Notes: generated from the sequence alone by a model not told the origin. DNA of 63,385 nt from Cyanobacteria bacterium QS_8_64_29 (GCA_003022125.1 PXQH01000007.1:1-63385); one strand, 5' to 3'; numbered from the stretch's first letter, positions 1 to 63,385 are shown. A program made the numbers and translations.

Positions 1-117
1 AATGGTCGTTGCCAGGGGCGCAAAATTGAACCAAATGACAAAGGTCAAAAAGAAGGCGAACCAGGTGAGGTGCAAGATGCGGTAGCGACCGCTAAACGAA
101 AGTAACTTTGCCACCAT
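1..117 (-). CDS. nrtP: Nitrate/nitrite permease NrtP/NarK (MFS), N-terminal fragment
   Basis: Only the first 39 codons lie in the window; the gene continues past the left edge. The translation starts MVAKLLSFSGRYRILHLTW and continues into FAFFLTFVIWFNFAP, the first membrane helix that is near-invariant in cyanobacterial NrtP-type nitrate permeases of the major facilitator superfamily. ATG at 117-115 is chosen because AAGGGA sits just upstream on the minus strand. It lies directly downstream of nirA on the same strand with about 135 bases between them, so a nirA-nrtP nitrate-assimilation operon is likely. Protein family is clear; the rest of the gene is unseen. Confidence 0.85.
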   Translation of the reverse strand, partial: MVAKLLSFSGRYRILHLTWFAFFLTFVIWFNFAPLATTI

Positions 118-253
118 GGGAAAATCCCTTGCTTCGCCAATAGCTTCTCCGCAAGAATTTAGCGGCTTTGGAGATAATTTGCGGTCAAATTAGTTACGCC
201 CAAAATGCTTTTTGGGATGACAGCGTACTCGACTAGTTTCAGTTAACTAGTTG

Positions 254-1819
254 CTAGCTTGCCCGACTGTCTACCTCGGCCGATCGCTTGGGACGGGCCC
301 CAAAGTCGTTGACCAGCAGATCCCGCAAGGTCTCTTTGAGGTCATCGCAGGGAATGCCTTTTTGGACGCGGCTTCCCAGTTGGGCGTCTTTGCCCACTTG
401 GCCGCCCATGTAGAGATCGACCCCTTCCACGACTTCGCCGTCTTTGCGCGTTTTGGTGCCTAGCAAGCCAATGTCAGCCACTTGCGGCTGGCCGCAGGAG
501 TTGGGGCAGCCCGTCCAGTGGATGCGCACCTTGCGCGGCATCTCTAGCTCCTGCTCCAGGTCGCAGATCGTGGCGAGCGCGCGTTGTTTAGTCTCGATTA
601 GGGCAAAGTTGCAAAACTGGGAACCGGTGCAGGAGACCAGCAATCGCTCCAGCGGCGCCGGATCGATGGACAAGCGCTCCAGCAGTGGCTCGGATAGCAA
701 CGACTGCAACCGGGAGTCGGGCACGTTGGGCAGGATTGCGTTCTGCTCGACGGTAAAGCGGATCTCGCCGCTGCCGTACACCTCAGCCAGGCGCGCCAAC
801 TCGAACAGGTCTTGGGCGTCGAGCCGCCCGACGGGCACGTGCAAGCCCACAAAATTAAGGCCCGGTTGCTTTTGTCGGTGGATGCCGATCCAGTCGTGCT
901 TGTCCCAATCGATTTCGTCGTCCTCGGCAGCAGTTGCGAGCGAGCGACCGAGCTGCGACTCCACAACATCGCGGAACTGCTCGATACCCCACGCCTCGAT
1001 CAGCCACATCAGCCGCGACTTTTGTCGGTTGCCGCGCAATCCCCAGTCGCGATAAACAGTCAAAATGGCGCGGCAGAGCTCGATGACCGTCTCATTGGGC
1101 GGCACCCAGGCATTGAGCGGAATGGCGGCTTCCACGCGCTTGCCGGAGAAAAAGCCGCCGACTAGGACGTTAAAGCCCAGCACCCCGTCCTTGTACGCCG
1201 GGATGAAGGCGATGTCGTTGATCTCAGCGTGGACGGCGTTGTCGCGCCCGCCTTCGATGGCGATGTTGAACTTGCGCGGCAGGTTGGTGAACTCGGGATT
1301 GCCCCGGCCATTGTCCGTAATCATGTCCTGGACCTGCCGCACCAGCCCGCGCGTATCGATGAGCTCGCTGGCATCAATGCCGGCAATGGGCGAGCCTGTG
1401 ATGTTGCGGACGTTGTCCATACCGGACTGGACCGAGGTCAAGCCCGCCTGCTCGAAGCGCTCGAAAATTTGGGGGATGTCCTCCAGCCGGACGCCGCGCA
1501 ACTGGATGTTTTGGCGCGTGGTAATATCGGCGCTGCCGTCCTCGCCATAGCCTTCAACAATGTCGGCCAGCACGCGCAGCTGTCCGCTGCTTAGCACCCC
1601 GTTGGGGGTGCGCATGCGCAGCATGAACTTGCCCGGCGTAATGGGCCGGTAGAAAATCCCCAGCCACTTGAGGCGCTGCTCCAAATCGGTTTTGTCCACC
1701 GATTCCCAACCAATGCGCGCAAAGTGCTCCAGCTCGTCTTTAACGGCAAGGCCGTCTTTTTCGGCCTTGAACTTTTCAAACTTGTTTTTGCTCGTTGCGG
1801 ACTGCGCTGTAGCGGTCAT
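254..1819 (-). CDS. nirA: Ferredoxin-nitrite reductase
   Basis: Reduces nitrite to ammonium with six electrons from reduced ferredoxin, in the cytoplasm. The 521-residue protein has the duplicated ferredoxin-like half-domains and siroheme/4Fe-4S domains of the family, with the four cluster cysteines in the CX5C plus CX3C arrangement at about C397/C403 (CTGSQFC) and C438/C442 (CPNSC). Length is normal for a cyanobacterial NirA without the extra C-terminal ferredoxin domain. GGGAGC lies just ahead of the ATG. The nrtP start follows downstream, supporting a nitrate-assimilation unit. A sulfite reductase is the main alternative, but the gene context favours nitrite. Confidence 0.93.
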   Translation of the reverse strand: MTATAQSATSKNKFEKFKAEKDGLAVKDELEHFARIGWESVDKTDLEQRLKWLGIFYRPITPGKFMLRMRTPNGVLSSGQLRVLADIVEGYGEDGSADITTRQNIQLRGVRLEDIPQIFERFEQAGLTSVQSGMDNVRNITGSPIAGIDASELIDTRGLVRQVQDMITDNGRGNPEFTNLPRKFNIAIEGGRDNAVHAEINDIAFIPAYKDGVLGFNVLVGGFFSGKRVEAAIPLNAWVPPNETVIELCRAILTVYRDWGLRGNRQKSRLMWLIEAWGIEQFRDVVESQLGRSLATAAEDDEIDWDKHDWIGIHRQKQPGLNFVGLHVPVGRLDAQDLFELARLAEVYGSGEIRFTVEQNAILPNVPDSRLQSLLSEPLLERLSIDPAPLERLLVSCTGSQFCNFALIETKQRALATICDLEQELEMPRKVRIHWTGCPNSCGQPQVADIGLLGTKTRKDGEVVEGVDLYMGGQVGKDAQLGSRVQKGIPCDDLKETLRDLLVNDFGARPKRSAEVDSRAS

Positions 1820-2094
1820 GGCTCGCTCCCAGTGGCCCGATTGCGTTCGCCAGACTAAGTATCGTTACGCATTCCACTTTAGTCAGGGCGAAAGGCCTAA
1901 AACGTGTAATCCGATACCACTGGAGTAGTCCCTACGCAGTAAGCGCATCGATCCAATGCTTGTTTTGCATTAGCGCTAGCAGCGGATGCCGCCGGTGCCC
2001 CCAAGGTGATCGCTGCAGTCAAATCGGTTACGGCACGGCCATTGCCAGCGGCGGGGCGTTACCGTCATGCCCGAGCGATTGGAGCTGCTCGGCC

Positions 2095-3418
2095 ATGCCC
2101 GCCGGCTCGACTGGCAGCGACCGCACCGCCTCCCGGCGCCCGCTAGCGCGCGAGGTTTTGGCACTGGCTGCCCCGGCGATCGGGTAGTCGGTGTTGCAGA
2201 CGCTAGTGGTGCTGGCCGATCGCATCATGCTGGGCCACTACAGCACGGACGCCCTAACTGCCATGCAGATCAATGGGGCAGTGCTGTGGTCGGTCACCAG
2301 CACCATGACTGCCTTTTCGGTGGGGGCCGTCGCGCTGGTGGGGCGCCAGATGGGCAGCGGCGATCGCGCCCGGGCAGCCGCCGCCACGCGCGCAGCCCTG
2401 CTGCTAGCGCTGGGCGTCGGCGCGGTGGTTGCCCTAGCGGGTCTAGGCGGCCTTGAGGGCATCTTGGCGTTGTTTCCGGCGGCTGGGGCTGAGGTGCAAG
2501 CCGCAGCTCGCGCTTACCTGAGCTTGGTGTTCGTTGCCCTGCCGCTGCGGCTCGTGGCATTTGCAGCAGCTGCCGTCTTGCAAGCGGCGGGCAACACGCG
2601 TACGCCCTTCCTGGTAGCGATCGCGGCCAACGGCCTCAACGTGGCCGTCAACTACAGCCTAATCTTCGGCCACTGGGGCGCGCCCGAGCTGGGCATCCGG
2701 GGGGCTGCCTGGGGCAGCGTGGCTGCCATGGCGGTCAACGCCAGCGTGCTGCTGGCGCTGCCGGCACGCCCGAGCGGTCGGCCCACCCTGCGGGGCAGCG
2801 GCGGTGAGGGCGAGGCCCTGCGGCGCATGCTGCGCGTGGCGGCGCCGACGTTTGGCGAGCGCTTGGTGCAGCACGCGGGCTTTTTGGGCTTTTTCGGCCT
2901 GATTGGAGCGCTCGGGGGAACGGCGATGGCAGCCAATCAGGCCTTATACCAATTTGAGCAGCAGATGCACGCTGACCAAAGTTCATAACTCCTATATTGA
3001 AGGAGTTTTGGAGATCGCAATCTAGTGCACAAGCCACGAGAATTTTGGCTTGCTGAGCGCCTATGCGTGCGCGTTCGTGCTGTTTCCAGCAGCGTTGCTG
3101 GGCCTGTTTTCCAATGACCCGGCCATCGTGCGGACCGGCATCCCCTGCTTTTACGTTGCGGCTGCGGCCCAGCCGTTCATGGCAGCGAGCATTGTACTGG
3201 GGCAGGCGCTGCGCGGAGCTGGCGATACGCGCACGGCGTTTTACGTCTCGCTGGGCGGGTGGCTGATGGTACGCCTGAGTGCGACTTACTTGTTCGCGTT
3301 TGGCCTGGATTGGGGATTAGTGGGCGTTTGGATCGGCTCAAGCTTCGATTGGGGGGTGCGCTGTCTGGCGCTAAGCGTCGCCTTTTTCCGGGGTGGCTGG
3401 CGGCAGGTGGCGGTCTAA
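2095..3418 (+). pseudogene. Broken MATE/DinF-family efflux transporter gene
   Basis: The conceptual product is a cyanobacterial DinF-like MATE transporter, normally a 12-helix cation-coupled drug or organic-cation exporter. Two independent lesions are visible. An in-frame TAG at 2185-2187 interrupts the first helix (LALAAPAIG stop SVLQTLVVLAD), where a CAG to TAG change would explain it. Near 2965-3050 about 40 residues expected after NQALYQFEQ are replaced by roughly 85 AT-richer bases holding two hairpins; the reading frame resumes in another phase at about 3050 (LLSAYACAFVLFPAALLGLFS) and runs to the natural C-terminus at 3418. A functional transporter is very unlikely. Confidence 0.85.
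2966..3053. repeat. Hairpin-rich insert inside the MATE pseudogene
   Basis: This stretch is clearly poorer in GC than its surroundings and does not encode MATE sequence. It contains two perfect 7-bp inverted repeats: AACTCCT (2987-2993) with AGGAGTT (3001-3007), and CAAGCCA (3030-3036) with TGGCTTG (3046-3052). Subterminal hairpins without terminal inverted repeats resemble the ends of IS200/IS605-type elements, so it may be a tiny non-autonomous element or a scar. No target duplication could be identified; identity is inference. Confidence 0.4.
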
Positions 3419-3750
3419 AAGCTCACTTTGCCCTGCAGCCAGTTAGTGATGAGCTGGGGCGCATTCTTTTTGAACCAGCGCATGGCCACCAGCCGGAACA
3501 CGGGCTTGGAACGCTTGGCGATGGCCTTGGTCAGCCCGTTGAGCGAGCGGGAGCGGATCCACTTGTTGCGCAGGTTGGCCGAGCCCACATCGTAGAGGCA
3601 GTCGAGGATGATTTTGACTGTTGCCTCTTCTCGCTCAACCAAGTGCTCGAGTAGCAGCAGAACGTCCTGCATGCGCTCTTCTTTCATCCGCTCTTCTTCC
3701 AGACTCTCCTGCAGCTGGACCCACTTTTGCGCTGGTGTCAGATTCGCCAT
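3415..3750 (-). CDS. Conserved cyanobacterial protein of unknown function
   Basis: A 111-residue protein starting MANLTPAQKWVQLQESLEEE. The first third is strongly charged and helical (EEERMKEERMQDVLLLLEHLVEREEATVK), likely a coiled coil; the last third is basic with a hydrophobic patch (KPVFRLVAMRWFKKNAPQL). No enzyme motif is seen. I recall similar short proteins in other cyanobacteria but no function. The ATG at 3750 was preferred over a longer reading to 3906 because the upstream extension is low-quality (Arg/Cys-rich) and lacks family-like sequence. Its stop codon overlaps the stop of the convergent MATE pseudogene. Confidence 0.75.
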   Translation of the reverse strand: MANLTPAQKWVQLQESLEEERMKEERMQDVLLLLEHLVEREEATVKIILDCLYDVGSANLRNKWIRSRSLNGLTKAIAKRSKPVFRLVAMRWFKKNAPQLITNWLQGKVSF

Positions 3751-3954
3751 GCCGTTCGTCCTAAAACATGTTGAGCTCGGGCAGTCCCACCGATTCTTAC
3801 AGACTGCCTGTGCTTCGCGGCAGGGGGCCTTGCAAGCGCGCCGACCGCTTGCCCTAAGGTCGCGGCCGACCCCTAGGCTGTAACGGGGCTCGATCGAACC
3901 CCCCAAGGTTGCCGGCGGAGGCCACTGCCAGGCTTCCGCTCGATTGCTACTGCA

Positions 3955-4170
3955 TCACGGACCGCTAGGGCCAGCCTTACGGTCGGCAACGACGATCAGA
4001 TCCGCGATCGGGCGGGCAAAGTTGGATGGGGCCATTGCCTGCAAGTACTGGCTGGCTCGCCGGGAGCAATACAGCTTGCCGCCAGCTGCCGAAAAGTCTT
4101 TACCCGGTTCGAAACCGGCTGTTGCCAGGAGCTTGGCGCTCCAGGCTTTGAGTTGTTCCTGGCGATCCAT
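3955..4170 (-). CDS. Small hypothetical protein
   Basis: About 71 residues beginning MDRQEQLKAWSAKLLATAGF. Composition is balanced rather than the Arg/Pro/Ala-rich pattern of shadow frames, with a helical N-terminal half and a hydrophobic end segment (IADLIVVADRKAG), which supports a real gene. An alternative GTG start at 4197 would add nine residues; neither start has a convincing ribosome binding site. I do not recognise a family. It sits alone between an unknown gene and an orphan terminator. Confidence 0.5.
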   Translation of the reverse strand: MDRQEQLKAWSAKLLATAGFEPGKDFSAAGGKLYCSRRASQYLQAMAPSNFARPIADLIVVADRKAGPSGP

Positions 4171-4212
4171 AGCCAGCAAGGATGAGCGCAGCCTCACCTT
4201 TCACTATAGAGC

Positions 4213-4335
4213 CGCGGCTGCAATCGCGCTAGTCAGGCGGCTACAGCCTAGCTGTCGAGCTTCTTCTCAATTGCAAAAACGAATCCGACGCTGACCGCTC
4301 AGGCAAATAGGAAAGCGCTGCCAGCTGCTTTTTTT
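4213..4335 (+). ncRNA. Candidate non-coding transcript ending at an orphan terminator
   Basis: No coding frame is apparent here. The stretch ends in a plus-strand terminator (4312-4335) although both flanking genes lie on the minus strand, so something transcribed rightwards should end here. A TATAGA box at about 4205 could serve as a -10, but no convincing -35 was found. The 5' end is therefore a guess and the candidate rests mainly on the terminator. Confidence 0.25.
4312..4335 (+). terminator. Rho-independent terminator with no upstream plus-strand gene
   Basis: AAAGCGCT (4312-4319), loop GCC, AGC, one bulged T, then GCTTT (4327-4331), followed by a run of T to 4335. The T-run is on the plus strand only, so it cannot terminate the minus-strand pedR transcript. 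Confidence 0.55.
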
Positions 4336-4355
4336 ATAACCCCTTTTATAACCCC
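4332..4355. repeat. Two tandem copies of TTTTATAACCCC
   Basis: The 12-base unit occurs twice without a gap at 4332-4343 and 4344-4355. On the minus strand it reads GGGGTTATAAAA twice and offers two TATAAA-like -10 elements that could drive the small gene at 3955-4170. No matching -35 was found. Confidence 0.5.
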
Positions 4356-4398
4356 AACTCACTACCCTGGTTTGGGGGGAAACGCTTGCTAAATCTAG

Positions 4399-4692
4399 TT
4401 AACCAGACTGAGTGGTTGCTCTCTGAGTGGCGTGGGCTGGGGTAGGGAGCGCGCAACAGTTGACGTTATCGAGGCAAACTTTGCCCCACTCTAAGGCCCA
4501 GCGTACGAGCGAAACGCGATTTTCGGTGCCGGTTTTGGTCAAGATATTGCTGATGTGGTTGTCAACCGTTCGCTTGCTTATGGCGAGTTCCCGGGCAATA
4601 TCCTGGTTGGTCAACCCTGCAGCGACGCGTTCGATGATTTGGAGCTCCCGTTCTGAGAGCTCAATGGGATTGGAGCAGTCGCCGCCAGTCAT
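4399..4692 (-). CDS. pedR: Small LuxR-type regulator, PedR-like
   Basis: A 97-residue protein that is almost entirely a LuxR/GerE helix-turn-helix (about residues 11-70: LSERELQIIERVAAGLTNQD, then KRTVDNHISNILTKTG). There is no receiver or autoinducer domain. After the HTH comes a Cys-containing tail (CLDNVNCCALP). This matches the cyanobacterial PedR family (Synechocystis Ssl0564), a redox-responsive regulator whose activity depends on a conserved cysteine reached by thioredoxin. Family assignment comes from length, HTH sequence and the tail; the redox role is inferred from that family. Confidence 0.8.
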   Translation of the reverse strand: MTGGDCSNPIELSERELQIIERVAAGLTNQDIARELAISKRTVDNHISNILTKTGTENRVSLVRWALEWGKVCLDNVNCCALPTPAHATQRATTQSG

Positions 4693-4822
4693 GGGGGTCT
4701 CGGGGTGCCGTTGGTTTTGCTAGCCTTTTGTACTCATTTTAGAAGATTTGAGGACGCGTGCCACTCGCCCCAGATGGGAAAATGGCGGTCGAGTGGCATT
4801 GGGCTCAATAGGGAGGTCGCTC

Positions 4823-5827
4823 GTGAGCGAGCCGCAGGTTCTGTGTCTGGGCGAAGTTCTGTTCGACTGCATTGCGGATCGGCCCGGGCGCTCACTGGAG
4901 GCTGTGGAGGCCTGGACGGCCTATCCGGGCGGTGCGCCCGCCAATGTGGCCTGCGCGCTGGTCAAGCTGGGCGTTCCGGCCGGCTTGATTGGCTGCCTGG
5001 GCCAGGATGAGGCGGGTGAGGCTCTGCTGCAGCACTTGCAGTCGGTGGGGGTGGATTGTAGCGGCGTGCAGCGCCATGCGAGCGCGCCCACGCGCCGCGT
5101 CTACGTCCTGCGCACCGAAGCGGGCGATCGCGAGTTCGCTGGCTTTGGCAGCGGCGAGGCAACGGTGGAAGCCCTGCGCGCGCCTGAGGCCTTTGCCGAT
5201 GCGTACTTGCAGGCGTCGCAACTGCCGGCAGCGCGCTTAGCCCGGGCCGATTTTTTGGTGCTGGGTACGCTCGAGCTAGCCTACGCGGACAGCGGTGCGG
5301 CCGTTCGCCGCGCCCTGGCGCTGGCCCAACAGCGCAGGGTCAAGGTCTTGCTGGATATCAACTGGCGCCCCATCTTCTGGCCCCAGCCCGAGCGGGCCCA
5401 AGCGACGATCGCGCCCATCCTCGAGGCGGCCGATTGGCTCAAATGCTCCGCTGAGGAAGCCCAGTGGCTGTTCGGCACAGTCGATCCCAACGCGATCGCG
5501 CGCCAGCTCGAGCGCCCTGAAGGGGTATTTGTCACCGATGGGGGCGGCGCCACTCGCTACAATCTCAATGGCCATAGCGGTACTGTTGCGGCCTTTGAGG
5601 TCCCGGTTGAGGACACTACTGGTGCCGGCGATGGCTTCGTTGCGGGCCTGCTCTCCCAGTTTTGCCAGCGCAGCGCTGCCGATCGGCGCGATCCGGCCTT
5701 TGCCCGCGAAGCCGTTGTCTATGCCTCGGCCGTGGGCGGCCTAACGGCGACGCGCGCCGGCGCAATGGCCGCGCAACCCAGCGCCGCCGAAGTCGCTGCC
5801 TTGCTCCAGCGCTCGCCCGCGCCCTAA
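4823..5827 (+). CDS. PfkB-family carbohydrate kinase (probable fructokinase)
   Basis: A 334-residue cytoplasmic sugar kinase of the ribokinase fold. Both PfkB signatures are visible: GGAPANVACALVKLG near residue 35 and DTTGAGDGFVAGLL near 263-277, the latter carrying the anion hole and catalytic Asp at about residue 270. The GTG start at 4823 is preferred because a strong GGGAGG lies at 4811-4816; an upstream ATG would add 25 unrelated residues. The sequence is closest to bacterial fructokinases, but ribokinase-fold members differ in substrate and this cannot be settled by eye. It is followed by rsmA after about 30 bases. Confidence 0.85.
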   Translation: MSEPQVLCLGEVLFDCIADRPGRSLEAVEAWTAYPGGAPANVACALVKLGVPAGLIGCLGQDEAGEALLQHLQSVGVDCSGVQRHASAPTRRVYVLRTEAGDREFAGFGSGEATVEALRAPEAFADAYLQASQLPAARLARADFLVLGTLELAYADSGAAVRRALALAQQRRVKVLLDINWRPIFWPQPERAQATIAPILEAADWLKCSAEEAQWLFGTVDPNAIARQLERPEGVFVTDGGGATRYNLNGHSGTVAAFEVPVEDTTGAGDGFVAGLLSQFCQRSAADRRDPAFAREAVVYASAVGGLTATRAGAMAAQPSAAEVAALLQRSPAP

Positions 5828-5858
5828 GCCACCGGTTCAGGTTGCCGAGTCGGCTGCC

Positions 5859-6695
5859 ATGCCCGCTTTTGCCCGCAAGCGATGGGGCCAACACTGGTTG
5901 CGCGATCCGCGCGCGCTGGAGCAGATCGCCGCCGCAGCCGAGCTGTCGGGGCGCGATACTGTTTTGGAAATTGGGCCCGGTACGGGGGCCCTAACGCAGT
6001 ACCTGCTGGCGCGGGCCGGGTTCGTCGTGGCCGTGGAGATCGATCGCGAGCGCTGCCAGCAGCTCGCCCGCACCCTGAGCGCGTGGCGCAACTGGGTGCT
6101 GCTACCGGGCGACATTCGCACCCTGGACCTGCCCGCCGAGCTGGCCGAGCGCGGCTTGGCGCGCCCCAACAAAGTCGCGGCCAACATTCCCTACAACATT
6201 ACCAGCCCCATCTTGCAGGCGTTGCTGGGGCGCATCGCGCAGCCAGCTGCCGCCTACGAGACTGTGGTGTTGCTGGTCCAGCAAGCGATCGCCGAGCGCT
6301 TGTGCGCTCGGCCCGGCTCCCGCACCTACGGCGCCCTCTCGGTGCGGATTCAGTACCTGGCTGAGTGCGAGTCCATCGGGCGCGTGCCGGCGCGGGCGTT
6401 CTCGCCAGCGCCCCAGGTGGACTCGGCCATCGTTCGCCTGCGGCCGCGTCCGTTTGAGCCCCAACCGCGCGACCCGGCCCGTTTGGAGCAGGCGATCACC
6501 TTGGGCTTTGCCAACCGGCGCAAAATGCTGCGCAACAATCTCAAGCCCCTGACTGCCACCCAAGCCCCGGCGCGCGTGCTGGCCCGCTCGGGCATCGATC
6601 CCCAAGCCCGCGCCGAAGCCCTGAGCGTGCGAGACTGGATCGCGCTCAGTGATCGCTTGGACGCGCTGGCTGCCAACCGTGCTGCCTCGAGCTAA
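5859..6695 (+). CDS. rsmA: 16S rRNA (adenine1518-N6/adenine1519-N6)-dimethyltransferase
   Basis: RsmA/KsgA dimethylates the two adjacent adenines in the 3'-terminal hairpin of 16S rRNA during small-subunit maturation. The 278-residue protein begins with the family motif KRWGQHWLRD, followed by the SAM site VLEIGPGTGALT (about residues 35-46) and the catalytic NIPYNITSP (about 110). Its stop is three bases before the ispE ATG, so the two are probably co-transcribed, an arrangement seen in other cyanobacteria. Confidence 0.95.
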   Translation: MPAFARKRWGQHWLRDPRALEQIAAAAELSGRDTVLEIGPGTGALTQYLLARAGFVVAVEIDRERCQQLARTLSAWRNWVLLPGDIRTLDLPAELAERGLARPNKVAANIPYNITSPILQALLGRIAQPAAAYETVVLLVQQAIAERLCARPGSRTYGALSVRIQYLAECESIGRVPARAFSPAPQVDSAIVRLRPRPFEPQPRDPARLEQAITLGFANRRKMLRNNLKPLTATQAPARVLARSGIDPQARAEALSVRDWIALSDRLDALAANRAASS

Positions 6696-6698
6696 CGC

Positions 6699-7661
6699 AT
6701 GCGTTCCTACTCGCTACTGGCCCCGGCTAAAATCAACTTGCACCTGGAGATCCTCGGTGATCGCGCCGATGGCTACCACGAGCTAGTGATGGTGCTGCAG
6801 TCGCTGGATCTCGCCGACCGCATCGAGCTGAGCCCCAACCGTACCGATGCCATCCGCGTCAGCGGCAACGCCGAGCGGCTCCCGCCCGAGCGGGACAACC
6901 TGGCTTACCAGGCTGCCCAGTTGATGGCGCAACAGTTCCCGCAAGCCTACGCGCAGCACGGGGGTGTCACTATTACCATCGACAAGCGCATTCCCATTGC
7001 AGCCGGCATGGCCGGCGGCTCGAGCGATGCAGCGGCGGTTTTGGTCGGGCTGGATCTGATGTGGCAGCTGGGCCTAACGCAGCCGGAGCTGCAAAACCTG
7101 GCCGCTCAGTTGGGCTCGGATTTGCCGTTTTGCGTGGCGGGCGGGACCGCGCTCGCCACGGGCCGAGGCGAGCAACTGGAGGCGCTGGCGGGCCCGCACC
7201 GACTGGCTGTGGTGATTGCCAAGCATCGCAACCTGAGCGTCTCGACGGCCTGGGCCTACTGTCGCTATCGCGAGCGCTTCGGCAATGAGTACTGCCGCAA
7301 TCCCCAAGACGCCCGCGCTCGAGCTCAGCGCGTTCACTCGGGGGCGCTGGTTAGCGCCATCGCCCAGCAGGATGGCGCCCAGATCGGGCAGCGCTTGCAC
7401 AACGACTTCGAGCGGATCGTGCTAGACGAGTTCCCCCAAGTTGCCCAGCTGCGGGACGCCTTCGAGCGCCAGGCAACCTTGGGCTCGCTCATCTCGGGCA
7501 GCGGTCCGGCCGTCTTTGCCCTGTGCGAATCGCTCGAGGAGGCTGCCCGCGTTCGCCAAGCCGTCGCTGACGAACTGGCCGATCCCGAGCTCGAGTTCTG
7601 GACGAGCCAGCTCTCGAGCGCGGGCATTCAGCTGGCCGACCCGGCCGCCCGCTCGCGCTAG
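6699..7661 (+). CDS. ispE: 4-diphosphocytidyl-2-C-methyl-D-erythritol kinase
   Basis: GHMP-family kinase of the plastid-type MEP isoprenoid pathway; phosphorylates CDP-ME at the 2-hydroxyl. The 320-residue protein shows the substrate motif LLAPAKINLHLEILGDRADG at its N-terminus, the ATP-binding PIAAGMAGGSSDAA near residue 100 and the C-terminal SGSGPAVFAL. Length is normal. It starts three bases after rsmA and ends two bases before the DUF3082 gene. It supplies precursors for carotenoids, tocopherol and quinones made by other genes in this window. Confidence 0.96.
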   Translation: MRSYSLLAPAKINLHLEILGDRADGYHELVMVLQSLDLADRIELSPNRTDAIRVSGNAERLPPERDNLAYQAAQLMAQQFPQAYAQHGGVTITIDKRIPIAAGMAGGSSDAAAVLVGLDLMWQLGLTQPELQNLAAQLGSDLPFCVAGGTALATGRGEQLEALAGPHRLAVVIAKHRNLSVSTAWAYCRYRERFGNEYCRNPQDARARAQRVHSGALVSAIAQQDGAQIGQRLHNDFERIVLDEFPQVAQLRDAFERQATLGSLISGSGPAVFALCESLEEAARVRQAVADELADPELEFWTSQLSSAGIQLADPAARSR

Positions 7662-7663
7662 CC

Positions 7664-7975
7664 ATGGCCGATCCCGAACCGCAATCGCCGCCCGATCGCG
7701 AGCTGCCTGCTCCGGGACGCTGCCTGCTCGGTGCCGCCGTTGCCGGCGGGTTTGCCGTGCCGCTCTACCTACTGACCCGCGCCATCGTGGGGCACTTTGC
7801 CAACAACCCGCTCGATGCCACCGGCGTCGCTGCCACCAGCATTGGGGCCGTGGTTCGTGCCCTGCTCATTGGCGGTAGCGTGCTGCTGACGGGGGTGTTT
7901 GCCATCGTTGCGGTGGGCTTGGTGGCCCTGGCGGTCCAATCGGCAGTGCAGCGCTGGCGTGCCCGCTCCCAGTGA
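7664..7975 (+). CDS. DUF3082 small membrane protein
   Basis: A 103-residue protein with two predicted membrane helices, roughly residues 20-45 (CLLGAAVAGGFAVPLYLLTR) and 68-92, separated by a polar loop (FANNPLDATG). The sequence matches the cyanobacterial DUF3082 family, which I recall as often sitting next to ispE. Function is unknown. The ATG lies two bases after the ispE stop, so it is translated from the same message. It is convergent with crtH, 17 bases away. Confidence 0.8.
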   Translation: MADPEPQSPPDRELPAPGRCLLGAAVAGGFAVPLYLLTRAIVGHFANNPLDATGVAATSIGAVVRALLIGGSVLLTGVFAIVAVGLVALAVQSAVQRWRARSQ

Positions 7976-7992
7976 TGGCGCGCTGCTAGCGC

Positions 7993-9495
7993 TCAAAGGC
8001 CTAGATCGACAGCGACGCGGTGGGCGCAGGCAACCCCCGAGAACGCGACGGCGTTCAGCCCCTGACCGGGAAACGTGCTATCGCCGACGCAGTAAAGCCC
8101 CGGCACCGCCGTCCGGTTGAACGGCATGGGCAGCAGGCCGGGCAGCTTGCGCTGCGGCACCGGCCCGTAGGTGCCCTCATCGCGGTTCAAAAAGCGCTGG
8201 TGGGTGCGCGGCGTCCCCACCTCTTGGTGCTCGATGCTAGTTTCTAGCCCCGGAAACAGCTGCTCCAGGCGCGCGATCGCCCGCTGAGCTGCTGCCGCTT
8301 TCTGTGCCCGATAGGCCGAGCGCGATTGCTGCGGCCAATCGGCCATCCAGCTGGGGGTAAAGGCGTGCACGATGTGGCGGCCTGGCGGGGCCAAGCTGGA
8401 ATCGAGCAGCGTGGGGATGGAGACAAACAGCGTCCCTTCGGGGGCTTCCATCTGCTGCCAGTCCTCGAGCAGGATGTGATGGCAGTCAGTCTCGGGCGGG
8501 ATGCACTCGGCCCGCACGCCCAAGTGCAAGTTAATAAAGCTAGGCGATTTGCGGTAGCGCTGCCGCCATCGCCGCTCGGCGCGCGGCATGCCCTCGGCGG
8601 GCAGCAGCTTCTCGAAGGTATCCCAGCGCGTAGCGTTGGAGATGACGCGCCGAGCACGGAATTCCTCGCCGGTGCTCAGGCGGACGCCCGCGGCCTGATC
8701 GCCTTGGGTGAGAATGGCGCGAACGCGCGATTTGTAGCGGATCTCGCCGCCGGCTCGCTCCAAGCCCCGTGCCAAGGCGAGCGCGATTTGCCCCACACCC
8801 CCTTGGGGGTAGTTAATGCCGCCGTAGTGGCGATCGCAAAGCACCATGCCCGCGTTAATGGCCGGCGTTCGCGCTGCCGGCGCGACCGACCAGCAGTAGC
8901 ACTCCATGTCGATAAAGCGCAGCAGCTGCAGGTCGCTGATGTGGCGGTGGGCCAGATCGCCAACGTTGGTGGGCAAGTAGCGGGCCAAACGCAGGCAGGC
9001 CAGCGGATGGTGCGCAAAGGAGCGCGCCAGGTAGCGCGGCTCTTCCAACGAGCGCAGCTCCATGCGATTGAGCGCGTTGAAGATGCCCCAGCATTCGTTG
9101 TAGAAGCGCCGAATGCCGCTGGCTTCGTGTGGGAAGTGCGCGATTAACGCCTGCAGGAACTGCTCGTAGTCCCGATGCACCCGCAGATCCAGCCCCTGGG
9201 GTAAGTGGTAGTGGATCTGGACCGGATCGGGGATGGTGCTCAGGCTGACATCGACTGCCGCCAGCGCGCGGGTGAGCAGGTTGGTCGTTCCTTGCTGCCC
9301 GAAGCCAAAAATCATGGAAGCGCCAACATCGAAGCGATAGCCATCGCGCTCGAAGTAGCCAGCGCTCCCGCCGGGGATAACGTAGCTCTCCAAAACCAAA
9401 ATGCGGGCGCCCCGGGCAGCCAGCTGGGTCGCTGCCACCAAGCCGCCGATGCCGGCGCCAATGACGATCGCGTCGTAGCAGGGAGAGCTCGGCAT
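7993..9495 (-). CDS. crtH: Carotenoid (prolycopene) isomerase
   Basis: CrtH converts poly-cis lycopene made by the CrtP/CrtQ desaturases to all-trans lycopene. The 500-residue flavoprotein has an N-terminal dinucleotide site (VIGAGIGGLVAATQLAARG), the family block VIPGGSAGYFERDGYRFDVG and the C-terminal FAD motif VPGLYCVGDSTFPGQGLNAV. The ATG at 9495 is chosen because family-like sequence starts there; further upstream lies an sRNA-like transcript with its own terminator, so a longer reading to 9687 is not credible. GAGGCGGA precedes the start. The upstream leader could link its expression to that transcript. Confidence 0.93.
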   Translation of the reverse strand: MPSSPCYDAIVIGAGIGGLVAATQLAARGARILVLESYVIPGGSAGYFERDGYRFDVGASMIFGFGQQGTTNLLTRALAAVDVSLSTIPDPVQIHYHLPQGLDLRVHRDYEQFLQALIAHFPHEASGIRRFYNECWGIFNALNRMELRSLEEPRYLARSFAHHPLACLRLARYLPTNVGDLAHRHISDLQLLRFIDMECYCWSVAPAARTPAINAGMVLCDRHYGGINYPQGGVGQIALALARGLERAGGEIRYKSRVRAILTQGDQAAGVRLSTGEEFRARRVISNATRWDTFEKLLPAEGMPRAERRWRQRYRKSPSFINLHLGVRAECIPPETDCHHILLEDWQQMEAPEGTLFVSIPTLLDSSLAPPGRHIVHAFTPSWMADWPQQSRSAYRAQKAAAAQRAIARLEQLFPGLETSIEHQEVGTPRTHQRFLNRDEGTYGPVPQRKLPGLLPMPFNRTAVPGLYCVGDSTFPGQGLNAVAFSGVACAHRVAVDLGL

Positions 9496-9568
9496 GACAG
9501 TCCGCCTCGGGAGGCTCCGGAAGGCCAGTCTAGCGTTGCCGCGGTTGGCGCTTGCCCAAGCAGCGGTC

Positions 9569-9602
9569 AAAAAAAGGGGGGACCGGCTCGACCGGTCCCC
9601 CC
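9569..9602 (-). terminator. Strong rho-independent terminator
   Basis: GGGGGGACCGG (9576-9586), five-base loop, CCGGTCCCCCC (9592-9602): a perfect 11-bp stem. On the minus strand it is followed by seven T (A-run 9569-9575 on the plus strand). The plus side lacks a T-run, fixing the direction. Confidence 0.85.
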
Positions 9603-9631
9603 TGGGCGATTCGTGATGAGAGGAGAACACA
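9569..9631 (-). ncRNA. Candidate small RNA (~63 nt) upstream of crtH
   Basis: On the minus strand a near-consensus sigma-70 promoter is followed after about 63 bases by a very strong terminator, with no room for a protein. The predicted RNA has a single-stranded CU-rich 5' part (UUCUCCUCUCAUCAC) and then the terminator hairpin. Length and layout resemble cyanobacterial Yfr1, and the CU-rich segment could act as an anti-Shine-Dalgarno sequence, but the exact Yfr1 core ACUCCUCACAC is absent. It could instead be an attenuated leader of crtH, whose start is 73 bases beyond the terminator. Confidence 0.6.
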
Positions 9632-9637
9632 ATTGAG

Positions 9638-9666
9638 ACTTTAACTGTATTGAAAAAAAGTGTCAA
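9638..9666 (-). promoter_or_regulatory. Sigma-70 type promoter for the small RNA
   Basis: On the minus strand TTGACA (9666-9661) and TAAAGT (9643-9638) are separated by exactly 17 bases. The -35 is a full consensus match and the -10 matches four of six. Expected start of transcription is about 9631. Confidence 0.65.
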
Positions 9667-9668
9667 CA

Positions 9669-9688
9669 TAGTTCGAACTAGTTGCAAC
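9669..9688. promoter_or_regulatory. Palindrome cluster next to the small-RNA promoter
   Basis: TAGTTCGAACTA (9669-9680) is a perfect 12-base palindrome immediately upstream of the -35, followed without a gap by the palindrome GTTGCAAC (9681-9688). The position suits a regulator-binding site. No known cyanobacterial operator consensus fits with confidence. Confidence 0.35.
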
Positions 9689-9763
9689 AGTAGTCCTCCC
9701 TTGCTCGAGTGCCGGCGCTGCTGCGGCAGTATGGGGTGGAATCTGCTATTGCTGGCTGGAGCC

Positions 9764-10414
9764 GTGACTTCGCAACTGCGCGTTTACGCCCCCGACCACC
9801 CGCTCATCAAGCACTGGTTGGGCGTCGCCCGCGATGCCAATACCCCACCGGCGCTGTTTAAAAGTGCCATGAGCGAGCTAGGGCGCTGGCTGACCTACGA
9901 AGCCAGCCGCCATTGGCTGCCGGTGGACGACATGTCGATCCAAACGCCGCTACAGGCTAGCTCGGCGCAAACCATCGACCCGCAAGTTCCGGTTGCGGTC
10001 GTTCCCATCCTGAGAGCGGGGCTGTCTTTACTCGAAGGGGCGCAGACGCTGCTCCCGCTCGCCTCGATCTACCACCTGGGGCTGGTGCGCGACGAGCAGG
10101 CGCTGACCCCCAGTTGCTATCTCAACAAGCTCCCCGAGCAGTTTGCCCCCCAAACGCGGGTGCTGGTGCTCGATCCCATGCTGGCAACGGGCGGTTCGAT
10201 CGCCATGGCCCTGCAGGCGATTGCCGAGCGCGGCGCCGATCCCCAAAACGTTCGCATTGTTTCGGTGGTAGCAGCCCCTCCGGCCTTGCAAGCCCTCAAC
10301 GAACGTTTCCCGGCAATCAGAGTCTATACTGCCGCAATTGATGAAACGCTGGATGAGCGCGGCTACATTGTGCCGGGACTGGGCGACGCCGGCGATCGCG
10401 CCTTTGGCACCTAG
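9764..10414 (+). CDS. upp: Uracil phosphoribosyltransferase
   Basis: Salvages uracil to UMP using PRPP. Starting at GTG 9764 the protein is 216 residues, close to the usual length, and begins TSQLRVYAPDHPLIKHWLGV after the initiator, which aligns with the family N-terminus; CTGGAG lies just upstream. An ATG at 9731 would add an unrelated hydrophobic leader. The PRPP-binding loop VLVLDPMLATGGS and the C-terminal uracil-binding segment GYIVPGLGDAGDRAFGT are present. It stands alone between the small-RNA promoter and phoH. Confidence 0.93.
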   Translation: MTSQLRVYAPDHPLIKHWLGVARDANTPPALFKSAMSELGRWLTYEASRHWLPVDDMSIQTPLQASSAQTIDPQVPVAVVPILRAGLSLLEGAQTLLPLASIYHLGLVRDEQALTPSCYLNKLPEQFAPQTRVLVLDPMLATGGSIAMALQAIAERGADPQNVRIVSVVAAPPALQALNERFPAIRVYTAAIDETLDERGYIVPGLGDAGDRAFGT

Positions 10415-10446
10415 CGCGGCGCTAGAATTGGCCCAGCAGCGAGGGG

Positions 10447-11433
10447 ATGGCTGCCGCTCTCGAAGCGATGGCCCAAGTGGAAGAAACCATTCAGTTCCCC
10501 AGCATCGAGAGCGCGATCGCGCTGGCCGGCCCCCACGAACAAAACCTCAAAACGCTAGCCCAGCAGACCGGCGCCCAACTGGTCATGCGCGGACAGGATC
10601 TCTACATCTCGGGCGAGGACCGCTGCGTCCAGCGCTGCCTGGAGCTGGTGCGCTCGCTGCAACCCTACTGGCGCGAAGGCAGCCCCATCTCGCAAGCCGA
10701 TTTGCAAACGGCCCTGCAAGCCCAAGATGCCGAGCGCTGGTCGGATTACCGCGACCTGCAGCAGGATGTGTTGGCGCGCACGCGCCGCGGCGATGTCATT
10801 CGCGCCAAAACGTTCCAGCAGCAGGCCTACGTGCGCGCCATCCAGCAGCACGATGTCACCTTCTGCACCGGACCGGCGGGGACGGGCAAAACCTTCCTGG
10901 CAGCCGTTTTGGCCGTGCAGGCGCTGCTGAACGGCCACTACGAACGCCTGATCCTGACCCGCCCGGCCTTGGAGGCCGGCGAAAAGCTGGGGTTTTTGCC
11001 CGGGGACCTGCAGCAGAAAGTCAACCCCTTCCTGCGCCCGCTCTACGATGCGCTCTACGAGCTTGTCGATCCGGCCAAGATTCCCGATCTCATGGCCCGC
11101 GGCACCATTGAGGTTGCGCCGCTGGCCTACATGCGCGGGCGCACGCTCAACCGCGCCTTTGTCATCGTCGACGAAGCGCAAAACACCACCCCCGCCCAGC
11201 TCAAAATGGTGCTGACGCGGCTGGGGTTTGCCGCCAGCATGGCTGTCACCGGCGATATCACCCAGACCGATTTGCCCCAAAACCAGGCCTCAGGCTTGGT
11301 GGTGGCGCTCGATATCTTGCAGGGGGTGGAAGGGGTAGCCATCTGCCGCTTGACGGAAGCGGATGTGGTGCGCCACCCGGTCGTGCAGCGGATCGTGGAT
11401 GCTTACAATCGCTACGAGGGCTCGGAAAGCTAG
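10447..11433 (+). CDS. PhoH-like ATPase
   Basis: A 328-residue cytoplasmic P-loop ATPase of the PhoH family. The N-terminal third resembles a KH-like RNA-binding module (residues about 15-70), followed by the PhoH domain with Walker A GPAGTGKT at 142-149 and Walker B VIVDEAQN at 239-246. Related bacterial proteins are linked to RNA metabolism and ribosome biogenesis; the exact role is not established. A second ATG seven codons downstream (10468) is a possible alternative start. It follows upp by 32 bases on the same strand. Confidence 0.9.
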   Translation: MAAALEAMAQVEETIQFPSIESAIALAGPHEQNLKTLAQQTGAQLVMRGQDLYISGEDRCVQRCLELVRSLQPYWREGSPISQADLQTALQAQDAERWSDYRDLQQDVLARTRRGDVIRAKTFQQQAYVRAIQQHDVTFCTGPAGTGKTFLAAVLAVQALLNGHYERLILTRPALEAGEKLGFLPGDLQQKVNPFLRPLYDALYELVDPAKIPDLMARGTIEVAPLAYMRGRTLNRAFVIVDEAQNTTPAQLKMVLTRLGFAASMAVTGDITQTDLPQNQASGLVVALDILQGVEGVAICRLTEADVVRHPVVQRIVDAYNRYEGSES

Positions 11434-11440
11434 CGGCGGC

Positions 11441-11875
11441 TCAAAACCGTTCCGCGTAGGCCTTGAGCTCGCGCGCCATGCGCTGCAGGCCGGGGCGCTC
11501 GCGGCGGCCGAGCGGCCGAGCTAGCGGGCGGGCCAGCAGGCCGCGGAAGCGGTGCTGGTGGCGGTAGCGCGTGCGGTTGGGGCCCAGCGCTTCCAGCTCG
11601 AAGCGGCATTCGCGGTACCAGCCCGGCAGCGCGGCGACCCACTGCAAGTGGCGCTCGGCGCAGAGCCAGGTCACGGTTGGCGCCAGCAGCGTTTCTTCGC
11701 CACCGGGATGGCAGCGCAGCGCCAGGGCAAAGCGGCGGCCGCGCTGCAGCGGCACCCGCGGGTCGCGGTCGTAGAGAAAGGTGTTCCAGTAGCGCCACTG
11801 TTCCTTGGCGGTCAGGATGCGCCAAACCAGCTGCGGCGGCGCGTCAATGTCGATGGCAACGCAGGCCACGGGCAT
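11441..11875 (-). CDS. SRPBCC-family (START-like) protein
   Basis: A 144-residue protein of the polyketide cyclase/START-like fold: MPVACVAIDIDAPPQLVWRI at the start, then EQWRYWNTFLYDRD, and a basic C-terminal helix. These proteins form a helix-grip cavity that binds small hydrophobic ligands; no ligand can be inferred. The ATG at 11875 is chosen because the fold begins there; the longer open frame to 12313 is the antisense shadow of the malic enzyme gene. It is convergent with phoH (7 bases) and divergent from the malic enzyme. Confidence 0.75.
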   Translation of the reverse strand: MPVACVAIDIDAPPQLVWRILTAKEQWRYWNTFLYDRDPRVPLQRGRRFALALRCHPGGEETLLAPTVTWLCAERHLQWVAALPGWYRECRFELEALGPNRTRYRHQHRFRGLLARPLARPLGRRERPGLQRMARELKAYAERF

Positions 11876-11941
11876 GAGGCCATTAGGGGCTCGGACGCGC
11901 GTCAGGGTAGGATCCGCCAGGGTAGCCCGCCGCTTGCCTGC

Positions 11942-13345
11942 ATGGTTGATGCCGCTCCCAGCGCTAGCTACAGCCTGGCGATCCGCTTCCGGCTGCCCGA
12001 TCGCGCCGGTGCGCTCGCCGAGTTCATCCGCACCGTTGCCGAGTGCGAGGGCAATGTGGGCGAGGTGTTGCTGGTAGAGCGCGCGCCAGCCGGAGTCGTG
12101 CGCGCCACCACTATCGATGCGGCGAGCGCTCGCCACGCCGAGCAGATTGTCAGCGCCCTGCGGGCCCAGCCGGCCGTGGAGCTGCTCGCGGTCAGCGATC
12201 GCACCTTCGCCCTGCACCGCGGCGGCAAAATTGCCGTTCGCAACCGCCATCCACTGCAAACGGAGGCCGATTTGGCCATGGCCTACACCCCAGGGGTGGG
12301 GCGAGTTTGCCATGCCATCGCCCAGGATCCGGGCTCGGTTCTTGAGCTCACGATCAAAGGCAACGCCGTTGCCATTGCCACCGACGGCAGTGCCGTACTG
12401 GGGCTGGGCAACTTGGGCGCCGAAGCCGCCCTGCCGGTCATGGAGGGCAAAGCCATGCTGTTTCGCGAGTTCGGCGGCATTGATGCTTTCCCGCTTTGCC
12501 TGGCCCAGCAGGAGACCGAGGCGCTCGTGGAGACCGTGCGCGCGCTGGCACCGGCCTTTGGCGGCATCAACTTAGAAGACATCAGCGCGCCGCGCTGCTT
12601 TGCCATCGAGCGTCGCTTGAGGGAAGCGCTCGATATCCCGGTTTTCCACGACGACCAGCACGGCACCGCCATTGTGGTGCTGGCCGCCCTGCAAAATGCC
12701 CTGGCGCTGACAGGCAAGTCCCTAGCGGAGGCGCGCATTGCCATCAACGGCATGGGGGCGGCTGGTGTCGCCATCGCGCGGCTGCTGCAGCAGGCCGGTG
12801 CCACCGATATCTGGCCGTGCGACTCGCGCGGGCTGATTTCGCAGCAGCGGACGGATCTGGACGAATTCAAGCAGGGGGTGGCCGTGGCGCATGCGGGCTC
12901 GCTGGCCGATGCCCTCGCCGGTGCCGATGTCTTTATTGGCGTCAGCGCTCCCGATGCCCTCTCGCCCCAGATGGTGGGCACCATGGCCCGCGATCCCATC
13001 TTGCTAGCGCTGGCCAATCCGGTCCCCGAGATCCGGCCGGAAGCGGTGGGGGAGGAGGTGGCCGTCATGGCCACCGGGCGCAGCGACTACCCCAACCAAA
13101 TCAACAACGTCCTGGCCTTTCCCGGGGTGTTTCGCGGGGCGCTCGACTGCCAGGCAGCGCGGGTGACGCCCAACATGTGCCTGGCAGCAGCCGGCGCGAT
13201 CGCGGCGCTGGTTCCACCGGGCGAGCGCCACCGCAACTGCGTCGTGCCCTCGGTTTTCGATTCGCGGGTGGCCCCTGCTGTTGCCGAAGCCGTGCGCGCG
13301 GCTGCCCACCGCGATGGCGTTGCCCGCGCAGCCGGCGATCGCTAG
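11942..13345 (+). CDS. NAD(P)-dependent malic enzyme with N-terminal ACT domain
   Basis: Oxidatively decarboxylates malate to pyruvate. The 467-residue protein has an ACT-like regulatory domain at about residues 10-88 (IRFRLPDRAGALAEFIRTVA), then the malic enzyme N-terminal domain (DLAMAYTPGVG; FGGINLEDISAPRCF; FHDDQHGTAIVV) and the NAD(P)-binding domain (INGMGAAGVAIARLL). ACT domains commonly bind amino acids, so allosteric control is likely; the same architecture is, as I recall, common in cyanobacteria. The ATG at 11942 begins the ACT domain; earlier in-frame sequence is the shadow of the opposite SRPBCC gene. Confidence 0.92.
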   Translation: MVDAAPSASYSLAIRFRLPDRAGALAEFIRTVAECEGNVGEVLLVERAPAGVVRATTIDAASARHAEQIVSALRAQPAVELLAVSDRTFALHRGGKIAVRNRHPLQTEADLAMAYTPGVGRVCHAIAQDPGSVLELTIKGNAVAIATDGSAVLGLGNLGAEAALPVMEGKAMLFREFGGIDAFPLCLAQQETEALVETVRALAPAFGGINLEDISAPRCFAIERRLREALDIPVFHDDQHGTAIVVLAALQNALALTGKSLAEARIAINGMGAAGVAIARLLQQAGATDIWPCDSRGLISQQRTDLDEFKQGVAVAHAGSLADALAGADVFIGVSAPDALSPQMVGTMARDPILLALANPVPEIRPEAVGEEVAVMATGRSDYPNQINNVLAFPGVFRGALDCQAARVTPNMCLAAAGAIAALVPPGERHRNCVVPSVFDSRVAPAVAEAVRAAAHRDGVARAAGDR

Positions 13346-13385
13346 CCTGATACGGTGACTGTGGTCCGGCGACTCCGCTGCGCGC

Positions 13386-14897
13386 ATGACTCGCTCTGCC
13401 CCATCCAGCCGCCACTACCGCCGCCGCATCTTGTGGCTGGAGCGGCTGATGGCGTTGGCTGCGCTGGCCAATTTCGCGCTGGTGCTGTTCGATTTAACCT
13501 ATCTGCCGCTGCGCGATTTTTGGCTCCAGGGCCGGGTGAAGCTGCCGGGCTTTCGCATCGGCCCCTATAGCGTAGAGGGCGTCCGCTTTCGCGTACCGCG
13601 ACCGCCGGTTACCCAGTGGTACGACCCCATTAAGGGCATTCGCCCCCATCCCGAAACGCAGCAGTACTTGCAAGCCGTCGAGCAGCTCGAGCGCCAAATC
13701 CAGCGCATGGGGGTCAAATCGAGGCCGACCAAGCAACAGTTGGTGCGCTTGCGCCAGCTCAGCGCCGAGATAGTGCAAGGCAACCCCTTCGAGCTAGCCG
13801 GCAAAACGGCCACCCTCGAAGCCATCGAGAACCGCATGCGTAATCGGGTGGGGCTGAGCGCGCAGTTTGGGGTGGGCTCGCCCGAGCAAGCGTTTCGCAT
13901 CTTTTGGAGCCAAGCCTATTTGAGCCGCAAGGGGTGGCAGCAGGAGCTGCAGTTTTTCCGCAACCGTATCGAGCCGCTGGCGGCCACCAACTATACGCGC
14001 GGCATCAACGAGAACGGCGATTTCATCGATCGCTTCTGGATCTTAGATCTGCCCTTCGCGGTCCTGTTTGGACTGGAGTTTTTGGGGCGCACTTACTGGA
14101 TCCAGCGCCAGCGACCGGCCCTGCGGTGGCGCGAAGCCATGCTGTGGCGCTGGTACGACCTATTTTGGTTCCTGCCAGTCGCCCGCTGGTTGCGCGCCAT
14201 CCCGCTGACCGTGCGGCTCCACCAAGCGCGCCTAATCGATCTCGACGGGATTCAGGAGCAGCTCTCGCGCGGCTTTGTCGCCACTATCGGCGAAGAACTG
14301 ACCGAGGTGGTGGTCGTCCAGGGCATCAATCAGCTCCAGGCCACCATCCGCCGCGGCGATTTGCGGAGTTGGTTGGCCGGGCAAGGCGAGCGCGCCTACA
14401 TCGACCTCAACGAGGTCGATGAGACGGCCGAGCTCGCCAGACTGCTGGTGCGGCTGACCGTGCACCAAGTGCTGCCGCAAATCCGGCCCGATATTGAAGC
14501 CTACCTGCGCTACAACCTCACCAAAGCCCTAGAGCAAGCAGCCGGCTACCGGCAGCTGACAGCCCTGCCCGGTATGGCTGCGATGTCCGAGCGAACGACC
14601 GAGCGCCTGGTCTCGCAGCTGTATGCGCTGTGCTACGAAGCGATCGAGGTGACCACCCAGGAGGACCCCACGGCCGAGCAAATCCTGCGCCGCCTGGGAG
14701 AGAACCTGCGCCAAGCCTACAGCTCGGAGATCCAAGCGCAGCAGACCCTGGAGCAGCTGCAGTCGCTGCTAGTTGACTTGCTAGAGGAGATCAAGATCAA
14801 TTACGTGCGGCGGCTCTCGCAGCAGGATGTGGAAGAGCTGCTCGAGCAAACGCGCCAGCTGCGGCGCTTGAACGAGTCCGGCACTGGCGGGAACTAA
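13386..14897 (+). CDS. Conserved cyanobacterial membrane protein
   Basis: A 503-residue protein with one hydrophobic helix near the N-terminus (about residues 19-38, LMALAALANFALVLFDLTYL) and a second near 217-235 (LDLPFAVLFGLEFLGRTYWI). Between them lies a charged helical region of about 170 residues, and after them a long soluble, Glu/Gln-rich helical region ending in a probable coiled coil. No catalytic motif is recognised. I recall homologues of this layout in other cyanobacteria, all uncharacterised. It lies 40 bases after the malic enzyme and just ahead of the rimP leader. Confidence 0.75.
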   Translation: MTRSAPSSRHYRRRILWLERLMALAALANFALVLFDLTYLPLRDFWLQGRVKLPGFRIGPYSVEGVRFRVPRPPVTQWYDPIKGIRPHPETQQYLQAVEQLERQIQRMGVKSRPTKQQLVRLRQLSAEIVQGNPFELAGKTATLEAIENRMRNRVGLSAQFGVGSPEQAFRIFWSQAYLSRKGWQQELQFFRNRIEPLAATNYTRGINENGDFIDRFWILDLPFAVLFGLEFLGRTYWIQRQRPALRWREAMLWRWYDLFWFLPVARWLRAIPLTVRLHQARLIDLDGIQEQLSRGFVATIGEELTEVVVVQGINQLQATIRRGDLRSWLAGQGERAYIDLNEVDETAELARLLVRLTVHQVLPQIRPDIEAYLRYNLTKALEQAAGYRQLTALPGMAAMSERTTERLVSQLYALCYEAIEVTTQEDPTAEQILRRLGENLRQAYSSEIQAQQTLEQLQSLLVDLLEEIKINYVRRLSQQDVEELLEQTRQLRRLNESGTGGN

Positions 14898-14921
14898 GCC
14901 CTGACTGCGCGCTGATTGCGC

Positions 14922-14927
14922 TATACT
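14922..14927 (+). promoter_or_regulatory. Putative -10 box for the rimP-nusA operon
   Basis: TATACT matches the -10 consensus at five of six positions and sits in a 115-base gap ahead of rimP. The upstream -35 region is weak. Transcription would start near 14934, giving a leader that runs into the hairpin at 14977. Confidence 0.35.
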
Positions 14928-14976
14928 GCAAGCGGTGCCCCTCCCAGAGGGCCGCTTCCCAATTTGGGCCGCTTGG

Positions 14977-15002
14977 AAAGTGGGTATAGCCCGCTTTTTT
15001 TT
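14977..15002 (+). terminator. Attenuator-like terminator in the rimP leader
   Basis: AAAGTGGG (14977-14984), five-base loop TATAG, CCCGCTTT (14990-14997; one G-U pair), then an uninterrupted T-run to 15002. The rimP ATG follows eleven bases later. A terminator this close to the first gene of the rimP-nusA-ylxR-infB operon suggests premature termination as a control step. Confidence 0.7.
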
Positions 15003-15012
15003 ATTAGGTTTG

Positions 15013-15474
15013 ATGAGCCACCCGCTCGTGCCGCAGCTGACAGCGCAAGCACGTCCCATCGCCCGCGAGCTGGGCCTGGAACTGGTTGAGGTTGCCTTCC
15101 AGCCCCACCAGAGCCCGCCGGTGGTGCACGTTGCGGTGCGCAACCCGCACGCCGATACGAGCTTGGATGACTGCGAGCGCATGAGCCGCGCGCTCGAAGC
15201 CCAACTCGATGCCGAAGAGCTCGTTCCGAGTGCCTATCTTTTGGAGGTCTCGAGTCCGGGGGTTCCCAAACAACTCACCACCGATCGCGAGTTTGCCTCG
15301 TTTAAGGGGTTTGCCGTGCGCGTGCGCACGAGCGAGCCCTACAAGGGCCGCCGGGAGTGGTGCGGCAACCTCCAGGGCCGGGACGCCGATACGCTCTATC
15401 TCAATCAAAAGGGCAAGCCCGTTCGCATTCCGCGCCGCGCGATCGCCGCGGTGATGCTTGACTCGCCCAGCTAG
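15013..15474 (+). CDS. rimP: Ribosome maturation factor RimP
   Basis: Required for maturation of the 30S subunit. The 153-residue protein starts MSHPLVPQLTAQARPIAREL and has the characteristic LGLELVEVAF strand and the conserved VSSPGVPKQLTTDREFASFK segment. ATG 15013 lies just after the terminator hairpin; a longer in-frame reading from 14935 would translate through the hairpin and is rejected. First gene of a rimP-nusA-ylxR-infB operon, the usual bacterial order. Confidence 0.92.
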   Translation: MSHPLVPQLTAQARPIARELGLELVEVAFQPHQSPPVVHVAVRNPHADTSLDDCERMSRALEAQLDAEELVPSAYLLEVSSPGVPKQLTTDREFASFKGFAVRVRTSEPYKGRREWCGNLQGRDADTLYLNQKGKPVRIPRRAIAAVMLDSPS

Positions 15475-15516
15475 CGATCGCCCCATCCGCTGCTGTCTGT
15501 ACTAGGAGGACGCCTC

Positions 15517-16821
15517 ATGTCGCTGGTTAGCTTACCCGGGCTGCGCAAGATGATCGACGATGTCAGCGAGAGCCACAATCTCCCCGAGTCGGTCGTTCAG
15601 GAAGCGCTCCAGGAAGCCTTGCTCAAGGGCTACGAGCGCTACCGGCGCGCGCGCAACCTGGATCGCTACCGCTTTAGCGAGGATTACTTCGACAACTTCG
15701 AGGTCGAGCTCGACCCCGAGGCCGAAGGCTTCCGCGTCCTCGCCACCAAAGAAATCGTGGAGTCAGTCGAGGACAGCGACCACCAGATCGGTTTGCAAGA
15801 GGTGCAAGCGGTAGCCAGCGACGTGCAGCTGGGCGACTCGGTGGTCATCGACGTGACGCCCCAGCAGCAAGAGTTCGGTCGCATGGCCGCCATCCAAACC
15901 AAGCAAGTGCTGCTGCAAAAGCTGCGCGACCAGCAGCGCCGGATGGTGCAAGAAGAGTTCAGCGATTTGGAAGGCACCGTCCTGCCAGCGCGCGTGCTGC
16001 GCTTCGAGCGGCAGTCGGTCATCATGGCCGTGCGCAGCAGCTACAACCAACCCGAGGTCGAGGCTGAGCTCCCCCGGCGCGAGCAGCTGCCCAACGACAA
16101 CTACCGCGCCAGCGCTACCTTCCGCGTCTTTTTGGATCGCGTGCGCGAAGGGCCCCACCGCGGCCCGCAGCTGATCGTCTCGCGCGCTGCTGCCGGGTTG
16201 GTGGCCTACCTGTTTGCCAACGAAGTGCCCGAGATCGAAGACGAAATCGTGCGCATTGTGGCGGTCTCGCGCGAGGCCAACCCCTCTGCCCGCCAGGCCG
16301 GCGCGCGGACTAAAATCGCGGTCGATACCCTCGAGAGCGATGTCGATCCGGTCGGGGCCTGCATCGGCGCCCGAGGCTCGCGCATTCAGGCCGTTGTCAA
16401 TGAGCTGCGCGGCGAAAAAATTGATGTCATTCGCTGGTCCCCCGATCCGGCCACCTACATCACCAGCGCGCTCAGCCCGGCACAGCTCGATCGCGTCATC
16501 CTGCAAGATCCCGACCAGCGGCAGGCCCTGGTTTTGGTACCTGACGATCAGCTCAGTTTGGCCATCGGCAAAAACGGGCAGAACGTTCGCCTGGCCTCCC
16601 GCCTGACCGGCTGGAAGATCGACATTAAAAGCGCCACGGCCTTCGATAGCGAAGCCGACGCCTCGCAAGCGCCGGCAGCCACCCAAGCCGAGGCCGATAC
16701 CAGCGACGATCGCGGCCCGGATGTCTTTTTAATGGATGAGCCGCCGGCCACCGGCGAAGCCATCCCGGAAGCGGCCGAAGGTGCCGAACTCGAATCCCAC
16801 TCGGAGCGCTCCGACCGTTAG
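15517..16821 (+). CDS. nusA: Transcription termination/antitermination factor NusA
   Basis: Binds RNA polymerase and nascent RNA and modulates pausing, termination and antitermination. The 434-residue protein has the N-terminal polymerase-binding domain (about 1-125), an S1 domain (about 135-200), and two KH domains including IGARGSRIQAVVNELRGEKI and LAIGKNGQNVRLASRLTGWK. It ends in a short acidic tail and lacks the long C-terminal repeats of the E. coli protein, as usual in cyanobacteria. AGGAGG eight bases ahead of the ATG is a strong ribosome binding site. NusA may act back on the terminator in the operon leader. Confidence 0.96.
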   Translation: MSLVSLPGLRKMIDDVSESHNLPESVVQEALQEALLKGYERYRRARNLDRYRFSEDYFDNFEVELDPEAEGFRVLATKEIVESVEDSDHQIGLQEVQAVASDVQLGDSVVIDVTPQQQEFGRMAAIQTKQVLLQKLRDQQRRMVQEEFSDLEGTVLPARVLRFERQSVIMAVRSSYNQPEVEAELPRREQLPNDNYRASATFRVFLDRVREGPHRGPQLIVSRAAAGLVAYLFANEVPEIEDEIVRIVAVSREANPSARQAGARTKIAVDTLESDVDPVGACIGARGSRIQAVVNELRGEKIDVIRWSPDPATYITSALSPAQLDRVILQDPDQRQALVLVPDDQLSLAIGKNGQNVRLASRLTGWKIDIKSATAFDSEADASQAPAATQAEADTSDDRGPDVFLMDEPPATGEAIPEAAEGAELESHSERSDR

Positions 16822-16822
16822 C

Positions 16823-17131
16823 ATGGCCGAATCCTATCGGCGCTGCATTGGGTGCCGCCAGCTCGCGCCCAAATCGGCACTTTGGCGCATCGTCCGAACG
16901 CATCCCAGCGGCGAGGTGCGCTTGGATAGCGGCATGGGGCGCTCGGCCTACCTGTGCCCGCAGCGGCCGTGCCTGCAAGCGGCCCGCCGCAAAAAGCGGC
17001 TGGCGCGCGCGCTCAAAGCGCCCGTTCCCGAGCGCATCGACCGAGCGCTGGAGCAGCACCTGGCAGCGCGCGAAGCCACCGAGCAAAACCGCCGGCCAGC
17101 GCCCGATGGTGAGGATGCTTCGTTAGCATGA
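16823..17131 (+). CDS. ylxR: YlxR-family RNA-binding protein
   Basis: A 102-residue basic protein of the YlxR (DUF448) family, with the diagnostic RRCIGCRQ motif at residues 6-13 and GRSAYLCPQ near 45. The fold is thought to bind RNA and, in some bacteria, to act as a nucleoid-associated regulator. The ATG starts one base after the nusA stop, as expected in the conserved nusA-ylxR-infB order. The last 20 residues are a polar tail rich in Glu, Arg and Pro. Confidence 0.9.
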
Positions 17132-17216
17132 AAGGGGCCGCTTGGGCTGGGCCGCTCCCAATAGCGGGCGAGCCGGCCAGCACAAACGGGGACTGCAGGC
17201 ATCAGGGACTGAGCGG

Positions 17217-20063
17217 ATGACCGACGGCAAGATTCGCATTTACGAACTCTCGCGGGAGCTCAAGCTCAAAAACAAAGAGATCTTGCGCCTCTGCGAGGAG
17301 CTCGATATTGCGGTCAAAAGCCACAGCAGCACGATTACTGCCTCGCAAGCCGAGCAGATCCGGACGGCAGCCGGCCGGTTGCGCGCTAGCGATGGCGGTG
17401 CTGGCAGTCGGGGCAAGCCGTCCGGTACCAACCGCCGCCGCTCCGCTACCAACGGGCGCTCGGGCGCAAACCAGCAGCCAGGGAGCCAACAAGAGATCCT
17501 CGCCGTTCGCAAGCGCTCCCAGGCTGCTAGCGCAACGGCCGGTTCGGCCGAGGCCCAAGGCGGTCAGTCTCAGTCTCCTCAGCCTCCTCAATCTCCTCAG
17601 CCGCCGCAGGCCGCGCCCGAGCCGTCCAAAGCCCCTGCCGCCCAGTCTCCCCAAAAACCGGAGCTCGCCGGTCCGCCCAAGCCTGCCCAGCCGCAAGCGT
17701 CCCGTCCCCAACAAGCGGCTGCTCCCCCTAGCGAGACCACCGAAGCTGCAGCAAGCACGCAGCCAGCCGTCAAACCGGCCACACCACCGCAACCGCCGCC
17801 CCAACGCAACAAGCCCCAGCGGCCCGAGCGACCGCAATCGCCGCCGAGTGCCAAGACGAGCGAGCCCTCCAAGACCGAGCCGGCCGCCCGCCCGAGCGGC
17901 GAGCCCAGCACAACGCCCAAACCCAAGCGACCCGAGACGGCGGCGCCCAAACAAGACGAGCGGCCCGAGCGCCAGGCCGGCAAACCGCCCAAATCCGGAC
18001 GCACCAAGCGACCCAAGCCCAAAGTCGAGGAGGACGAAGCGTCCCTCGACATGGCCCAGCTCGAGACGGAAACGGCCGAGCCAACCGAGTCCAGCGCTCC
18101 AGCACAATCGACCAGCGCGCGATCGCTGGAGCGGCCGTCCAGGCCCGGCTCGCAGGCCACCAAAGCACCGGCAACCAAAGCCCCCAGCCGGCCCAAAAAG
18201 CCCACCCGCAAGCCCAGCGCTGCCAAATCGCAAGCGCGGCAGCAGCAGCGCCGTCAGGAGCCGGCAGAACCGCAACTGCCCGATAAAGTCGTTCTGGAGC
18301 GCGAGCTCACGGTGCGCGAGCTTGCCGAGCGCTTGAATATCGCCGAAACCGATATTGTCAAGCAGCTGTTTTTCCAGGGGGTTGCAGCCAACGTCACCCA
18401 AACCCTCGATAGCGCCACTGCGCGCGCTGTCGCTGAAGAGCGCGGCGTCACCATCGAGACTCCCGAGCGCAGCTCGGCAGCGCAAAAAAGCGAGATGCTC
18501 GACAGCGAGGATCTCGAGTACTTGCAGTTGCGCCCGCCGGTGGTCACCGTCATGGGGCACGTCGACCACGGCAAGACCAGCTTGCTCGATGCCATTCGCC
18601 AAACCAAAGTGGTGGAGGGCGAAGCCGGCGGCATAACCCAGCACGTGGGGGCCTACCACGTCAATGTCGAGCAGGAAGGCGAGACCAAGCAGGTCGTTTT
18701 CCTCGACACCCCCGGCCACGAGGCCTTTACCGCCATGCGGGCGCGCGGCGCGCGCATCACCGATATTGCCGTGCTCGTGGTGGCCGCTGACGATGGCGTC
18801 AAGCCCCAAACCCAGGAGGCCGTCAGCCACGCCCAAGCAGCGGGGATCCCCATTGTGGTGGCGCTCAACAAGGTCGACAAACCCGAAGCCGATCCGGATC
18901 GGGTCAAGCAAGAGCTCACCGAGCTGGACCTCATCCCCGAAGAGTGGGGCGGCCAAACCGTGGTCGTTCCGGTAAGCGCAGTCCAGGGCGAGAACTTGGA
19001 CTCGCTACTCGAGATGCTGCTGCTGGTGGCCGAGATTGAGGAGCTGAGCGCCAACCCGCAGCGGCCGGCCAAAGGCACGGTGATCGAAGCCCACCTGGAT
19101 CGGGCCCGCGGTCCGGTCGCCACGCTGCTGGTGCAAAACGGGACCCTGCGCGTGGGGGATCCCATCGTTGCCGGTTGGGTGTTTGGCAAGGTCCGCGCCC
19201 TAACCGACGACCGCGGCGAGCGTGTTGAGGCGGCCTCGCCGTCTTTTGCCGTTGAGGTGCTGGGCCTGGGCGATGTCCCCTCGGCCGGGGACGAGTTCGA
19301 GGCCTTCCGCGACGAGCGAGCGGCGCGCGAGACGGCTGAGGAACGCAGCGAGCAGCAACGCGAGCGCCGGCTGCAGCAAGCCATGTCGCGCCGCGTGACG
19401 CTCAGCGGCCTCTCGACCCAGGCCCAACAAGGCGAGCTGAAAGAGCTCAACCTCGTCATCAAAACCGACGTCCAAGGGACAGTGGAAGCCATTTTGGGGG
19501 CGCTACAGCAGCTTCCGCAGAAGGAAGTGCAAGTCCGCGTCCTGCTGGCTGCCCCGTGCGAGATCAGCGAAGCCGATATCGATCTGGCCGCCGCGAGCGG
19601 GGCGATCGTGGTGGGCTTCAACACCTCGCTGGCAAGCGGTGCCCGCAATACTGCCGACCGGGAAGGCGTCGACATCCGCGAGTACGAGGTCATCTACAAG
19701 CTCGTCGACGACATTCAGGGCGCCATGGAGGGCTTGCTCGAGCCCGAGGAGGTCGAGCAGCCGCTGGGCGAAGCCGAGGTGCGAGCGGTGTTCCCGGTAG
19801 GCCGCGGCACGGTGGCGGGTTGCTACATCCGCTCGGGCCGCGTTGCGCGCAACCGCAACATCCGCGTGCGCCGCGGGGACGCGGTCATCTACGAGGGGAA
19901 TCTCGATTCGCTCAAGCGCGTCCAAGACGACGTCAAGGAAGTCAGCGCCGGCTACGAGTGCGGCATTGGCGCGCACAAGTTCAACGACTGGCAGGAAGGC
20001 GACACCATCGAAGCCTACGAAATGGTGGTGCAGCGCCGAAGCTTGGCGGATAAAAAGCAGTAG
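17217..20063 (+). CDS. infB: Translation initiation factor IF-2
   Basis: GTPase that brings initiator tRNA to the 30S subunit and promotes subunit joining. The 948-residue protein has an N-terminal IF2_N domain (about 5-50), a long Pro/Lys/Ala/Gln-rich linker (about 60-350), a second IF2_N module (about 360-410, [16 protein letters not shown]), the G domain with GHVDHGKTS near residue 446, DTPGHEAF and NKVDKPEAD, and the C-terminal beta-barrel and tRNA-binding domains. ATG 17217 is chosen because the family N-terminus [18 protein letters not shown] follows directly. The low-complexity linker explains a long spurious open frame on the opposite strand. Confidence 0.96.
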
Positions 20064-20286
20064 GCTAGCCTGCCCGCGCTCGCCCGTGCCGCTCGAGTGC
20101 CTGGGCTATCCTGGAAGGCAGGAGCGCGCTCGCCGAGCGCTCGCACTGCAATGGAACGCAGGTAAGGCGCACAAAGTTGGGGGCTAGCGTGGGATGGGCG
20201 CGCTAGCAGCCGGGGCTGCCCCATTAGCTATTGCCTGCACGCAACCTCGGCAACCGCTCCGCAACGACGCGATTGAAGGGGGCGCC

Positions 20287-21621
20287 ATGGCGGCCAACAC
20301 GGCCATTGCCAACGCGATCGAGCGGCTGGACTATCGGGTAACGGTGGGCGATGTCGCCGCGCAAGCGGGGACCGACCTCGATCGCGCTCGGCGCGGGCTG
20401 CTCGAGCTGGCCTCAGAGGCCGGCGGCCACTTGCAAGTCGCTGAGTCGGGCGAGATTGCCTACACCTTCCCCCGCAACTTTCGCGCCATCCGACGCAACC
20501 AGTCGCTGCGCCTGCAACTGCAAGCGTGGTGGAACCAAGTCTGGGGCGTTCTGTTCTACCTCATTCGCATCTCGTTCGGCATCATGCTGCTGCTGTCCAT
20601 CCTGCTGATGGTGCTGGCGATCGCAGCCATTGCCATGGGCCTGCGAGGCGGTGGCGACGACGAAGGCGGCGGCGACGGTCCCAGCATGGGGGGTGGGTTG
20701 GGCTTTCCCACGCCGCTGTTTTTGATCGGGCCCGATCCGTTCTGGATCTTTGCCCCCGATTGGGAAGAGCGGCGGCACCGCCAGCGCGAGCGCTCGACGC
20801 CAGGACGCGGCAGCAGCCGCATGAACTTTCTGGAAGCGGTTTTTTCGTTTTTGTTTGGCGATGGCAATCCCAATGCGGATCTAGAAGCCCGCCGCTGGCG
20901 CACCATCGCCGCCGTCATTCGCAACAACGGCGGGACCGCAGTGGCCGAGCAGGTGGCGCCCTATCTGGACGACATTGCTGCCGAAGACCGCGAGGATGAG
21001 GATTTCATGCTGCCGGTGCTGGCGCGCTTCAATGGCTACCCGGAGGTTTCGGAGGGCGGCAGCATCGTCTACTGCTTCCCTGACTTGCAGGTGACCGCCA
21101 CCCAGCGCGATCGCGACCCCGTTCCGGCCTATCTCAAGGAACAGCCCTGGCGCTTTAGCGAAGCCGGGCGCGGCCAGCTTGTGGGGGCCATTGGCCTAGG
21201 CGGTCTCAACCTGGTGCTGGCGCTCATGCTGGGCTCGCTGCTGCAGGGCCCAAATGCGGCTGCCATCGCGCAGGCAGGAGGCTTTCTGGCTTTCATTCAG
21301 TCGATTTACGGCTTGCTGCTCGCCTACGCGATCAGCTTTTTGGCCGTCCCGCTGGGGCGCTACTACTGGATCCGGTGGCGCAACCGGTCCATCGAAGCCA
21401 ACAACCAAATGCGCGCCCAGCGCGCCCAAGCGCTCAACCGGCCGGATGCGGCGCTGCGCCAGAAATTGACCTACGCCCGCCAGTTTGCCGACCGGCAGGT
21501 TCTGGCCGAGCAGGAGGCGATCTACACCAGCGATCGCGATTTGGCCGAACAAGAGAGCGAGCGCGCCGATCGCATCGACGAGGAGTGGCGGCGCCGGCTG
21601 GGCTCGGACTGGGATGCTTAG
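20287..21621 (+). CDS. Conserved cyanobacterial membrane protein of unknown function
   Basis: A 444-residue protein. An N-terminal winged-helix-like segment (about 1-75, [20 protein letters not shown]) precedes a membrane helix at about 100-125, a Gly/Asp-rich stretch ([19 protein letters not shown]), a second helix-turn-helix-like segment (about 215-280), two further membrane helices (about 305-365) and a charged C-terminal helix. The two winged-helix-plus-membrane halves suggest an internal duplication. I recall homologues across cyanobacteria but no function. ATG 20287 has GAAGGGGG upstream. About 220 bases after infB hold no gene that I can see. Confidence 0.75.
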
Positions 21622-22973
21622 CTTGGGGCGGGAGTCGGTTGCTGCTGCAGCCGCTCGAGCACCTGCAAGAGCTCGCGCTCGAAGGTGACTTGGGCGCGGT
21701 TGGTTTTGCCGCCCACGTAGAGGCGATCGCCATCCTGCAGCGCCCACACCTGGGAGTGGGAAACGTAGCTCATGACCACGCCCACCATCAGCAGGCCAAA
21801 CCCGGCGTAAACTAGCGGCACGCCCGGATCGGCTTTGATTTGCAACCCCGTACTGCCGATGAGGTCGCGCACGTGCAGGGTCACCCCATCCACCTCGGCC
21901 GCCATGCCGGGGCGCACGGCACTGGTGAGTTGACCGTCCGTGTCGTAGACCAGCAGCGTGCCTTGCAGGTCGCGCGCCAGCAGCGAAATGCCAGCACTCA
22001 GATCGGGCTCGACCGGGACCCAGGTGCCCCAGAGCTGGCCCTCATCCGCTGACTCCAGCGGCTTCATGGGGAGCTCGAACACCGGACTGTCGTCCAGGCG
22101 TAGCTTGACGGCGTGGATGTCCCAATCGGTTTGATAGACGGTCACCCCGTCGTAGCGGAAGGGCTCGTTGACCCGGATGGTTTGGCGCTTTTGCACCTGG
22201 CCCTGCGCGTCGACTGCCGAGAGGTCCGAGTAGAACTGCTCGATCTCGCCGCTGCTGCGATAGTCGATCCAAAAGCGGTTGACTTTCAGCGCCCAATCCT
22301 GCGGAATTTGACTGCGTGCCAGCGGCCCAGCTTCAATGATGTTGCGCACCTGGGCCGTCTCACCGCTGGGGATCATCTGCTGGGCCGTGAACCCGGCCAA
22401 GCCTCCCCAAATCGCGCCAGCCAAGATCAGCAGCATGCTGGCATGCACCACGATGGGGCCGATGCGCCCCATCAATCCCTTGCGGGCGTAGAGGGCATCG
22501 CCGTCCCGGTGCACCTGGTAGCGGCGCTGGCGCAGCAGTGGCTCCAGCTCGGTTAGGGACCGGCCGAGCAGCTCGTCGCTGAGCGCCAGCTTGCGAAACT
22601 GCTGCGGCTTGCGGTAGAAGCGCCAGCGCCGCGCTGCTTTGAGCGCCGGCAGCTGGCGGGTGAAGGTGCAAGCCGCCAGGCTGGCCCCCAGCAGCACCAG
22701 CAGCGCCAAAAACCACCAGGCGCTATAGACGCGATCCAGCCCCAGCAAGGGGATGGCCTCGCCCACTGGGACGTCCAGCCCGGGGAGCTCGCCCGGGTAT
22801 TGCCGCCGGTAAAACGCTGGCGATCGCCCTTGCTCGATCAGCGTGCCGCTAATGCTGGCTGCCGCAATGGCTAGCAGCAATCCGATGGCTAGGCGCAGGT
22901 TGGCGGTGCACCGGACCAGCTCGCGGGCGACGGCGGTCAGCGCTGGCTGCGGTTCAGGGGGAGAGCTCACCAT
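21618..22973 (-). CDS. ccs1: Cytochrome c biogenesis protein Ccs1 (ResB family)
   Basis: Part of the system II heme-attachment machinery that, with CcsA, delivers heme to apocytochromes c on the lumen/periplasm side. The 451-residue protein shows three N-terminal membrane helices (about 25-45, 85-105, 170-190), a large lumenal ResB domain, and a last helix near 395-415 followed by [20 protein letters not shown], typical of cyanobacterial Ccs1. It lies nine bases downstream of ccdA on the same strand, forming a dedicated maturation operon. Its stop overlaps that of the convergent gene by four bases. Confidence 0.93.
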
Positions 22974-22982
22974 GCCCGTTTG

Positions 22983-23723
22983 CTAGAGCGCGCCAACCGG
23001 AACGCGGGCGAGTAGCGAAAACGCCCCAAACCCAACGAGTAAAGCCCCACTCGCCGGGGCAATCCAGCCCGACCAGCGGCGCAACGCAAGCAACCGCTTG
23101 AGCGTGGCGGTAAACGTCCCGGCGACAACCAGCGGCAAGACGTAGCCGGCGGTGTAGGCAAACAGCAAAGCGCCGCCCAAAACCCAGTCTTGAGTGGAGG
23201 CCACCCAAGCCAGTAGCGTCGCCAGCACGGGCGTGCTGCAAGGGGAGGCAACCAAGCCAAACGTCAGGCCCAGCGCGTACGCGCGCACACCATGGGGCCA
23301 ATCTTGCCCGATGGGCACGTTCGCCCCCAATGATGGCAAGCGCAGCGGAACCAACTCGAGCAAGTTTAGCCCCATGAGGATGGCCACCAAGCTCACCAAA
23401 ACGGGCAAGCCCACGCCAATTTGCCCGTAGACGCGCCCTACGGTGGCAGCCAGTATGCCCAGCGCTGCCAGCGTGCTTGCCAGCCCCAACGCGAACCAGG
23501 CCGATTGGACGAGGGCCTGCCGGCGCCCGCTGGCCTCGTACCCGCCAATGTAGCCTACCGTGACGGGCAGCATGGACAGCATGCAGGGCGTCAGGCTCGT
23601 GAGCAAGCCGGCACTAAAGATCGCCGCAACGCTCAAGGCATTGAGCTCGGCTAGCTGGGCGGAGACGAGCGCATCGGCAAACTGTTGCAATTGGTACAAC
23701 CGCAGCTGGAGCGTCTCGAGCAT
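22983..23723 (-). CDS. ccdA: Cytochrome c biogenesis thiol transporter CcdA
   Basis: Moves reducing equivalents across the thylakoid or plasma membrane to keep apocytochrome c cysteines reduced. The 246-residue protein is almost entirely membrane helices (about six) and carries the two redox cysteines in SLTPCMLSMLPVTVGYIGGY and VASPCSTPVLATLL. Length and motifs are standard for CcdA. First gene of the ccdA-ccs1 pair. Confidence 0.93.
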   Translation of the reverse strand: MLETLQLRLYQLQQFADALVSAQLAELNALSVAAIFSAGLLTSLTPCMLSMLPVTVGYIGGYEASGRRQALVQSAWFALGLASTLAALGILAATVGRVYGQIGVGLPVLVSLVAILMGLNLLELVPLRLPSLGANVPIGQDWPHGVRAYALGLTFGLVASPCSTPVLATLLAWVASTQDWVLGGALLFAYTAGYVLPLVVAGTFTATLKRLLALRRWSGWIAPASGALLVGFGAFSLLARVPVGAL

Positions 23724-23758
23724 GGCGCGCTTAAAAGCCGGCGTGTGGGCATTCTAGC

Positions 23759-24496
23759 TTATCGCCTTGGCTCCGCTGGTTGCTGTCGCTGCGCCGCTCC
23801 CCTAGGCGGCAGTTGAACCTCGAGCTGTCCTCCGGCAGTCGCAGTCACCTCCCCGCCCAGGCGCTCGATGGCGCGGATGGCGCGCTGGCGCGTGGCCCCA
23901 TCGGGCGCACGCCGCAAAATGCCCGCCCAGGCGTTGGCGCGCTCGCGATCACCGATGGGGTGGGTGCGCAAAAACCGGGCCGTATCGCGCGCACTGCGGG
24001 CGAGCTGGTGCATCTGGGCGCTATCGTGCTGCTGCGCGCAGCGGGCGGCGTTGCGGTAGGAGCGCGCGGCCGCTTGCTGGCCGGGCAGAAACAGCATTTG
24101 GTCCGTGCCGCGATAGACCCAGAGATAGCAAGCGCGCGGGGTGCGGCTGGTGTCGATGTGTTGCAGCCTCTGTCCGATGAGCGCGACGCTAGTTTGAGGC
24201 TTGCCGGCAAACAGCGAGGTCGCCGGGGATAGATAAAAATACGCCGCCAGGAAGTGGGGGTCGCGCTCGACGATGGCGCGAAAGTACTGCGGGTTGAGGT
24301 CGTAGCCGGTGGCAGCGCGGGCACCGCGACTGCCGTGGTACTGCAAAAAGCGCAGGTAGACCCAATCGGCCAGCAGGTTGTCAAAGCCCCAAGCCGGGAC
24401 CTGGCGCAGCAAGGCCAGCTGCGTCGCAGCCAGGCGCTGGCCCTGCAAGCCGGCGGCCAGCAGCAGGCGAGCCAGGGCGGTGGAACTGCCAGCCAT
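23759..24496 (-). CDS. Conserved cyanobacterial hypothetical protein
   Basis: About 245 residues. A conserved-looking block near the N-terminus (VPAWGFDNLLADWVYLRFLQ) is followed by NPQYFRAIVERDPHFLAAYF and a helical region that reads like degenerate TPR units; the C-terminus is basic and Arg/Pro-rich. I recall similar cyanobacterial proteins without assigned function. ATG 24496 is preferred because GGGGAA lies just upstream; a GTG at 24541 is possible. It is divergent from the CFA-synthase-like gene and precedes ccdA on the same strand by 35 bases. Confidence 0.65.
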   Translation of the reverse strand: MAGSSTALARLLLAAGLQGQRLAATQLALLRQVPAWGFDNLLADWVYLRFLQYHGSRGARAATGYDLNPQYFRAIVERDPHFLAAYFYLSPATSLFAGKPQTSVALIGQRLQHIDTSRTPRACYLWVYRGTDQMLFLPGQQAAARSYRNAARCAQQHDSAQMHQLARSARDTARFLRTHPIGDRERANAWAGILRRAPDGATRQRAIRAIERLGGEVTATAGGQLEVQLPPRGAAQRQQPAEPRR

Positions 24497-24579
24497 CGTT
24501 CCCCACGGCAGCCGGATTGGGAGCAAACCTTGGGACAACACTGCTCTGTTGTTATAGCGTACTGTTAGTAGCCCCGTTA

Positions 24580-25878
24580 ATGGCGAGTGTGCCTATGGCT
24601 CAACTCAGGCTTCCCCGTGCCGTGCGCGATTGGTTGGGCGCAGCGCTGCAATCGTTCCCCAGCCGCGTGCGCATCGATTGCTGGGGGGCAGAATCGCTCT
24701 GGTTCGGCGGCACCGAAGCCGGTAGTACGGAGTCCCTCACGCTGTACGTTCACCATCCCGGGGTGGTGCGCGCGCTGCTGCTGGGGCGCGATCCGCTCGT
24801 TTTGGCCGAGGCCCACTTGCAGGGGTACTTCGATTTCAGCGGTCCGGCCGATGGCCTGGTTGCGCTCGGTCGCTCCCTGGCAGCTAGCGGCTTGCAGCGC
24901 CGCCAGAGCCTCCGAGCCTGGCTGCAGGCCCTGACCCTACCGCGATCGCCGATTGCCCTCCACGCCCGCTGGCCCTGGCAGAAGCTGGGCACCCATACCA
25001 AGGCCCGTGATCGGGCGGCCATCCAGCACCACTATGACGTGGGCAACGACTTCTATAGCTTGTGGCTGGATCCGCTCCAGGTCTACTCCTGCGCCCACTT
25101 CGACTCGCCCCATACCAGCCTGGCCGAAGCGCAGCAGCGCAAGCTCGACCTCAGCTGCCAAAAACTCAAGCTGCAACCGGGCGAGACGCTATTGGACATT
25201 GGTTGCGGTTGGGGCGCCCTGCTGCGCTGGGCGGCCGAGCGCTACGGCGTGCGCGGCTACGGCATCACGCTCAGCCAGCAGCAGGTGGACTACAACCAAC
25301 ACCGCATCCGCACTGAGGGGTGGGGCGATCGGGTGCAAGTGGAGCTGCGTGACTATCGGGATCTGCCCCAGGTCCCCACCTTCGACAAGATTGTCTCCGT
25401 CGGCATGGTCGAGCACGTCGGCTTCGCGCAGTATCCCGCCTACTTTCGCAGCGCGCTGGCGGTCCTCAAGCCTGGCGGGCTGTTTCTCAATCACGGCATT
25501 ACGGCAGCCGAGGACTGGAACGGCTCCAGCGTTGGGGAGCGCTTTATCAATCGCTATATTTTCCCCAACGGCGAGCTGGTCAAGCTCTCGCGCATGCTGC
25601 TGGCCGCCGAGAACGCCGGTTGGGAAGTGGTGGATGTGGATGGCTGGCGGCCCCACTACGCCAAAACGCTGCGCCACTGGGCCGCCAACTTGGAAGCGGC
25701 CGCCGATTGCGCCAGCGCCCTCATTGGCGAGCGCCGCGTCAAGCTCTGGCAGCTGTACCTGCTGGGCTCGGCAATGGGCTTTGAGGCCAATCAGATGGGG
25801 ATCTACCAGACCCTGCTGCGGCGCAAGGGCGATACCAACTGGAACCTGCCGCTGGCCCGCTCAGGTTGGCTTTGCTGA
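24580..25878 (+). CDS. Cyclopropane-fatty-acyl-phospholipid synthase family methyltransferase
   Basis: SAM-dependent enzyme of the CfaS family; related enzymes add a methylene or methyl group to acyl chains of membrane phospholipids. The roughly 430-residue protein has an N-terminal lipid-binding-like region, then the methyltransferase domain from about 150: VGNDFYSLWLDP, LLDIGCGWGALLRWAAERYG (SAM site), GITLSQQQVDYNQ, IVSVGMVEHVG and FLNHGIT. These blocks are diagnostic of the family, but substrate is not. Start could be ATG 24580 or 24595; neither has a clear ribosome binding site. Confidence 0.85.
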   Translation: MASVPMAQLRLPRAVRDWLGAALQSFPSRVRIDCWGAESLWFGGTEAGSTESLTLYVHHPGVVRALLLGRDPLVLAEAHLQGYFDFSGPADGLVALGRSLAASGLQRRQSLRAWLQALTLPRSPIALHARWPWQKLGTHTKARDRAAIQHHYDVGNDFYSLWLDPLQVYSCAHFDSPHTSLAEAQQRKLDLSCQKLKLQPGETLLDIGCGWGALLRWAAERYGVRGYGITLSQQQVDYNQHRIRTEGWGDRVQVELRDYRDLPQVPTFDKIVSVGMVEHVGFAQYPAYFRSALAVLKPGGLFLNHGITAAEDWNGSSVGERFINRYIFPNGELVKLSRMLLAAENAGWEVVDVDGWRPHYAKTLRHWAANLEAAADCASALIGERRVKLWQLYLLGSAMGFEANQMGIYQTLLRRKGDTNWNLPLARSGWLC

Positions 25879-25902
25879 TGGGGGATGCCCCCTGCCAGCA
25901 GT

Positions 25903-27036
25903 TTAGTAATGGTGCTGCCCGTGGCCGTGGTAGTGGGGGGCAGGGGTAGTTGCCAGCTGTGGCGACGCCGCCGTTCCTTCAGAGAGCAGCCCCTCAATCT
26001 GCTCGCTGGCCCAATCGGCTGCCATCTGCAAAAACTCGGGGTGGTCGTTGACGCAGGGCATGCGCTCGAAGGCAACCGCCGGATGCTTTTGCCGGACGCG
26101 GCCGATGATGTGATCCACATCCAGGATGGTTTCGTGGTTCTCGGTGGCAAAGCCAATGGGCATCATTACCACCGCCGAAGCCCCCAGCTTGATGACGTTT
26201 TCGGCTGCCAGCTCGGCATTGGGTTGGGTCCACTCGATCAGCGGCGTGTCGTGGTTGAGCCACCCCACCGAAACCAGCGGATACTTGTTGATGAGCCGCT
26301 CGCGGACGCGCTCGTAGAGGGCCTCGCTCTCGGTAATGCCCGAGGTATACCCTTTGGCCTTGTGCGGGCAGCCGTGGTTGAGCAGGATGATGCCGATGCG
26401 CGAGGGCAAGTAATGGGGGACCAGATCGCGCTCGACCTTGTCCTCGACCAGGCGAGCCAGCAAGTCGATGTAGTCGGAGCGATCAAAAAAGGAGGGAATG
26501 TAGCGCGTGCCGCTCAGCCAGCGATCGCGACCGCCGTTGGTGAGGTGGGCGAGGGCTTTGTTGACCTGCTCGACGGCAATGCCACTGGTAAAGATGGAGT
26601 CCACCACCAGCAGCGGATAGATCAGCAACTTGTCAAAGCCCTGCTCTTTAATATTGGCAATGACTTGGTCCGGCAGGTAGGGCGCGCAGAAGTTAAAAGC
26701 CTTAAACACTTCCACGCGATCGCCCCAGACAGCTTGCAGGTTCTGCTCGATGCCAGCACGCTGCCGTTCGAAAATCTCGTTGTGCGGCGAGATGAAATTG
26801 TCGTGCTGGTGCCCCCACTCGCGGAAATCCAGCCAAGCTAGCAGCCGCGCAAAGGGTGGATAGAGCCAGGTGGGAATGGGGGCAAACTTACCCGTTAGCA
26901 GGTGCAGGGCTTGTTCGTTGTAGTTGGCGAAGTCCTCGTAGCTCTCGACCTCGCCGTATCCCATGAGCAAAACTGCAACGCGCTCGTTGCCGGTGTTAGT
27001 GGGGGTGGGGTTGGATTGGGGTTCAGTGGCGACCAC
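25903..27036 (-). CDS. Ferrochelatase-like protein with His-rich tail
   Basis: A 377-residue protein of the chelatase superfamily (AVLLMGYGEVESYEDFANY at the start; ILLNHGCPHKAKGYTSGITE near 235; MMPIGFATENHETILDVDHI near 310). The C-terminal HGC and ENHE segments resemble the metal-coordinating His/Glu region of ferrochelatase. It ends in a histidine-rich tail (HYHGHGQHHY) suggestive of metal storage or loading, as in nickel or cobalt chelatases. It lacks the C-terminal chlorophyll-binding helix of the usual cyanobacterial HemH, so it is probably not the main ferrochelatase. Metal and tetrapyrrole are unknown. Confidence 0.75.
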   Translation of the reverse strand: MVATEPQSNPTPTNTGNERVAVLLMGYGEVESYEDFANYNEQALHLLTGKFAPIPTWLYPPFARLLAWLDFREWGHQHDNFISPHNEIFERQRAGIEQNLQAVWGDRVEVFKAFNFCAPYLPDQVIANIKEQGFDKLLIYPLLVVDSIFTSGIAVEQVNKALAHLTNGGRDRWLSGTRYIPSFFDRSDYIDLLARLVEDKVERDLVPHYLPSRIGIILLNHGCPHKAKGYTSGITESEALYERVRERLINKYPLVSVGWLNHDTPLIEWTQPNAELAAENVIKLGASAVVMMPIGFATENHETILDVDHIIGRVRQKHPAVAFERMPCVNDHPEFLQMAADWASEQIEGLLSEGTAASPQLATTPAPHYHGHGQHHY

Positions 27037-27190
27037 AGCTAAGCTCCTTGGGGCAGTATTGCTAACAGGCAGGCAGAGATGGCGTTACTGCTATAGCTTA
27101 ACATCCCCTCCTGGGGGATAGCGGCAGTGCCACCATCCCGCCACTGGCGGGGGCAGCAGCGCTCCGAGCGGCGCTCGGGGCCAAGCACTG

Positions 27191-27730
27191 ATGGCTGTTT
27201 TGGTCTGTCCCGGCATCCATCCCCCGGCGCTGACAGCCGGTTTTCTGCGCGCCCTGGCGGCATCGCACGCCCAGCATTGGTACGTCCTGCCGGCGGCGCA
27301 TCCGCCCTATGCCCCCCAACTGGTACTGGCGGACCTGCGGCAGCAACTGGGCCAGCCGCCGGAGCGAGCGCCCGCTGTGCTGTTCGTGGGTTTTAGCGCT
27401 GGCGTCGTTGGTGCCCTAGGGGGCGCGCGGGCGTGGCAGCGCCAGGGCGGGCGCGTCAGCGCCGCCATCGCGATCGACGGCTGGGGCGTCCCGCTGGGGA
27501 GCTCGTTCCCAGAGCACCGCCTCAGCCACGATCACCTCACCCACTGCAGTTCGGCGCTGTTGGGCGCTGGCCGGGACGGGTTCTATAGCGATCCGCCCGT
27601 TGCCCATCGGGCGCTCTGGGGGCAGCCGCAGCGCGCTTGGGGGTGGTGGCTGCTGCGACCGGGCTGCCGCGTGCGCTGCACGGCAGCGGAATTCTTGCAG
27701 CTGCTGCTCGCGCGCTACGGCGAGCGGTAA
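27191..27730 (+). CDS. Conserved alpha/beta-hydrolase-like protein
   Basis: A 179-residue protein with a short hydrophobic start (AVLVCPGIHPPALTAGFLRA) and a nucleophile-elbow-like motif VGFSAGVVGALGGARAW near residue 77, consistent with a small serine hydrolase. A conserved-looking AIDGWGVPLG and HDHLTH follow. Catalytic Asp and His cannot be assigned with confidence. I recall unnamed cyanobacterial homologues. It is divergent from the ferrochelatase-like gene; the 154-base gap holds several short GC hairpins (for example CCCGCCACTGGCGGG) but no clear promoter. Confidence 0.6.
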   Translation: MAVLVCPGIHPPALTAGFLRALAASHAQHWYVLPAAHPPYAPQLVLADLRQQLGQPPERAPAVLFVGFSAGVVGALGGARAWQRQGGRVSAAIAIDGWGVPLGSSFPEHRLSHDHLTHCSSALLGAGRDGFYSDPPVAHRALWGQPQRAWGWWLLRPGCRVRCTAAEFLQLLLARYGER

Positions 27731-27758
27731 GCGTGTCGAGCCCATCGCGCGGTGTCCT

Positions 27759-27764
27759 TATAAT
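27759..27764 (+). promoter_or_regulatory. Putative -10 box of ilvB
   Basis: TATAAT, a perfect -10 match, in the 174-base gap ahead of ilvB. The -35 position 17 bases upstream (TCGAGC) is weak. A start near 27771 would give a leader of about 134 bases. Confidence 0.4.
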
Positions 27765-27904
27765 GCTAGGCTGGGGCTACCCAGACAGCGGCGATCGCGA
27801 TCAGACTGCTCGCGCGCATGGAGCGGATTCCCGGCTCCCTCCGGGCGCTCGCTTGTGCTGCGCAACAATCTGGCAGGCATTTGGAATAGGGGGTGGGGGC
27901 TGTT

Positions 27905-29770
27905 ATGGTTTCGGTTCGCCTCTCGCAACGAACGCAGCCCGCCCGGGATACGGAAGCGCTAGCAACGCCCGAGCGGCAAACGGGGGCTTTTGCGCTCATC
28001 GATAGCCTCAAGCGCCACGGCGTCACCCACATCTTTGGCTATCCCGGTGGGGCGGTCCTGCCCGTGTACGACGAGCTCTACCGCGGCGACCTCAAGCACA
28101 TTCTGGTCCGGCACGAGCAGGGGGCCGCCCACGCAGCCGACGGCTACGCGCGCGCCACGGGCCAAGTCGGCGTTTGCCTAGCCACCTCAGGGCCGGGGGC
28201 CACCAACCTGGTTACCGGCATTGCCACCGCGCACATGGACTCCATTCCGCTGGTGGCCATTACCGGCCAGGTGGCGCGCCCGGCTATCGGGACCGATGCG
28301 TTTCAAGAAACCGATACCTTTGGCATCACGCTGCCGCTGGTCAAACACTCCTACTTAGTCCGCCGGGCCGATGAGATCCCGCAAACCATTGCGGATGCCT
28401 TCCACATTGCCAACACCGGCCGACCGGGACCGGTCCTGATCGACATTCCCAAGGATGTTGGGGCCGAGACGTGCGATTACGTCCCCGTCCCGCCCGGTCA
28501 GGTGCGGATTCGGGGGTTCGCACCCACCGCGAGCGGTAGCCCGCGCCCAATCGAGCGGGCGCTGCAGGCCATCGATGCGGCCGAGCGTCCCCTGCTCTAT
28601 GTGGGCGGCGGTGCCATCGCCTCAGGCGCCCACGCCGAAGTCAGCGAGCTAGCCCAGCGCTTCCAAATTCCGGTCACCACCACCCTGATGGGGTTGGGGG
28701 CCTTCGACGAGCGCGACCCCCTATCGGTGGGCATGCTGGGCATGCACGGCACGGCCTACGCCAATTACGCCGTCAGCGAGTGCGACTTGCTCGTTGCCGT
28801 GGGCGCGCGCTTTGACGATCGCGTCACGGGCAAGCTGGATGCGTTTGCCTCGCGCGCTCGGGTGGTGCACATCGACATCGATCCGGCCGAGGTAGGCAAA
28901 AACCGTGCTCCCGAGTTCCCCATTGTCGGGGACGTGCGCCAGGTGCTGCAGCAGCTGTTGCAGCAAGCGCAAGCCCAGTCGCTGCCCAGTGATGCCGAGC
29001 GGACCCAAGCCTGGCGGCACCGCATCGAGCGCTGGCGCCGGCAGTACCCGTTAATCGTGCCGCGCCCGGAAGGCGGGCTGTCGCCGCAGGAGGTTATTGT
29101 CGAGCTGGGCCGCCAGGCCCCGGATGCCTACTACACCACCGATGTGGGGCAGCACCAGATGTGGGCGGCCCAATTCATCAACGTGGGGCCGCGCCGCTGG
29201 ATCTCCAGCGCCGGCCTGGGTACCATGGGCTACGGCGTGCCGGCAGCCATGGGCGCCCAAGTGGCCTGGCCTGAGGACGGGGTCATCTGCATCAGTGGCG
29301 ATGCCAGCTTTCAGATGAACGTGCAAGAGCTGGCCACGCTGGCGCAGTACGGCATTAACGTCAAAACCGTCATTATCAACAACGGCTGGCAGGGCATGGT
29401 CCGCCAGTGGCAGCAGGCCTTTTTTGACGAGCGCTACTCCGCCTCCAACATGCAGGCGGGCATGCCCGATTTTGTCAAGCTCTGCGAGGCGTTCGGCATC
29501 CGAGGGAGCGTCGTGCGCGATCGCGCGGATCTGGAGGCCGCGGTGGCCGAGTTGTTCGCGCATGAGGGACCGGCCGTGCTCGATGCCCAGGTTACCGAAG
29601 ACGAAAACTGCTACCCCATGGTGCCGCCGGGCAAAAGCAACGCCCAGATGGTGGGCGTCCCCGAGCCAGCCAGCCCTGAAGCCACTGCCGAGCCGGTTGA
29701 CTGCAGCAACTGCGGCACCCCTAACCCGGCGAGCCACAAGTTCTGCCCCGAGTGCGGCGCCAAGATCTAG
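27905..29770 (+). CDS. ilvB: Acetolactate synthase large subunit with C-terminal zinc ribbon
   Basis: Thiamine-diphosphate enzyme that starts branched-chain amino acid synthesis by joining two pyruvates, or pyruvate and 2-oxobutyrate. The 621-residue protein shows the TPP glutamate region ([18 protein letters not shown], then [18 protein letters not shown]), the FAD domain, and the TPP motif starting GDASFQMN and ending in IINN. The last 24 residues are unusual: CX2C-X10-CX2C (C600, C603, C614, C617; CSNCG and CPECG), a zinc ribbon following the normal C-terminus ([15 protein letters not shown]). ATG 27905 starts family-like sequence. Confidence 0.94.
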
Positions 29771-29811
29771 GACCGAGCTTGCCAGCTCCCTAAGGCGATT
29801 GCCCCCCCCAT

Positions 29812-30384
29812 TTAGGGGACGATCCAGCGACTGTCGGTTCCCGCTTGGCTGTACCGGAACCAGGCCCTGTAGTGCTGCTGCGGGTGCAAGTGCAGCACGT
29901 CGAGCGCGCTGGCGCGGGTGCGGATGGCGGCAAAGTGGGAGCGCCCGTCGCTGACATCGCCCGGCACGAGACCGGACTGGGGTGTCTCGAGCGTTGTCCC
30001 CGGCGGCGTTGGCTTGCAATACACCTGCAGGCTGCGCGCGGGACTGCGCTGCCACAGCCACTCGGCCCAGGCATCGTCCCAGTGCAGCGTGGCTTCGCCC
30101 TGCAGGCGTAGCTGCAAGCGGGACTCGGGATCCCAGAAGTGCCACGCCACCTGCGGCTGGGTTTGGAGGTCGCGCACTTTTTGGCTGCGGCGATCAGCGT
30201 GAAACCACAGTACCCGCTCGGCGAGGGCCACTTCACGCAGCACGATCGTCCGCAAGTGCGGCCCCTGGGGGCCGAGCGTGCCCAGGGTGGGCGTGCGGTA
30301 GGGGTGCTGCGCCTCGCTGGCACCGCCCGCGATCGCGGCCCAAACTGCTTGATGCAGTGCCTCCAGCTCGGTATAGCGCTCCAT
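29812..30384 (-). CDS. Pyridoxamine 5'-phosphate oxidase family FMN-binding protein
   Basis: A 190-residue flavoprotein-fold protein: PYRTPTLGTLGPQGPHLRTI, LWFHADRRSQKVRDLQTQPQ and WHFWDPESRLQLRLQGEA match the split-barrel family that binds FMN in cyanobacteria and plants. True PdxH is longer and has a distinct C-terminus, so this is more likely a paralogue of unknown substrate. It is divergent from the aspartase gene, leaving about 55 bases for both promoters. Confidence 0.8.
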   Translation of the reverse strand: MERYTELEALHQAVWAAIAGGASEAQHPYRTPTLGTLGPQGPHLRTIVLREVALAERVLWFHADRRSQKVRDLQTQPQVAWHFWDPESRLQLRLQGEATLHWDDAWAEWLWQRSPARSLQVYCKPTPPGTTLETPQSGLVPGDVSDGRSHFAAIRTRASALDVLHLHPQQHYRAWFRYSQAGTDSRWIVP

Positions 30385-30439
30385 GGGCAGCTATCGGAAG
30401 CAGCGTAGGACAATGGGAGCCACGACCCGCCCAGCAGCC

Positions 30440-31864
30440 ATGACCGAACGAGCGCATCCAAGCTATCGCAGCGAGCGGGATTCCATGGGCGAGCGCTCGG
30501 TTCCCGAGCATGCGTACTATGGCATCCAAACGCTGCGCGCCCGCGATAACTTTCCCATCAGCGGCATTGGCCCCCCGGCGACGTACGTCGAGGCCTGCGT
30601 GCTGGTCAAAAAGGCCGCCGCCCGTACCAATCGCGAGTTGGGCTGCATCCCAAGCGACATTGGTACTGCCATCGAGCGAGCGGCCGACGAGGTGCTGGCC
30701 GGCCAGCTGCGGGACCAGTTTGTCGTTGATGTTTACCAGGCCGGGGCCGGCACTTCGCACCACATGAACGTCAACGAGGTACTAGCCAACCGCGCCCTGG
30801 AGCTGCTAGGTGATCGCAAAGGCCACTACGCGCGCCTCAGCCCCAACGACCACGTCAACTACGGCCAATCCACCAACGATGTCATCCCCACTGCCATCCG
30901 CATCGGCGCGCTGCTAGCGCTCGAGCGTACCCTCGATCCGGCCCTGGCAGCCGCGATCGCCACGCTGGAGCGCAAGGCCCAGGAGTTCCAGACCGTGGTC
31001 CGCGCCGGCCGGACGCACCTGCAAGATGCCGTTCCGGTGCGCCTGGGCGAGACGTTTCGCGCTTGGGCGCAGACCGCGAGCGAGCACCGGGCGCGCCTCC
31101 AGGGTGCGGCCACCGAGCTGCAGTCGCTGGGCCTTGGCGGCAGCGCGACCGGAACCGGGCTCAACACCCATCCCCAATACCGCGAGCGCGTGGTCGCCTG
31201 CCTGGCCGAGCTCACCGGATGGCCGCTGCAAGTTGCCCCCCACCCCATGGCCGCCATGCAGAGCATGGCCCCCTTCACGCACGCCTCGGGGGCCCTGCGC
31301 AACCTGGCACAGGAGACACTCAAAATCTCGCACGACCTGCGGCTAATGGATTCGGGCCCCAACACCGGGTTGCGCGAGATCCGGCTGCCGCCGGTGCAGC
31401 CGGGCTCCTCGATCATGCCCGGCAAGTACAACCCCGTCATGGCCGAGATGGCTGCCATGGTGGGGTTTCAGGTCATGGGGTATGACAGCGCCATCGCCCA
31501 AGCGGCGCAAGCGGGCCAGCTCGAGCTCAACGTCATGATGCCGCTGATCGCTTACAACCTCATTCACAGCATTGAACTCATGGGCAACACCCTGAGCGCG
31601 CTGGAGGCGCGCTGCCTGCAGGGCATTGAGGCCAACCCCGAGCGCTGCCGGGCCTACGCCGAGGCCAGCATTGCCTTGGTGACGGCGCTCAACCCGCACA
31701 TTGGCTATCTCAATGCCGCCGAGGTTGCCCGGCAAGCCCTGCAAACGGGCCGCTCCATCCGCGAGATCGTGCTGGAGCAGGGCCTGATGTCGCCCGAAGC
31801 CCTAGCCCGGGCGCTGGACCTCGAAACCATGAGCTGCCTGCCGGATGCGGCCCCTCCGGAGTAA
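30440..31864 (+). CDS. aspA: Aspartate ammonia-lyase (aspartase/fumarase superfamily)
   Basis: Reversibly splits aspartate into fumarate and ammonia. The 474-residue protein carries the superfamily signature GSSIMPGKYNPVMAEM near residue 320 with the catalytic Ser loop, DQFVVDVYQAGAGTSHHMNV near 95, and NDHVNYGQSTNDVIPTA near 140. YYGIQTLRARDNFPIS and the ending REIVLEQGLMS are closer to aspartase than to FumC, but the GTGLNTHPQY segment is shared with fumarase, so class II fumarase activity cannot be ruled out. ATG 30440 is preferred over an earlier in-frame ATG that would overlap the divergent gene. Confidence 0.8.
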   Translation: MTERAHPSYRSERDSMGERSVPEHAYYGIQTLRARDNFPISGIGPPATYVEACVLVKKAAARTNRELGCIPSDIGTAIERAADEVLAGQLRDQFVVDVYQAGAGTSHHMNVNEVLANRALELLGDRKGHYARLSPNDHVNYGQSTNDVIPTAIRIGALLALERTLDPALAAAIATLERKAQEFQTVVRAGRTHLQDAVPVRLGETFRAWAQTASEHRARLQGAATELQSLGLGGSATGTGLNTHPQYRERVVACLAELTGWPLQVAPHPMAAMQSMAPFTHASGALRNLAQETLKISHDLRLMDSGPNTGLREIRLPPVQPGSSIMPGKYNPVMAEMAAMVGFQVMGYDSAIAQAAQAGQLELNVMMPLIAYNLIHSIELMGNTLSALEARCLQGIEANPERCRAYAEASIALVTALNPHIGYLNAAEVARQALQTGRSIREIVLEQGLMSPEALARALDLETMSCLPDAAPPE

Positions 31865-31882
31865 GGGAAACGCTCGCGCCGG

Positions 31883-32638
31883 TTAGCGGAGTTTGGCCGG
31901 ATCGAGCTGCTTGGGCTCGCTCGAGGCCGCATTGCTTGGCTCGAGCGCATCGAGCTGGCTGCCCGTACCGCCATCCGAAGGCGCCAGGAAGGGACGCAGG
32001 TCGATGCCATCGGCGCTGCCAGCGGAGTTAGTGTCGGCCCCCAGTAGGGACCCCATCTGCTCCAGCCAATCCGAACCGCGGTTGCCCGTTGGGGCAAAGG
32101 TAGCCACGCCTTGCGTGGTTTGCCCTCGGTCAGCCGTTAGCAGGGTCTCAAAGACGCGATCGCGCACGACGCGCGGATTTTTCTCCGGCGGCACCGTCAG
32201 CACGATGCGGCAGCGCGGCACCTCGCGCGAGGTGGCACAGACAATGTCGTGACCGTTTTGGGTCCCCGTGCGCAGCTCTTGCATGCCATCGGCCCGATAG
32301 GATTCCAGGCGTTGGGCGATGGTGTTGCAACGCCGCTCGGGCGTCCAGCCGCCGCCCATTCGCCGGGGAATGGCCCAGGGATAGCCTTGGCCATCTTGAT
32401 TTTTGGGGTGATACATCACCGTGTACTGCCCGTTGGGGGACTTGCAGCTAAAGCGCACTGCCTCGCTCGCCGTGGCGCTCGGCTCGTCCGTCGAAGGATC
32501 GCCTGATGCCTGCGGTTTGGCTCGATTGGGGCGCGACGAGCCCTCCGATTCCACGGGGGCCGCACTGGCATGCCCGATTGGGGCAAGGAACGCCCCACTC
32601 AGACCGGCAGCCAGCAAAAGCGGCAAGGAGCGTGCCAT
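31883..32638 (-). CDS. COP23-domain protein, exported
   Basis: A 251-residue protein with a signal peptide at about residues 1-26 (LPLLLAAGLSGAFLAPIGHA) and a Ser/Pro/Thr-rich linker before the COP23 domain (about 60-175: FSCKSPNGQYTVMYH, IPRRMGGGWTPERRCNTIAQ, VPRCRIVLTVPP). Four cysteines in the domain could form disulfides. COP23 was first described as a membrane-associated protein whose amount follows the circadian clock in Cyanothece; function is unknown. The C-terminal 70 residues are low complexity. It lies downstream of lepB on the same strand. Confidence 0.82.
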   Translation of the reverse strand: MARSLPLLLAAGLSGAFLAPIGHASAAPVESEGSSRPNRAKPQASGDPSTDEPSATASEAVRFSCKSPNGQYTVMYHPKNQDGQGYPWAIPRRMGGGWTPERRCNTIAQRLESYRADGMQELRTGTQNGHDIVCATSREVPRCRIVLTVPPEKNPRVVRDRVFETLLTADRGQTTQGVATFAPTGNRGSDWLEQMGSLLGADTNSAGSADGIDLRPFLAPSDGGTGSQLDALEPSNAASSEPKQLDPAKLR

Positions 32639-32668
32639 AAGGCTTACCTACTGGGATCGACAGCGCAG

Positions 32669-33286
32669 TCAAGCTATCTCGACGGCCGCCGCCTCGCTCG
32701 AGTTCCGCAGCAGCGCCACCGGGCCTAGGCGCTTGGGGGGCCAAAAGCGAAAGACGGCGCGGCCGATGGCATTCTCTACCGGCAAAAAGCCCCAAACGTG
32801 GGAATCGTTGCTGTTATCGCGGTTGTCGCCCATGACAAAGAGCTTGCCTGGCGGAACCCGAACGGGCCCGAGTTCGTAACTGGGCTCGTCGGCGGCGTAG
32901 CCTTCCGCCAGCGGCTGACCGTCGATCCAAACGCGGCCGTCGCGCACGGCCACCACCTGACCGGGTTCGCCCACCACGCGCTTGATGAAGGCTTGGTGCT
33001 GCGCGTAGCCCTGAGCCTGTAGGGGCTGGGGCAGTTCGAACACCAGGATGTCGCCTTGCTGGGGCGGGTGGAGATAATAGGAGACCTTCTCCACCACCAG
33101 GCGGTCCTGGGCTTCGAGCGTGGGGGCCATGGAGTCGGAGGGGATGTAGCGCGGCTCGGCAATGAAGGTACGGATGGCCAACGCCAGCAGCAGCGCGATC
33201 GCCACTAGCTGCAAGGTCTCGCGCACTTGCCAGCGACTGGAGGCGTGCTGGGCGCTCGGGGAGGGACCGGAGCCTTGGGTCGCCAT
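32669..33286 (-). CDS. lepB: Signal peptidase I
   Basis: Membrane-bound protease that removes signal peptides on the lumenal or periplasmic side. The 205-residue protein has one N-terminal membrane helix (about 25-42, LQLVAIALLLALAIRTF), the catalytic Ser52 in IPSDSMAPTL, the general base Lys102 in FIKRVVGEPG, and the box E motif GDNRDNSNDSHVWG. ATG 33286 gives a normal cyanobacterial length; an upstream in-frame start would add a polar, non-conserved segment. Confidence 0.94.
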   Translation of the reverse strand: MATQGSGPSPSAQHASSRWQVRETLQLVAIALLLALAIRTFIAEPRYIPSDSMAPTLEAQDRLVVEKVSYYLHPPQQGDILVFELPQPLQAQGYAQHQAFIKRVVGEPGQVVAVRDGRVWIDGQPLAEGYAADEPSYELGPVRVPPGKLFVMGDNRDNSNDSHVWGFLPVENAIGRAVFRFWPPKRLGPVALLRNSSEAAAVEIA

Positions 33287-33440
33287 AGCAACAAGTAGGT
33301 CGCAACCGTGGGGACCACCCTCCCCATTGAACCGCACGGGCGCCCCCACTGGCTGAGATTAAGGCCATGCAATCGCGCGCGCGCAGCGCCCCACCACTCC
33401 GATAGATTGGGGGACGGTAGTGCTTGGGGGACAAGATAGC

Positions 33441-33737
33441 GTGGAGACTTTTGCCGCGATCGCCTACGGCCTCGTTGCGCTGGTTGGGGGCATCATTGGT
33501 TACCTGCAAGCCCGCAGCCAGCAGTCGCTAATCTCGGGCACCGTCAGCGGCATCCTGCTGCTGGTGGCCGGCATTGCCAACGCCCTCGACCAAGAGTGGG
33601 GCACGCCGCTCGCCACCGTCGTGACGGCCGTGCTGATCGTCGTGTTCGTCTTGCGGTTTCAAAAGACCCGCAAGTTCATGCCCGCCGGCCTGATGGTGAT
33701 TTTGGGCGTGCTGGCGCTGCTGGCGCTCGTAGTTTAG
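33441..33737 (+). CDS. TMEM14 family membrane protein
   Basis: A 98-residue protein with four hydrophobic helices (AAIAYGLVALVGGIIGYLQA; LISGTVSGILLLVAGIANAL; ATVVTAVLIVVFVLRF; GLMVILGVLALLALVV), matching TMEM14. Plant plastid members (FAX) export fatty acids across the inner envelope. GTG 33441 is favoured by GGGGGA upstream; a GTG at 33420 would add seven residues. It is convergent with the ceramide-like operon, four bases from its end, so a shared lipid role is tempting but unproven. Confidence 0.75.
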   Translation: METFAAIAYGLVALVGGIIGYLQARSQQSLISGTVSGILLLVAGIANALDQEWGTPLATVVTAVLIVVFVLRFQKTRKFMPAGLMVILGVLALLALVV

Positions 33738-33741
33738 CGCT

Positions 33742-34704
33742 TCAATCCAGAGCCGCTGCAATCTGCTGTACGGTTGCTTCCGGGGAGCGCGGCTGCCACC
33801 TCAGCTGCTGGCGAGCCTTGCTGGCATCAACGCGCACACAGCGATCATAGATGTAGTGCACGCGCTCGCGGCTGAGCGGGGGTTGCCAACCCAGCGCCCG
33901 GCCGAGCGGGTCGAGCAGGTTGCCGGCCAGGCGCACCAGGGGCTCGGGCATCTCGCGGGGTGGGGCAATCCCCCACTGCTTCCCTAGCAGCTCGAACATC
34001 TGCCGGGGGGTGAGCTCGCCGGCCGAGAGGATGTAGCGCTCGCCGGGGGTGCCCCGCTCGGCAGCCAGCAACATGGCAGCGGCCAGATCCGCAACGTGCA
34101 CGATGCCCGTCGGGCGGTCCCCGCCAGCCCAAACTCGGAGCTTGCCCTGCCGGAACTGCTGCACGATGGGGCCAAAGTGCGGATCGCCGGGACCTAGGAT
34201 TCCAGCAGGCAGCACGCTGACCGCAGGCAAGCCGTCCGCGGCGAAGGCATCCACCTGCTGCTGCGCGCGGTACTTGGTGCGATCGTAGGCTGAGCTGAAG
34301 CCAGCTTGGGTGCGCTGAAACGTTTCGTCGGCGATGCGGCCGCCAGTATCCCCCAGAACGCCGATCGTGCTGCAGTACACCACTTTGGGGACGCCAGTGG
34401 CGCGAGCGGCCGCAAGCACTTGCTGGGTGCCGGTGACGTTGGTGCGGGTCATGGCCGCTTCATCGGCCAGGCCCAGCTCGACATAGGCGGCTAGGTGAAA
34501 GACCGCGTCTGCGCCCTGCATGGCGGCTTCCAGGGTTTGGCGGTCGGTGATGTCGCCGCGCACCAGCTCGGACTGGCAGTCGGCCAGGCGATCGAGGTTG
34601 CTGCTCGGGCGAACCAAGCCCACTGCTTGGTGGCCGTTGCGCTCGAGCGCGCGGACGAGGTGGGCACCGCTAAACCCGCTTGCGCCGGTCACCAGCGCCC
34701 TCAT
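33742..34704 (-). CDS. Extended SDR NAD(P)-dependent oxidoreductase (CerR/HpnA-like)
   Basis: A 320-residue Rossmann enzyme of the dihydroflavonol-reductase/epimerase type. Seen: cofactor loop GASGFSGAHLVRAL at 7-20, VFHLAAYVELG, and the catalytic YDRTK (YxxxK) near residue 140. Its start overlaps the end of the GNAT gene by four bases (ATGA), so translation is coupled. Members include hopanoid-associated HpnA and the Caulobacter ceramide reductase CerR; the latter is suggested by the two upstream partners, not by sequence alone. Confidence 0.8.
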   Translation of the reverse strand: MRALVTGASGFSGAHLVRALERNGHQAVGLVRPSSNLDRLADCQSELVRGDITDRQTLEAAMQGADAVFHLAAYVELGLADEAAMTRTNVTGTQQVLAAARATGVPKVVYCSTIGVLGDTGGRIADETFQRTQAGFSSAYDRTKYRAQQQVDAFAADGLPAVSVLPAGILGPGDPHFGPIVQQFRQGKLRVWAGGDRPTGIVHVADLAAAMLLAAERGTPGERYILSAGELTPRQMFELLGKQWGIAPPREMPEPLVRLAGNLLDPLGRALGWQPPLSRERVHYIYDRCVRVDASKARQQLRWQPRSPEATVQQIAAALD

Positions 34705-35840
34705 AGCGCTTTCTCGTACATGCGGTAGGTCTTATAGATGCGAGCGCCCGCCGCTTCGATGGGGCGGCGCGAGGCGTAATTATCTTCAAACACCCAAGAC
34801 CCTTCCACTTGCCGGTAGCGCTTGCCGGGCTGCTTGCAGCCCTGGAAGCAGCAATACCCCAGCGCCAGCGGCACCATCTGCCGGCGGTACTCGGGCAGAG
34901 CCCCAATTGCCAGCACGCGGGCCCGGTCGATCTGGCGGCGGTACCAGAGAAACTTGAGCTTGCCCCACCAGTTCAACTTGCCATTGACATGGCGCAGCGC
35001 AATGTTGTAGTCGGGCAGGGCAATGGTCAGTCCCACCATACGTTCGCCGTCTTCGGCGACGTAGAAAATGTCGGGATCCACTAGCGATTGCAGTGATCGC
35101 GCCTGCGCCAAAAACTCCTGCTCGGTCTGGGGCGTGGCGCTCCAGTTGGCGCTAAACGCGCGGCTGTAGAGCGCGTACAAGCTGTGCGCGTCCTGCTCGA
35201 ACGCTTGGCCCTGGGTGCGAATGGGGCGCAGCGTCAGCCCCGAGCGCACGGCCACACGGTAGGCCCGCTCGAACTTGGACGGTAGCGATTGCGCCAGCGA
35301 AAAGTCGTAGGCGTAGGCATCTTTGGCCTTGTGCCACCCGAGTTGCTCCACCAGCTCGGGGTAGTAGGGCGGGTTATAGGGCATCATGAGCCGCGGCGGC
35401 GAATCGAACCCCGAGATCTGGAAAAAGCAGTTGTTGTGCGTGGCCAGATCGATGGGGCCGCGGGCCAGCCCCATCCCCTGCTGGCGCAGCCACTGGCAGG
35501 CCGCTTCGAGCAGCGCTTGCGCAGCTCCCGCATCGCGCTCGCACTCGAAAAAGCCGAACAGCCCGACATTGCGCCCTTCCCGCTCGATCAGGCGCCGATT
35601 GATAATGGCCGCGATCCGCCCGCGCGGCGTGCCATCGGCGCCGCGGGCCAAAAAGCGCTGCAGGGTACCGTAGCTAAAAAACGGGTTGTCGGGGGCGAAC
35701 TGCTGCGCCACTTCGCTGCGCAGCGGCGGCACCCAATTGGGGTCGCCGGCATAGATCCGCCAGGGCAGATCGATAAACGCCTGACGGTCGGGCTCGCTCG
35801 CGACCGGCCGAACGGCAACCTGGCGCTCGGTGCTTGCCAT
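34701..35840 (-). CDS. GNAT-superfamily acyltransferase, bacterial ceramide synthase-like
   Basis: A 379-residue protein of the long GNAT family typified by RIYAGDPNWVPPLRSE near residue 30, FGFFECERDAGAAQALLEAA, GPIDLATHNNCFFQISGFD, PPRLMMPYNPPYY and the C-terminal WVFEDNYASRRPIEAAGAR plus YKTYRMYEK. As I recall it, the bacterial ceramide synthase bCerS of Caulobacter belongs to this type and N-acylates the sphingoid base with an acyl-CoA. Gene order (synthase, GNAT, reductase) supports an acyl transfer on an aminoketone. Substrate is inference. Confidence 0.72.
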   Translation of the reverse strand: MASTERQVAVRPVASEPDRQAFIDLPWRIYAGDPNWVPPLRSEVAQQFAPDNPFFSYGTLQRFLARGADGTPRGRIAAIINRRLIEREGRNVGLFGFFECERDAGAAQALLEAACQWLRQQGMGLARGPIDLATHNNCFFQISGFDSPPRLMMPYNPPYYPELVEQLGWHKAKDAYAYDFSLAQSLPSKFERAYRVAVRSGLTLRPIRTQGQAFEQDAHSLYALYSRAFSANWSATPQTEQEFLAQARSLQSLVDPDIFYVAEDGERMVGLTIALPDYNIALRHVNGKLNWWGKLKFLWYRRQIDRARVLAIGALPEYRRQMVPLALGYCCFQGCKQPGKRYRQVEGSWVFEDNYASRRPIEAAGARIYKTYRMYEKAL

Positions 35841-35868
35841 CTTGCCTGCCTTGCCCTGGGCGAGTTGG

Positions 35869-37158
35869 CTACTGCGCGCACGCGCTGGCAGCGGTGGGGC
35901 TTAGGCGATCGCGGGTCTCCACCATAGCCGCCACCAGCCGATCCAGCTGCTCCTGGGTGTGCAAGGCATTGGCGGTGATGCGAATGCGGGGCTTGGCAAT
36001 GTACCAGATGGGCGAGACCCATACGCCGTGGACCTCCAGCATGTGCCGCCCGAACTGTTTGGGATCGATGTTCAAGGGCAAAATCACCGGGATGACGTTG
36101 GTCTCGCCCAGCACGTAAAAACCTGCTTCGCGCAGGCGCTCGCGCAGGTAGCGCGCGTTGGCTTGCAGGCGCTTGACGCGCTCGGGGGCCTGGCGCAGCT
36201 GGCGGATGCTCTCCAGGGCAGCCGCAGCCGCCGGCGGCGGTAGCGATACCGTCCCAATAGAGGTGGGCGAGACATCCAACAGCGGCTTGAGCTCAGCCAC
36301 GTGGGAGCTGATGGCGGCGCCGGCTGAGGCCCCGAACTTGGAGAAGGTGGTCAGCCTCAGCGGGACAATGCCGCGCGCGATCGCATCCTGCGGGGTGAGT
36401 CCAAAGTGCTCGTAGATGCCGCCGCCACTGGGGCCGATAGCCCCGCTGGCGTGCGCTTCATCCATTAGCAGGACGCTGCCGTCGTAGGGCGCCATTGCCT
36501 CCAAGATTTCGGGGAGCGGGGCAATGTCGCCATCCATGGAAAACACCGCATCCGAGATCACCAAAATGCGATCGCCGGGCCGGGCGTAGCGCCTGAGCTT
36601 GCGCGCCAAATCGTCGGCATCGCAGTGGCGGTAGCTTTTGGTCCGCACGGGGGGATTGTGGTTGAAGGCCTTGCCCGAACGGTTGCTGGCATTGGCAACC
36701 GCCGAGATCAGGCAACCGTGGTTGAGAATGTCGGAGAGAATGAGCGTCTCGCGCGTATGCTCGAACCCAGGCACCTTGATGGCCAGGTGGCAGAAGGCAT
36801 CGATCAGCGCTTGCGAGGCCATCCAGGCATTGAGAAACAGCTGCGTGTAGCCCAGTTGCTTGAAGGCCGAAATCTCGCCCTCGAGCTCGCGGTGCAGCTC
36901 GATGCGACCGCTGAGGGCGGAACAAGCGCTGTTGGAGGGCCCGTAGTGCTCGATCGCCGCGATCGCTGCCTGCTTGATGGCCGGATGCTGGACGAAGCCC
37001 AGGACGTCGTTGGTGCAAAACGTCAGTACCGTCTGGCGCTTCCCAGTCGCTGCCACCTCAATATCGACGAAATTGCCCTCCTTGGTATGGCAGACGTATT
37101 CGTCGGGATTGAGGTCTTGCTCGTACCAGCGCCGAACGTACTCTTTGACGGTGTCCAC
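35869..37158 (-). CDS. Alpha-oxoamine synthase family PLP enzyme (serine palmitoyltransferase-like)
   Basis: PLP enzyme joining an amino acid to an acyl thioester with loss of CO2. The 429-residue protein shows FCTNDVLGFVQHP near 47, YGPSNSACSALSGRIELHRE near 72, ILSDILNHG (His147), VISDAVFSMDGDIAPLPEI near 200, DEAHASGAIG (Asp233, His236) and the PLP lysine in TTFSKFGASAG (Lys274). GTG 37158 is preceded by AGGAGA at ideal spacing; a reading to 37308 adds a Cys-rich leader unlike the family. BioF, Kbl and HemA are alternatives, but none normally pairs with a GNAT plus SDR. Confidence 0.8.
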   Translation of the reverse strand: MDTVKEYVRRWYEQDLNPDEYVCHTKEGNFVDIEVAATGKRQTVLTFCTNDVLGFVQHPAIKQAAIAAIEHYGPSNSACSALSGRIELHRELEGEISAFKQLGYTQLFLNAWMASQALIDAFCHLAIKVPGFEHTRETLILSDILNHGCLISAVANASNRSGKAFNHNPPVRTKSYRHCDADDLARKLRRYARPGDRILVISDAVFSMDGDIAPLPEILEAMAPYDGSVLLMDEAHASGAIGPSGGGIYEHFGLTPQDAIARGIVPLRLTTFSKFGASAGAAISSHVAELKPLLDVSPTSIGTVSLPPPAAAAALESIRQLRQAPERVKRLQANARYLRERLREAGFYVLGETNVIPVILPLNIDPKQFGRHMLEVHGVWVSPIWYIAKPRIRITANALHTQEQLDRLVAAMVETRDRLSPTAASACAQ

Positions 37159-37231
37159 GGGTTTCTCCTGATTCCCAGCTCGAATTGCCGCTTGCGGACT
37201 CAGCCGGTGGCTCCCAGCCAGCCAGGCTAGC

Positions 37232-37243
37232 TTGCAATTGCAA
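37232..37243. promoter_or_regulatory. 12-base palindrome upstream of the AOS operon
   Basis: TTGCAATTGCAA is a perfect palindrome in the 234-base divergent gap, about 75 bases ahead of the AOS start. TAAAAT further upstream on the minus strand could be a -10. No known operator consensus is assigned. Confidence 0.3.
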
Positions 37244-37392
37244 CAGGTTGCGTCTTGCGTCATTATTTTAGAGCCGCGCGGGCGATGCGTCGCCACGCCG
37301 TATTGCAAATTCAGCCTCAGCTAAGCAGCGGCAGCGAGCTAAACTGAGCCCCGGTAAGGTCCGCATGGGGCCCGAATGACCCAACCACAACC

Positions 37393-38331
37393 ATGCCGGA
37401 GGCCAATCCCCCCGCACGCGAGCCGCTGCTCGAGCATCCGGGACGCTTGATCGACTGCATCGAGCGGCAAACCCAGCTAGCCCGCCAGCGAGGCGCCCTC
37501 CATTCGGTCCCCACCGAGTTCGAAACCATCGAGCAAGGCGGCATCCCCTTTACCGTGCGGGTGCTGGCCCACTTGGCGCAAAAAGATCGCGCCCGGCAGT
37601 CAAGCCAACGCGCTGCCGGGACGGCGCGATCGCGCGATCCGTTCCTGCCCTACGAGCGGGATCTGTTTGTCGCTGACATTTCGGCAACCCACGCGTGCTT
37701 GCTCAACAAGTACAACGTTATGGAGCGCCACCTGCTGTTGGTGACGCGCGCGTTTGAGTCCCAGCAAAATTGGCTGACTGCCTCGGATTTTGAGGCCCTA
37801 GGCGCGTGCCTAGCCGAGGTGGATGGCTTGGGCTTTTACAACGCAGGCGAGGCGGCCGGCGCGAGCCAGCCCCACAAGCACTTGCAGCTGGTCCCACTGC
37901 CGCTGGCACCGCAAGGGCCGCCCGTCCCTATCGAGCCGGCCATTGAAGCGGCCCCATCGGCCAATGGGGCCGTTAGGCTGCCGCATCTGCCCTTTCCCCA
38001 TGCCTTCATGCGGCTCGATCCCAGCTGGACGCAGGCCCCCACGGCCAGTAGCGCCAGCGTGCTCGAGCGCTACCAGCGCTTGATGCGCGCGCTGGGGTTC
38101 TCGCCCCAGGCAGGGCTGCCCTCGCCGCCGTACAACCTGCTGGCCGCGCGGGACTGGATGCTGGCCGTACCGCGCTGCCAGGGGAGTGTCGCCGGGATTG
38201 AGATCAATGCATTGGGCTTTGCTGGTGCCCTGTTGGTGCGCGATCACCAGCAACTAGAGCGCCTGCAAGCACGCGGGCCGCTGGCCGTGCTGCAAGCAAC
38301 AGCCGGTACTACCCGCGGCTCGCCTGCCTGA
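37393..38331 (+). CDS. ATP adenylyltransferase (diadenosine tetraphosphate phosphorylase)
   Basis: Splits Ap4A phosphorolytically to ATP and ADP. The 312-residue protein has the HIT-like catalytic triad region ASQPHKHLQLVPLPL near residue 157, preceded by HLLLVTRAFESQQNWLTASD and followed by the C-terminal domain (PYNLLAARDWMLAVPR) typical of APA phosphorylases. The family occurs in cyanobacteria, fungi and some other bacteria. It stands upstream of the stpA relic with about 55 bases between. Confidence 0.88.
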   Translation: MPEANPPAREPLLEHPGRLIDCIERQTQLARQRGALHSVPTEFETIEQGGIPFTVRVLAHLAQKDRARQSSQRAAGTARSRDPFLPYERDLFVADISATHACLLNKYNVMERHLLLVTRAFESQQNWLTASDFEALGACLAEVDGLGFYNAGEAAGASQPHKHLQLVPLPLAPQGPPVPIEPAIEAAPSANGAVRLPHLPFPHAFMRLDPSWTQAPTASSASVLERYQRLMRALGFSPQAGLPSPPYNLLAARDWMLAVPRCQGSVAGIEINALGFAGALLVRDHQQLERLQARGPLAVLQATAGTTRGSPA

Positions 38332-38383
38332 GGGCGCGCGAGCGCGTCCTGTCGGTGCTGGCATGCTTGCAAGGTGAGGGCTC

Positions 38384-38784
38384 AATCGAGGGATCGCGAT
38401 CGTCTTCTCGGATCTGTTCCTGCACGAGCTGTCGCTATCGCTCAACCACGACAAGTTCGCCCAGCTCCTGGCACACGAAGACAACCTGCCGATCATCCGG
38501 GATTTGGATGGCGTTTGCATGGGATTGGTTGCCGATCCGCTCGAGCGGCCCCATCGATCCCGACTACATCCGAGGACGCGCCCCTTCGACGGTCGCTTCT
38601 ACATCCTGACCGGCAACGAGCGCGAAGGCGCTCCCCCCGAGCGCCAGGTCACCGAAGGGCCCGGCGTCCGCGCGACACCGAAGATCCGCTTACGCTCAAC
38701 GTGGTGTTTCTGGAAGGCCACGCCGAGTACAATGCCTTGTTCCAGCGAGTGGCCCGAGAGCGCCAAGCCCGACAACAAGGCTGA
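38384..38784 (+). pseudogene. stpA: Relic of glucosylglycerol-phosphate phosphatase gene
   Basis: Three frames carry pieces of one protein. 38384-38560: IVFSDLFLHELSLSLNHDKF, then RDLDGVCMGLVADPLERP with the HAD nucleophile DLDG. 38553-38584 (shifted): IDPDYIRGRAP. 38585-38670 (shifted back): FDGRFYILTGNEREGAPPER. 38671-38784 (third frame): DTEDPLTLNVVFLEGHAEYN, then ALFQRVARERQARQQG and TGA. The ends match the N- and C-terminus of cyanobacterial StpA/GgpP (about 420 residues), but some 300 internal residues are gone. Normally the enzyme dephosphorylates glucosylglycerol-phosphate, the last step of this compatible solute. Confidence 0.72.
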
Positions 38785-38846
38785 TGGCGGCCGCCTCCCA
38801 TCCGGTGCGCGGCCTGGCCGTGATCGAGCGAAGCCGTCGCGCTGGG

Positions 38847-38875
38847 TTGACGTGCTAGCAGCCGCTGGCTAGCAT
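38847..38875 (+). promoter_or_regulatory. Sigma-70 type promoter for the second small RNA
   Basis: TTGACG (38847-38852) and TAGCAT (38870-38875) are separated by exactly 17 bases. The -35 matches five of six and the -10 four of six. The predicted transcript starts near 38882. Confidence 0.5.
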
Positions 38876-38881
38876 AATTAG

Positions 38882-38957
38882 CACGTGGTCACTGGGGAGT
38901 GATCGAACATGGAAAGCCCTGGGGCGTCGAAACAAGGCCAGACCCCCAGGGCTTTTT
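38882..38957 (+). ncRNA. Candidate small RNA (~76 nt)
   Basis: A promoter at 38847-38875 is followed by a small hairpin with a GGGG loop (38887-38904; GGTCACT/AGTGATC), a short single-stranded GAACATGG, and a strong terminator hairpin ending in TTTTT at 38957. There is no credible coding frame. The 19-base terminator loop contains CGAAACAAGGCC, loosely recalling the GGAAACA loops of Yfr2-type RNAs, but not closely enough to name it. It lies in the 220-base gap between the stpA relic and the convergent chorismate lyase gene. Confidence 0.5.
38913..38957 (+). terminator. Rho-independent terminator with 12-bp perfect stem
   Basis: AAAGCCCTGGGG (38913-38924) pairs with CCCCAGGGCTTT (38944-38955), followed by TT before CC. 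The minus strand also has a short T-run (TTT), so it may serve the convergent chorismate lyase gene as well. Confidence 0.8.
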
Positions 38958-39004
38958 CCATTATTGCTCTGGGTTACCCCCTGGCTAGTGCGCCCAAGCC
39001 AGCG

Positions 39005-39598
39005 CTAGTTGGGCAGCCCTAGATAGTGGCGCAGGTAGGGCGAGAAGACCTCGTAAATTAGCGTTAGCGGCTGTCCCTGGTGCCAAAACAGATAATGGCG
39101 CCCCCAGAAGGGGCCCTGCTCGCGCCAAGCAGCTTCCAGCGCGCTCGCTTGCCCGTAGCAGATGCCGCGAATGTCGCGGAATAGCTCGGCCTGCCAGCGC
39201 GAGAGATTGTCCCAGACCGGAAGGGACCAGTTGGCGAGGTAGGCATCTGCTTGCGCGGTGTGCCACCAAGACACGGCGTAAGCCAGCTGCGTTCCGGAAG
39301 CCGTTCGCAGCCAGACCTGCCGACGCAGCTTGGGTCCCGGCAGTAGCTGGATGGCCTCGGGAGCCCCATCCCAGGCCTCGCCAATGGGCGACATGTCGGT
39401 AACATCGACGGCAATGGCCTCGCGGGTCAGCAGCCGCAAGTGCCGGGTGGGCGATCCGTCACCCAACAGCATGAGCTGCCAGGCAGGCGCCAGTTGCTCG
39501 TGCGGTAGCCCCTGCCGCACCGTTTCGGGACCGCCCTCCCACAGCGGCGTTAGGGCGTACCACGATTTTGACAGCGTCGGTGGGTCTGAGCGAGTCAC
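39005..39598 (-). CDS. Chorismate lyase, Ycf21/DUF98 type
   Basis: Removes pyruvate from chorismate to give 4-hydroxybenzoate, the ring precursor of plastoquinone in cyanobacteria. The 197-residue protein matches the DUF98 (Ycf21, Synechocystis Sll1797) family rather than UbiC: LGDGSPTRHLRLLTREAIAV, LLPGPKLRRQVWLRTASG, FRDIRGICYGQASALEAAWR and FWGRHYLFWHQGQPLTLIYE. It is divergent from the tocopherol methyltransferase, placing two prenylquinone branches back to back. A short hairpin (AGAGC/GCTCT) lies in the 142-base divergent gap. Confidence 0.85.
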   Translation of the reverse strand: MTRSDPPTLSKSWYALTPLWEGGPETVRQGLPHEQLAPAWQLMLLGDGSPTRHLRLLTREAIAVDVTDMSPIGEAWDGAPEAIQLLPGPKLRRQVWLRTASGTQLAYAVSWWHTAQADAYLANWSLPVWDNLSRWQAELFRDIRGICYGQASALEAAWREQGPFWGRHYLFWHQGQPLTLIYEVFSPYLRHYLGLPN

Positions 39599-39740
39599 CG
39601 GATGGATTGGGTAGGGGCGCTCGAGCGAGCGCGTGCGGCCGCTGTTACTTTACAGAGCTTAATCGGCTCTATCGTAACGCCTTCTGGGATGGCAGCTGCC
39701 CTAGAGTAGGCTGAGAGCGACCCCGGCCCCAACGCTGCTC

Positions 39741-40601
39741 ATGCCTGCGCCGCTCAACCAACAAATCCAACAGTTCTACGATACGGCTACCCCCCTGTGG
39801 GAGCGCATCTGGGGCGAGCACATGCACCACGGCTACTACGGCCGCAACGGCCGGCGCCAGCTCCCCCACCGGCAAGCCCAAATCGCCACCATCGAGGAAC
39901 TGCTGGCGTGGGCCGCCGTCACCCCCCAGCGCGAGCCGCCGCAGGCCATTCTGGATGTGGGCTGCGGCGTTGGGGGCGCCACACTCGAGCTCGCGCGGCG
40001 TTTTGAGGCTAGCGCCACCGGCATCACGCTCTCGCCAGTGCAGGCGCAGCGAGCCCAGCAGCGGGCGCAAGCCGCCGGCCTGTCCCAGCGCGCTCGCTTC
40101 CGCGTTGCCGACGCCCTGCAACTGCCATTTGCCGACTGCCAGTTCGATCTGGTGTGGTCGCTCGAGAGCGGCGAGCACATGCCCGACAAAACGCAGTTCC
40201 TGCGCGAGTGCTACCGAGTGCTGCGACCGGGAGGCCGTTTGGTTATGGCGGTGTGGTGCCGCCGCCCCACCGATTCGCTGGCCGGCGAGCTAACCCAGCA
40301 GGAGCGCGATCGCCTGGCCGCCATTTACCGGGTTTACTGCTTGCCCCCACTGATTTCGCTGCCGGCATACGAAGCGATCGCCCGCGAGTGCGGCTTTCGC
40401 GAGCTGCGCTCGGACGAGCGGTCCCGCGCGGTAGCACCCTTCTGGGAGGCGGTCATCGCCTCGGCGCTAACCCCAGCGGCCCTGGCGGGCTTGCTGCAGA
40501 GCGGACGCTCGACGGTGCAGGCAGCGCTGGCCATGGGCCTGATGCGGCAAGCCTACGCGCGCGGGACGCTGCGGTTCGGCTTGCTCTGCGCGCGCCGATA
40601 G
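39741..40601 (+). CDS. Gamma-tocopherol C-methyltransferase-like enzyme
   Basis: SAM-dependent methyltransferase of 286 residues. It opens with LNQQIQQFYDTATPLWERIW and EHMHHGYYG, has motif I ILDVGCGVGGATLELARRF near residue 73, VWSLESGEHMPDK near 140 and LREC plus LRPGGRLVMAVWCR, all typical of plant and cyanobacterial tocopherol methyltransferases. It would methylate gamma- to alpha-tocopherol. The next gene is homogentisate phytyltransferase, which strongly supports a vitamin E role. MPBQ methyltransferase is the main alternative. Confidence 0.85.
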   Translation: MPAPLNQQIQQFYDTATPLWERIWGEHMHHGYYGRNGRRQLPHRQAQIATIEELLAWAAVTPQREPPQAILDVGCGVGGATLELARRFEASATGITLSPVQAQRAQQRAQAAGLSQRARFRVADALQLPFADCQFDLVWSLESGEHMPDKTQFLRECYRVLRPGGRLVMAVWCRRPTDSLAGELTQQERDRLAAIYRVYCLPPLISLPAYEAIARECGFRELRSDERSRAVAPFWEAVIASALTPAALAGLLQSGRSTVQAALAMGLMRQAYARGTLRFGLLCARR

Positions 40602-40617
40602 GAAACAATGGCTTGGC

Positions 40618-41544
40618 ATGGCGCACGGAAACGGCCAGTGGGTTGGGGTTGCCGGCCTCCGCAGCCTGTGGAAGTTTTGGCGCCCCCATACGTTCATCGG
40701 GACCACGCTCAGCGTCCTCTCGCTTTACGCGCTGGTGCTGGCAACCGCCGATCGCGCCCCAACGCTGGCGAGTGCCGGCCAGCTGTTGGGGACTTGGCTG
40801 GCTTGCGCTGGCGGCAACCTCTACATTGTCGGCCTCAACCAGATCCAGGATCTGGCCATCGACCGGGTCAACAAGCCCCACCTGCCCGTGGCAGCGGGCG
40901 AGATCTCGCGCCAGCAAGCGCAGGCAATCGTGGCGGTTGCAGCCGGTTTGGCGCTGGCCCTGGCCGGATGGCTGGGGCCTTGGTTGCTGGCGACTGTGGG
41001 CGGCAGTCTGGCCATCGGCACGGCGTACTCGCTGCCGCCGGTGCGCCTGAAGCGCTTTCCCTTCTGGGCGGCGGTCAGTATCCTGTCGGTGCGCGGCGCG
41101 ATCGTCAATGTGGGGCTATTTCTGCACTTTGGCCGCACTGTTGCGGGCAGTGCCGCCCTGCCGCCTGCGGCGATCGCGCTGGCGCTGTTCGTGGTGGTGT
41201 TTTCGGTGGCGATCGCGCTGTTCAAAGACGTGCCCGATACGGAAGGCGACCGGCGCTACGGCATTGCCACCTTTACGCTGCTGCTGGGCAAGCGTGCGAT
41301 CTTCAACAGCGCCCGCGCCACCATTGCGGCGTGCTATCTGGGGATCGCGCTGGCTGGATTGAGCGGCCTGCCGGGCGCCAATGTCCCGCTGCTGGTGGGC
41401 ACGCACCTGGGGTTGTTGGGACTACTCTGGGCGCGCAGCCAGCGCGTTAACCTGCAAGACAACCGTGCCATTGCGCGCTTCTATCAGTTCATCTGGCGGC
41501 TGTTTTTTTTAGAATACGCTGTTTTTCCCGCCGCTTTTATCTGA
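40618..41544 (+). CDS. Homogentisate phytyltransferase
   Basis: UbiA-family membrane prenyltransferase that condenses homogentisate with phytyl diphosphate, the committed step of tocopherol synthesis. The 308-residue protein begins with SLWKFWRPHTFIGTTLSV, has the first Asp-rich motif NQIQDLAIDRVNKPHLPVA near residue 80 and the second KDVPDTEGDRRYG near 205, and about eight membrane helices. It starts 16 bases after the methyltransferase. The closely related homogentisate solanesyltransferase is less likely in a cyanobacterium with this neighbour. Confidence 0.88.
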   Translation: MAHGNGQWVGVAGLRSLWKFWRPHTFIGTTLSVLSLYALVLATADRAPTLASAGQLLGTWLACAGGNLYIVGLNQIQDLAIDRVNKPHLPVAAGEISRQQAQAIVAVAAGLALALAGWLGPWLLATVGGSLAIGTAYSLPPVRLKRFPFWAAVSILSVRGAIVNVGLFLHFGRTVAGSAALPPAAIALALFVVVFSVAIALFKDVPDTEGDRRYGIATFTLLLGKRAIFNSARATIAACYLGIALAGLSGLPGANVPLLVGTHLGLLGLLWARSQRVNLQDNRAIARFYQFIWRLFFLEYAVFPAAFI

Positions 41545-41556
41545 GGCCCATGGCTC

Positions 41557-42207
41557 ATGCCCCGCTTGCTGCATACCAGTAGCGGCATGCCCCTCGCGCT
41601 CGAGGGCTCGCCCGCCTTCGATTGGCTGGCCGCCGGGGTCGTCGCGCTGCTGCTAACGCTGGCGATCGGGTTGCTGGCGCGCTCGGTGGCGACAGCCAGC
41701 CTGTTCAACCGCGCCCTAGCACGCTATCGCCAGGGAGACTACGAGCACGCCATTCCGCTGCTAGAGCAAACGATCGCGCGGCAGCGCAGCAACGATATGG
41801 CCCGCCTGCTGCTGGGGGATGCGCTCATTCAGCAAAACCGCCTTGAGGAGGCTGTTGAGGTGCTGCGCCAGTCGGTTGCGCGCTCGCCCCAAAACGTCGA
41901 TGCCCACCTGAGCCTGGGCAAAGCCAAGCTGCAGCAGGGCAATCCCGACAGCGCCATCGCCGAATTTCAGCAAGCAGCCAGCATCAAGCCCAGCCGCTAC
42001 CCCGAAGCGCACCGCGTTCTGGGCCTGGCACTGCAGCAGCAAGGTGAGGCCGAGCGCGCCCGCGAGGCGCTCGAGCGGGCGCGGGCCATTTACGCTGCCA
42101 ACGGCGTTGAGGCCATGGTGGCGGCCGTGGACCGAGAGTTGCAGCAGCTGGCGGAGCCTCCCTCCCCTGCAGCCGAGGACGCAGAACCGAGCGAGCAGCA
42201 CTCATGA
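41557..42207 (+). CDS. Membrane-anchored TPR protein
   Basis: A 216-residue protein with one membrane helix near residues 23-45 (LAAGVVALLLTLAIGLLARS) and three to four TPR units (about 50-185: NRALARYRQGDYEHAIPLLE, LGDALIQQNRLEEAVEVLRQ, LGKAKLQQGNPDSAIAEFQQ), ending in an acidic tail. It presumably scaffolds protein contacts; partner unknown. An ATG at 41587 is an alternative start. Its stop overlaps the ATG of the cobA-hemD gene by four bases, implying coupled translation. Confidence 0.75.
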   Translation: MPRLLHTSSGMPLALEGSPAFDWLAAGVVALLLTLAIGLLARSVATASLFNRALARYRQGDYEHAIPLLEQTIARQRSNDMARLLLGDALIQQNRLEEAVEVLRQSVARSPQNVDAHLSLGKAKLQQGNPDSAIAEFQQAASIKPSRYPEAHRVLGLALQQQGEAERAREALERARAIYAANGVEAMVAAVDRELQQLAEPPSPAAEDAEPSEQHS

Positions 42208-43754
42208 GCGCGCGGGCGGGGAAGGCCTATTTGGTGGGGGCCGGACCGGGGACGGCCGCTTACCTGACGCGCCGCGCCCAGCAGGCGATCGCGGGCGCCG
42301 AGGTGTTGCTCTACGACGGCCTGGCAGACCCCGAGCTATTGCAGTGGGTCCCGCCCGATTGTCAGCTGGTCGATGTCAGCAAGCGTGCCGGTCGCAATGG
42401 TCCCAGCCAGGCCCAAATCGAGCGCTGGCTGGTGGCCTACTGCCAACAGGGGTTGCAGGCTGTGCGCCTCAAAGGCGGCGATCCGCTCATCTTCGGGCGC
42501 GCGCGCGGCGAGATGCAGGCCCTGCAAGCCGCCCGCTGCGATTTCGAGATCGTGCCGGGGATCTCCTCGGCCTTGGCGGCGCCGCTGCTGGCTGGGATCC
42601 CGCTGACCGATGCCGAATGGGGCCGCTGCTTTGCCGTGCTGAGCGCCCACCAGCCCGATTGCCTCGATTGGCCGGCGCTGGCGCGACTGGATGCGTTGGT
42701 GCTGCTAATGGGCGGGCGCCACCTGGCGATCGCGACCGAGCGCTTGCAGCGGCACGGCCGCGCGCCCGAGACCCCAGTCGCGGTCGTGCGCGATGCCGCG
42801 CGCCCCCAACAGCAAGTTTGGATCGGGACGCTGGCCGACATTGCCAACCAAACGGCTAACGCTAGCTTGGCGCCGAGCGTCACTATTGTGGGAGAAGTCG
42901 TGCAACTGCGAATCCCCATGCCATCCTCTGCTGCCACGCCTGAGGCCCAGCCGCTCCCGCTGAGCGGCAAAACGGCGCTGGTTACCCGCTCGGCCCAACA
43001 GGCGGGGGCCTTGGCGCAGCTGCTGCAGCAGCAGGGCGCGCGCGTTTTGGAAGCGCCTGCACTGGAGATCGGCCCGCCTTCGAGTTGGGCGCCGCTGGAT
43101 GGGGCGATCGCGCGCTTGGACGGCTTTCACTGGCTGATCCTGACCTCAGGCAACGGCGTCCGCTACTTCTTCGAGCGGCTGGCCGCTCGCGGGCTGGATG
43201 GGCGAGCCCTGGCTGGCCTTAAAATCGCTGCCGTGGGCAAAAAAACCGCCGAGCGCTTGCAGGATTGCGGCGTTCGGGCCGATTTTGTCCCGCCCAACTA
43301 CGTTGCCGACTCGCTGATCGAGACCTTCCCCGAACCGGTCGCCGGCCGCCAGTTTTTGTTCCCGCGCGTCGAGACCGGCGGGCGCGAGATGCTGGTGGCG
43401 GCCCTCACCGAGCAGGGCGGGCAGGTTACCGAAGTGCCAGCCTACCAGTCGGGGTGCCCGTCGCAGTTGGCACCAGCTGCGCTGGCTGCCCTACAAAATC
43501 GCGCAGTGGATGCGGTCACCTTTGCCAGCACCAAGACCGTCAACAACTTCGCCCGCCTGCTAGCGGCCGCCCTGCCACCCGGGTCGCCAGAGACGCCTGC
43601 TTCGCTGTTGCAGCCTACCTGCATCGCCTCCATTGGGCCGCAAACCTCGCAAGCCTGCCGCGAGGCCTTCGGGCGCTTGGATGTGGAAGCAAGCGAGCAT
43701 ACGCTGGCAGGTTTAACGCAAGCGATCACGCAGTTCTACGGCGATGGGGCCTAA
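42204..43754 (+). CDS. Fused uroporphyrinogen-III C-methyltransferase / uroporphyrinogen-III synthase
   Basis: A 516-residue bifunctional protein. Residues 1-240 are a CobA-type SUMT (KAYLVGAGPGTAAYLTRRAQ, LKGGDPLIFGRA, VPGISSALAAPLLAGIPLTD), making precorrin-2 for siroheme and cobalamin. Residues about 258-516 are HemD (GKTALVTRSAQQAGALAQLL, LTSGNGVRYFFERL, DAVTFASTKTVNNFARLL), closing the tetrapyrrole ring. The linker is about 15 residues. Siroheme made through the first half is the cofactor of nirA at the left of this window. coaE overlaps the 3' end by 11 bases. Confidence 0.9.
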   Translation: MSARAGKAYLVGAGPGTAAYLTRRAQQAIAGAEVLLYDGLADPELLQWVPPDCQLVDVSKRAGRNGPSQAQIERWLVAYCQQGLQAVRLKGGDPLIFGRARGEMQALQAARCDFEIVPGISSALAAPLLAGIPLTDAEWGRCFAVLSAHQPDCLDWPALARLDALVLLMGGRHLAIATERLQRHGRAPETPVAVVRDAARPQQQVWIGTLADIANQTANASLAPSVTIVGEVVQLRIPMPSSAATPEAQPLPLSGKTALVTRSAQQAGALAQLLQQQGARVLEAPALEIGPPSSWAPLDGAIARLDGFHWLILTSGNGVRYFFERLAARGLDGRALAGLKIAAVGKKTAERLQDCGVRADFVPPNYVADSLIETFPEPVAGRQFLFPRVETGGREMLVAALTEQGGQVTEVPAYQSGCPSQLAPAALAALQNRAVDAVTFASTKTVNNFARLLAAALPPGSPETPASLLQPTCIASIGPQTSQACREAFGRLDVEASEHTLAGLTQAITQFYGDGA

Positions 43755-44355
43755 GCGCACCATCGGACTGACAGGGGGCATAGGTACCGGCAAAAGCACC
43801 GTAGCGCGCCACTTGGCGCAAGCCCACGGGTTGCCGGTGCTGGATGCCGATGCCTACGCGCGCGAGGCCGTCCGGCCGGGCTCGCCCATCCTAGAAGCCA
43901 TCTTGGCGCGCTACGGCCGCCACCTACAGCAACCCGATGGCAGTTTGGATCGGGCGGCGCTGGGCAAGCTCGCCTTTGGCGACGCCCGCGAGCGGCGCTG
44001 GCTGGAGCGCCAAATCCATCCCTACGTGCGCGAGCGCTTCCAGGCAGCACTGGCGCAGCTCCAGGCCCCCACGGTCGTTTTGGCCGTCCCGCTTTTGTTT
44101 GAAGCCGGCATGGGCGATCTGGCGACTGAAATCTGGGTCGTGCACTGTAACGGCGAGCAGCAGTTGGCGCGCTTGCAGGCGCGCGATGGCCTCTCGCAGC
44201 GGCAGCTGCGCGATCGCATCGCCAGCCAGTGGCCGCTAGCGGACAAAATGGCGGCCGCCGACGTGGTACTGGACAATACGGGCCCCCGCGAGCGGCTGTT
44301 GCAGCAAGCGGATGAAGCAGTGCGCTCCCCACCGCAGCGGGCTGCCTCCCACTAG
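43744..44355 (+). CDS. coaE: Dephospho-CoA kinase
   Basis: Last step of coenzyme A synthesis: phosphorylation of the 3'-hydroxyl of dephospho-CoA. The 203-residue protein has the P-loop GLTGGIGTGKST at residues 8-19, DADAYAREAV near 35, and HPYVRERF near 95 of the CoA-binding lid. ATG 43744 overlaps the end of the cobA-hemD gene, indicating one transcript. Followed by a long palindrome and the convergent metK. Confidence 0.93.
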   Translation: MGPKRTIGLTGGIGTGKSTVARHLAQAHGLPVLDADAYAREAVRPGSPILEAILARYGRHLQQPDGSLDRAALGKLAFGDARERRWLERQIHPYVRERFQAALAQLQAPTVVLAVPLLFEAGMGDLATEIWVVHCNGEQQLARLQARDGLSQRQLRDRIASQWPLADKMAAADVVLDNTGPRERLLQQADEAVRSPPQRAASH

Positions 44356-44360
44356 CAAAC

Positions 44361-44384
44361 CGGCGACCGCATCTGCGGTCGCCG
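44361..44384. terminator. 11-bp perfect hairpin between coaE and metK
   Basis: CGGCGACCGCA (44361-44371) and TGCGGTCGCCG (44374-44384) form a perfect stem with a 2-base centre. It lies just past the coaE stop and before the convergent metK stop. There is no T-run on either side, so it may be a bidirectional terminator of the U-less kind or only an mRNA-end hairpin. Confidence 0.5.
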
Positions 44385-44429
44385 ATGGTGCGAGCAGCAG
44401 TAGGCTGCCGCTTGGTTGCAGCAGTTGGG

Positions 44430-45689
44430 TTAGGCGCCAGCTTTGGCGCTTTGTTTGGCCGCTTCCCGCAGCGCTTCGGCTTTATCGGTGCGCTCCCAGG
44501 GCAGTTCCAGATCAGTGCGCCCGAAGTGACCGTAGGCGGCGATATCTTGATAGAAGCGGCCGCCCTGCTGCCGCGGCAGGCCCGTCAAGTTGAAATCTTG
44601 CAGGATGCCGGCTGGGCGCAGCTCGAAGTACGCTTTGACGAGCTCGAGCAGGCGATCCTCTTCTACTTTGCCGGTCCCGAAGGTATCGACCAGAATGCTG
44701 ACGGGCCGCGCTACGCCGATGGCATAGCTCAGCTGGACCTCGCATTTATCGGCCAAGCCAGCCGCCACGATGTTTTTGGCAACGTAGCGCGAGGCATAAG
44801 CGGCGCTGCGGTCCACTTTTGTCGGATCCTTGCCCGAGAAAGCACCGCCGCCGTGCCGAGCGTAACCGCCGTAGGTATCGACGATGATCTTGCGACCGGT
44901 CAGGCCGCAGTCGCCCTGCGGGCCGCCCACGACGAATTTGCCGGTGGGATTGACCAAGTAGTTGGTGTTGGCATCGGGCTTGACGTCAATGTCAGAAAAG
45001 ACCGGTTTGACGATGGCTTCCCAAAGGTCCTGCTGGATTTTGCTGTGGACTTTGTCCTCGTCGCTGGTCCCATCGACGCTGGGATCGTGCTGGGTCGAGA
45101 GCAGGATTGTGTCGATGCCCACCGGCTTGCCGTTTTCGTAGGCAACCGTGACCTGGCTTTTGCCATCGGGGCGGAGGTAGGGCAGATCGCCGGTTTTGCG
45201 GACGGCGGCCAAGCGGCGCGTTGCCCGGTGGGCCAGGCTGATGGGCATGGGCATGAGCTCGGGGGTTTCGTTGCACGCAAAGCCGAACATCAAGCCCTGA
45301 TCGCCAGCCCCAATGCTGTCGAGTTCGTCCTCGCTGAGCTTTTCGCGGCTCTCTTGGGCGCTCGAGACCCCCTGCGAGATGTCGGGGGACTGCTTGTCGA
45401 GCGCCACTAGCACGGAGCAGCTATCGGCCGAGAAGCCGTTGTCGGCATCGGTGTAGCCGATCTCGGTGAGCTTGTTGCGGACCAGATCGACGTAGTCCAC
45501 CTGGGTTGCAGACGTAATTTCGCCGCTAACCATGACCAAGCCCGTATTGACCAGCAGCTCGGCGGCGACGCGGCTCTGGTCATCCCCATTCAGGTGGGCA
45601 TCCAAAAAGGCATCCGAGATCTGGTCGCAGATCTTGTCGGGATGGCCTTCGGTGACGGACTCGGAACTAAATAAAAATTGGCGAGACAA
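44430..45689 (-). CDS. metK: S-adenosylmethionine synthase
   Basis: Makes SAM from ATP and methionine. The 419-residue protein has [20 protein letters not shown] at the start, the ATP-binding [16 protein letters not shown] near 125 and the P-loop [19 protein letters not shown] near 283, all complete. AAGGAGG 10 bases ahead of the ATG is a strong ribosome binding site. In the 166-base leader the perfect palindrome GCAAGCGCTTGC (45730-45741) is visible; no SAM riboswitch was recognised. SAM feeds the methionine salvage genes and methyltransferases elsewhere in the window. Confidence 0.96.
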
Positions 45690-45855
45690 TGGTTGCTAAT
45701 CCTCCTTGCAAGCGGTCAAAAGTTGAGTCGCAAGCGCTTGCTAACGGCAACTATAGCTTTTGTGTAGCTACCCATCGTAGCAGCTTGGGTAGTCCAAAGC
45801 ACACCGCAAGGCGGCAACCTTGGGTGGTCGCTGCTGGGGTACGCTCGGATCGGCC

Positions 45856-46821
45856 TTAATGGCCCACTTCCATTTGTTCGGGGACTGCCTCGCTATCGGC
45901 TTCCTCGCTTGCCTCGGCTGCCTCTTGTAGCTTCTGGCGGTACTGGGCGGCCATTTCTTCGGCGCGATCGAACACGATCTGGCGATCGCGCAACATGTCG
46001 CCCGCCTCGGGCTCGAGCTGCTTGGTCGATAGCGAGATCCGGCCGCGCTCGGCATCCAGGTCGATGATCATGACCTTGAGCTCGTCGTTGACGCCAAAGA
46101 CGCTGTGCGGCGTATCGATGTGGTCGTGCGAGATCTCGGAGATGTGGAGCAGGCCGCTGACGCCGCCAATGTCGATAAAGGCCCCGTAGGGTTTGATCCC
46201 GCGGACCGAGCCCAGTACCACCTCGCCGACCTTGAGGCCGCTCATCTTGCGCTCGACCAGCGCCCGCCGGTGGCTCAACACCAAGCGATTGCGGTCTTCA
46301 TCCACCTCCAGAAACTTCAGCGGCAGCTCCCGCGATACCAAATCTTCCTTGGGTTGCCGGGTGCTGATGTGCGAGCCGGGAATGAAACCGCGCAGCCCCT
46401 CGATGCGCACCAGGGCCCCGCCGCGGTTGGTGGCGAACACGTTGGAGCGAACGGTGGCATCTTCGGCCTGGAGCTGCCGAACGCGCTCCCAAGCCCGCAT
46501 GTACTCAATGCGGCGGATCGACAGCGTCAGCTGCCCGTCCTCGTTTTCATCGGTCAGGATGAAAAATTCCCGCGTCTCATCCGGCTGCAGGACCTCGCTG
46601 GGGCTGTCGATGCGGTTGATCGACATCTCCTGAATGGGCAAAAACGCAGCCGTTTTGGCCCCAATATCGATTAAAGCGCCCCGCGGCTCTAGACTAAAAA
46701 CAGTGCCTGGCACCGTGTCGCCAGGCGTAAAGTGATAGTCGTAACGATCGAGCAGGGCGGCAAAATCCTCGTGCGAAAACCCGATCTGCGCGTTGGGGGC
46801 CGTGGTTTGCTGGCTGACCAT
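45856..46821 (-). CDS. rps1: 30S ribosomal protein S1
   Basis: mRNA-binding ribosomal protein. With ATG 46821 it is 321 residues with three S1 repeats (about 33-100 PGDTVPGTVFSLEPRGALID; 118-182; 196-264 VGEVVLGSVRGIKPYGAFID), the usual short cyanobacterial form compared with six repeats in E. coli. The start is chosen because VSQQTTAPNAQIGFSHEDFA begins homologous sequence; a longer reading to 46944 adds unrelated residues. The C-terminus is acidic. It follows nrdR on the same strand. Confidence 0.93.
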   Translation of the reverse strand: MVSQQTTAPNAQIGFSHEDFAALLDRYDYHFTPGDTVPGTVFSLEPRGALIDIGAKTAAFLPIQEMSINRIDSPSEVLQPDETREFFILTDENEDGQLTLSIRRIEYMRAWERVRQLQAEDATVRSNVFATNRGGALVRIEGLRGFIPGSHISTRQPKEDLVSRELPLKFLEVDEDRNRLVLSHRRALVERKMSGLKVGEVVLGSVRGIKPYGAFIDIGGVSGLLHISEISHDHIDTPHSVFGVNDELKVMIIDLDAERGRISLSTKQLEPEAGDMLRDRQIVFDRAEEMAAQYRQKLQEAAEASEEADSEAVPEQMEVGH

Positions 46822-46971
46822 GGGGGCTGCGTTTGCTGGCGTGTGTTGGACGTTGCGATCGCTTGGCCCGCGCAGGGAGCGATCGAGGCTCCGAGGCGGC
46901 ACGAGCGTGAGCTGGGTAGCCCAGCTCACGCAAGCGGTACCCAATCTTAACTTACAATCCGCTGGGGCGAG

Positions 46972-47508
46972 CTAGGGTGCCAGCAGCGACGAGGGATGGT
47001 CCCAGGCGTCGCGACCGGAAGAACCGCGCGGCGCTTTCCCGCGTTGGGTGGCATCCGGATCGGCTTGCAAGTTGCTGAGCGTTGCGAAAAAGTCCTCGAT
47101 ATTTTGAAAGCCGCGGCAGACGGAGGCAAAGCGAATGTAGGCGACCTCGCTTTCGGGGCGCAGGTGCGACAGGACCAACTCGCCCAGCTCGCGCGAGGTC
47201 ACCTCAGGACCCGACCGCTTTTGCAGCTGCGTTTCGATCGCCTCCAGCAGGGCTTCTAGGCGCTCGCGCGTCACCCCCGTTTTGGTACAAGCCCGCGCCA
47301 TACCGCCCAGCAGCTTGTCGCGCTCGAACGGCTCGCGCCTGCCATCGCGCTTGATAACGGTGGTGGGGATGGCCTCAACGCGCTCGTAAGTCGTAAAGCG
47401 ATGCTGGCAGGACAAGCACTCCCGGCGGCGGCGAATGCTTTGACCGCTCTCGGTGGAGCGGGACTCGAGAACGCGGCTGTCAGTATGCTGGCAAGCTGGA
47501 CATTGCAT
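46972..47508 (-). CDS. nrdR: Transcriptional repressor NrdR
   Basis: Zinc-ribbon/ATP-cone repressor of ribonucleotide reductase genes that senses ATP/dATP. The 178-residue protein has the zinc ribbon C3-X2-C6 and C31-X2-C34, followed by the ATP-cone (about 49-139: [39 protein letters not shown]). The C-terminal 30 residues are a polar extension. It sits between psbT and rps1; no NrdR box was sought beyond this window. Confidence 0.94.
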
Positions 47509-47671
47509 GATGGCAGTGGCGCGGGGGAATCCCCATGGCGTGAGGCGGACTGATGCCTATTCCCAAGCTCCCGAGCACGCTATACGAAAGCCTGAGCCGC
47601 GCGCTCGCAACTGCTACCAGTCAAGCAAGGAGCGGCCCAGGAAATGGCGGACTGTACCGATGGCAGCCGCG

Positions 47672-47779
47672 CTATTCGTTGTCGCTGTTATTAACCCGTG
47701 GCGCCTCACGGAAGGCAACCGCAAAAAACAGCGTGGCAATTGCACCTGCTAGAACCAGGACGTAAATAACGACTTCCAT
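47672..47779 (-). CDS. psbT: Photosystem II reaction centre protein T
   Basis: A 35-residue single-helix subunit at the photosystem II dimer interface. The translation MEVVIYVLVLAGAIATLFFA continues into VAFREAPRVNN, matching the PsbT helix and its FREPPR-like stromal turn. The tail is slightly longer and more polar than usual. It lies downstream of psbB on the same strand, the arrangement conserved in cyanobacteria and chloroplasts. Confidence 0.93.
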   Translation of the reverse strand: MEVVIYVLVLAGAIATLFFAVAFREAPRVNNSDNE

Positions 47780-47839
47780 GGTGCGGATCCCCTAGCTCCA
47801 CCTATCAGTGTAGCAATTTGCTAAACCGTGGCGAATTAG

Positions 47840-47869
47840 CAATAGAGGTGGCCGCAGCCACCTCTATTG
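47840..47869 (-). other. Intercistronic hairpin between psbB and psbT
   Basis: CAATAGAGGTGGC (47840-47852) pairs perfectly over 13 bp with GCCACCTCTATTG (47857-47869) around the loop CGCA. No T-run follows, so it is more likely an mRNA processing or stabilising element than a full terminator, setting the relative amounts of psbB and psbT message. Confidence 0.65.
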
Positions 47870-47901
47870 AACCACCGCGAACTCACTAAGCAGCGAATCG
47901 C

Positions 47902-49437
47902 TCACACGGTTTCGGTTTCTTCGCGGGGCGTGGTGACATCGCCCACTTTCTTGAAGGCGCCAAACTCAACTTGCTCTTCTAGATCGGGATCGACGCCAGC
48001 GAAGACATCGCGGAATAGGGTCCGCGAGCCGTGCCAAATGTGGCCGAAGAAAAACAGCAAGGCAAAAACGGCATGCCCGAAGGTGAACCAACCGCGCGGG
48101 CTGGTCCTAAACACGCCATCCGAGTCGAGCGTTTCGCGATCGAAGCGGAAGAGCTCGCCTAGTTGGGCCTTGCGGGCGTACTTTTTGACCGTTGCCGGAT
48201 TGGTAAAGGTCTGCCCGCTCAGCTCGCCGCCATAGAACGAGACCGTCACGCCTTGCTGCTCGATGCTGTATTGGGACTCGGCACGGCGGAAGGGAATGTC
48301 GGCCCGAACCACGCCATTTTGGTCTTCTAGGACCACCGGAAAGCTCTCGAAGAAGTTGGGCATCCGGCGAACGGTCAGCTCGCGACCGGCTTTGTCCTGA
48401 AAGACCGAATGGCCCAGCCAAGCGCGGGCAATGCCATCCCCTTCGTTCATGGGACCGACGCGGAACAGGCCGCCCTTAGACGGGTTGTTGCCGATGTAGT
48501 CGTAGAACGCCAGCTTGTCCGGAACCTTGGCCCACGCCTCTTCGCGCGTGTCGCCGGCTGCCATGTTGGTTTGCACCCGGCGCTCGATCTCCTGCTGGAA
48601 GTAGTTTTGATCCCACTGGTAGCGGGTGGGACCGAACAGCTCGATGGGCGTGGTCGCGCTGCCGTACCACATCGTCCCGGCGACCACAAAGGCCGCAAAG
48701 AATACGGCCGCAATGCTGCTGGAGAGCACGGTTTCGATGTTGCCCATGCGCAGGGCTTTATAGAGTTTCTCTGGCGGCCTAACGACCAGGTGGAAGATCC
48801 CGGCAATAATGCCAACAATCCCGGCCGCAATGTGGTGGGCGACAACGCCACCTGGGTTGAAGGGATCGAAACCAGCCGGTCCCCACTCGGGCGCAACCCC
48901 CTCAACGTGGCCGGTCAACCCGTACGGGTCGGAGACCCACATGCCGGGGCCAAACAGGCCAGTCAGGTGGAAGGCGCCAAACCCAAAGCACAGCAGCCCG
49001 GCCAAAAACAGGTGAATGCCGAACATCTTGGGCAGGTCCAAGGCCGGCTCGCCCGTGCGATCGTCGAAAAACAGGTCCAGATCCCAATAAACCCAGTGCC
49101 AGCAGGCTGCCAGAAACAGCAGTCCCGACAGGACAATGTGGGCGATCGCGACGCCCTCAAACGACCAAAAACCGGGGTCGACGGCCGTCTCGCCTGTCAT
49201 GCTCCAGCCGCCCCAGGATTCGGTCACGCCCAGGCGCGCCATAAAGGGCATGACGAACATGCCCTGCCGCCACATGGGATTTAGCACGGGATCGCTGGGA
49301 TCGAAAACAGCCAGCTCGTAGAGGGCCATTGACCCCGCCCATCCGGCGACCAGCGCTGTGTGCATCAAATGGACGGCGATCAGGCGTCCCGGATCGTTGA
49401 GCACGACCGTATGCACGCGATACCAAGGTAGTCCCAT
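47902..49437 (-). CDS. psbB: Photosystem II chlorophyll-binding protein CP47
   Basis: Inner antenna of photosystem II, passing excitation to the D1/D2 core. The 511-residue protein begins [20 protein letters not shown] and shows six membrane helices with chlorophyll-ligand histidines ([45 protein letters not shown]), the large lumenal loop E between helices 5 and 6, and the C-terminal stromal tail. Length is normal. AAGGAG lies eight bases before the ATG. First gene of psbB-psbT. Confidence 0.98.
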
Positions 49438-49760
49438 CGACCACGCTCCTTTTAATCCGTTAGGTCAATCGCTGCAGTTCAATGCTTCTTTAAGCCTATA
49501 TCAGTTTAAAACTGTTCTCCCCGCATCCTAGGCGTGTCAGCTTTAGCCGCTCGAGCCCGGACGACGACCGCTAGCAGCTTAGAGAAACGGGGCTATCGCT
49601 TAACGAAGTGTAACGCCAACCCCGATCGTTTTCAAGCGCGCGTTTGTGGGGATTGCTGCCGCCTGGGCCGTTGGCGCTACGCCCGGCGGCTGCGACGAGC
49701 GAGCTCGCTATAATTGGGCCGCAACGTGCGTGCCAGCTTTCCTATTCAACCCAGGCAACC
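49438..49760. promoter_or_regulatory. Divergent psbB / mnmG promoter region
   Basis: A 323-base gap without a gene. On the psbB side, TATAGG (minus strand, 49500-49495) could be a -10, overlapped upstream by the palindrome CAGTTT-A-AAACTG (49502-49514), a possible operator. On the mnmG side, TATAAT at 49709-49714 is a perfect -10 without a clear -35. Nothing else was identified. Confidence 0.4.
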
Positions 49761-51701
49761 GTGACCGCTTACGATCAAGCTGAATTTCAGGACGCGTTCG
49801 ATGTCGTTGTCGTTGGTGCGGGCCATGCGGGCTGCGAAGCGGCTCTAGCCTCGGCACGGCTGGGCTGCCGAACGCTCATGCTCACCCTCAATTTGGACAA
49901 GATTGCTTGGCAGCCCTGCAATCCTGCTGTCGGCGCGCCTGCCAAGTCTCAGCTTGCCCACGAGGTCGATGCCCTGGGCGGCGAAATCGGCAAGATGGCC
50001 GATCGAACCTACCTGCAAAAGCGGCTGCTCAATGCCTCGCGCGGACCGGCTGTCTGGGCGCTGCGCGCGCAAACGGACAAGCGCGAGTACGCCCGGACCA
50101 TGCGCCAGATTGTGGAGAACCAACCCAATCTGACCGTGCGCGAGGGCATGGTGACCGATTTGGTGCTGGGGCCCAACAGTGAGGTAGCTGGGGTCGAGAC
50201 CTATTTTGGCGGTTGCTTTGCCACCAGTACGGTTGTGCTGACAACCGGAACGTTCCTAGGCGGCTGCATCTGGGTGGGCAACAAATCCATGCCGGCCGGC
50301 CGGGCAGGGGAATTTCCCGCCATGGGCCTCACCGAAACCCTCAATCGCCTAGGCTTCGAAACGGATCGCCTCAAAACCGGGACGCCGGCGCGGGTCGACA
50401 AGCGCTCGGTTGACTTTGACCGCATGACCCCCCAACCCCCCGACGAGCAGCTGCGCTGGTTCAGCTTCGACCCGGAGGCTTGGGTGCAGCGCGAGCAAAC
50501 CCATTGCTACCTGACCTACACCACCCCCCAAACGCACCAGCTGATCCGGGACAACCTGCACCTGACTCCGGTTTATGGGGGCTGGGTTGACTCCAAAGGG
50601 CCGCGCTACTGCCCCAGCATCGAAGACAAAATCGTGCGCTTTGCTGACAAGCAAAGCCACCAGATCTTCATCGAGCCCGAGGGCCGGGAGGTCCCCGAGC
50701 TCTACATCCAGGGCATGTCGACGGGGCTGCCCGAGAAACTGCAGCTGCGGATGCTGCAAACCGTTCCGGGCCTCGAGCGCTGCCAGATGCTGCGTCCGGC
50801 CTATGCGGTCGAGTACGACTACTTGCCGGCCACCCAGTGCTATCCCAGCCTGATAAGCAAAAAGCTCGAGGGGCTGTTCTGCGCCGGGCAAATCAACGGC
50901 ACCACCGGCTACGAGGAGGCCGCTGCCCAGGGCATTGTGGCCGGCATCAACGCCGCGCGCTTCGCCCGTAACCAGCCAACCGTCGTCTTCCCGCGCGAGC
51001 AAAGCTATATCGGGACGCTAATTGATGACCTCTGCACCCAGGAGCTGCGCGAGCCCTACCGCATGCTGACCAGCCGTTCCGAGTACCGGCTGGTGCTGCG
51101 TGCGGACAACGCCGACCGGCGCCTGACGCCGCTAGGGCGCGAGATTGGGCTGATCGGTGATCGCCGCTGGGCGGCCTTTCAACGCAAGCAAGCCAACATC
51201 CAGGCCGAGCGGCAGCGCCTGGAGCAAACGCGCCTCAAAGAGCGCGACGAAACCGCCCAAGCCCTCATGGCCGATACGGGCCAGCCCATCAAAGAGTCGG
51301 TGTCTTTGGCTAAGCTGCTGCAGCGGCCCGGGTTTCACTACGACAGCCTCGAGGCCTACGGCCTGGGCGACCCCAGCCTCGATCACCTGGAGAGACAAGG
51401 GGCCGAGATCGAGATCAAATACGCCGGCTACATCCAGCGCCAGCAGGATCAAATCGATCGCGTCACCCGCCAAGCCCACCGGCGGTTGCCCCAAGATCTC
51501 GACTACATGAGCCTAGATACCCTCTCGATGGAAGCGCGCGAGAAGCTCAACCAGCTCAAGCCGCTGACGCTCGGGCAGGCCTCGCGCATCGGGGGCGTTA
51601 ACCCGGCCGACGTTAATGCGCTGCTGGTGTATCTGGAGTCGCGCGAGCGGCAATCCCAGGCTGCTCCCTCGACGGCGCCGGCCAGTACGCCGCCGGCTTG
51701 A
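49761..51701 (+). CDS. mnmG: tRNA uridine-5-carboxymethylaminomethyl modification enzyme MnmG
   Basis: FAD enzyme that with MnmE modifies the wobble uridine of several tRNAs. With the GTG start at 49761 it has 646 residues: dinucleotide site [52 protein letters not shown]-like [15 protein letters not shown], and the family block [20 protein letters not shown]. The C-terminal helical MnmE/tRNA-binding domain is complete. GTG is preferred over an upstream ATG because homology begins at [21 protein letters not shown] short Ala/Pro/Ser tail ends the protein. Confidence 0.95.
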
Positions 51702-51771
51702 TGCCCGTTACGGATCCCGAGCTCGCTCGATAAAGTAGGGGCGACGCGATCGCGCTACAAGGAGGTCAACC

Positions 51772-52077
51772 ATGCCCGCGCCACTCGTTGAGAATCCCGG
51801 CGTTCAGACCGTCGAGAAAAACGAGACCTCGCGCCAGCTGGCGCCGCGCTATCGGGTCCTACTGCACAACGACGATGTCAATAGCATGGAGCACGTCGTG
51901 CAGGCGCTGCTGCAAACCGTGCCCAGCCTGAGCGAGCCGCAAGCGATCGACATCATGATGGAGGCGCACAACAGCGGTCTCTCGTTGGTGATCGCTTGCG
52001 ATCTGGAGCCCGCTGAGTTTTACTGCGAGACCCTACAAAGCCACGGGCTGACCAGCACCATCGAACCGGAAGAGTAG
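51772..52077 (+). CDS. clpS: ATP-dependent Clp protease adaptor ClpS
   Basis: Delivers N-degron substrates to ClpCP/ClpAP. The 101-residue protein has the core YRVLLHNDDVNSMEHVVQAL (residues about 28-47) and AHNSGLSLVIACDLEPAEFY; the N-degron pocket residues N-D-D and the downstream His region are present. AAGGAGG six bases before the ATG is a strong ribosome binding site. The first 25 residues are a polar, flexible tail as usual. The CPBP protease gene follows five bases later. Confidence 0.95.
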   Translation: MPAPLVENPGVQTVEKNETSRQLAPRYRVLLHNDDVNSMEHVVQALLQTVPSLSEPQAIDIMMEAHNSGLSLVIACDLEPAEFYCETLQSHGLTSTIEPEE

Positions 52078-52082
52078 CGCGC

Positions 52083-52916
52083 ATGCGCTACTGGCAGGCC
52101 TTGGCGCAGCGTCCGGCGCCGCTGCGCCTGGGTGTTTTTGTCGCGGTTTGGCTGCTGCCGTGGCTCCCGCTCGCCGCCCTGGCTGCCTGGCTGCTACCCA
52201 CTCGGCCCAGCGCCGAAACGGTGGCGAGCGCTGGGGGAGCGTTTGTACTGTTCGTCGGGCTGTTGCGAGTGTGGGGCCGGCGCGTTCAGCGCGTGCGCCA
52301 GCCGCTGCGGTACTACGGCCTAACGACAACCCCAGCAGCGGGGCGGGATGCTTTGCAGGGGTTTGGGGTCGGTGCCGCCGCGATCGCGGGGCTGCTGGCG
52401 ACTGAGGTAGGGCTGGGTTGGGCCTTACTGCAACCCCCTGCCCTAGCGCTGCCGCGCTTGCTGGGCGAGGGGTTGCTGAGCGCGCTGGGGGTGGGACTCG
52501 CAGAAGAGCTGGTCTTTCGCGGCTGGCTGCTGCAAGAGCTGCAGCGCGACTATGCCGCCGGTACGGCCCTATGGGCGAGCGCTGGCATTTACGCCTCGCT
52601 GCATTACGTGCAGCCGCTGCCGCAGCTGCTGCAATCGCTCCCGGCGCTGCCCGGGCTGATCGTTTTGGGCGCTGCGCTGGCGTGGGCCCGGCGCGCGCGC
52701 GGCGGCGAGCTGGGGCTGGCCATCGGCCTGCATGCAGGCTTGGTTTGGGGGCATTACGCCATTGATGTGGGCGAGTTGGTGCGCTATCCAGTCGAGCTCC
52801 CTACATGGGCAACCGCCTTTGACGGGCACCCGGCTGCCAGTGCCACCGGTTTCCTGCTGCTGGGCGGCATCGCGCTACGATTGCGCCGGGCTGCCCGCCG
52901 TAGGCAGCCGCGATAA
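52083..52916 (+). CDS. CPBP-family intramembrane metalloprotease
   Basis: A 277-residue membrane protein with about eight helices and the CPBP (Abi/CAAX-protease) motifs: EELVFRGWLLQEL (EExxxR) near residue 140, a histidine in ASLHYVQP near 178, and IGLHAGLVWGHY near 220. Members are intramembrane glutamic proteases; substrates in cyanobacteria are unknown. It starts five bases after clpS, so the two proteolysis genes are probably co-transcribed, though a functional link is inference. Confidence 0.85.
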   Translation: MRYWQALAQRPAPLRLGVFVAVWLLPWLPLAALAAWLLPTRPSAETVASAGGAFVLFVGLLRVWGRRVQRVRQPLRYYGLTTTPAAGRDALQGFGVGAAAIAGLLATEVGLGWALLQPPALALPRLLGEGLLSALGVGLAEELVFRGWLLQELQRDYAAGTALWASAGIYASLHYVQPLPQLLQSLPALPGLIVLGAALAWARRARGGELGLAIGLHAGLVWGHYAIDVGELVRYPVELPTWATAFDGHPAASATGFLLLGGIALRLRRAARRRQPR

Positions 52917-54971
<2,055 letters not shown>

Positions 54972-55004
54972 GCTAGACTCGGAGCGTCACTCGGCTAGCT
55001 CGCC

Positions 55005-55901
55005 ATGGCTCGCGCGCTCCTGCTGCTCAACCGGCACGCCCGTCAGGGGAACCGTTACCGCCACGAAGTGATCGAGCGCTTGCAGGCGCTGGGCTTGGAG
55101 CTGGCCCTGGAGCAGTTCGAGCGCCCCCAGCAGCTGGCCTCGACGATTCGGGCGTACCGCGACCGCGTCGATCGCGTCATTGTGGGCGGCGGCGACGGGA
55201 CGCTCAACGCTGCGGTGGAAGGGATCCTGGAGGCGCAGCTCCCGCTGGGGATCTTGCCGCTGGGAACGGCCAACGACCTCGCCCGGACTTTGGGCATTCC
55301 GGCCACCTTGGCCGCCGCTTGCGATATTGCAGCGAACGGGCGGATCCAGTACATCGATTTGGGTCGCGTCAACGGCAAGCACTTTTTCAACGTTGCCAGC
55401 TTGGGTCTGAGCGTCCGCGTCGCCCAGCGGATGAGCAAGCAGGCCAAGCGCCGCTGGGGGGTATTGGCCTATTTGGCAACGGCCGCGCGAATCCTAGCGC
55501 GATCGCGGCCCTTTCGGGCCAAGATTTATGCAGGCGGCGAGTCGCTGTTCGTCCGCACCGCCCAAATTGCGGTGGGCAACGGCCGCCACTACGGCGGCGG
55601 CATGACCGTTGTCAGCGACGCCCAGATTGATGACGGCCGCTTGGATTGCTACAGCCTCGAGATCCGGCACTGGTGGCAGATGCTGCGCCTGTTGCCGGCG
55701 CTGCGCTACGGCACGCTGTTCGAGCGCCCCGAGGTCCGGGTGCTGCACGGCACCGAATTTAAGGTTTATACGCGCCGCCCGCGCTCCATCAACACCGACG
55801 GCGAAATTACCGCGCGTACCCCGGCCCAATTCCACCTCGTGCCGCAAGCCCTGCCCGTGCTGGTCCCGGCTGGCGCTAGCGAGGGCCGAAGCGCTGGCTG
55901 A
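55005..55901 (+). CDS. Diacylglycerol kinase-like lipid kinase (YegS/BmrU family)
   Basis: A 298-residue lipid kinase of the DAGK catalytic fold. LLLNRHARQGNRYRHEVIER near the start, the nucleotide loop VGGGDGTLNAAVEGILEAQL near residue 62, and LGILPLGTANDLARTLGIPA near 82 are diagnostic. Substrate could be diacylglycerol or another lipid alcohol; a sphingoid or ceramide substrate is conceivable given the AOS operon, but nothing in the sequence shows it. Separated from ligA by about 33 bases on the same strand. Confidence 0.88.
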   Translation: MARALLLLNRHARQGNRYRHEVIERLQALGLELALEQFERPQQLASTIRAYRDRVDRVIVGGGDGTLNAAVEGILEAQLPLGILPLGTANDLARTLGIPATLAAACDIAANGRIQYIDLGRVNGKHFFNVASLGLSVRVAQRMSKQAKRRWGVLAYLATAARILARSRPFRAKIYAGGESLFVRTAQIAVGNGRHYGGGMTVVSDAQIDDGRLDCYSLEIRHWWQMLRLLPALRYGTLFERPEVRVLHGTEFKVYTRRPRSINTDGEITARTPAQFHLVPQALPVLVPAGASEGRSAG

Positions 55902-55945
55902 CCCACTACAGCTACAATCCCAGCCAACGCCTGCAGAGTCCCGCC

Positions 55946-56632
55946 ATGAGCGATCCCATTGCGCTTTACTACTGGCCCACGCCCAACGGTTGGAAAGTCT
56001 CCATCTTGCTAGAAGAGCTGGGCTTGCCCTATACAGTGCACCCGGTCAACATCCTGGCCGGCGATCAGTTTGAGGCTGACTACCGCGCCATCAACCCCAA
56101 CAGCAAAATGCCCAGCATTGTCGATCCGGATGGCCGGGGGGGCGAACCGTACCCGGTGTTTGAATCCGGTGCCATCCTGCTGTACCTAGCCGAGAAAACC
56201 GGCCGCTTTTTGCCCGCTGAGCCGCGTGAGCGCTACCGCGCCATCCAGTGGCTGATGTTCCAAATGGGCGGCGTGGGCCCCATGTTGGGCCAGGCCCATC
56301 ACTTTCGCCAGTACGCGCCCGAGAGCATCCCTTACGCGATCGAGCGCTACACCCAGGAAGCCGCGCGCCTGTATGGGGTCCTCGAGGAGCAGCTCGCCCT
56401 GCAAGCTTACGTCGCCGGCGAGTATTCGATTGCCGATATGGCCATCTTTCCCTGGATCGTCCCCTACGATAAGCAAGGCCAGGACTTGGCCGATTATCCT
56501 CACCTCAAGCGCTGGTTTGAAGACATCCAGGCGCGACCGGCGGTTCAACGAGGGCTCGATTTGCTCGCCGATCGCCACATTGACCCCAGCGAGATGGACG
56601 AAACGGCCCGAGCCAATTTGTTCGGGACCTAG
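55946..56632 (+). CDS. Glutathione S-transferase family protein (YghU/YfcG-like)
   Basis: A 228-residue protein with a thioredoxin-fold N-terminal domain (IALYYWPTPNGWKVSILLEE; INPNSKMPSIVDPDG; VFESGAILLYLAEKTG) and an all-helical C-terminal domain (YSIADMAIFPWIVPYD). The TPNGWK start and the ES-GAIL glutathione-binding segment place it with YghU/YfcG-type disulfide-bond reductases rather than classical conjugating GSTs. A second GST-like gene follows after 20 bases, so the pair is likely co-transcribed. Confidence 0.88.
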   Translation: MSDPIALYYWPTPNGWKVSILLEELGLPYTVHPVNILAGDQFEADYRAINPNSKMPSIVDPDGRGGEPYPVFESGAILLYLAEKTGRFLPAEPRERYRAIQWLMFQMGGVGPMLGQAHHFRQYAPESIPYAIERYTQEAARLYGVLEEQLALQAYVAGEYSIADMAIFPWIVPYDKQGQDLADYPHLKRWFEDIQARPAVQRGLDLLADRHIDPSEMDETARANLFGT

Positions 56633-56652
56633 GAGCAGGGCACCGCCTAGCG

Positions 56653-57285
56653 ATGAAACTCTACGAGTTTGAAGGCGCGCCCAGCCCGCGCAAGGTGCGC
56701 CTGTTTGCCGCCGAAAAAGGGCTGTCGCTGCCCACGGTCAGCGTGGATCTGCGCGCGGGCGAGCAGTTTTCGGAGTGGTACCGCCAGATCCAGCCGCGCT
56801 GCACGGTACCGGCGCTCGCGCTCGAGGACGGAACGGTCATTGGCGATTCGGAAGCCATTTGCCGCTACTTGGAAGCCCAGCAGCCGGATCTGCCCCTACT
56901 GGGCGAGACGGCACTAGAGCAAGCTCGCATCGCCGAGTGGTTGCGTCGCATCGAGCTGGCGGGGTACGGGCCAACTGCCGATGCGCTGCGCAACCAGTCC
57001 CCCGCCTTTGCAGATCGCGCCCTGCCCGGTCCCGACCCCATCGAGCAAATTCCGGCCTTGGCCGAGCGCGGCCGCTGGCGCGCGCAGCGCTTTTGGCCCG
57101 CGCTCGATGCCGCGCTGGCTGCCGGGGGGCCATGGTTGCTCGGCGATCGCTTGAGCGCGGCCGATTTGTTCGCGTTCGCAACGCTCGAGTTTGCCCAACG
57201 GGTCGAGCTCGGGCCCGATTGCGCGCTACCGGTGCTGGCGAGCTGGCAGCAGCGGCTGCGCCAGCGGAGCACCGTGCAGGCCTAA
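56653..57285 (+). CDS. Glutathione S-transferase family protein
   Basis: A 210-residue GST: MKLYEFEGAPSPRKVRLFAA, the cis-Pro region QPRCTVPALALEDGTVIGDS with the Glu/Asp-Ser glutathione anchor, and a helical C-terminal domain with LSAADLFAFATLEFAQRV. Only distantly like its upstream neighbour, so the pair is not a recent duplication. Substrate unknown. Its stop is two bases before the flavoprotein ATG. Confidence 0.85.
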   Translation: MKLYEFEGAPSPRKVRLFAAEKGLSLPTVSVDLRAGEQFSEWYRQIQPRCTVPALALEDGTVIGDSEAICRYLEAQQPDLPLLGETALEQARIAEWLRRIELAGYGPTADALRNQSPAFADRALPGPDPIEQIPALAERGRWRAQRFWPALDAALAAGGPWLLGDRLSAADLFAFATLEFAQRVELGPDCALPVLASWQQRLRQRSTVQA

Positions 57286-57286
57286 T

Positions 57287-59058
57287 ATGGCAACTCCATC
57301 CCCCACTGCCAGGACTGCCGATGCCGAGGACCTCACCGTCCCCGTCTTAATTGTTGGGGCCGGTGCGGCGGGCGCGCGCGCTGCCATTGCGCTGGCCGAG
57401 CGCGGCTTTGACCCGCTCGTGGTCAGCCAGCGCGCCCGCGATGACGCCCACACTGTGTGGGCAGCCGGCGGCATCAACGCCGCCCTGGGATCGCGCGACC
57501 CTGAAGATGGTTGGGCCCACCACGCCGCCGACACCCTGCGCGAGGGCCACTCGCTCAACCATCCCCGCGCCGTCGAGCGAATGGCGCAGGAGATGCCCGA
57601 GCGCATCCGCGAGCTGGCCGCCTGGGGTATGCCCTTTGCCCGCACCGAAAGCGGCCGGATCGAGCAGCGCTACTTTGGCGCTCAGTCCTACCGGCGGACC
57701 TGTTTTGTCGGCGATCGCACCGGGCGGGCGCTGCTAGCGACCTTGGTCGCGCGGGCCCAGCAGCTGGGCGTGACCTACCGCGACAGCCTGACCGTCGCGC
57801 GCTTGCTCTCGGACGGCGAGCGCGTCTGCGGCGCCATCGGCTGCGATGGGGGCACCAGGCGCTTTGTGCTGATTCGCACCGGCACCATCGTGCTGGCGAC
57901 CGGCGGCTACTCGGCACTCTACAGCCGCCACACCTCGCGCGATGATGAAAACAACGGTGATGGCGTCGCCCTGGCGCTGCAAGCCGACGCCTCGCTCGCC
58001 GATATGGAATTCGTCCAGTTCCATCCCACCGGTATGCTGGGCGAGCGGTACGGCTCAACCTGGGACGGGCATTTGGTCACCGAAGCTGTGCGCGGCGAAG
58101 GCGGCCGCCTCTACAACGCCTGCAGCGATCGCTTCATGGCGGCGCATGCCCCGCAACAGATGGAGCTAGCGGCCCGGGACGTGGTAGCGCGCGCCATTGC
58201 CCGCGAAATTGGGGGTGGGCGCGGAACGGCCCAAGGGGGCGTGCATTTGGATGTCTCGCACTGCGATGCCGCCACGCTGCAAGCGCGCTTGCCGGCAACC
58301 TACGAGCGCTTCCAATCCCTAGGCACCGACATTGCCACCGACCCCATGGAAGTCGCGCCCACCGTCCACTATTCCATGGGCGGGATCTGCGCCGATCCCG
58401 ATACGGGCGCTACCGAGGTGAGCGGCCTGTACGCTATTGGCGAAGCGGCCGCCGGCTTGCATGGCGCCAACCGGCTGGGGGGCAACTCGCTCGCCGAAAC
58501 GGTGGCTGCGGGCCAGCGGGTCGGGGCGCATTTGGCCCAGGTGCTGGTGCAGGACGCCAGCGAAGCCACTCCGCCGGCCGATCTGCCATCGCGCTTCCAG
58601 CAGGAGCGACAAGCGCTCGAAGCCCTAACTGCGGCCGGGCCGCAAGCAACGGCATTGCTAACCGAGTTGCGGGCGCTGATGGAGCGGCATGCGGGCATCT
58701 TGCGCGATGGGGCAACGCTGCAGGGCTGGGACGCCTCACCGAATTGCGCCAGCGCTGGCACCGTTCGGTGGCGGTGGGCGGTGGCGGTGCGCCGGCGCTC
58801 GAGCCTGCGCTCAACTTGCAGTTTGGCCTCACCTTAGCCGAAGCCATCCTGCAAGCCGCGATCGCGCGCACTGAGTCCCGCGGCGCCCACTACCGCACTG
58901 ACTGCCCGCACCTCGACCCAGCTCAGCAGGCCAACCTGACAGTACGCCTGGCGGGCGAGCGTCTGGCGCTGGCGTGGAAGCCGGTGCCAGCTCCCAGCCC
59001 CGAAGTGCAGGCCGCTTTGGCGCGCGGCACGCAGCTGGACTATCACCTACTGGAGTGA
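57287..59058 (+). pseudogene. Succinate dehydrogenase/fumarate reductase-type flavoprotein with a -1 frameshift
   Basis: The N-terminal 480 residues read in one frame: FAD site VLIVGAGAAGARAAIALAER, the probable flavinylated His in DAHTVWAAGGINAALG, FHPTGML, RGEGGRLYN and MGGICADPDTG. Near 58721-58726 (CAGGGCTGGGA) one G seems missing; a CAG GGG CTG GGA reading restores LQGLGRLTELRQRWH and the C-terminal LNLQFGLTLAEAILQAAIAR, then TESRGAHYRTDCPHLD, to the stop at 59058. As written, the first frame ends at 58837 in unrelated residues. One base in a G-run could be a sequencing error, leaving a normal gene of about 590 residues. L-aspartate oxidase (NadB) is the alternative. Confidence 0.75.
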
Positions 59059-59066
59059 GGCCGGGC

Positions 59067-59897
59067 TCAAACGCGCTCGCGGTCGGCGAGGATCTCGCAG
59101 CCGTCGCCGGTGACCAGGACCGTGTGCTCGTACTGGGCCGAGAGGGCATTATCCACGGTGACGACCGTCCAGCGATCAGCGAGGGTGCGCGTCACTTGGG
59201 ACCCGGCGTTGAGGATGGGCTCGATTGCCAGCGTCATGCCCGGCTCCAGCTTGACGTTGGGGAGCTGCTGCGTGCGGACGTTGAACACGGCCGGCGCTTC
59301 GTGCAGCCGCTCGCCCACGCCGTGACCGGTAAAGCAATCGACAATGCTGTAGGGCGTGGCGGCGACGCAATCCTCGATTGCGGCGGCAATGTCGGACAAG
59401 CGGTTGCCCGCTCGAACTTGCCCGATGCCCGCATAGAGCGCGGACTCGGCAGCTTGCATGAGCTGGCGGGCTTGGGGGGCTACCGCCCCAACGGCAACCG
59501 TCAGGCACGAGTCGCCGTGGAAGCCGTTTTTGTAGGCGCCCACATCCACTTTGAGCAAGTCACCCCCGCGCAGCACGGCATTGGCACTGGGAATGCCGTG
59601 CACCACCTCGTGGTTGCGGCAGATGCAGGCCGAGCCGGGGAACCCGTAGTAGCCCTTAAAGCTAGGCGTTGCCCCCAACTCGCGAATGCGCGCTTCGGCG
59701 TAGGCATCCAGATCCGCGGTCGTGGCGCCCGGGACTGCCCGCTCGCCAATCTCTTTGAGCACAGTCGCCACAATGCGGTTGGGCTCGCGCATGGCGGCAA
59801 CGTCCGGCGTCGATTTGATCGTCATGCCGCGGCGCCGCTTGAGGCGGCGGGGGAACCTGCGCGAGCGCGGTGCCAGCCACTGGGTCAGAGCGTTCAT
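59067..59897 (-). CDS. map: Methionine aminopeptidase, type I
   Basis: Removes N-terminal Met from new proteins. The 276-residue protein has the five metal ligands in place: Asp in [14 protein letters not shown] (two Asp), His in [14 protein letters not shown], Glu in [10 protein letters not shown] and Glu in AQYEHTVLV, and the substrate His in [20 protein letters not shown]. The N-terminal 25 residues are a basic extension ([14 protein letters not shown]) absent from the minimal enzyme. It is convergent with the flavoprotein gene, eight bases apart. Confidence 0.93.
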
Positions 59898-59922
59898 GGG
59901 CGGGCCATTGGCGGCATGACGG

Positions 59923-60795
59923 CTACAGGTACTTTTGCAGCAAGACGTGCAGCTTGTCGCGGGTCGCTGACGGGACGTGATCGAGCGGGGTCAAAATGCC
60001 CGACTTGAGGGCTTGGTGGGCTTGCGAGCTGGGCGCGTGCTGCTGCAGGCGGCGCACGGTTTGCTGGATGGCGCGCTGCGCGTTGGCGGCATTGCGCTTG
60101 AGATTGTCGATCACCATCTCAACGCTGACGCTGCCGTGGTCCGGATGCCAGCAATCGTAATCGGTCACTAGCGCAAGCGTGGCGTAGGCCATCTCGGCCT
60201 CGCGGGCGAGCTTGGCCTCGGGCAAGTTGGTCATGCCCACCACGGTGCCGCCCCAGCTGCGATAGAGGTGCGACTCGGCCTGGGTGGAGAAGGCGGGCCC
60301 TTCAATGCAGACGTAGGTTCCGCCGCGATGGAGCCCTACTTGCGGCAGCTCTAGCTCGGCAATAGCATCGGCCAGCACCTGGGCCAGCTGCGGGCAAACC
60401 GGATCGGCAAAGCTGATGTGGGCGACTAGCCCCTCGCCAAAAAAGGTCGAGCGGCGCTCGCGGGTGCGATCGATAAACTGATCGGGCACCACCATATCCA
60501 GCGGGCTGGCATCAGCTTGCAGCGAGCCCACGGTCGAGGCGGCAATGACGTAGGACACGCCCAACTGCTTGAGGGCGTGGATGTTGGCCCGAAAAGGGAT
60601 TTCGCTCGGCGATAGGTGGTGGTTGCGGCCGTGGCGGGCCAGAAACGCAACGGGCATCCCCTCCAAGGTGCCGGTAACAAACGCATCCGAGGGCGGGCCA
60701 AACGGGGTGTCCAAGCTGACCTCGCGCACGTCCTGCAGGGCCTCCATCTGGTAGAGCCCGCTCCCGCCGATGATGCCGATGGTGGCCTGCGCCAT
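59923..60795 (-). CDS. mtnP: 5'-methylthioadenosine phosphorylase
   Basis: Splits methylthioadenosine to adenine and methylthioribose-1-phosphate, the first step of methionine salvage in this type of pathway. The 290-residue protein has the phosphate site [20 protein letters not shown] at its start, [20 protein letters not shown] near 58, [20 protein letters not shown] and [20 protein letters not shown] near 190. ATG 60795 starts the homologous sequence. The product feeds MtnA, encoded 1.7 kb away on the same strand. Confidence 0.94.
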
Positions 60796-60887
60796 GGGAA
60801 TACTTGGGGAACTGCCCGCGCCCGGCCATTTTAGCCACCCTGATCGCGCGGCTTCTAAGCTGCCTTTCAGGCAATGCAATGGCCCGT

Positions 60888-61379
60888 TTAGGAGGCTGCG
60901 CGGACGTAGGCGGCAACACCCCCGCGATCACCGCGCTCGATGTGCACTTGCGCATCCAGATAGGTGGTTTGCAACCAGCCCCGCGCCCGCTGGCCCAGCG
61001 GGATCCGGACGGCCGGGAGGGGCCCCAATTTGAGCGCTAGCTGCGCGAAGGTAAACCGGATGCGCTGCCGCTCGGTAAGCTCAAACGGACCGCTCGCGCG
61101 CAGATAACCCCACCCCCAATCCAGCTCGGTCTCAAGCCAATGTTGGGCTGTCTTAAAGCGCTGCCGGATGCAACCAGCTAGCCGCTGCGTGGGGAGCCCA
61201 AGCTGTTGCGCTCGGGCAGTGCCGCTGGTCCAAAACGAGCGCCACTCGCCCTCTAAATTCGAGGCTTGTGCCGAGGGTTGGCGCTCTAGTGCGGCGATGG
61301 CAGCCTGAAGTTCCGAGGGTGCAATGCGGTTGCCCTGGGCCGCTTGCAGTAGCACCTGACGGCTGTCAGTGGCATCCAT
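60888..61379 (-). CDS. PAP/fibrillin (plastid lipid-associated) family protein
   Basis: A 163-residue lipocalin-like protein. The start ([20 protein letters not shown]) and [20 protein letters not shown] match the PAP/fibrillin domain; the end [20 protein letters not shown] matches the conserved C-terminal strand pair that binds hydrophobic ligands in plastid fibrillins. Fibrillins associate with thylakoids and lipid droplets and affect quinone and carotenoid handling; this copy's ligand is unknown. It lies between mtnP and mtnA on the same strand. Confidence 0.8.
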
Positions 61380-61410
61380 AGCTTTGCCTTAATAGCGGTG
61401 CTGCAGCAAA

Positions 61411-62508
61411 CTAAGCGCTCGCTTGGGCTGGGGTACCTCGCTCGGCAGCTGGCGCCTGCGCCGGTTCCAAGGTGGCGAGCTCATGGGGCGCAACGGCTCC
61501 CCATTCAGTGATGATGCCCGTAATGAGCTCGGCCGGCGTGATGTCAAATGCTGGGTTGTAGCAATCCACCGCCGGCGGGCAGGTGGGCATATCGCCAATT
61601 TGCTTGAGCTCTGCGGTGGGGCGTTGCTCGATGGGAATCTGGCTGCCTTCAGCGAGGGTCCAGTCAACGCTCGAGAGCGGTGCGGCCACCCAAAACGGAA
61701 CGCCATGGGCGCGAGCGAGCACGGCCAAGGCATAAGTGCCAATTTTGTTGGCCGTGTCCCCGTTGCGGGCAATGCGATCGGCACCGACGACAACCGCGTC
61801 AATCTGGCCTTGCTGCATGCAATGGGCGGCTGCGCCATCGGCAATGACCGTCGCTGGCAGGCCATCGCGCACGCATTCCCAGGCTGTCAAACGGGCGCCC
61901 TGCAAGCGCGGGCGGGTTTCGGTGGCATAAACCCGGGCGAGGCGATCGCTTTGCCAGAGCGAGCGGACGACGCCGAGCGCTGTCCCATGGCTGGCTGTGG
62001 CGAGCGAGCCGGTATTGCAATGGGTCAGCACCGAGAGCTGCTGCGGTCGCTCGGGCAGCGCTTGACAGCCGCTGCGGCCGATGGCTTGGCAGGTGCGTAG
62101 GTCTTGGGCTTGAATGGCGTGGGCTGCCTCCAAAACCGCAGCTCGCATGCGCTCGGGCGAGCCTGTCGCTTGGCGGGCGGCGCCTAGCGATCGCTGCAGG
62201 GCCCAATTGAGATTGACCGCCGTCGGGCGCGTTTGGCGCAGTTGCTCGGCGACTGCTTCCAGTTGCTCCAGGAAGGTGGTGTGATCGTCGCTAGCCCGCG
62301 GACGCGCGCCCAAATACAGGCCGTAAGCGACTGCGACGCCAAGGGCGGGCGCGCCGCGCACGCGCATGGTGCGAATGGCTTCAGCCACCTCATCAGCACG
62401 GTGGAGGTGGCGGACGACGTAGTCCTGCGGCAGGCAGGTTTGGTCGATGAGCGCGATGCACTCTCCCTGCCAACTGACCGGGTAAATTGTGGTGCTCTGT
62501 CGGCGCAT
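61411..62508 (-). CDS. mtnA: Methylthioribose-1-phosphate isomerase
   Basis: Isomerises methylthioribose-1-phosphate to methylthioribulose-1-phosphate in methionine salvage. The 365-residue protein of the eIF2B-like family has MRVRGAPALGVAVAYGLYLG near residue 48, NLNWALQRSLGAARQATG near 98, the catalytic Cys in VLTHCNTGSLATASHGTALG near 160 and the catalytic Asp in VVGADRIARNGDTANKIGTY near 237. The last 25 residues are a polar Ala/Glu-rich tail. Further salvage genes are not in the window. Confidence 0.94.
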   Translation of the reverse strand: MRRQSTTIYPVSWQGECIALIDQTCLPQDYVVRHLHRADEVAEAIRTMRVRGAPALGVAVAYGLYLGARPRASDDHTTFLEQLEAVAEQLRQTRPTAVNLNWALQRSLGAARQATGSPERMRAAVLEAAHAIQAQDLRTCQAIGRSGCQALPERPQQLSVLTHCNTGSLATASHGTALGVVRSLWQSDRLARVYATETRPRLQGARLTAWECVRDGLPATVIADGAAAHCMQQGQIDAVVVGADRIARNGDTANKIGTYALAVLARAHGVPFWVAAPLSSVDWTLAEGSQIPIEQRPTAELKQIGDMPTCPPAVDCYNPAFDITPAELITGIITEWGAVAPHELATLEPAQAPAAERGTPAQASA

Positions 62509-62628
62509 GGCGATTGCTCAATGAGCCTCGGATTGTTGGCTTGCCGTCCGTCAGCTGGATGCGTTCAACTAGGGTGAGCGATCGCCTACCCAGCAGCGGC
62601 GCTTGTATTGAGGCTAACCTGTCCGGCC

Positions 62629-63385
62629 ATGTCCCGAGCTGCCCTCATCGCTGCAATTGCGGTTCCCATCATGCTGCTGCTCGGCTTGGGAGGGGCCCTA
62701 TGGACATTACAGATCGCGCCCAGCCAGGTACTGAGCGAGTTAGGTGCCGAGCGCGTGCCTGCCCTACTAGCGGCGCTGGAGAGCTTGGGGCCTCAAAGCG
62801 CATTGGCCTATACGGGCCTAGTCGCGCTCTCGGTTGTGATTAGCCCCATCCCCTGCGCGCTCATTGTGCCGGCAGCAGGGGCGCTTTGGGACCCGGCCTG
62901 GGCGGGGAGCTTGAGCGTGGCCGGTGCTTTTGCGGGCAGCCTGATTGCGTACGCGCTGGGGCGCCTCTGGGGCCGGCCCCTGTTGCGCGCGATTGCCGGC
63001 AAAACGGTGACGGCGGCGCCGCAAGGGGATCGCCCCCTGGGCGGTTTGGTCTTGGCGCTGCGCCTGCTGCCCATGGTGGCTTTTGGCTCGGTGAGCTATG
63101 CCTCGGGTCTTGCGGGCTTGGCCCTACCCACCTACGCCACAGCCACTCTGGTCGGGAGCGTTCCCTCCATCTTGGGTTTGAGCTATGCCGGCGCTAGCGT
63201 TGCGAGCGGGCAGCCGCTGGGCGTGGCTCTGGCGATCGCGTCGCTGGCGATCCTGGTGGGAGTTGCCACCTATAGTAGTCGTAGACTAAGAGCGCCTAAC
63301 AAAACTGGTATAGATAGGGGTAGAGAGCTCCGATCTGTGCCATGGCTAAGCCGCTCGTGCCTGACGAGCTTTGGGCCGAAATCGA
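62629..63385 (+). CDS. TVP38/TMEM64 (DedA-like) membrane protein, running into an IS
   Basis: Starting at ATG 62629 the frame encodes a membrane protein with about six helices (ALIAAIAVPIMLLLGLGGAL; TGLVALSVVISPIPCALIVP; AGSLIAYALGRLWG) and the VTT-domain pattern of TVP38/TMEM64 proteins, which transport or flip lipids in related families. Native sequence ends around residue 220 (LVGVATYSSRRLR, to about 63288); after that the open frame continues through the left end of an IS-like element and past the window edge, so the natural stop has been lost or lies just downstream of the insertion. Confidence 0.75.
   Translation, partial: MSRAALIAAIAVPIMLLLGLGGALWTLQIAPSQVLSELGAERVPALLAALESLGPQSALAYTGLVALSVVISPIPCALIVPAAGALWDPAWAGSLSVAGAFAGSLIAYALGRLWGRPLLRAIAGKTVTAAPQGDRPLGGLVLALRLLPMVAFGSVSYASGLAGLALPTYATATLVGSVPSILGLSYAGASVASGQPLGVALAIASLAILVGVATYSSRRLRAPNKTGIDRGRELRSVPWLSRSCLTSFGPKS
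63289..63385 (+). mobile_element. Left end of an IS5-family-like insertion sequence (partial)
   Basis: From about 63289 the sequence changes to AAGAGCGCCTAACAAAAC, resembling an IS terminal repeat, followed by a short leader and a transposase start. CTA just before it (63286-63288) could be a target duplication. The other end is outside the window, so inverted repeats and duplication cannot be checked. Confidence 0.5.
63342..63385 (+). CDS. IS5-family transposase, N-terminal fragment
   Basis: Only 14 codons are visible: MAKPLVPDELWAEI, the typical opening of IS5-family (ISL2/IS427-like) transposases, which usually continue EPLLPP. The reading frame differs from that of the TVP38 gene it follows. 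Assignment rests on a short but characteristic motif. Confidence 0.6.
   Translation, partial: MAKPLVPDELWAEI

Follow-up and report, generated by a model that had tools for sequence, protein, structure and literature searches.

We identified in the genome of Cyanobacteria bacterium QS_8_64_29 an operon of three genes that probably (probability of about 0.66) forms the core of a cyanobacterial pathway for ceramide-type N-acyl amino-alcohol lipids, a variant of the bacterial ceramide pathway. The operon encodes an alpha-oxoamine synthase (AOS), a GNAT-type acyltransferase and an SDR. An N-acylated long-chain aminoalcohol had been proposed as the product in an initial annotation of this DNA. Gene order, the family of the GNAT and the co-occurrence of the three genes argue for such a product, although the AOS cannot be called a serine palmitoyltransferase (SPT) and the SDR is not demonstrably a CerR.

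The operon and its distribution in cyanobacteria

The window, i.e. the whole stretch of 63,385 nucleotides that was analyzed, is contig 7 of a 2.22 Mb host genome assembled in 69 contigs and has a G+C content of ~65%. The three open reading frames that the initial annotation had described were all recovered, with the same coordinates and on the minus strand (Table 1), as were the gap of 28 bases between AOS and GNAT (35841-35868), the overlap of 4 bases between GNAT and SDR (34701-34704) and the motifs TTFSKFG, DPNWVPPL, MMPYNPPYY, WVFEDN, GASGFSG and YDRTK. The GTG at 37158 matches the conserved N-terminus of the AOS homologues; a promoter scan found no promoter. Pfam assigned AOS to Aminotran_1_2 (2e-30), SDR to Epimerase (1e-39) and GNAT to Acetyltransf_1 (3e-5), the best single stretch of the latter not being significant alone. 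Elsewhere in the window (27893-29770, plus strand), an acetolactate-synthase-like protein carries a zinc-ribbon-like tail, an unusual fusion.

Table 1. Features of the operon (positions are those of the window).
Feature	Position	Strand	Length	Details
PLP-dependent alpha-oxoamine synthase (AOS)	35869..37158	minus	429 aa	GTG start
AOS residues				K274, PLP lysine (TTFSKFG); H147, D233, H236 and R393, SPT catalytic positions
AGGAG ribosome-binding site	37165..37169	minus		6 bases ahead of GTG
Tandem-GNAT N-acyltransferase, bCerS/Aca (YghO) family by homology	34701..35840	minus	379 aa	
Extended SDR, HpnA-like	33742..34704	minus	320 aa	GASGFSG, nucleotide-binding; YDRTK, catalytic; predicted 3-keto reductase

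AOS homologues with 65-73% identity were found in 80 named loci, nearly all of them cyanobacterial by name, and the order AOS-GNAT-SDR recurs in many of these, often with the identical 4-base overlap. This conservation of sequence and gene order rules out a chance arrangement. One metagenome-assembled genome with the full cyanobacterial cluster (L034) is titled Tatlockia, a Legionella relative, and is probably mislabelled or a mixed bin.

The survey across cyanobacteria that the initial annotation had proposed was run on 244 genomes of the phylum, with presence called at identities of at least 68% (E <1e-190) for the AOS clade, at least 52% (E <1e-130) for GNAT and at least 54% (E <1e-100) for SDR. 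Each gene was present in 20 genomes, the identical 20 for all three. With shared ancestry left out of account, a single match of this kind has a naive probability of 1e-29. AOS and GNAT lie at a wide distance or on separate contigs in G035, G067, G087, G095, G167 and G215, and SDR is unlinked in G017, G045 and G236. Linkage alone thus does not explain the co-occurrence, because several carriers have unlinked genes yet retain all three; contamination or mere clustering was set aside on the same grounds. The carriers fall in 12 families, two of which (f10 and f42) also include a genome without GNAT, SDR and the AOS clade. GNAT also accompanied AOS in all 16 of the named AOS-bearing genomes. The module is present in scattered cyanobacteria, rather than being an oddity of a single genome, and is almost absent elsewhere in the phylum. 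The perfect co-occurrence bears out the functional linkage of AOS, the bCerS-family GNAT and SDR as an operon, whose gene order also recurs in Rubrobacter and Streptomyces.

Clustering of the neighbors in 62 AOS loci expanded the module. A same-strand Rieske oxygenase gene lies upstream in 57 of the loci, directly so in most, and genes for MFS, GH3 and FA_hydroxylase proteins recur. None of the four was detected in the 224 other genomes at the levels used: the MFS gene is carried by 17 of the 20 carriers, GH3 by 15 (and missing from 5), the Rieske gene (at least 58% identity) by 13 and FA_hydroxylase (at least 65% identity) by 18. Elsewhere, Rieske matches were just paralogues of 34-40% identity, and six non-carriers had FA_hydroxylase proteins at 49-60%. 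The genes are contiguous in the order FAH-GH3-MFS-Rieske-AOS-GNAT-SDR in L033, L034, L036 and L082, and in Oculatella (L049) the AOS lies beside GH3-AspH-MFS, AspH being an Asp/Asn-hydroxylase that the host also has. The host carries a second locus on contig 2 (114.5-118.9 kb; L224:6568-10840) with orthologues in the order MFS-GH3-Asp/Asn-hydroxylase-FA_hydroxylase, the genes themselves spanning 114.6-118.8 kb; neither the host nor any of the three further members of its family that were surveyed has the Rieske gene. Against the OlsC model, which has a cut-off of 450 bits, the host AspH scored 254, and it resembles the OlsC/LpxO-like Fe(II)/2-oxoglutarate lipid hydroxylases. The MFS, the GH3 adenylating enzyme, the FA-hydroxylase-family protein and the Rieske oxygenase belong to the module and are new here; the three-gene scope of the initial annotation captured the core but missed these four. 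GH3 enzymes form amide bonds to amino acids, a chemistry not known from ceramide synthesis, which tells against a ceramide-type pathway.

Family relationships of the three core enzymes

GNAT is, by homology, a member of the bacterial ceramide synthase (bCerS/Aca) family, in line with the initial annotation. It aligns with E. coli YghO over 98% of its length (31.8% identity, E 6e-49) and groups in the tree with the YghO-type set with 100/100 support against a more distant GNAT group. The yghO gene (ECD_02850) has been grouped with Caulobacter CC_1154 (aca) as the acyl-CoA N-acyltransferase gene of ceramide synthesis (PMC9386255); this work links the E. coli proteins YghO and Epi to those of Caulobacter, which they replaced in our comparisons. 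GNAT is also 39% identical to its Rubrobacter homologue in the identical gene order (36-39% across Rubrobacter and Streptomyces), and homologous to GNATs beside lipid genes in Roseomonas, Diaphorobacter, Acidisoma and Sphingomonas. A search of curated families returned nothing naming the protein except a weak Acetyltransf_1, and a sequence search against solved structures gave no significant match. Structure prediction (pLDDT 78) gave a tandem GNAT, and the matches to this model include an N-myristoyltransferase and a histidine acetyltransferase crystallized with N-myristoyl histidine. The protein is predicted to N-acylate a long-chain base. More distant GNAT relatives (L142-L147; 27-33%) occur in other classes of the phylum, some in genomes that also carry an oxoamine synthase. 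On a Diaphorobacter plasmid (pDCB2, L115) and a Roseomonas plasmid (L114), bCerS-family GNATs lie beside LptF/LptG-family permeases, with CDP-alcohol phosphatidyltransferases and nucleotidyltransferases nearby; the Diaphorobacter plasmid is typed as conjugative, making this a mobile lipid locus.

The synthase is an alpha-oxoamine synthase whose catalytic residues (H147, D233, H236, K274 and R393) are invariant in its clade. To that extent the SPT-like assignment of the initial annotation stood, but AOS falls far below every NCBIfam SPT cut-off (165.7 of 640, 145.9 of 500 and 112.6 of 670 bits) and forms a separate clade. The E. coli SPT passes one such model (599.9 of 500 bits); the synthases of Rubrobacter and Streptomyces, with best scores of 443.8 and 376.9 of 640 bits, likewise stay under the cut-offs, yet fall in the tree with SPT (97/90). 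The best curated score of AOS was against BioF (229 of 426 bits), and two models of glycine C-acetyltransferase (Kbl) gave 186 of 460 and 160 of 493 bits; the SPT, BioF and Kbl labels were all rejected because these scores lie under the cut-offs.

In the tree, AOS and its relatives are monophyletic (100/100) on a branch of 2.86 changes per column, apart from SPT, Kbl, HemA and the cyanobacterial BioF-type proteins, which form a clade of their own (100/100). Union of the AOS clade with SPT (p-AU 0.28), cyanobacterial BioF (0.36) or Kbl (0.45) was in no case rejected. AOS is therefore not demonstrably SPT, and the data attach its clade to none of the three families. The initial annotation had named AOS with BioF or Kbl, and GNAT and SDR in unrelated clades, as the placement that would speak against it; AOS joins neither, and GNAT is a bCerS relative. 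Conservation within the clade is high (mean column identity 81%) and includes cyanobacterium-specific insertions shared across the clade. A pocket segment reads SNSACSALSG in AOS (SNSxCSxLSGR clade-wide) versus GTNGSRMLNG in SPT, so that Cys79/Ser80/Ala81 stand where SPT has Ser-Arg-Met, and the TFSKS of SPT is TFSKF. Hence the active-site block that the initial annotation flagged as unusual does depart from classical SPT throughout the clade, while the different substrate it read into this is suggested rather than established. An AlphaFold model of AOS (mean pLDDT 54) was set aside. On a Methylocystis plasmid, an oxoamine-synthase protein of 709 aa (L127:4047-6176) is encoded amid genes for polyketide synthase, ACP and AMP ligase.

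The SDR is not demonstrably the CerR that the initial annotation had seen in it. It is 24% identical to Epi, the reductase of the E. coli ceramide locus, and groups weakly (87/87, below the star threshold) with HpnA-like SDRs, a host paralogue and PDB 3wj7, apart from the ceramide-locus reductases of E. coli, Rubrobacter and Streptomyces. HpnA is its nearest curated model, but the score (209.5 of 367.65 bits) is under the cut-off and this label was also rejected. Caulobacter CerR is periplasmic and reduces oxidized ceramide; the cyanobacterial SDR may have been recruited independently to the same reduction step.

Proposed pathway and alternative readings

From the computed gene order, homology, catalytic residues, core co-occurrence and the physical and phyletic linkage of the helper genes, we infer the chemistry, substrates, step order and membrane role of the pathway. 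In a decarboxylating condensation, AOS would join a long-chain acyl thioester to an amino acid and so yield a 2-amino-3-ketone. We take acyl-ACP as the likely acyl donor because cyanobacteria are not known to have a large acyl-CoA pool. Unlike rhodobacterial loci, the operon is not adjoined by genes for an ACP or acyl-ACP synthetase of its own, a point against the proposal. The bCerS-family GNAT would then N-acylate the amino-ketone and SDR would reduce the ketone to an N-acyl long-chain 2-amino-3-alcohol, the order of acylation before reduction being adopted from the Caulobacter model (PMC11087976). Hydroxylation, a GH3-dependent step and transport would follow: in the host, the MFS, GH3, OlsC/LpxO-like hydroxylase and FA hydroxylase of the second locus probably activate, hydroxylate and move the lipid, with a Rieske oxygenase added in many relatives. 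Tentatively, the product may be a widespread class of cyanobacterial ceramide-like lipids made by a non-SPT AOS, perhaps from another amino acid, with GH3, the MFS protein and several oxygen-dependent hydroxylases acting in the final steps.

Indirectly, a ceramide-type product is best supported by the placement with SPT of the synthases from the same-order operons of Rubrobacter and Streptomyces. The same placement favors true serine-derived sphingolipids (3-ketosphinganine to dihydroceramide), a sub-case in which AOS is a fast-diverged SPT. This is possible, if short of probable: Scytonema julianum and Moorea producens are on record as sources of ceramides (cited in PMC8895605) and the tree tests do not reject AOS and SPT as one clade, but BioF and Kbl are equally compatible, and the long separate branch, the altered pocket segment and the change from TFSKS to TFSKF point away from SPT. 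These pocket residues and the clade-conserved insertions fit instead a second sub-case, plausible and held with similar reserve, of a non-serine ceramide analogue (e.g., a 1-deoxy product from alanine or glycine, or one from another amino acid) that acquires a head group or extra amide via GH3. The strict GH3 linkage is consistent with this, as are the OlsC/LpxO-like hydroxylase at the second host locus and the synthesis of N-acyl ornithine by the GH3 family in planctomycetes (PMC12493201). However, the choice of amino acid is not predictable from sequence, and GH3, which five of the 20 carriers lack, may activate fatty acids instead.

Two further readings leave the ceramide-type pathway altogether. 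The patchy distribution, the tailoring oxygenases and the MFS resemble a natural-product cluster, and the operon could make, instead of a membrane lipid, a specialized small molecule such as a signal or natural product that contains an amino-ketone. We consider this improbable, since the conservation of AOS and the persistence of scattered genes together across 12 families fit a stable pathway better, and the classified conserved neighbors include no PKS, NRPS or carrier protein. That AOS is a second BioF/Kbl-type enzyme of biotin or threonine metabolism with incidental neighbors is very improbable: BioF is its best curated model, but another gene of the host is BioF-like (34% identical to AOS), the cyanobacterial BioF-type proteins cluster on their own and AOS co-occurs perfectly with GNAT and SDR.

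Cyanobacterial sphingolipids and known ceramide systems

The question of cyanobacterial sphingolipids is unsettled, and the module offers a testable genetic candidate. Its co-inheritance predicts which cyanobacteria should, and should not, carry a ceramide-type lipid. Cultured carriers include Leptolyngbya sp. PCC 7375, Spirulina subsalsa and Aliterella atlantica. An uncultured genome (L054) of Scytonema, one of the two genera with reported ceramides, has AOS and GNAT. Nostoc punctiforme, a non-carrier, was found to have no sphingolipids and its sole oxoamine synthase is BioF-type (PMC8895605), which would fit the distribution found here provided that family f33, which has no carriers, is Nostocaceae. 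Spt-like genes have been reported in 38 Black Sea phyla in a study whose main text names cyanobacteria only in the title of a reference (PMC11334938). We found no description of the module in cyanobacteria in the literature searched, a body with subscription journals mostly outside its coverage. If the proposal is true, the module would give oxygenic phototrophs a further class of membrane lipid, with a bearing on the lipid biomarkers of microbial mats.

Among known systems, Spt-bCerS-CerR of Caulobacter (CC_1162, CC_1154 and CC_1164) comprises the same three enzyme classes in the same predicted roles, and its acyltransferase shares the CC_1154/YghO family with GNAT. In the cyanobacterial module, however, AOS lies outside the SPT clade, the SDR does not group with the ceramide-locus reductase, no AcpR or AasR is adjacent and an MFS, GH3 and hydroxylase tailoring set is present. 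The E. coli ceramide locus (spt-acpR-epi-aasR plus yghO) has a GNAT homologous over its full length, but also its own ACP and acyl-ACP synthetase and a reductase of just 24% identity. In Rubrobacter radiotolerans and Streptomyces sp. NBC_01001, plasmid-borne operons have the same order and tight spacing, and differ in their SPT-clade synthases and in their flanks (an LTA synthase family protein; a condensation-domain protein). Npun_R3567 of Nostoc punctiforme, an earlier SPT candidate among cyanobacterial alpha-oxoamine synthases, belongs instead to the BioF group and is without SPT activity (PMC8895605), and the AOS clade is distinct in the tree from such proteins. Lastly, planctomycete OlsH, a GH3-like lyso-ornithine lipid synthetase, has the GH3 family and a lipid context in common with the module, whose GH3 scored 98.7 bits against the OlsH model (cut-off 620).
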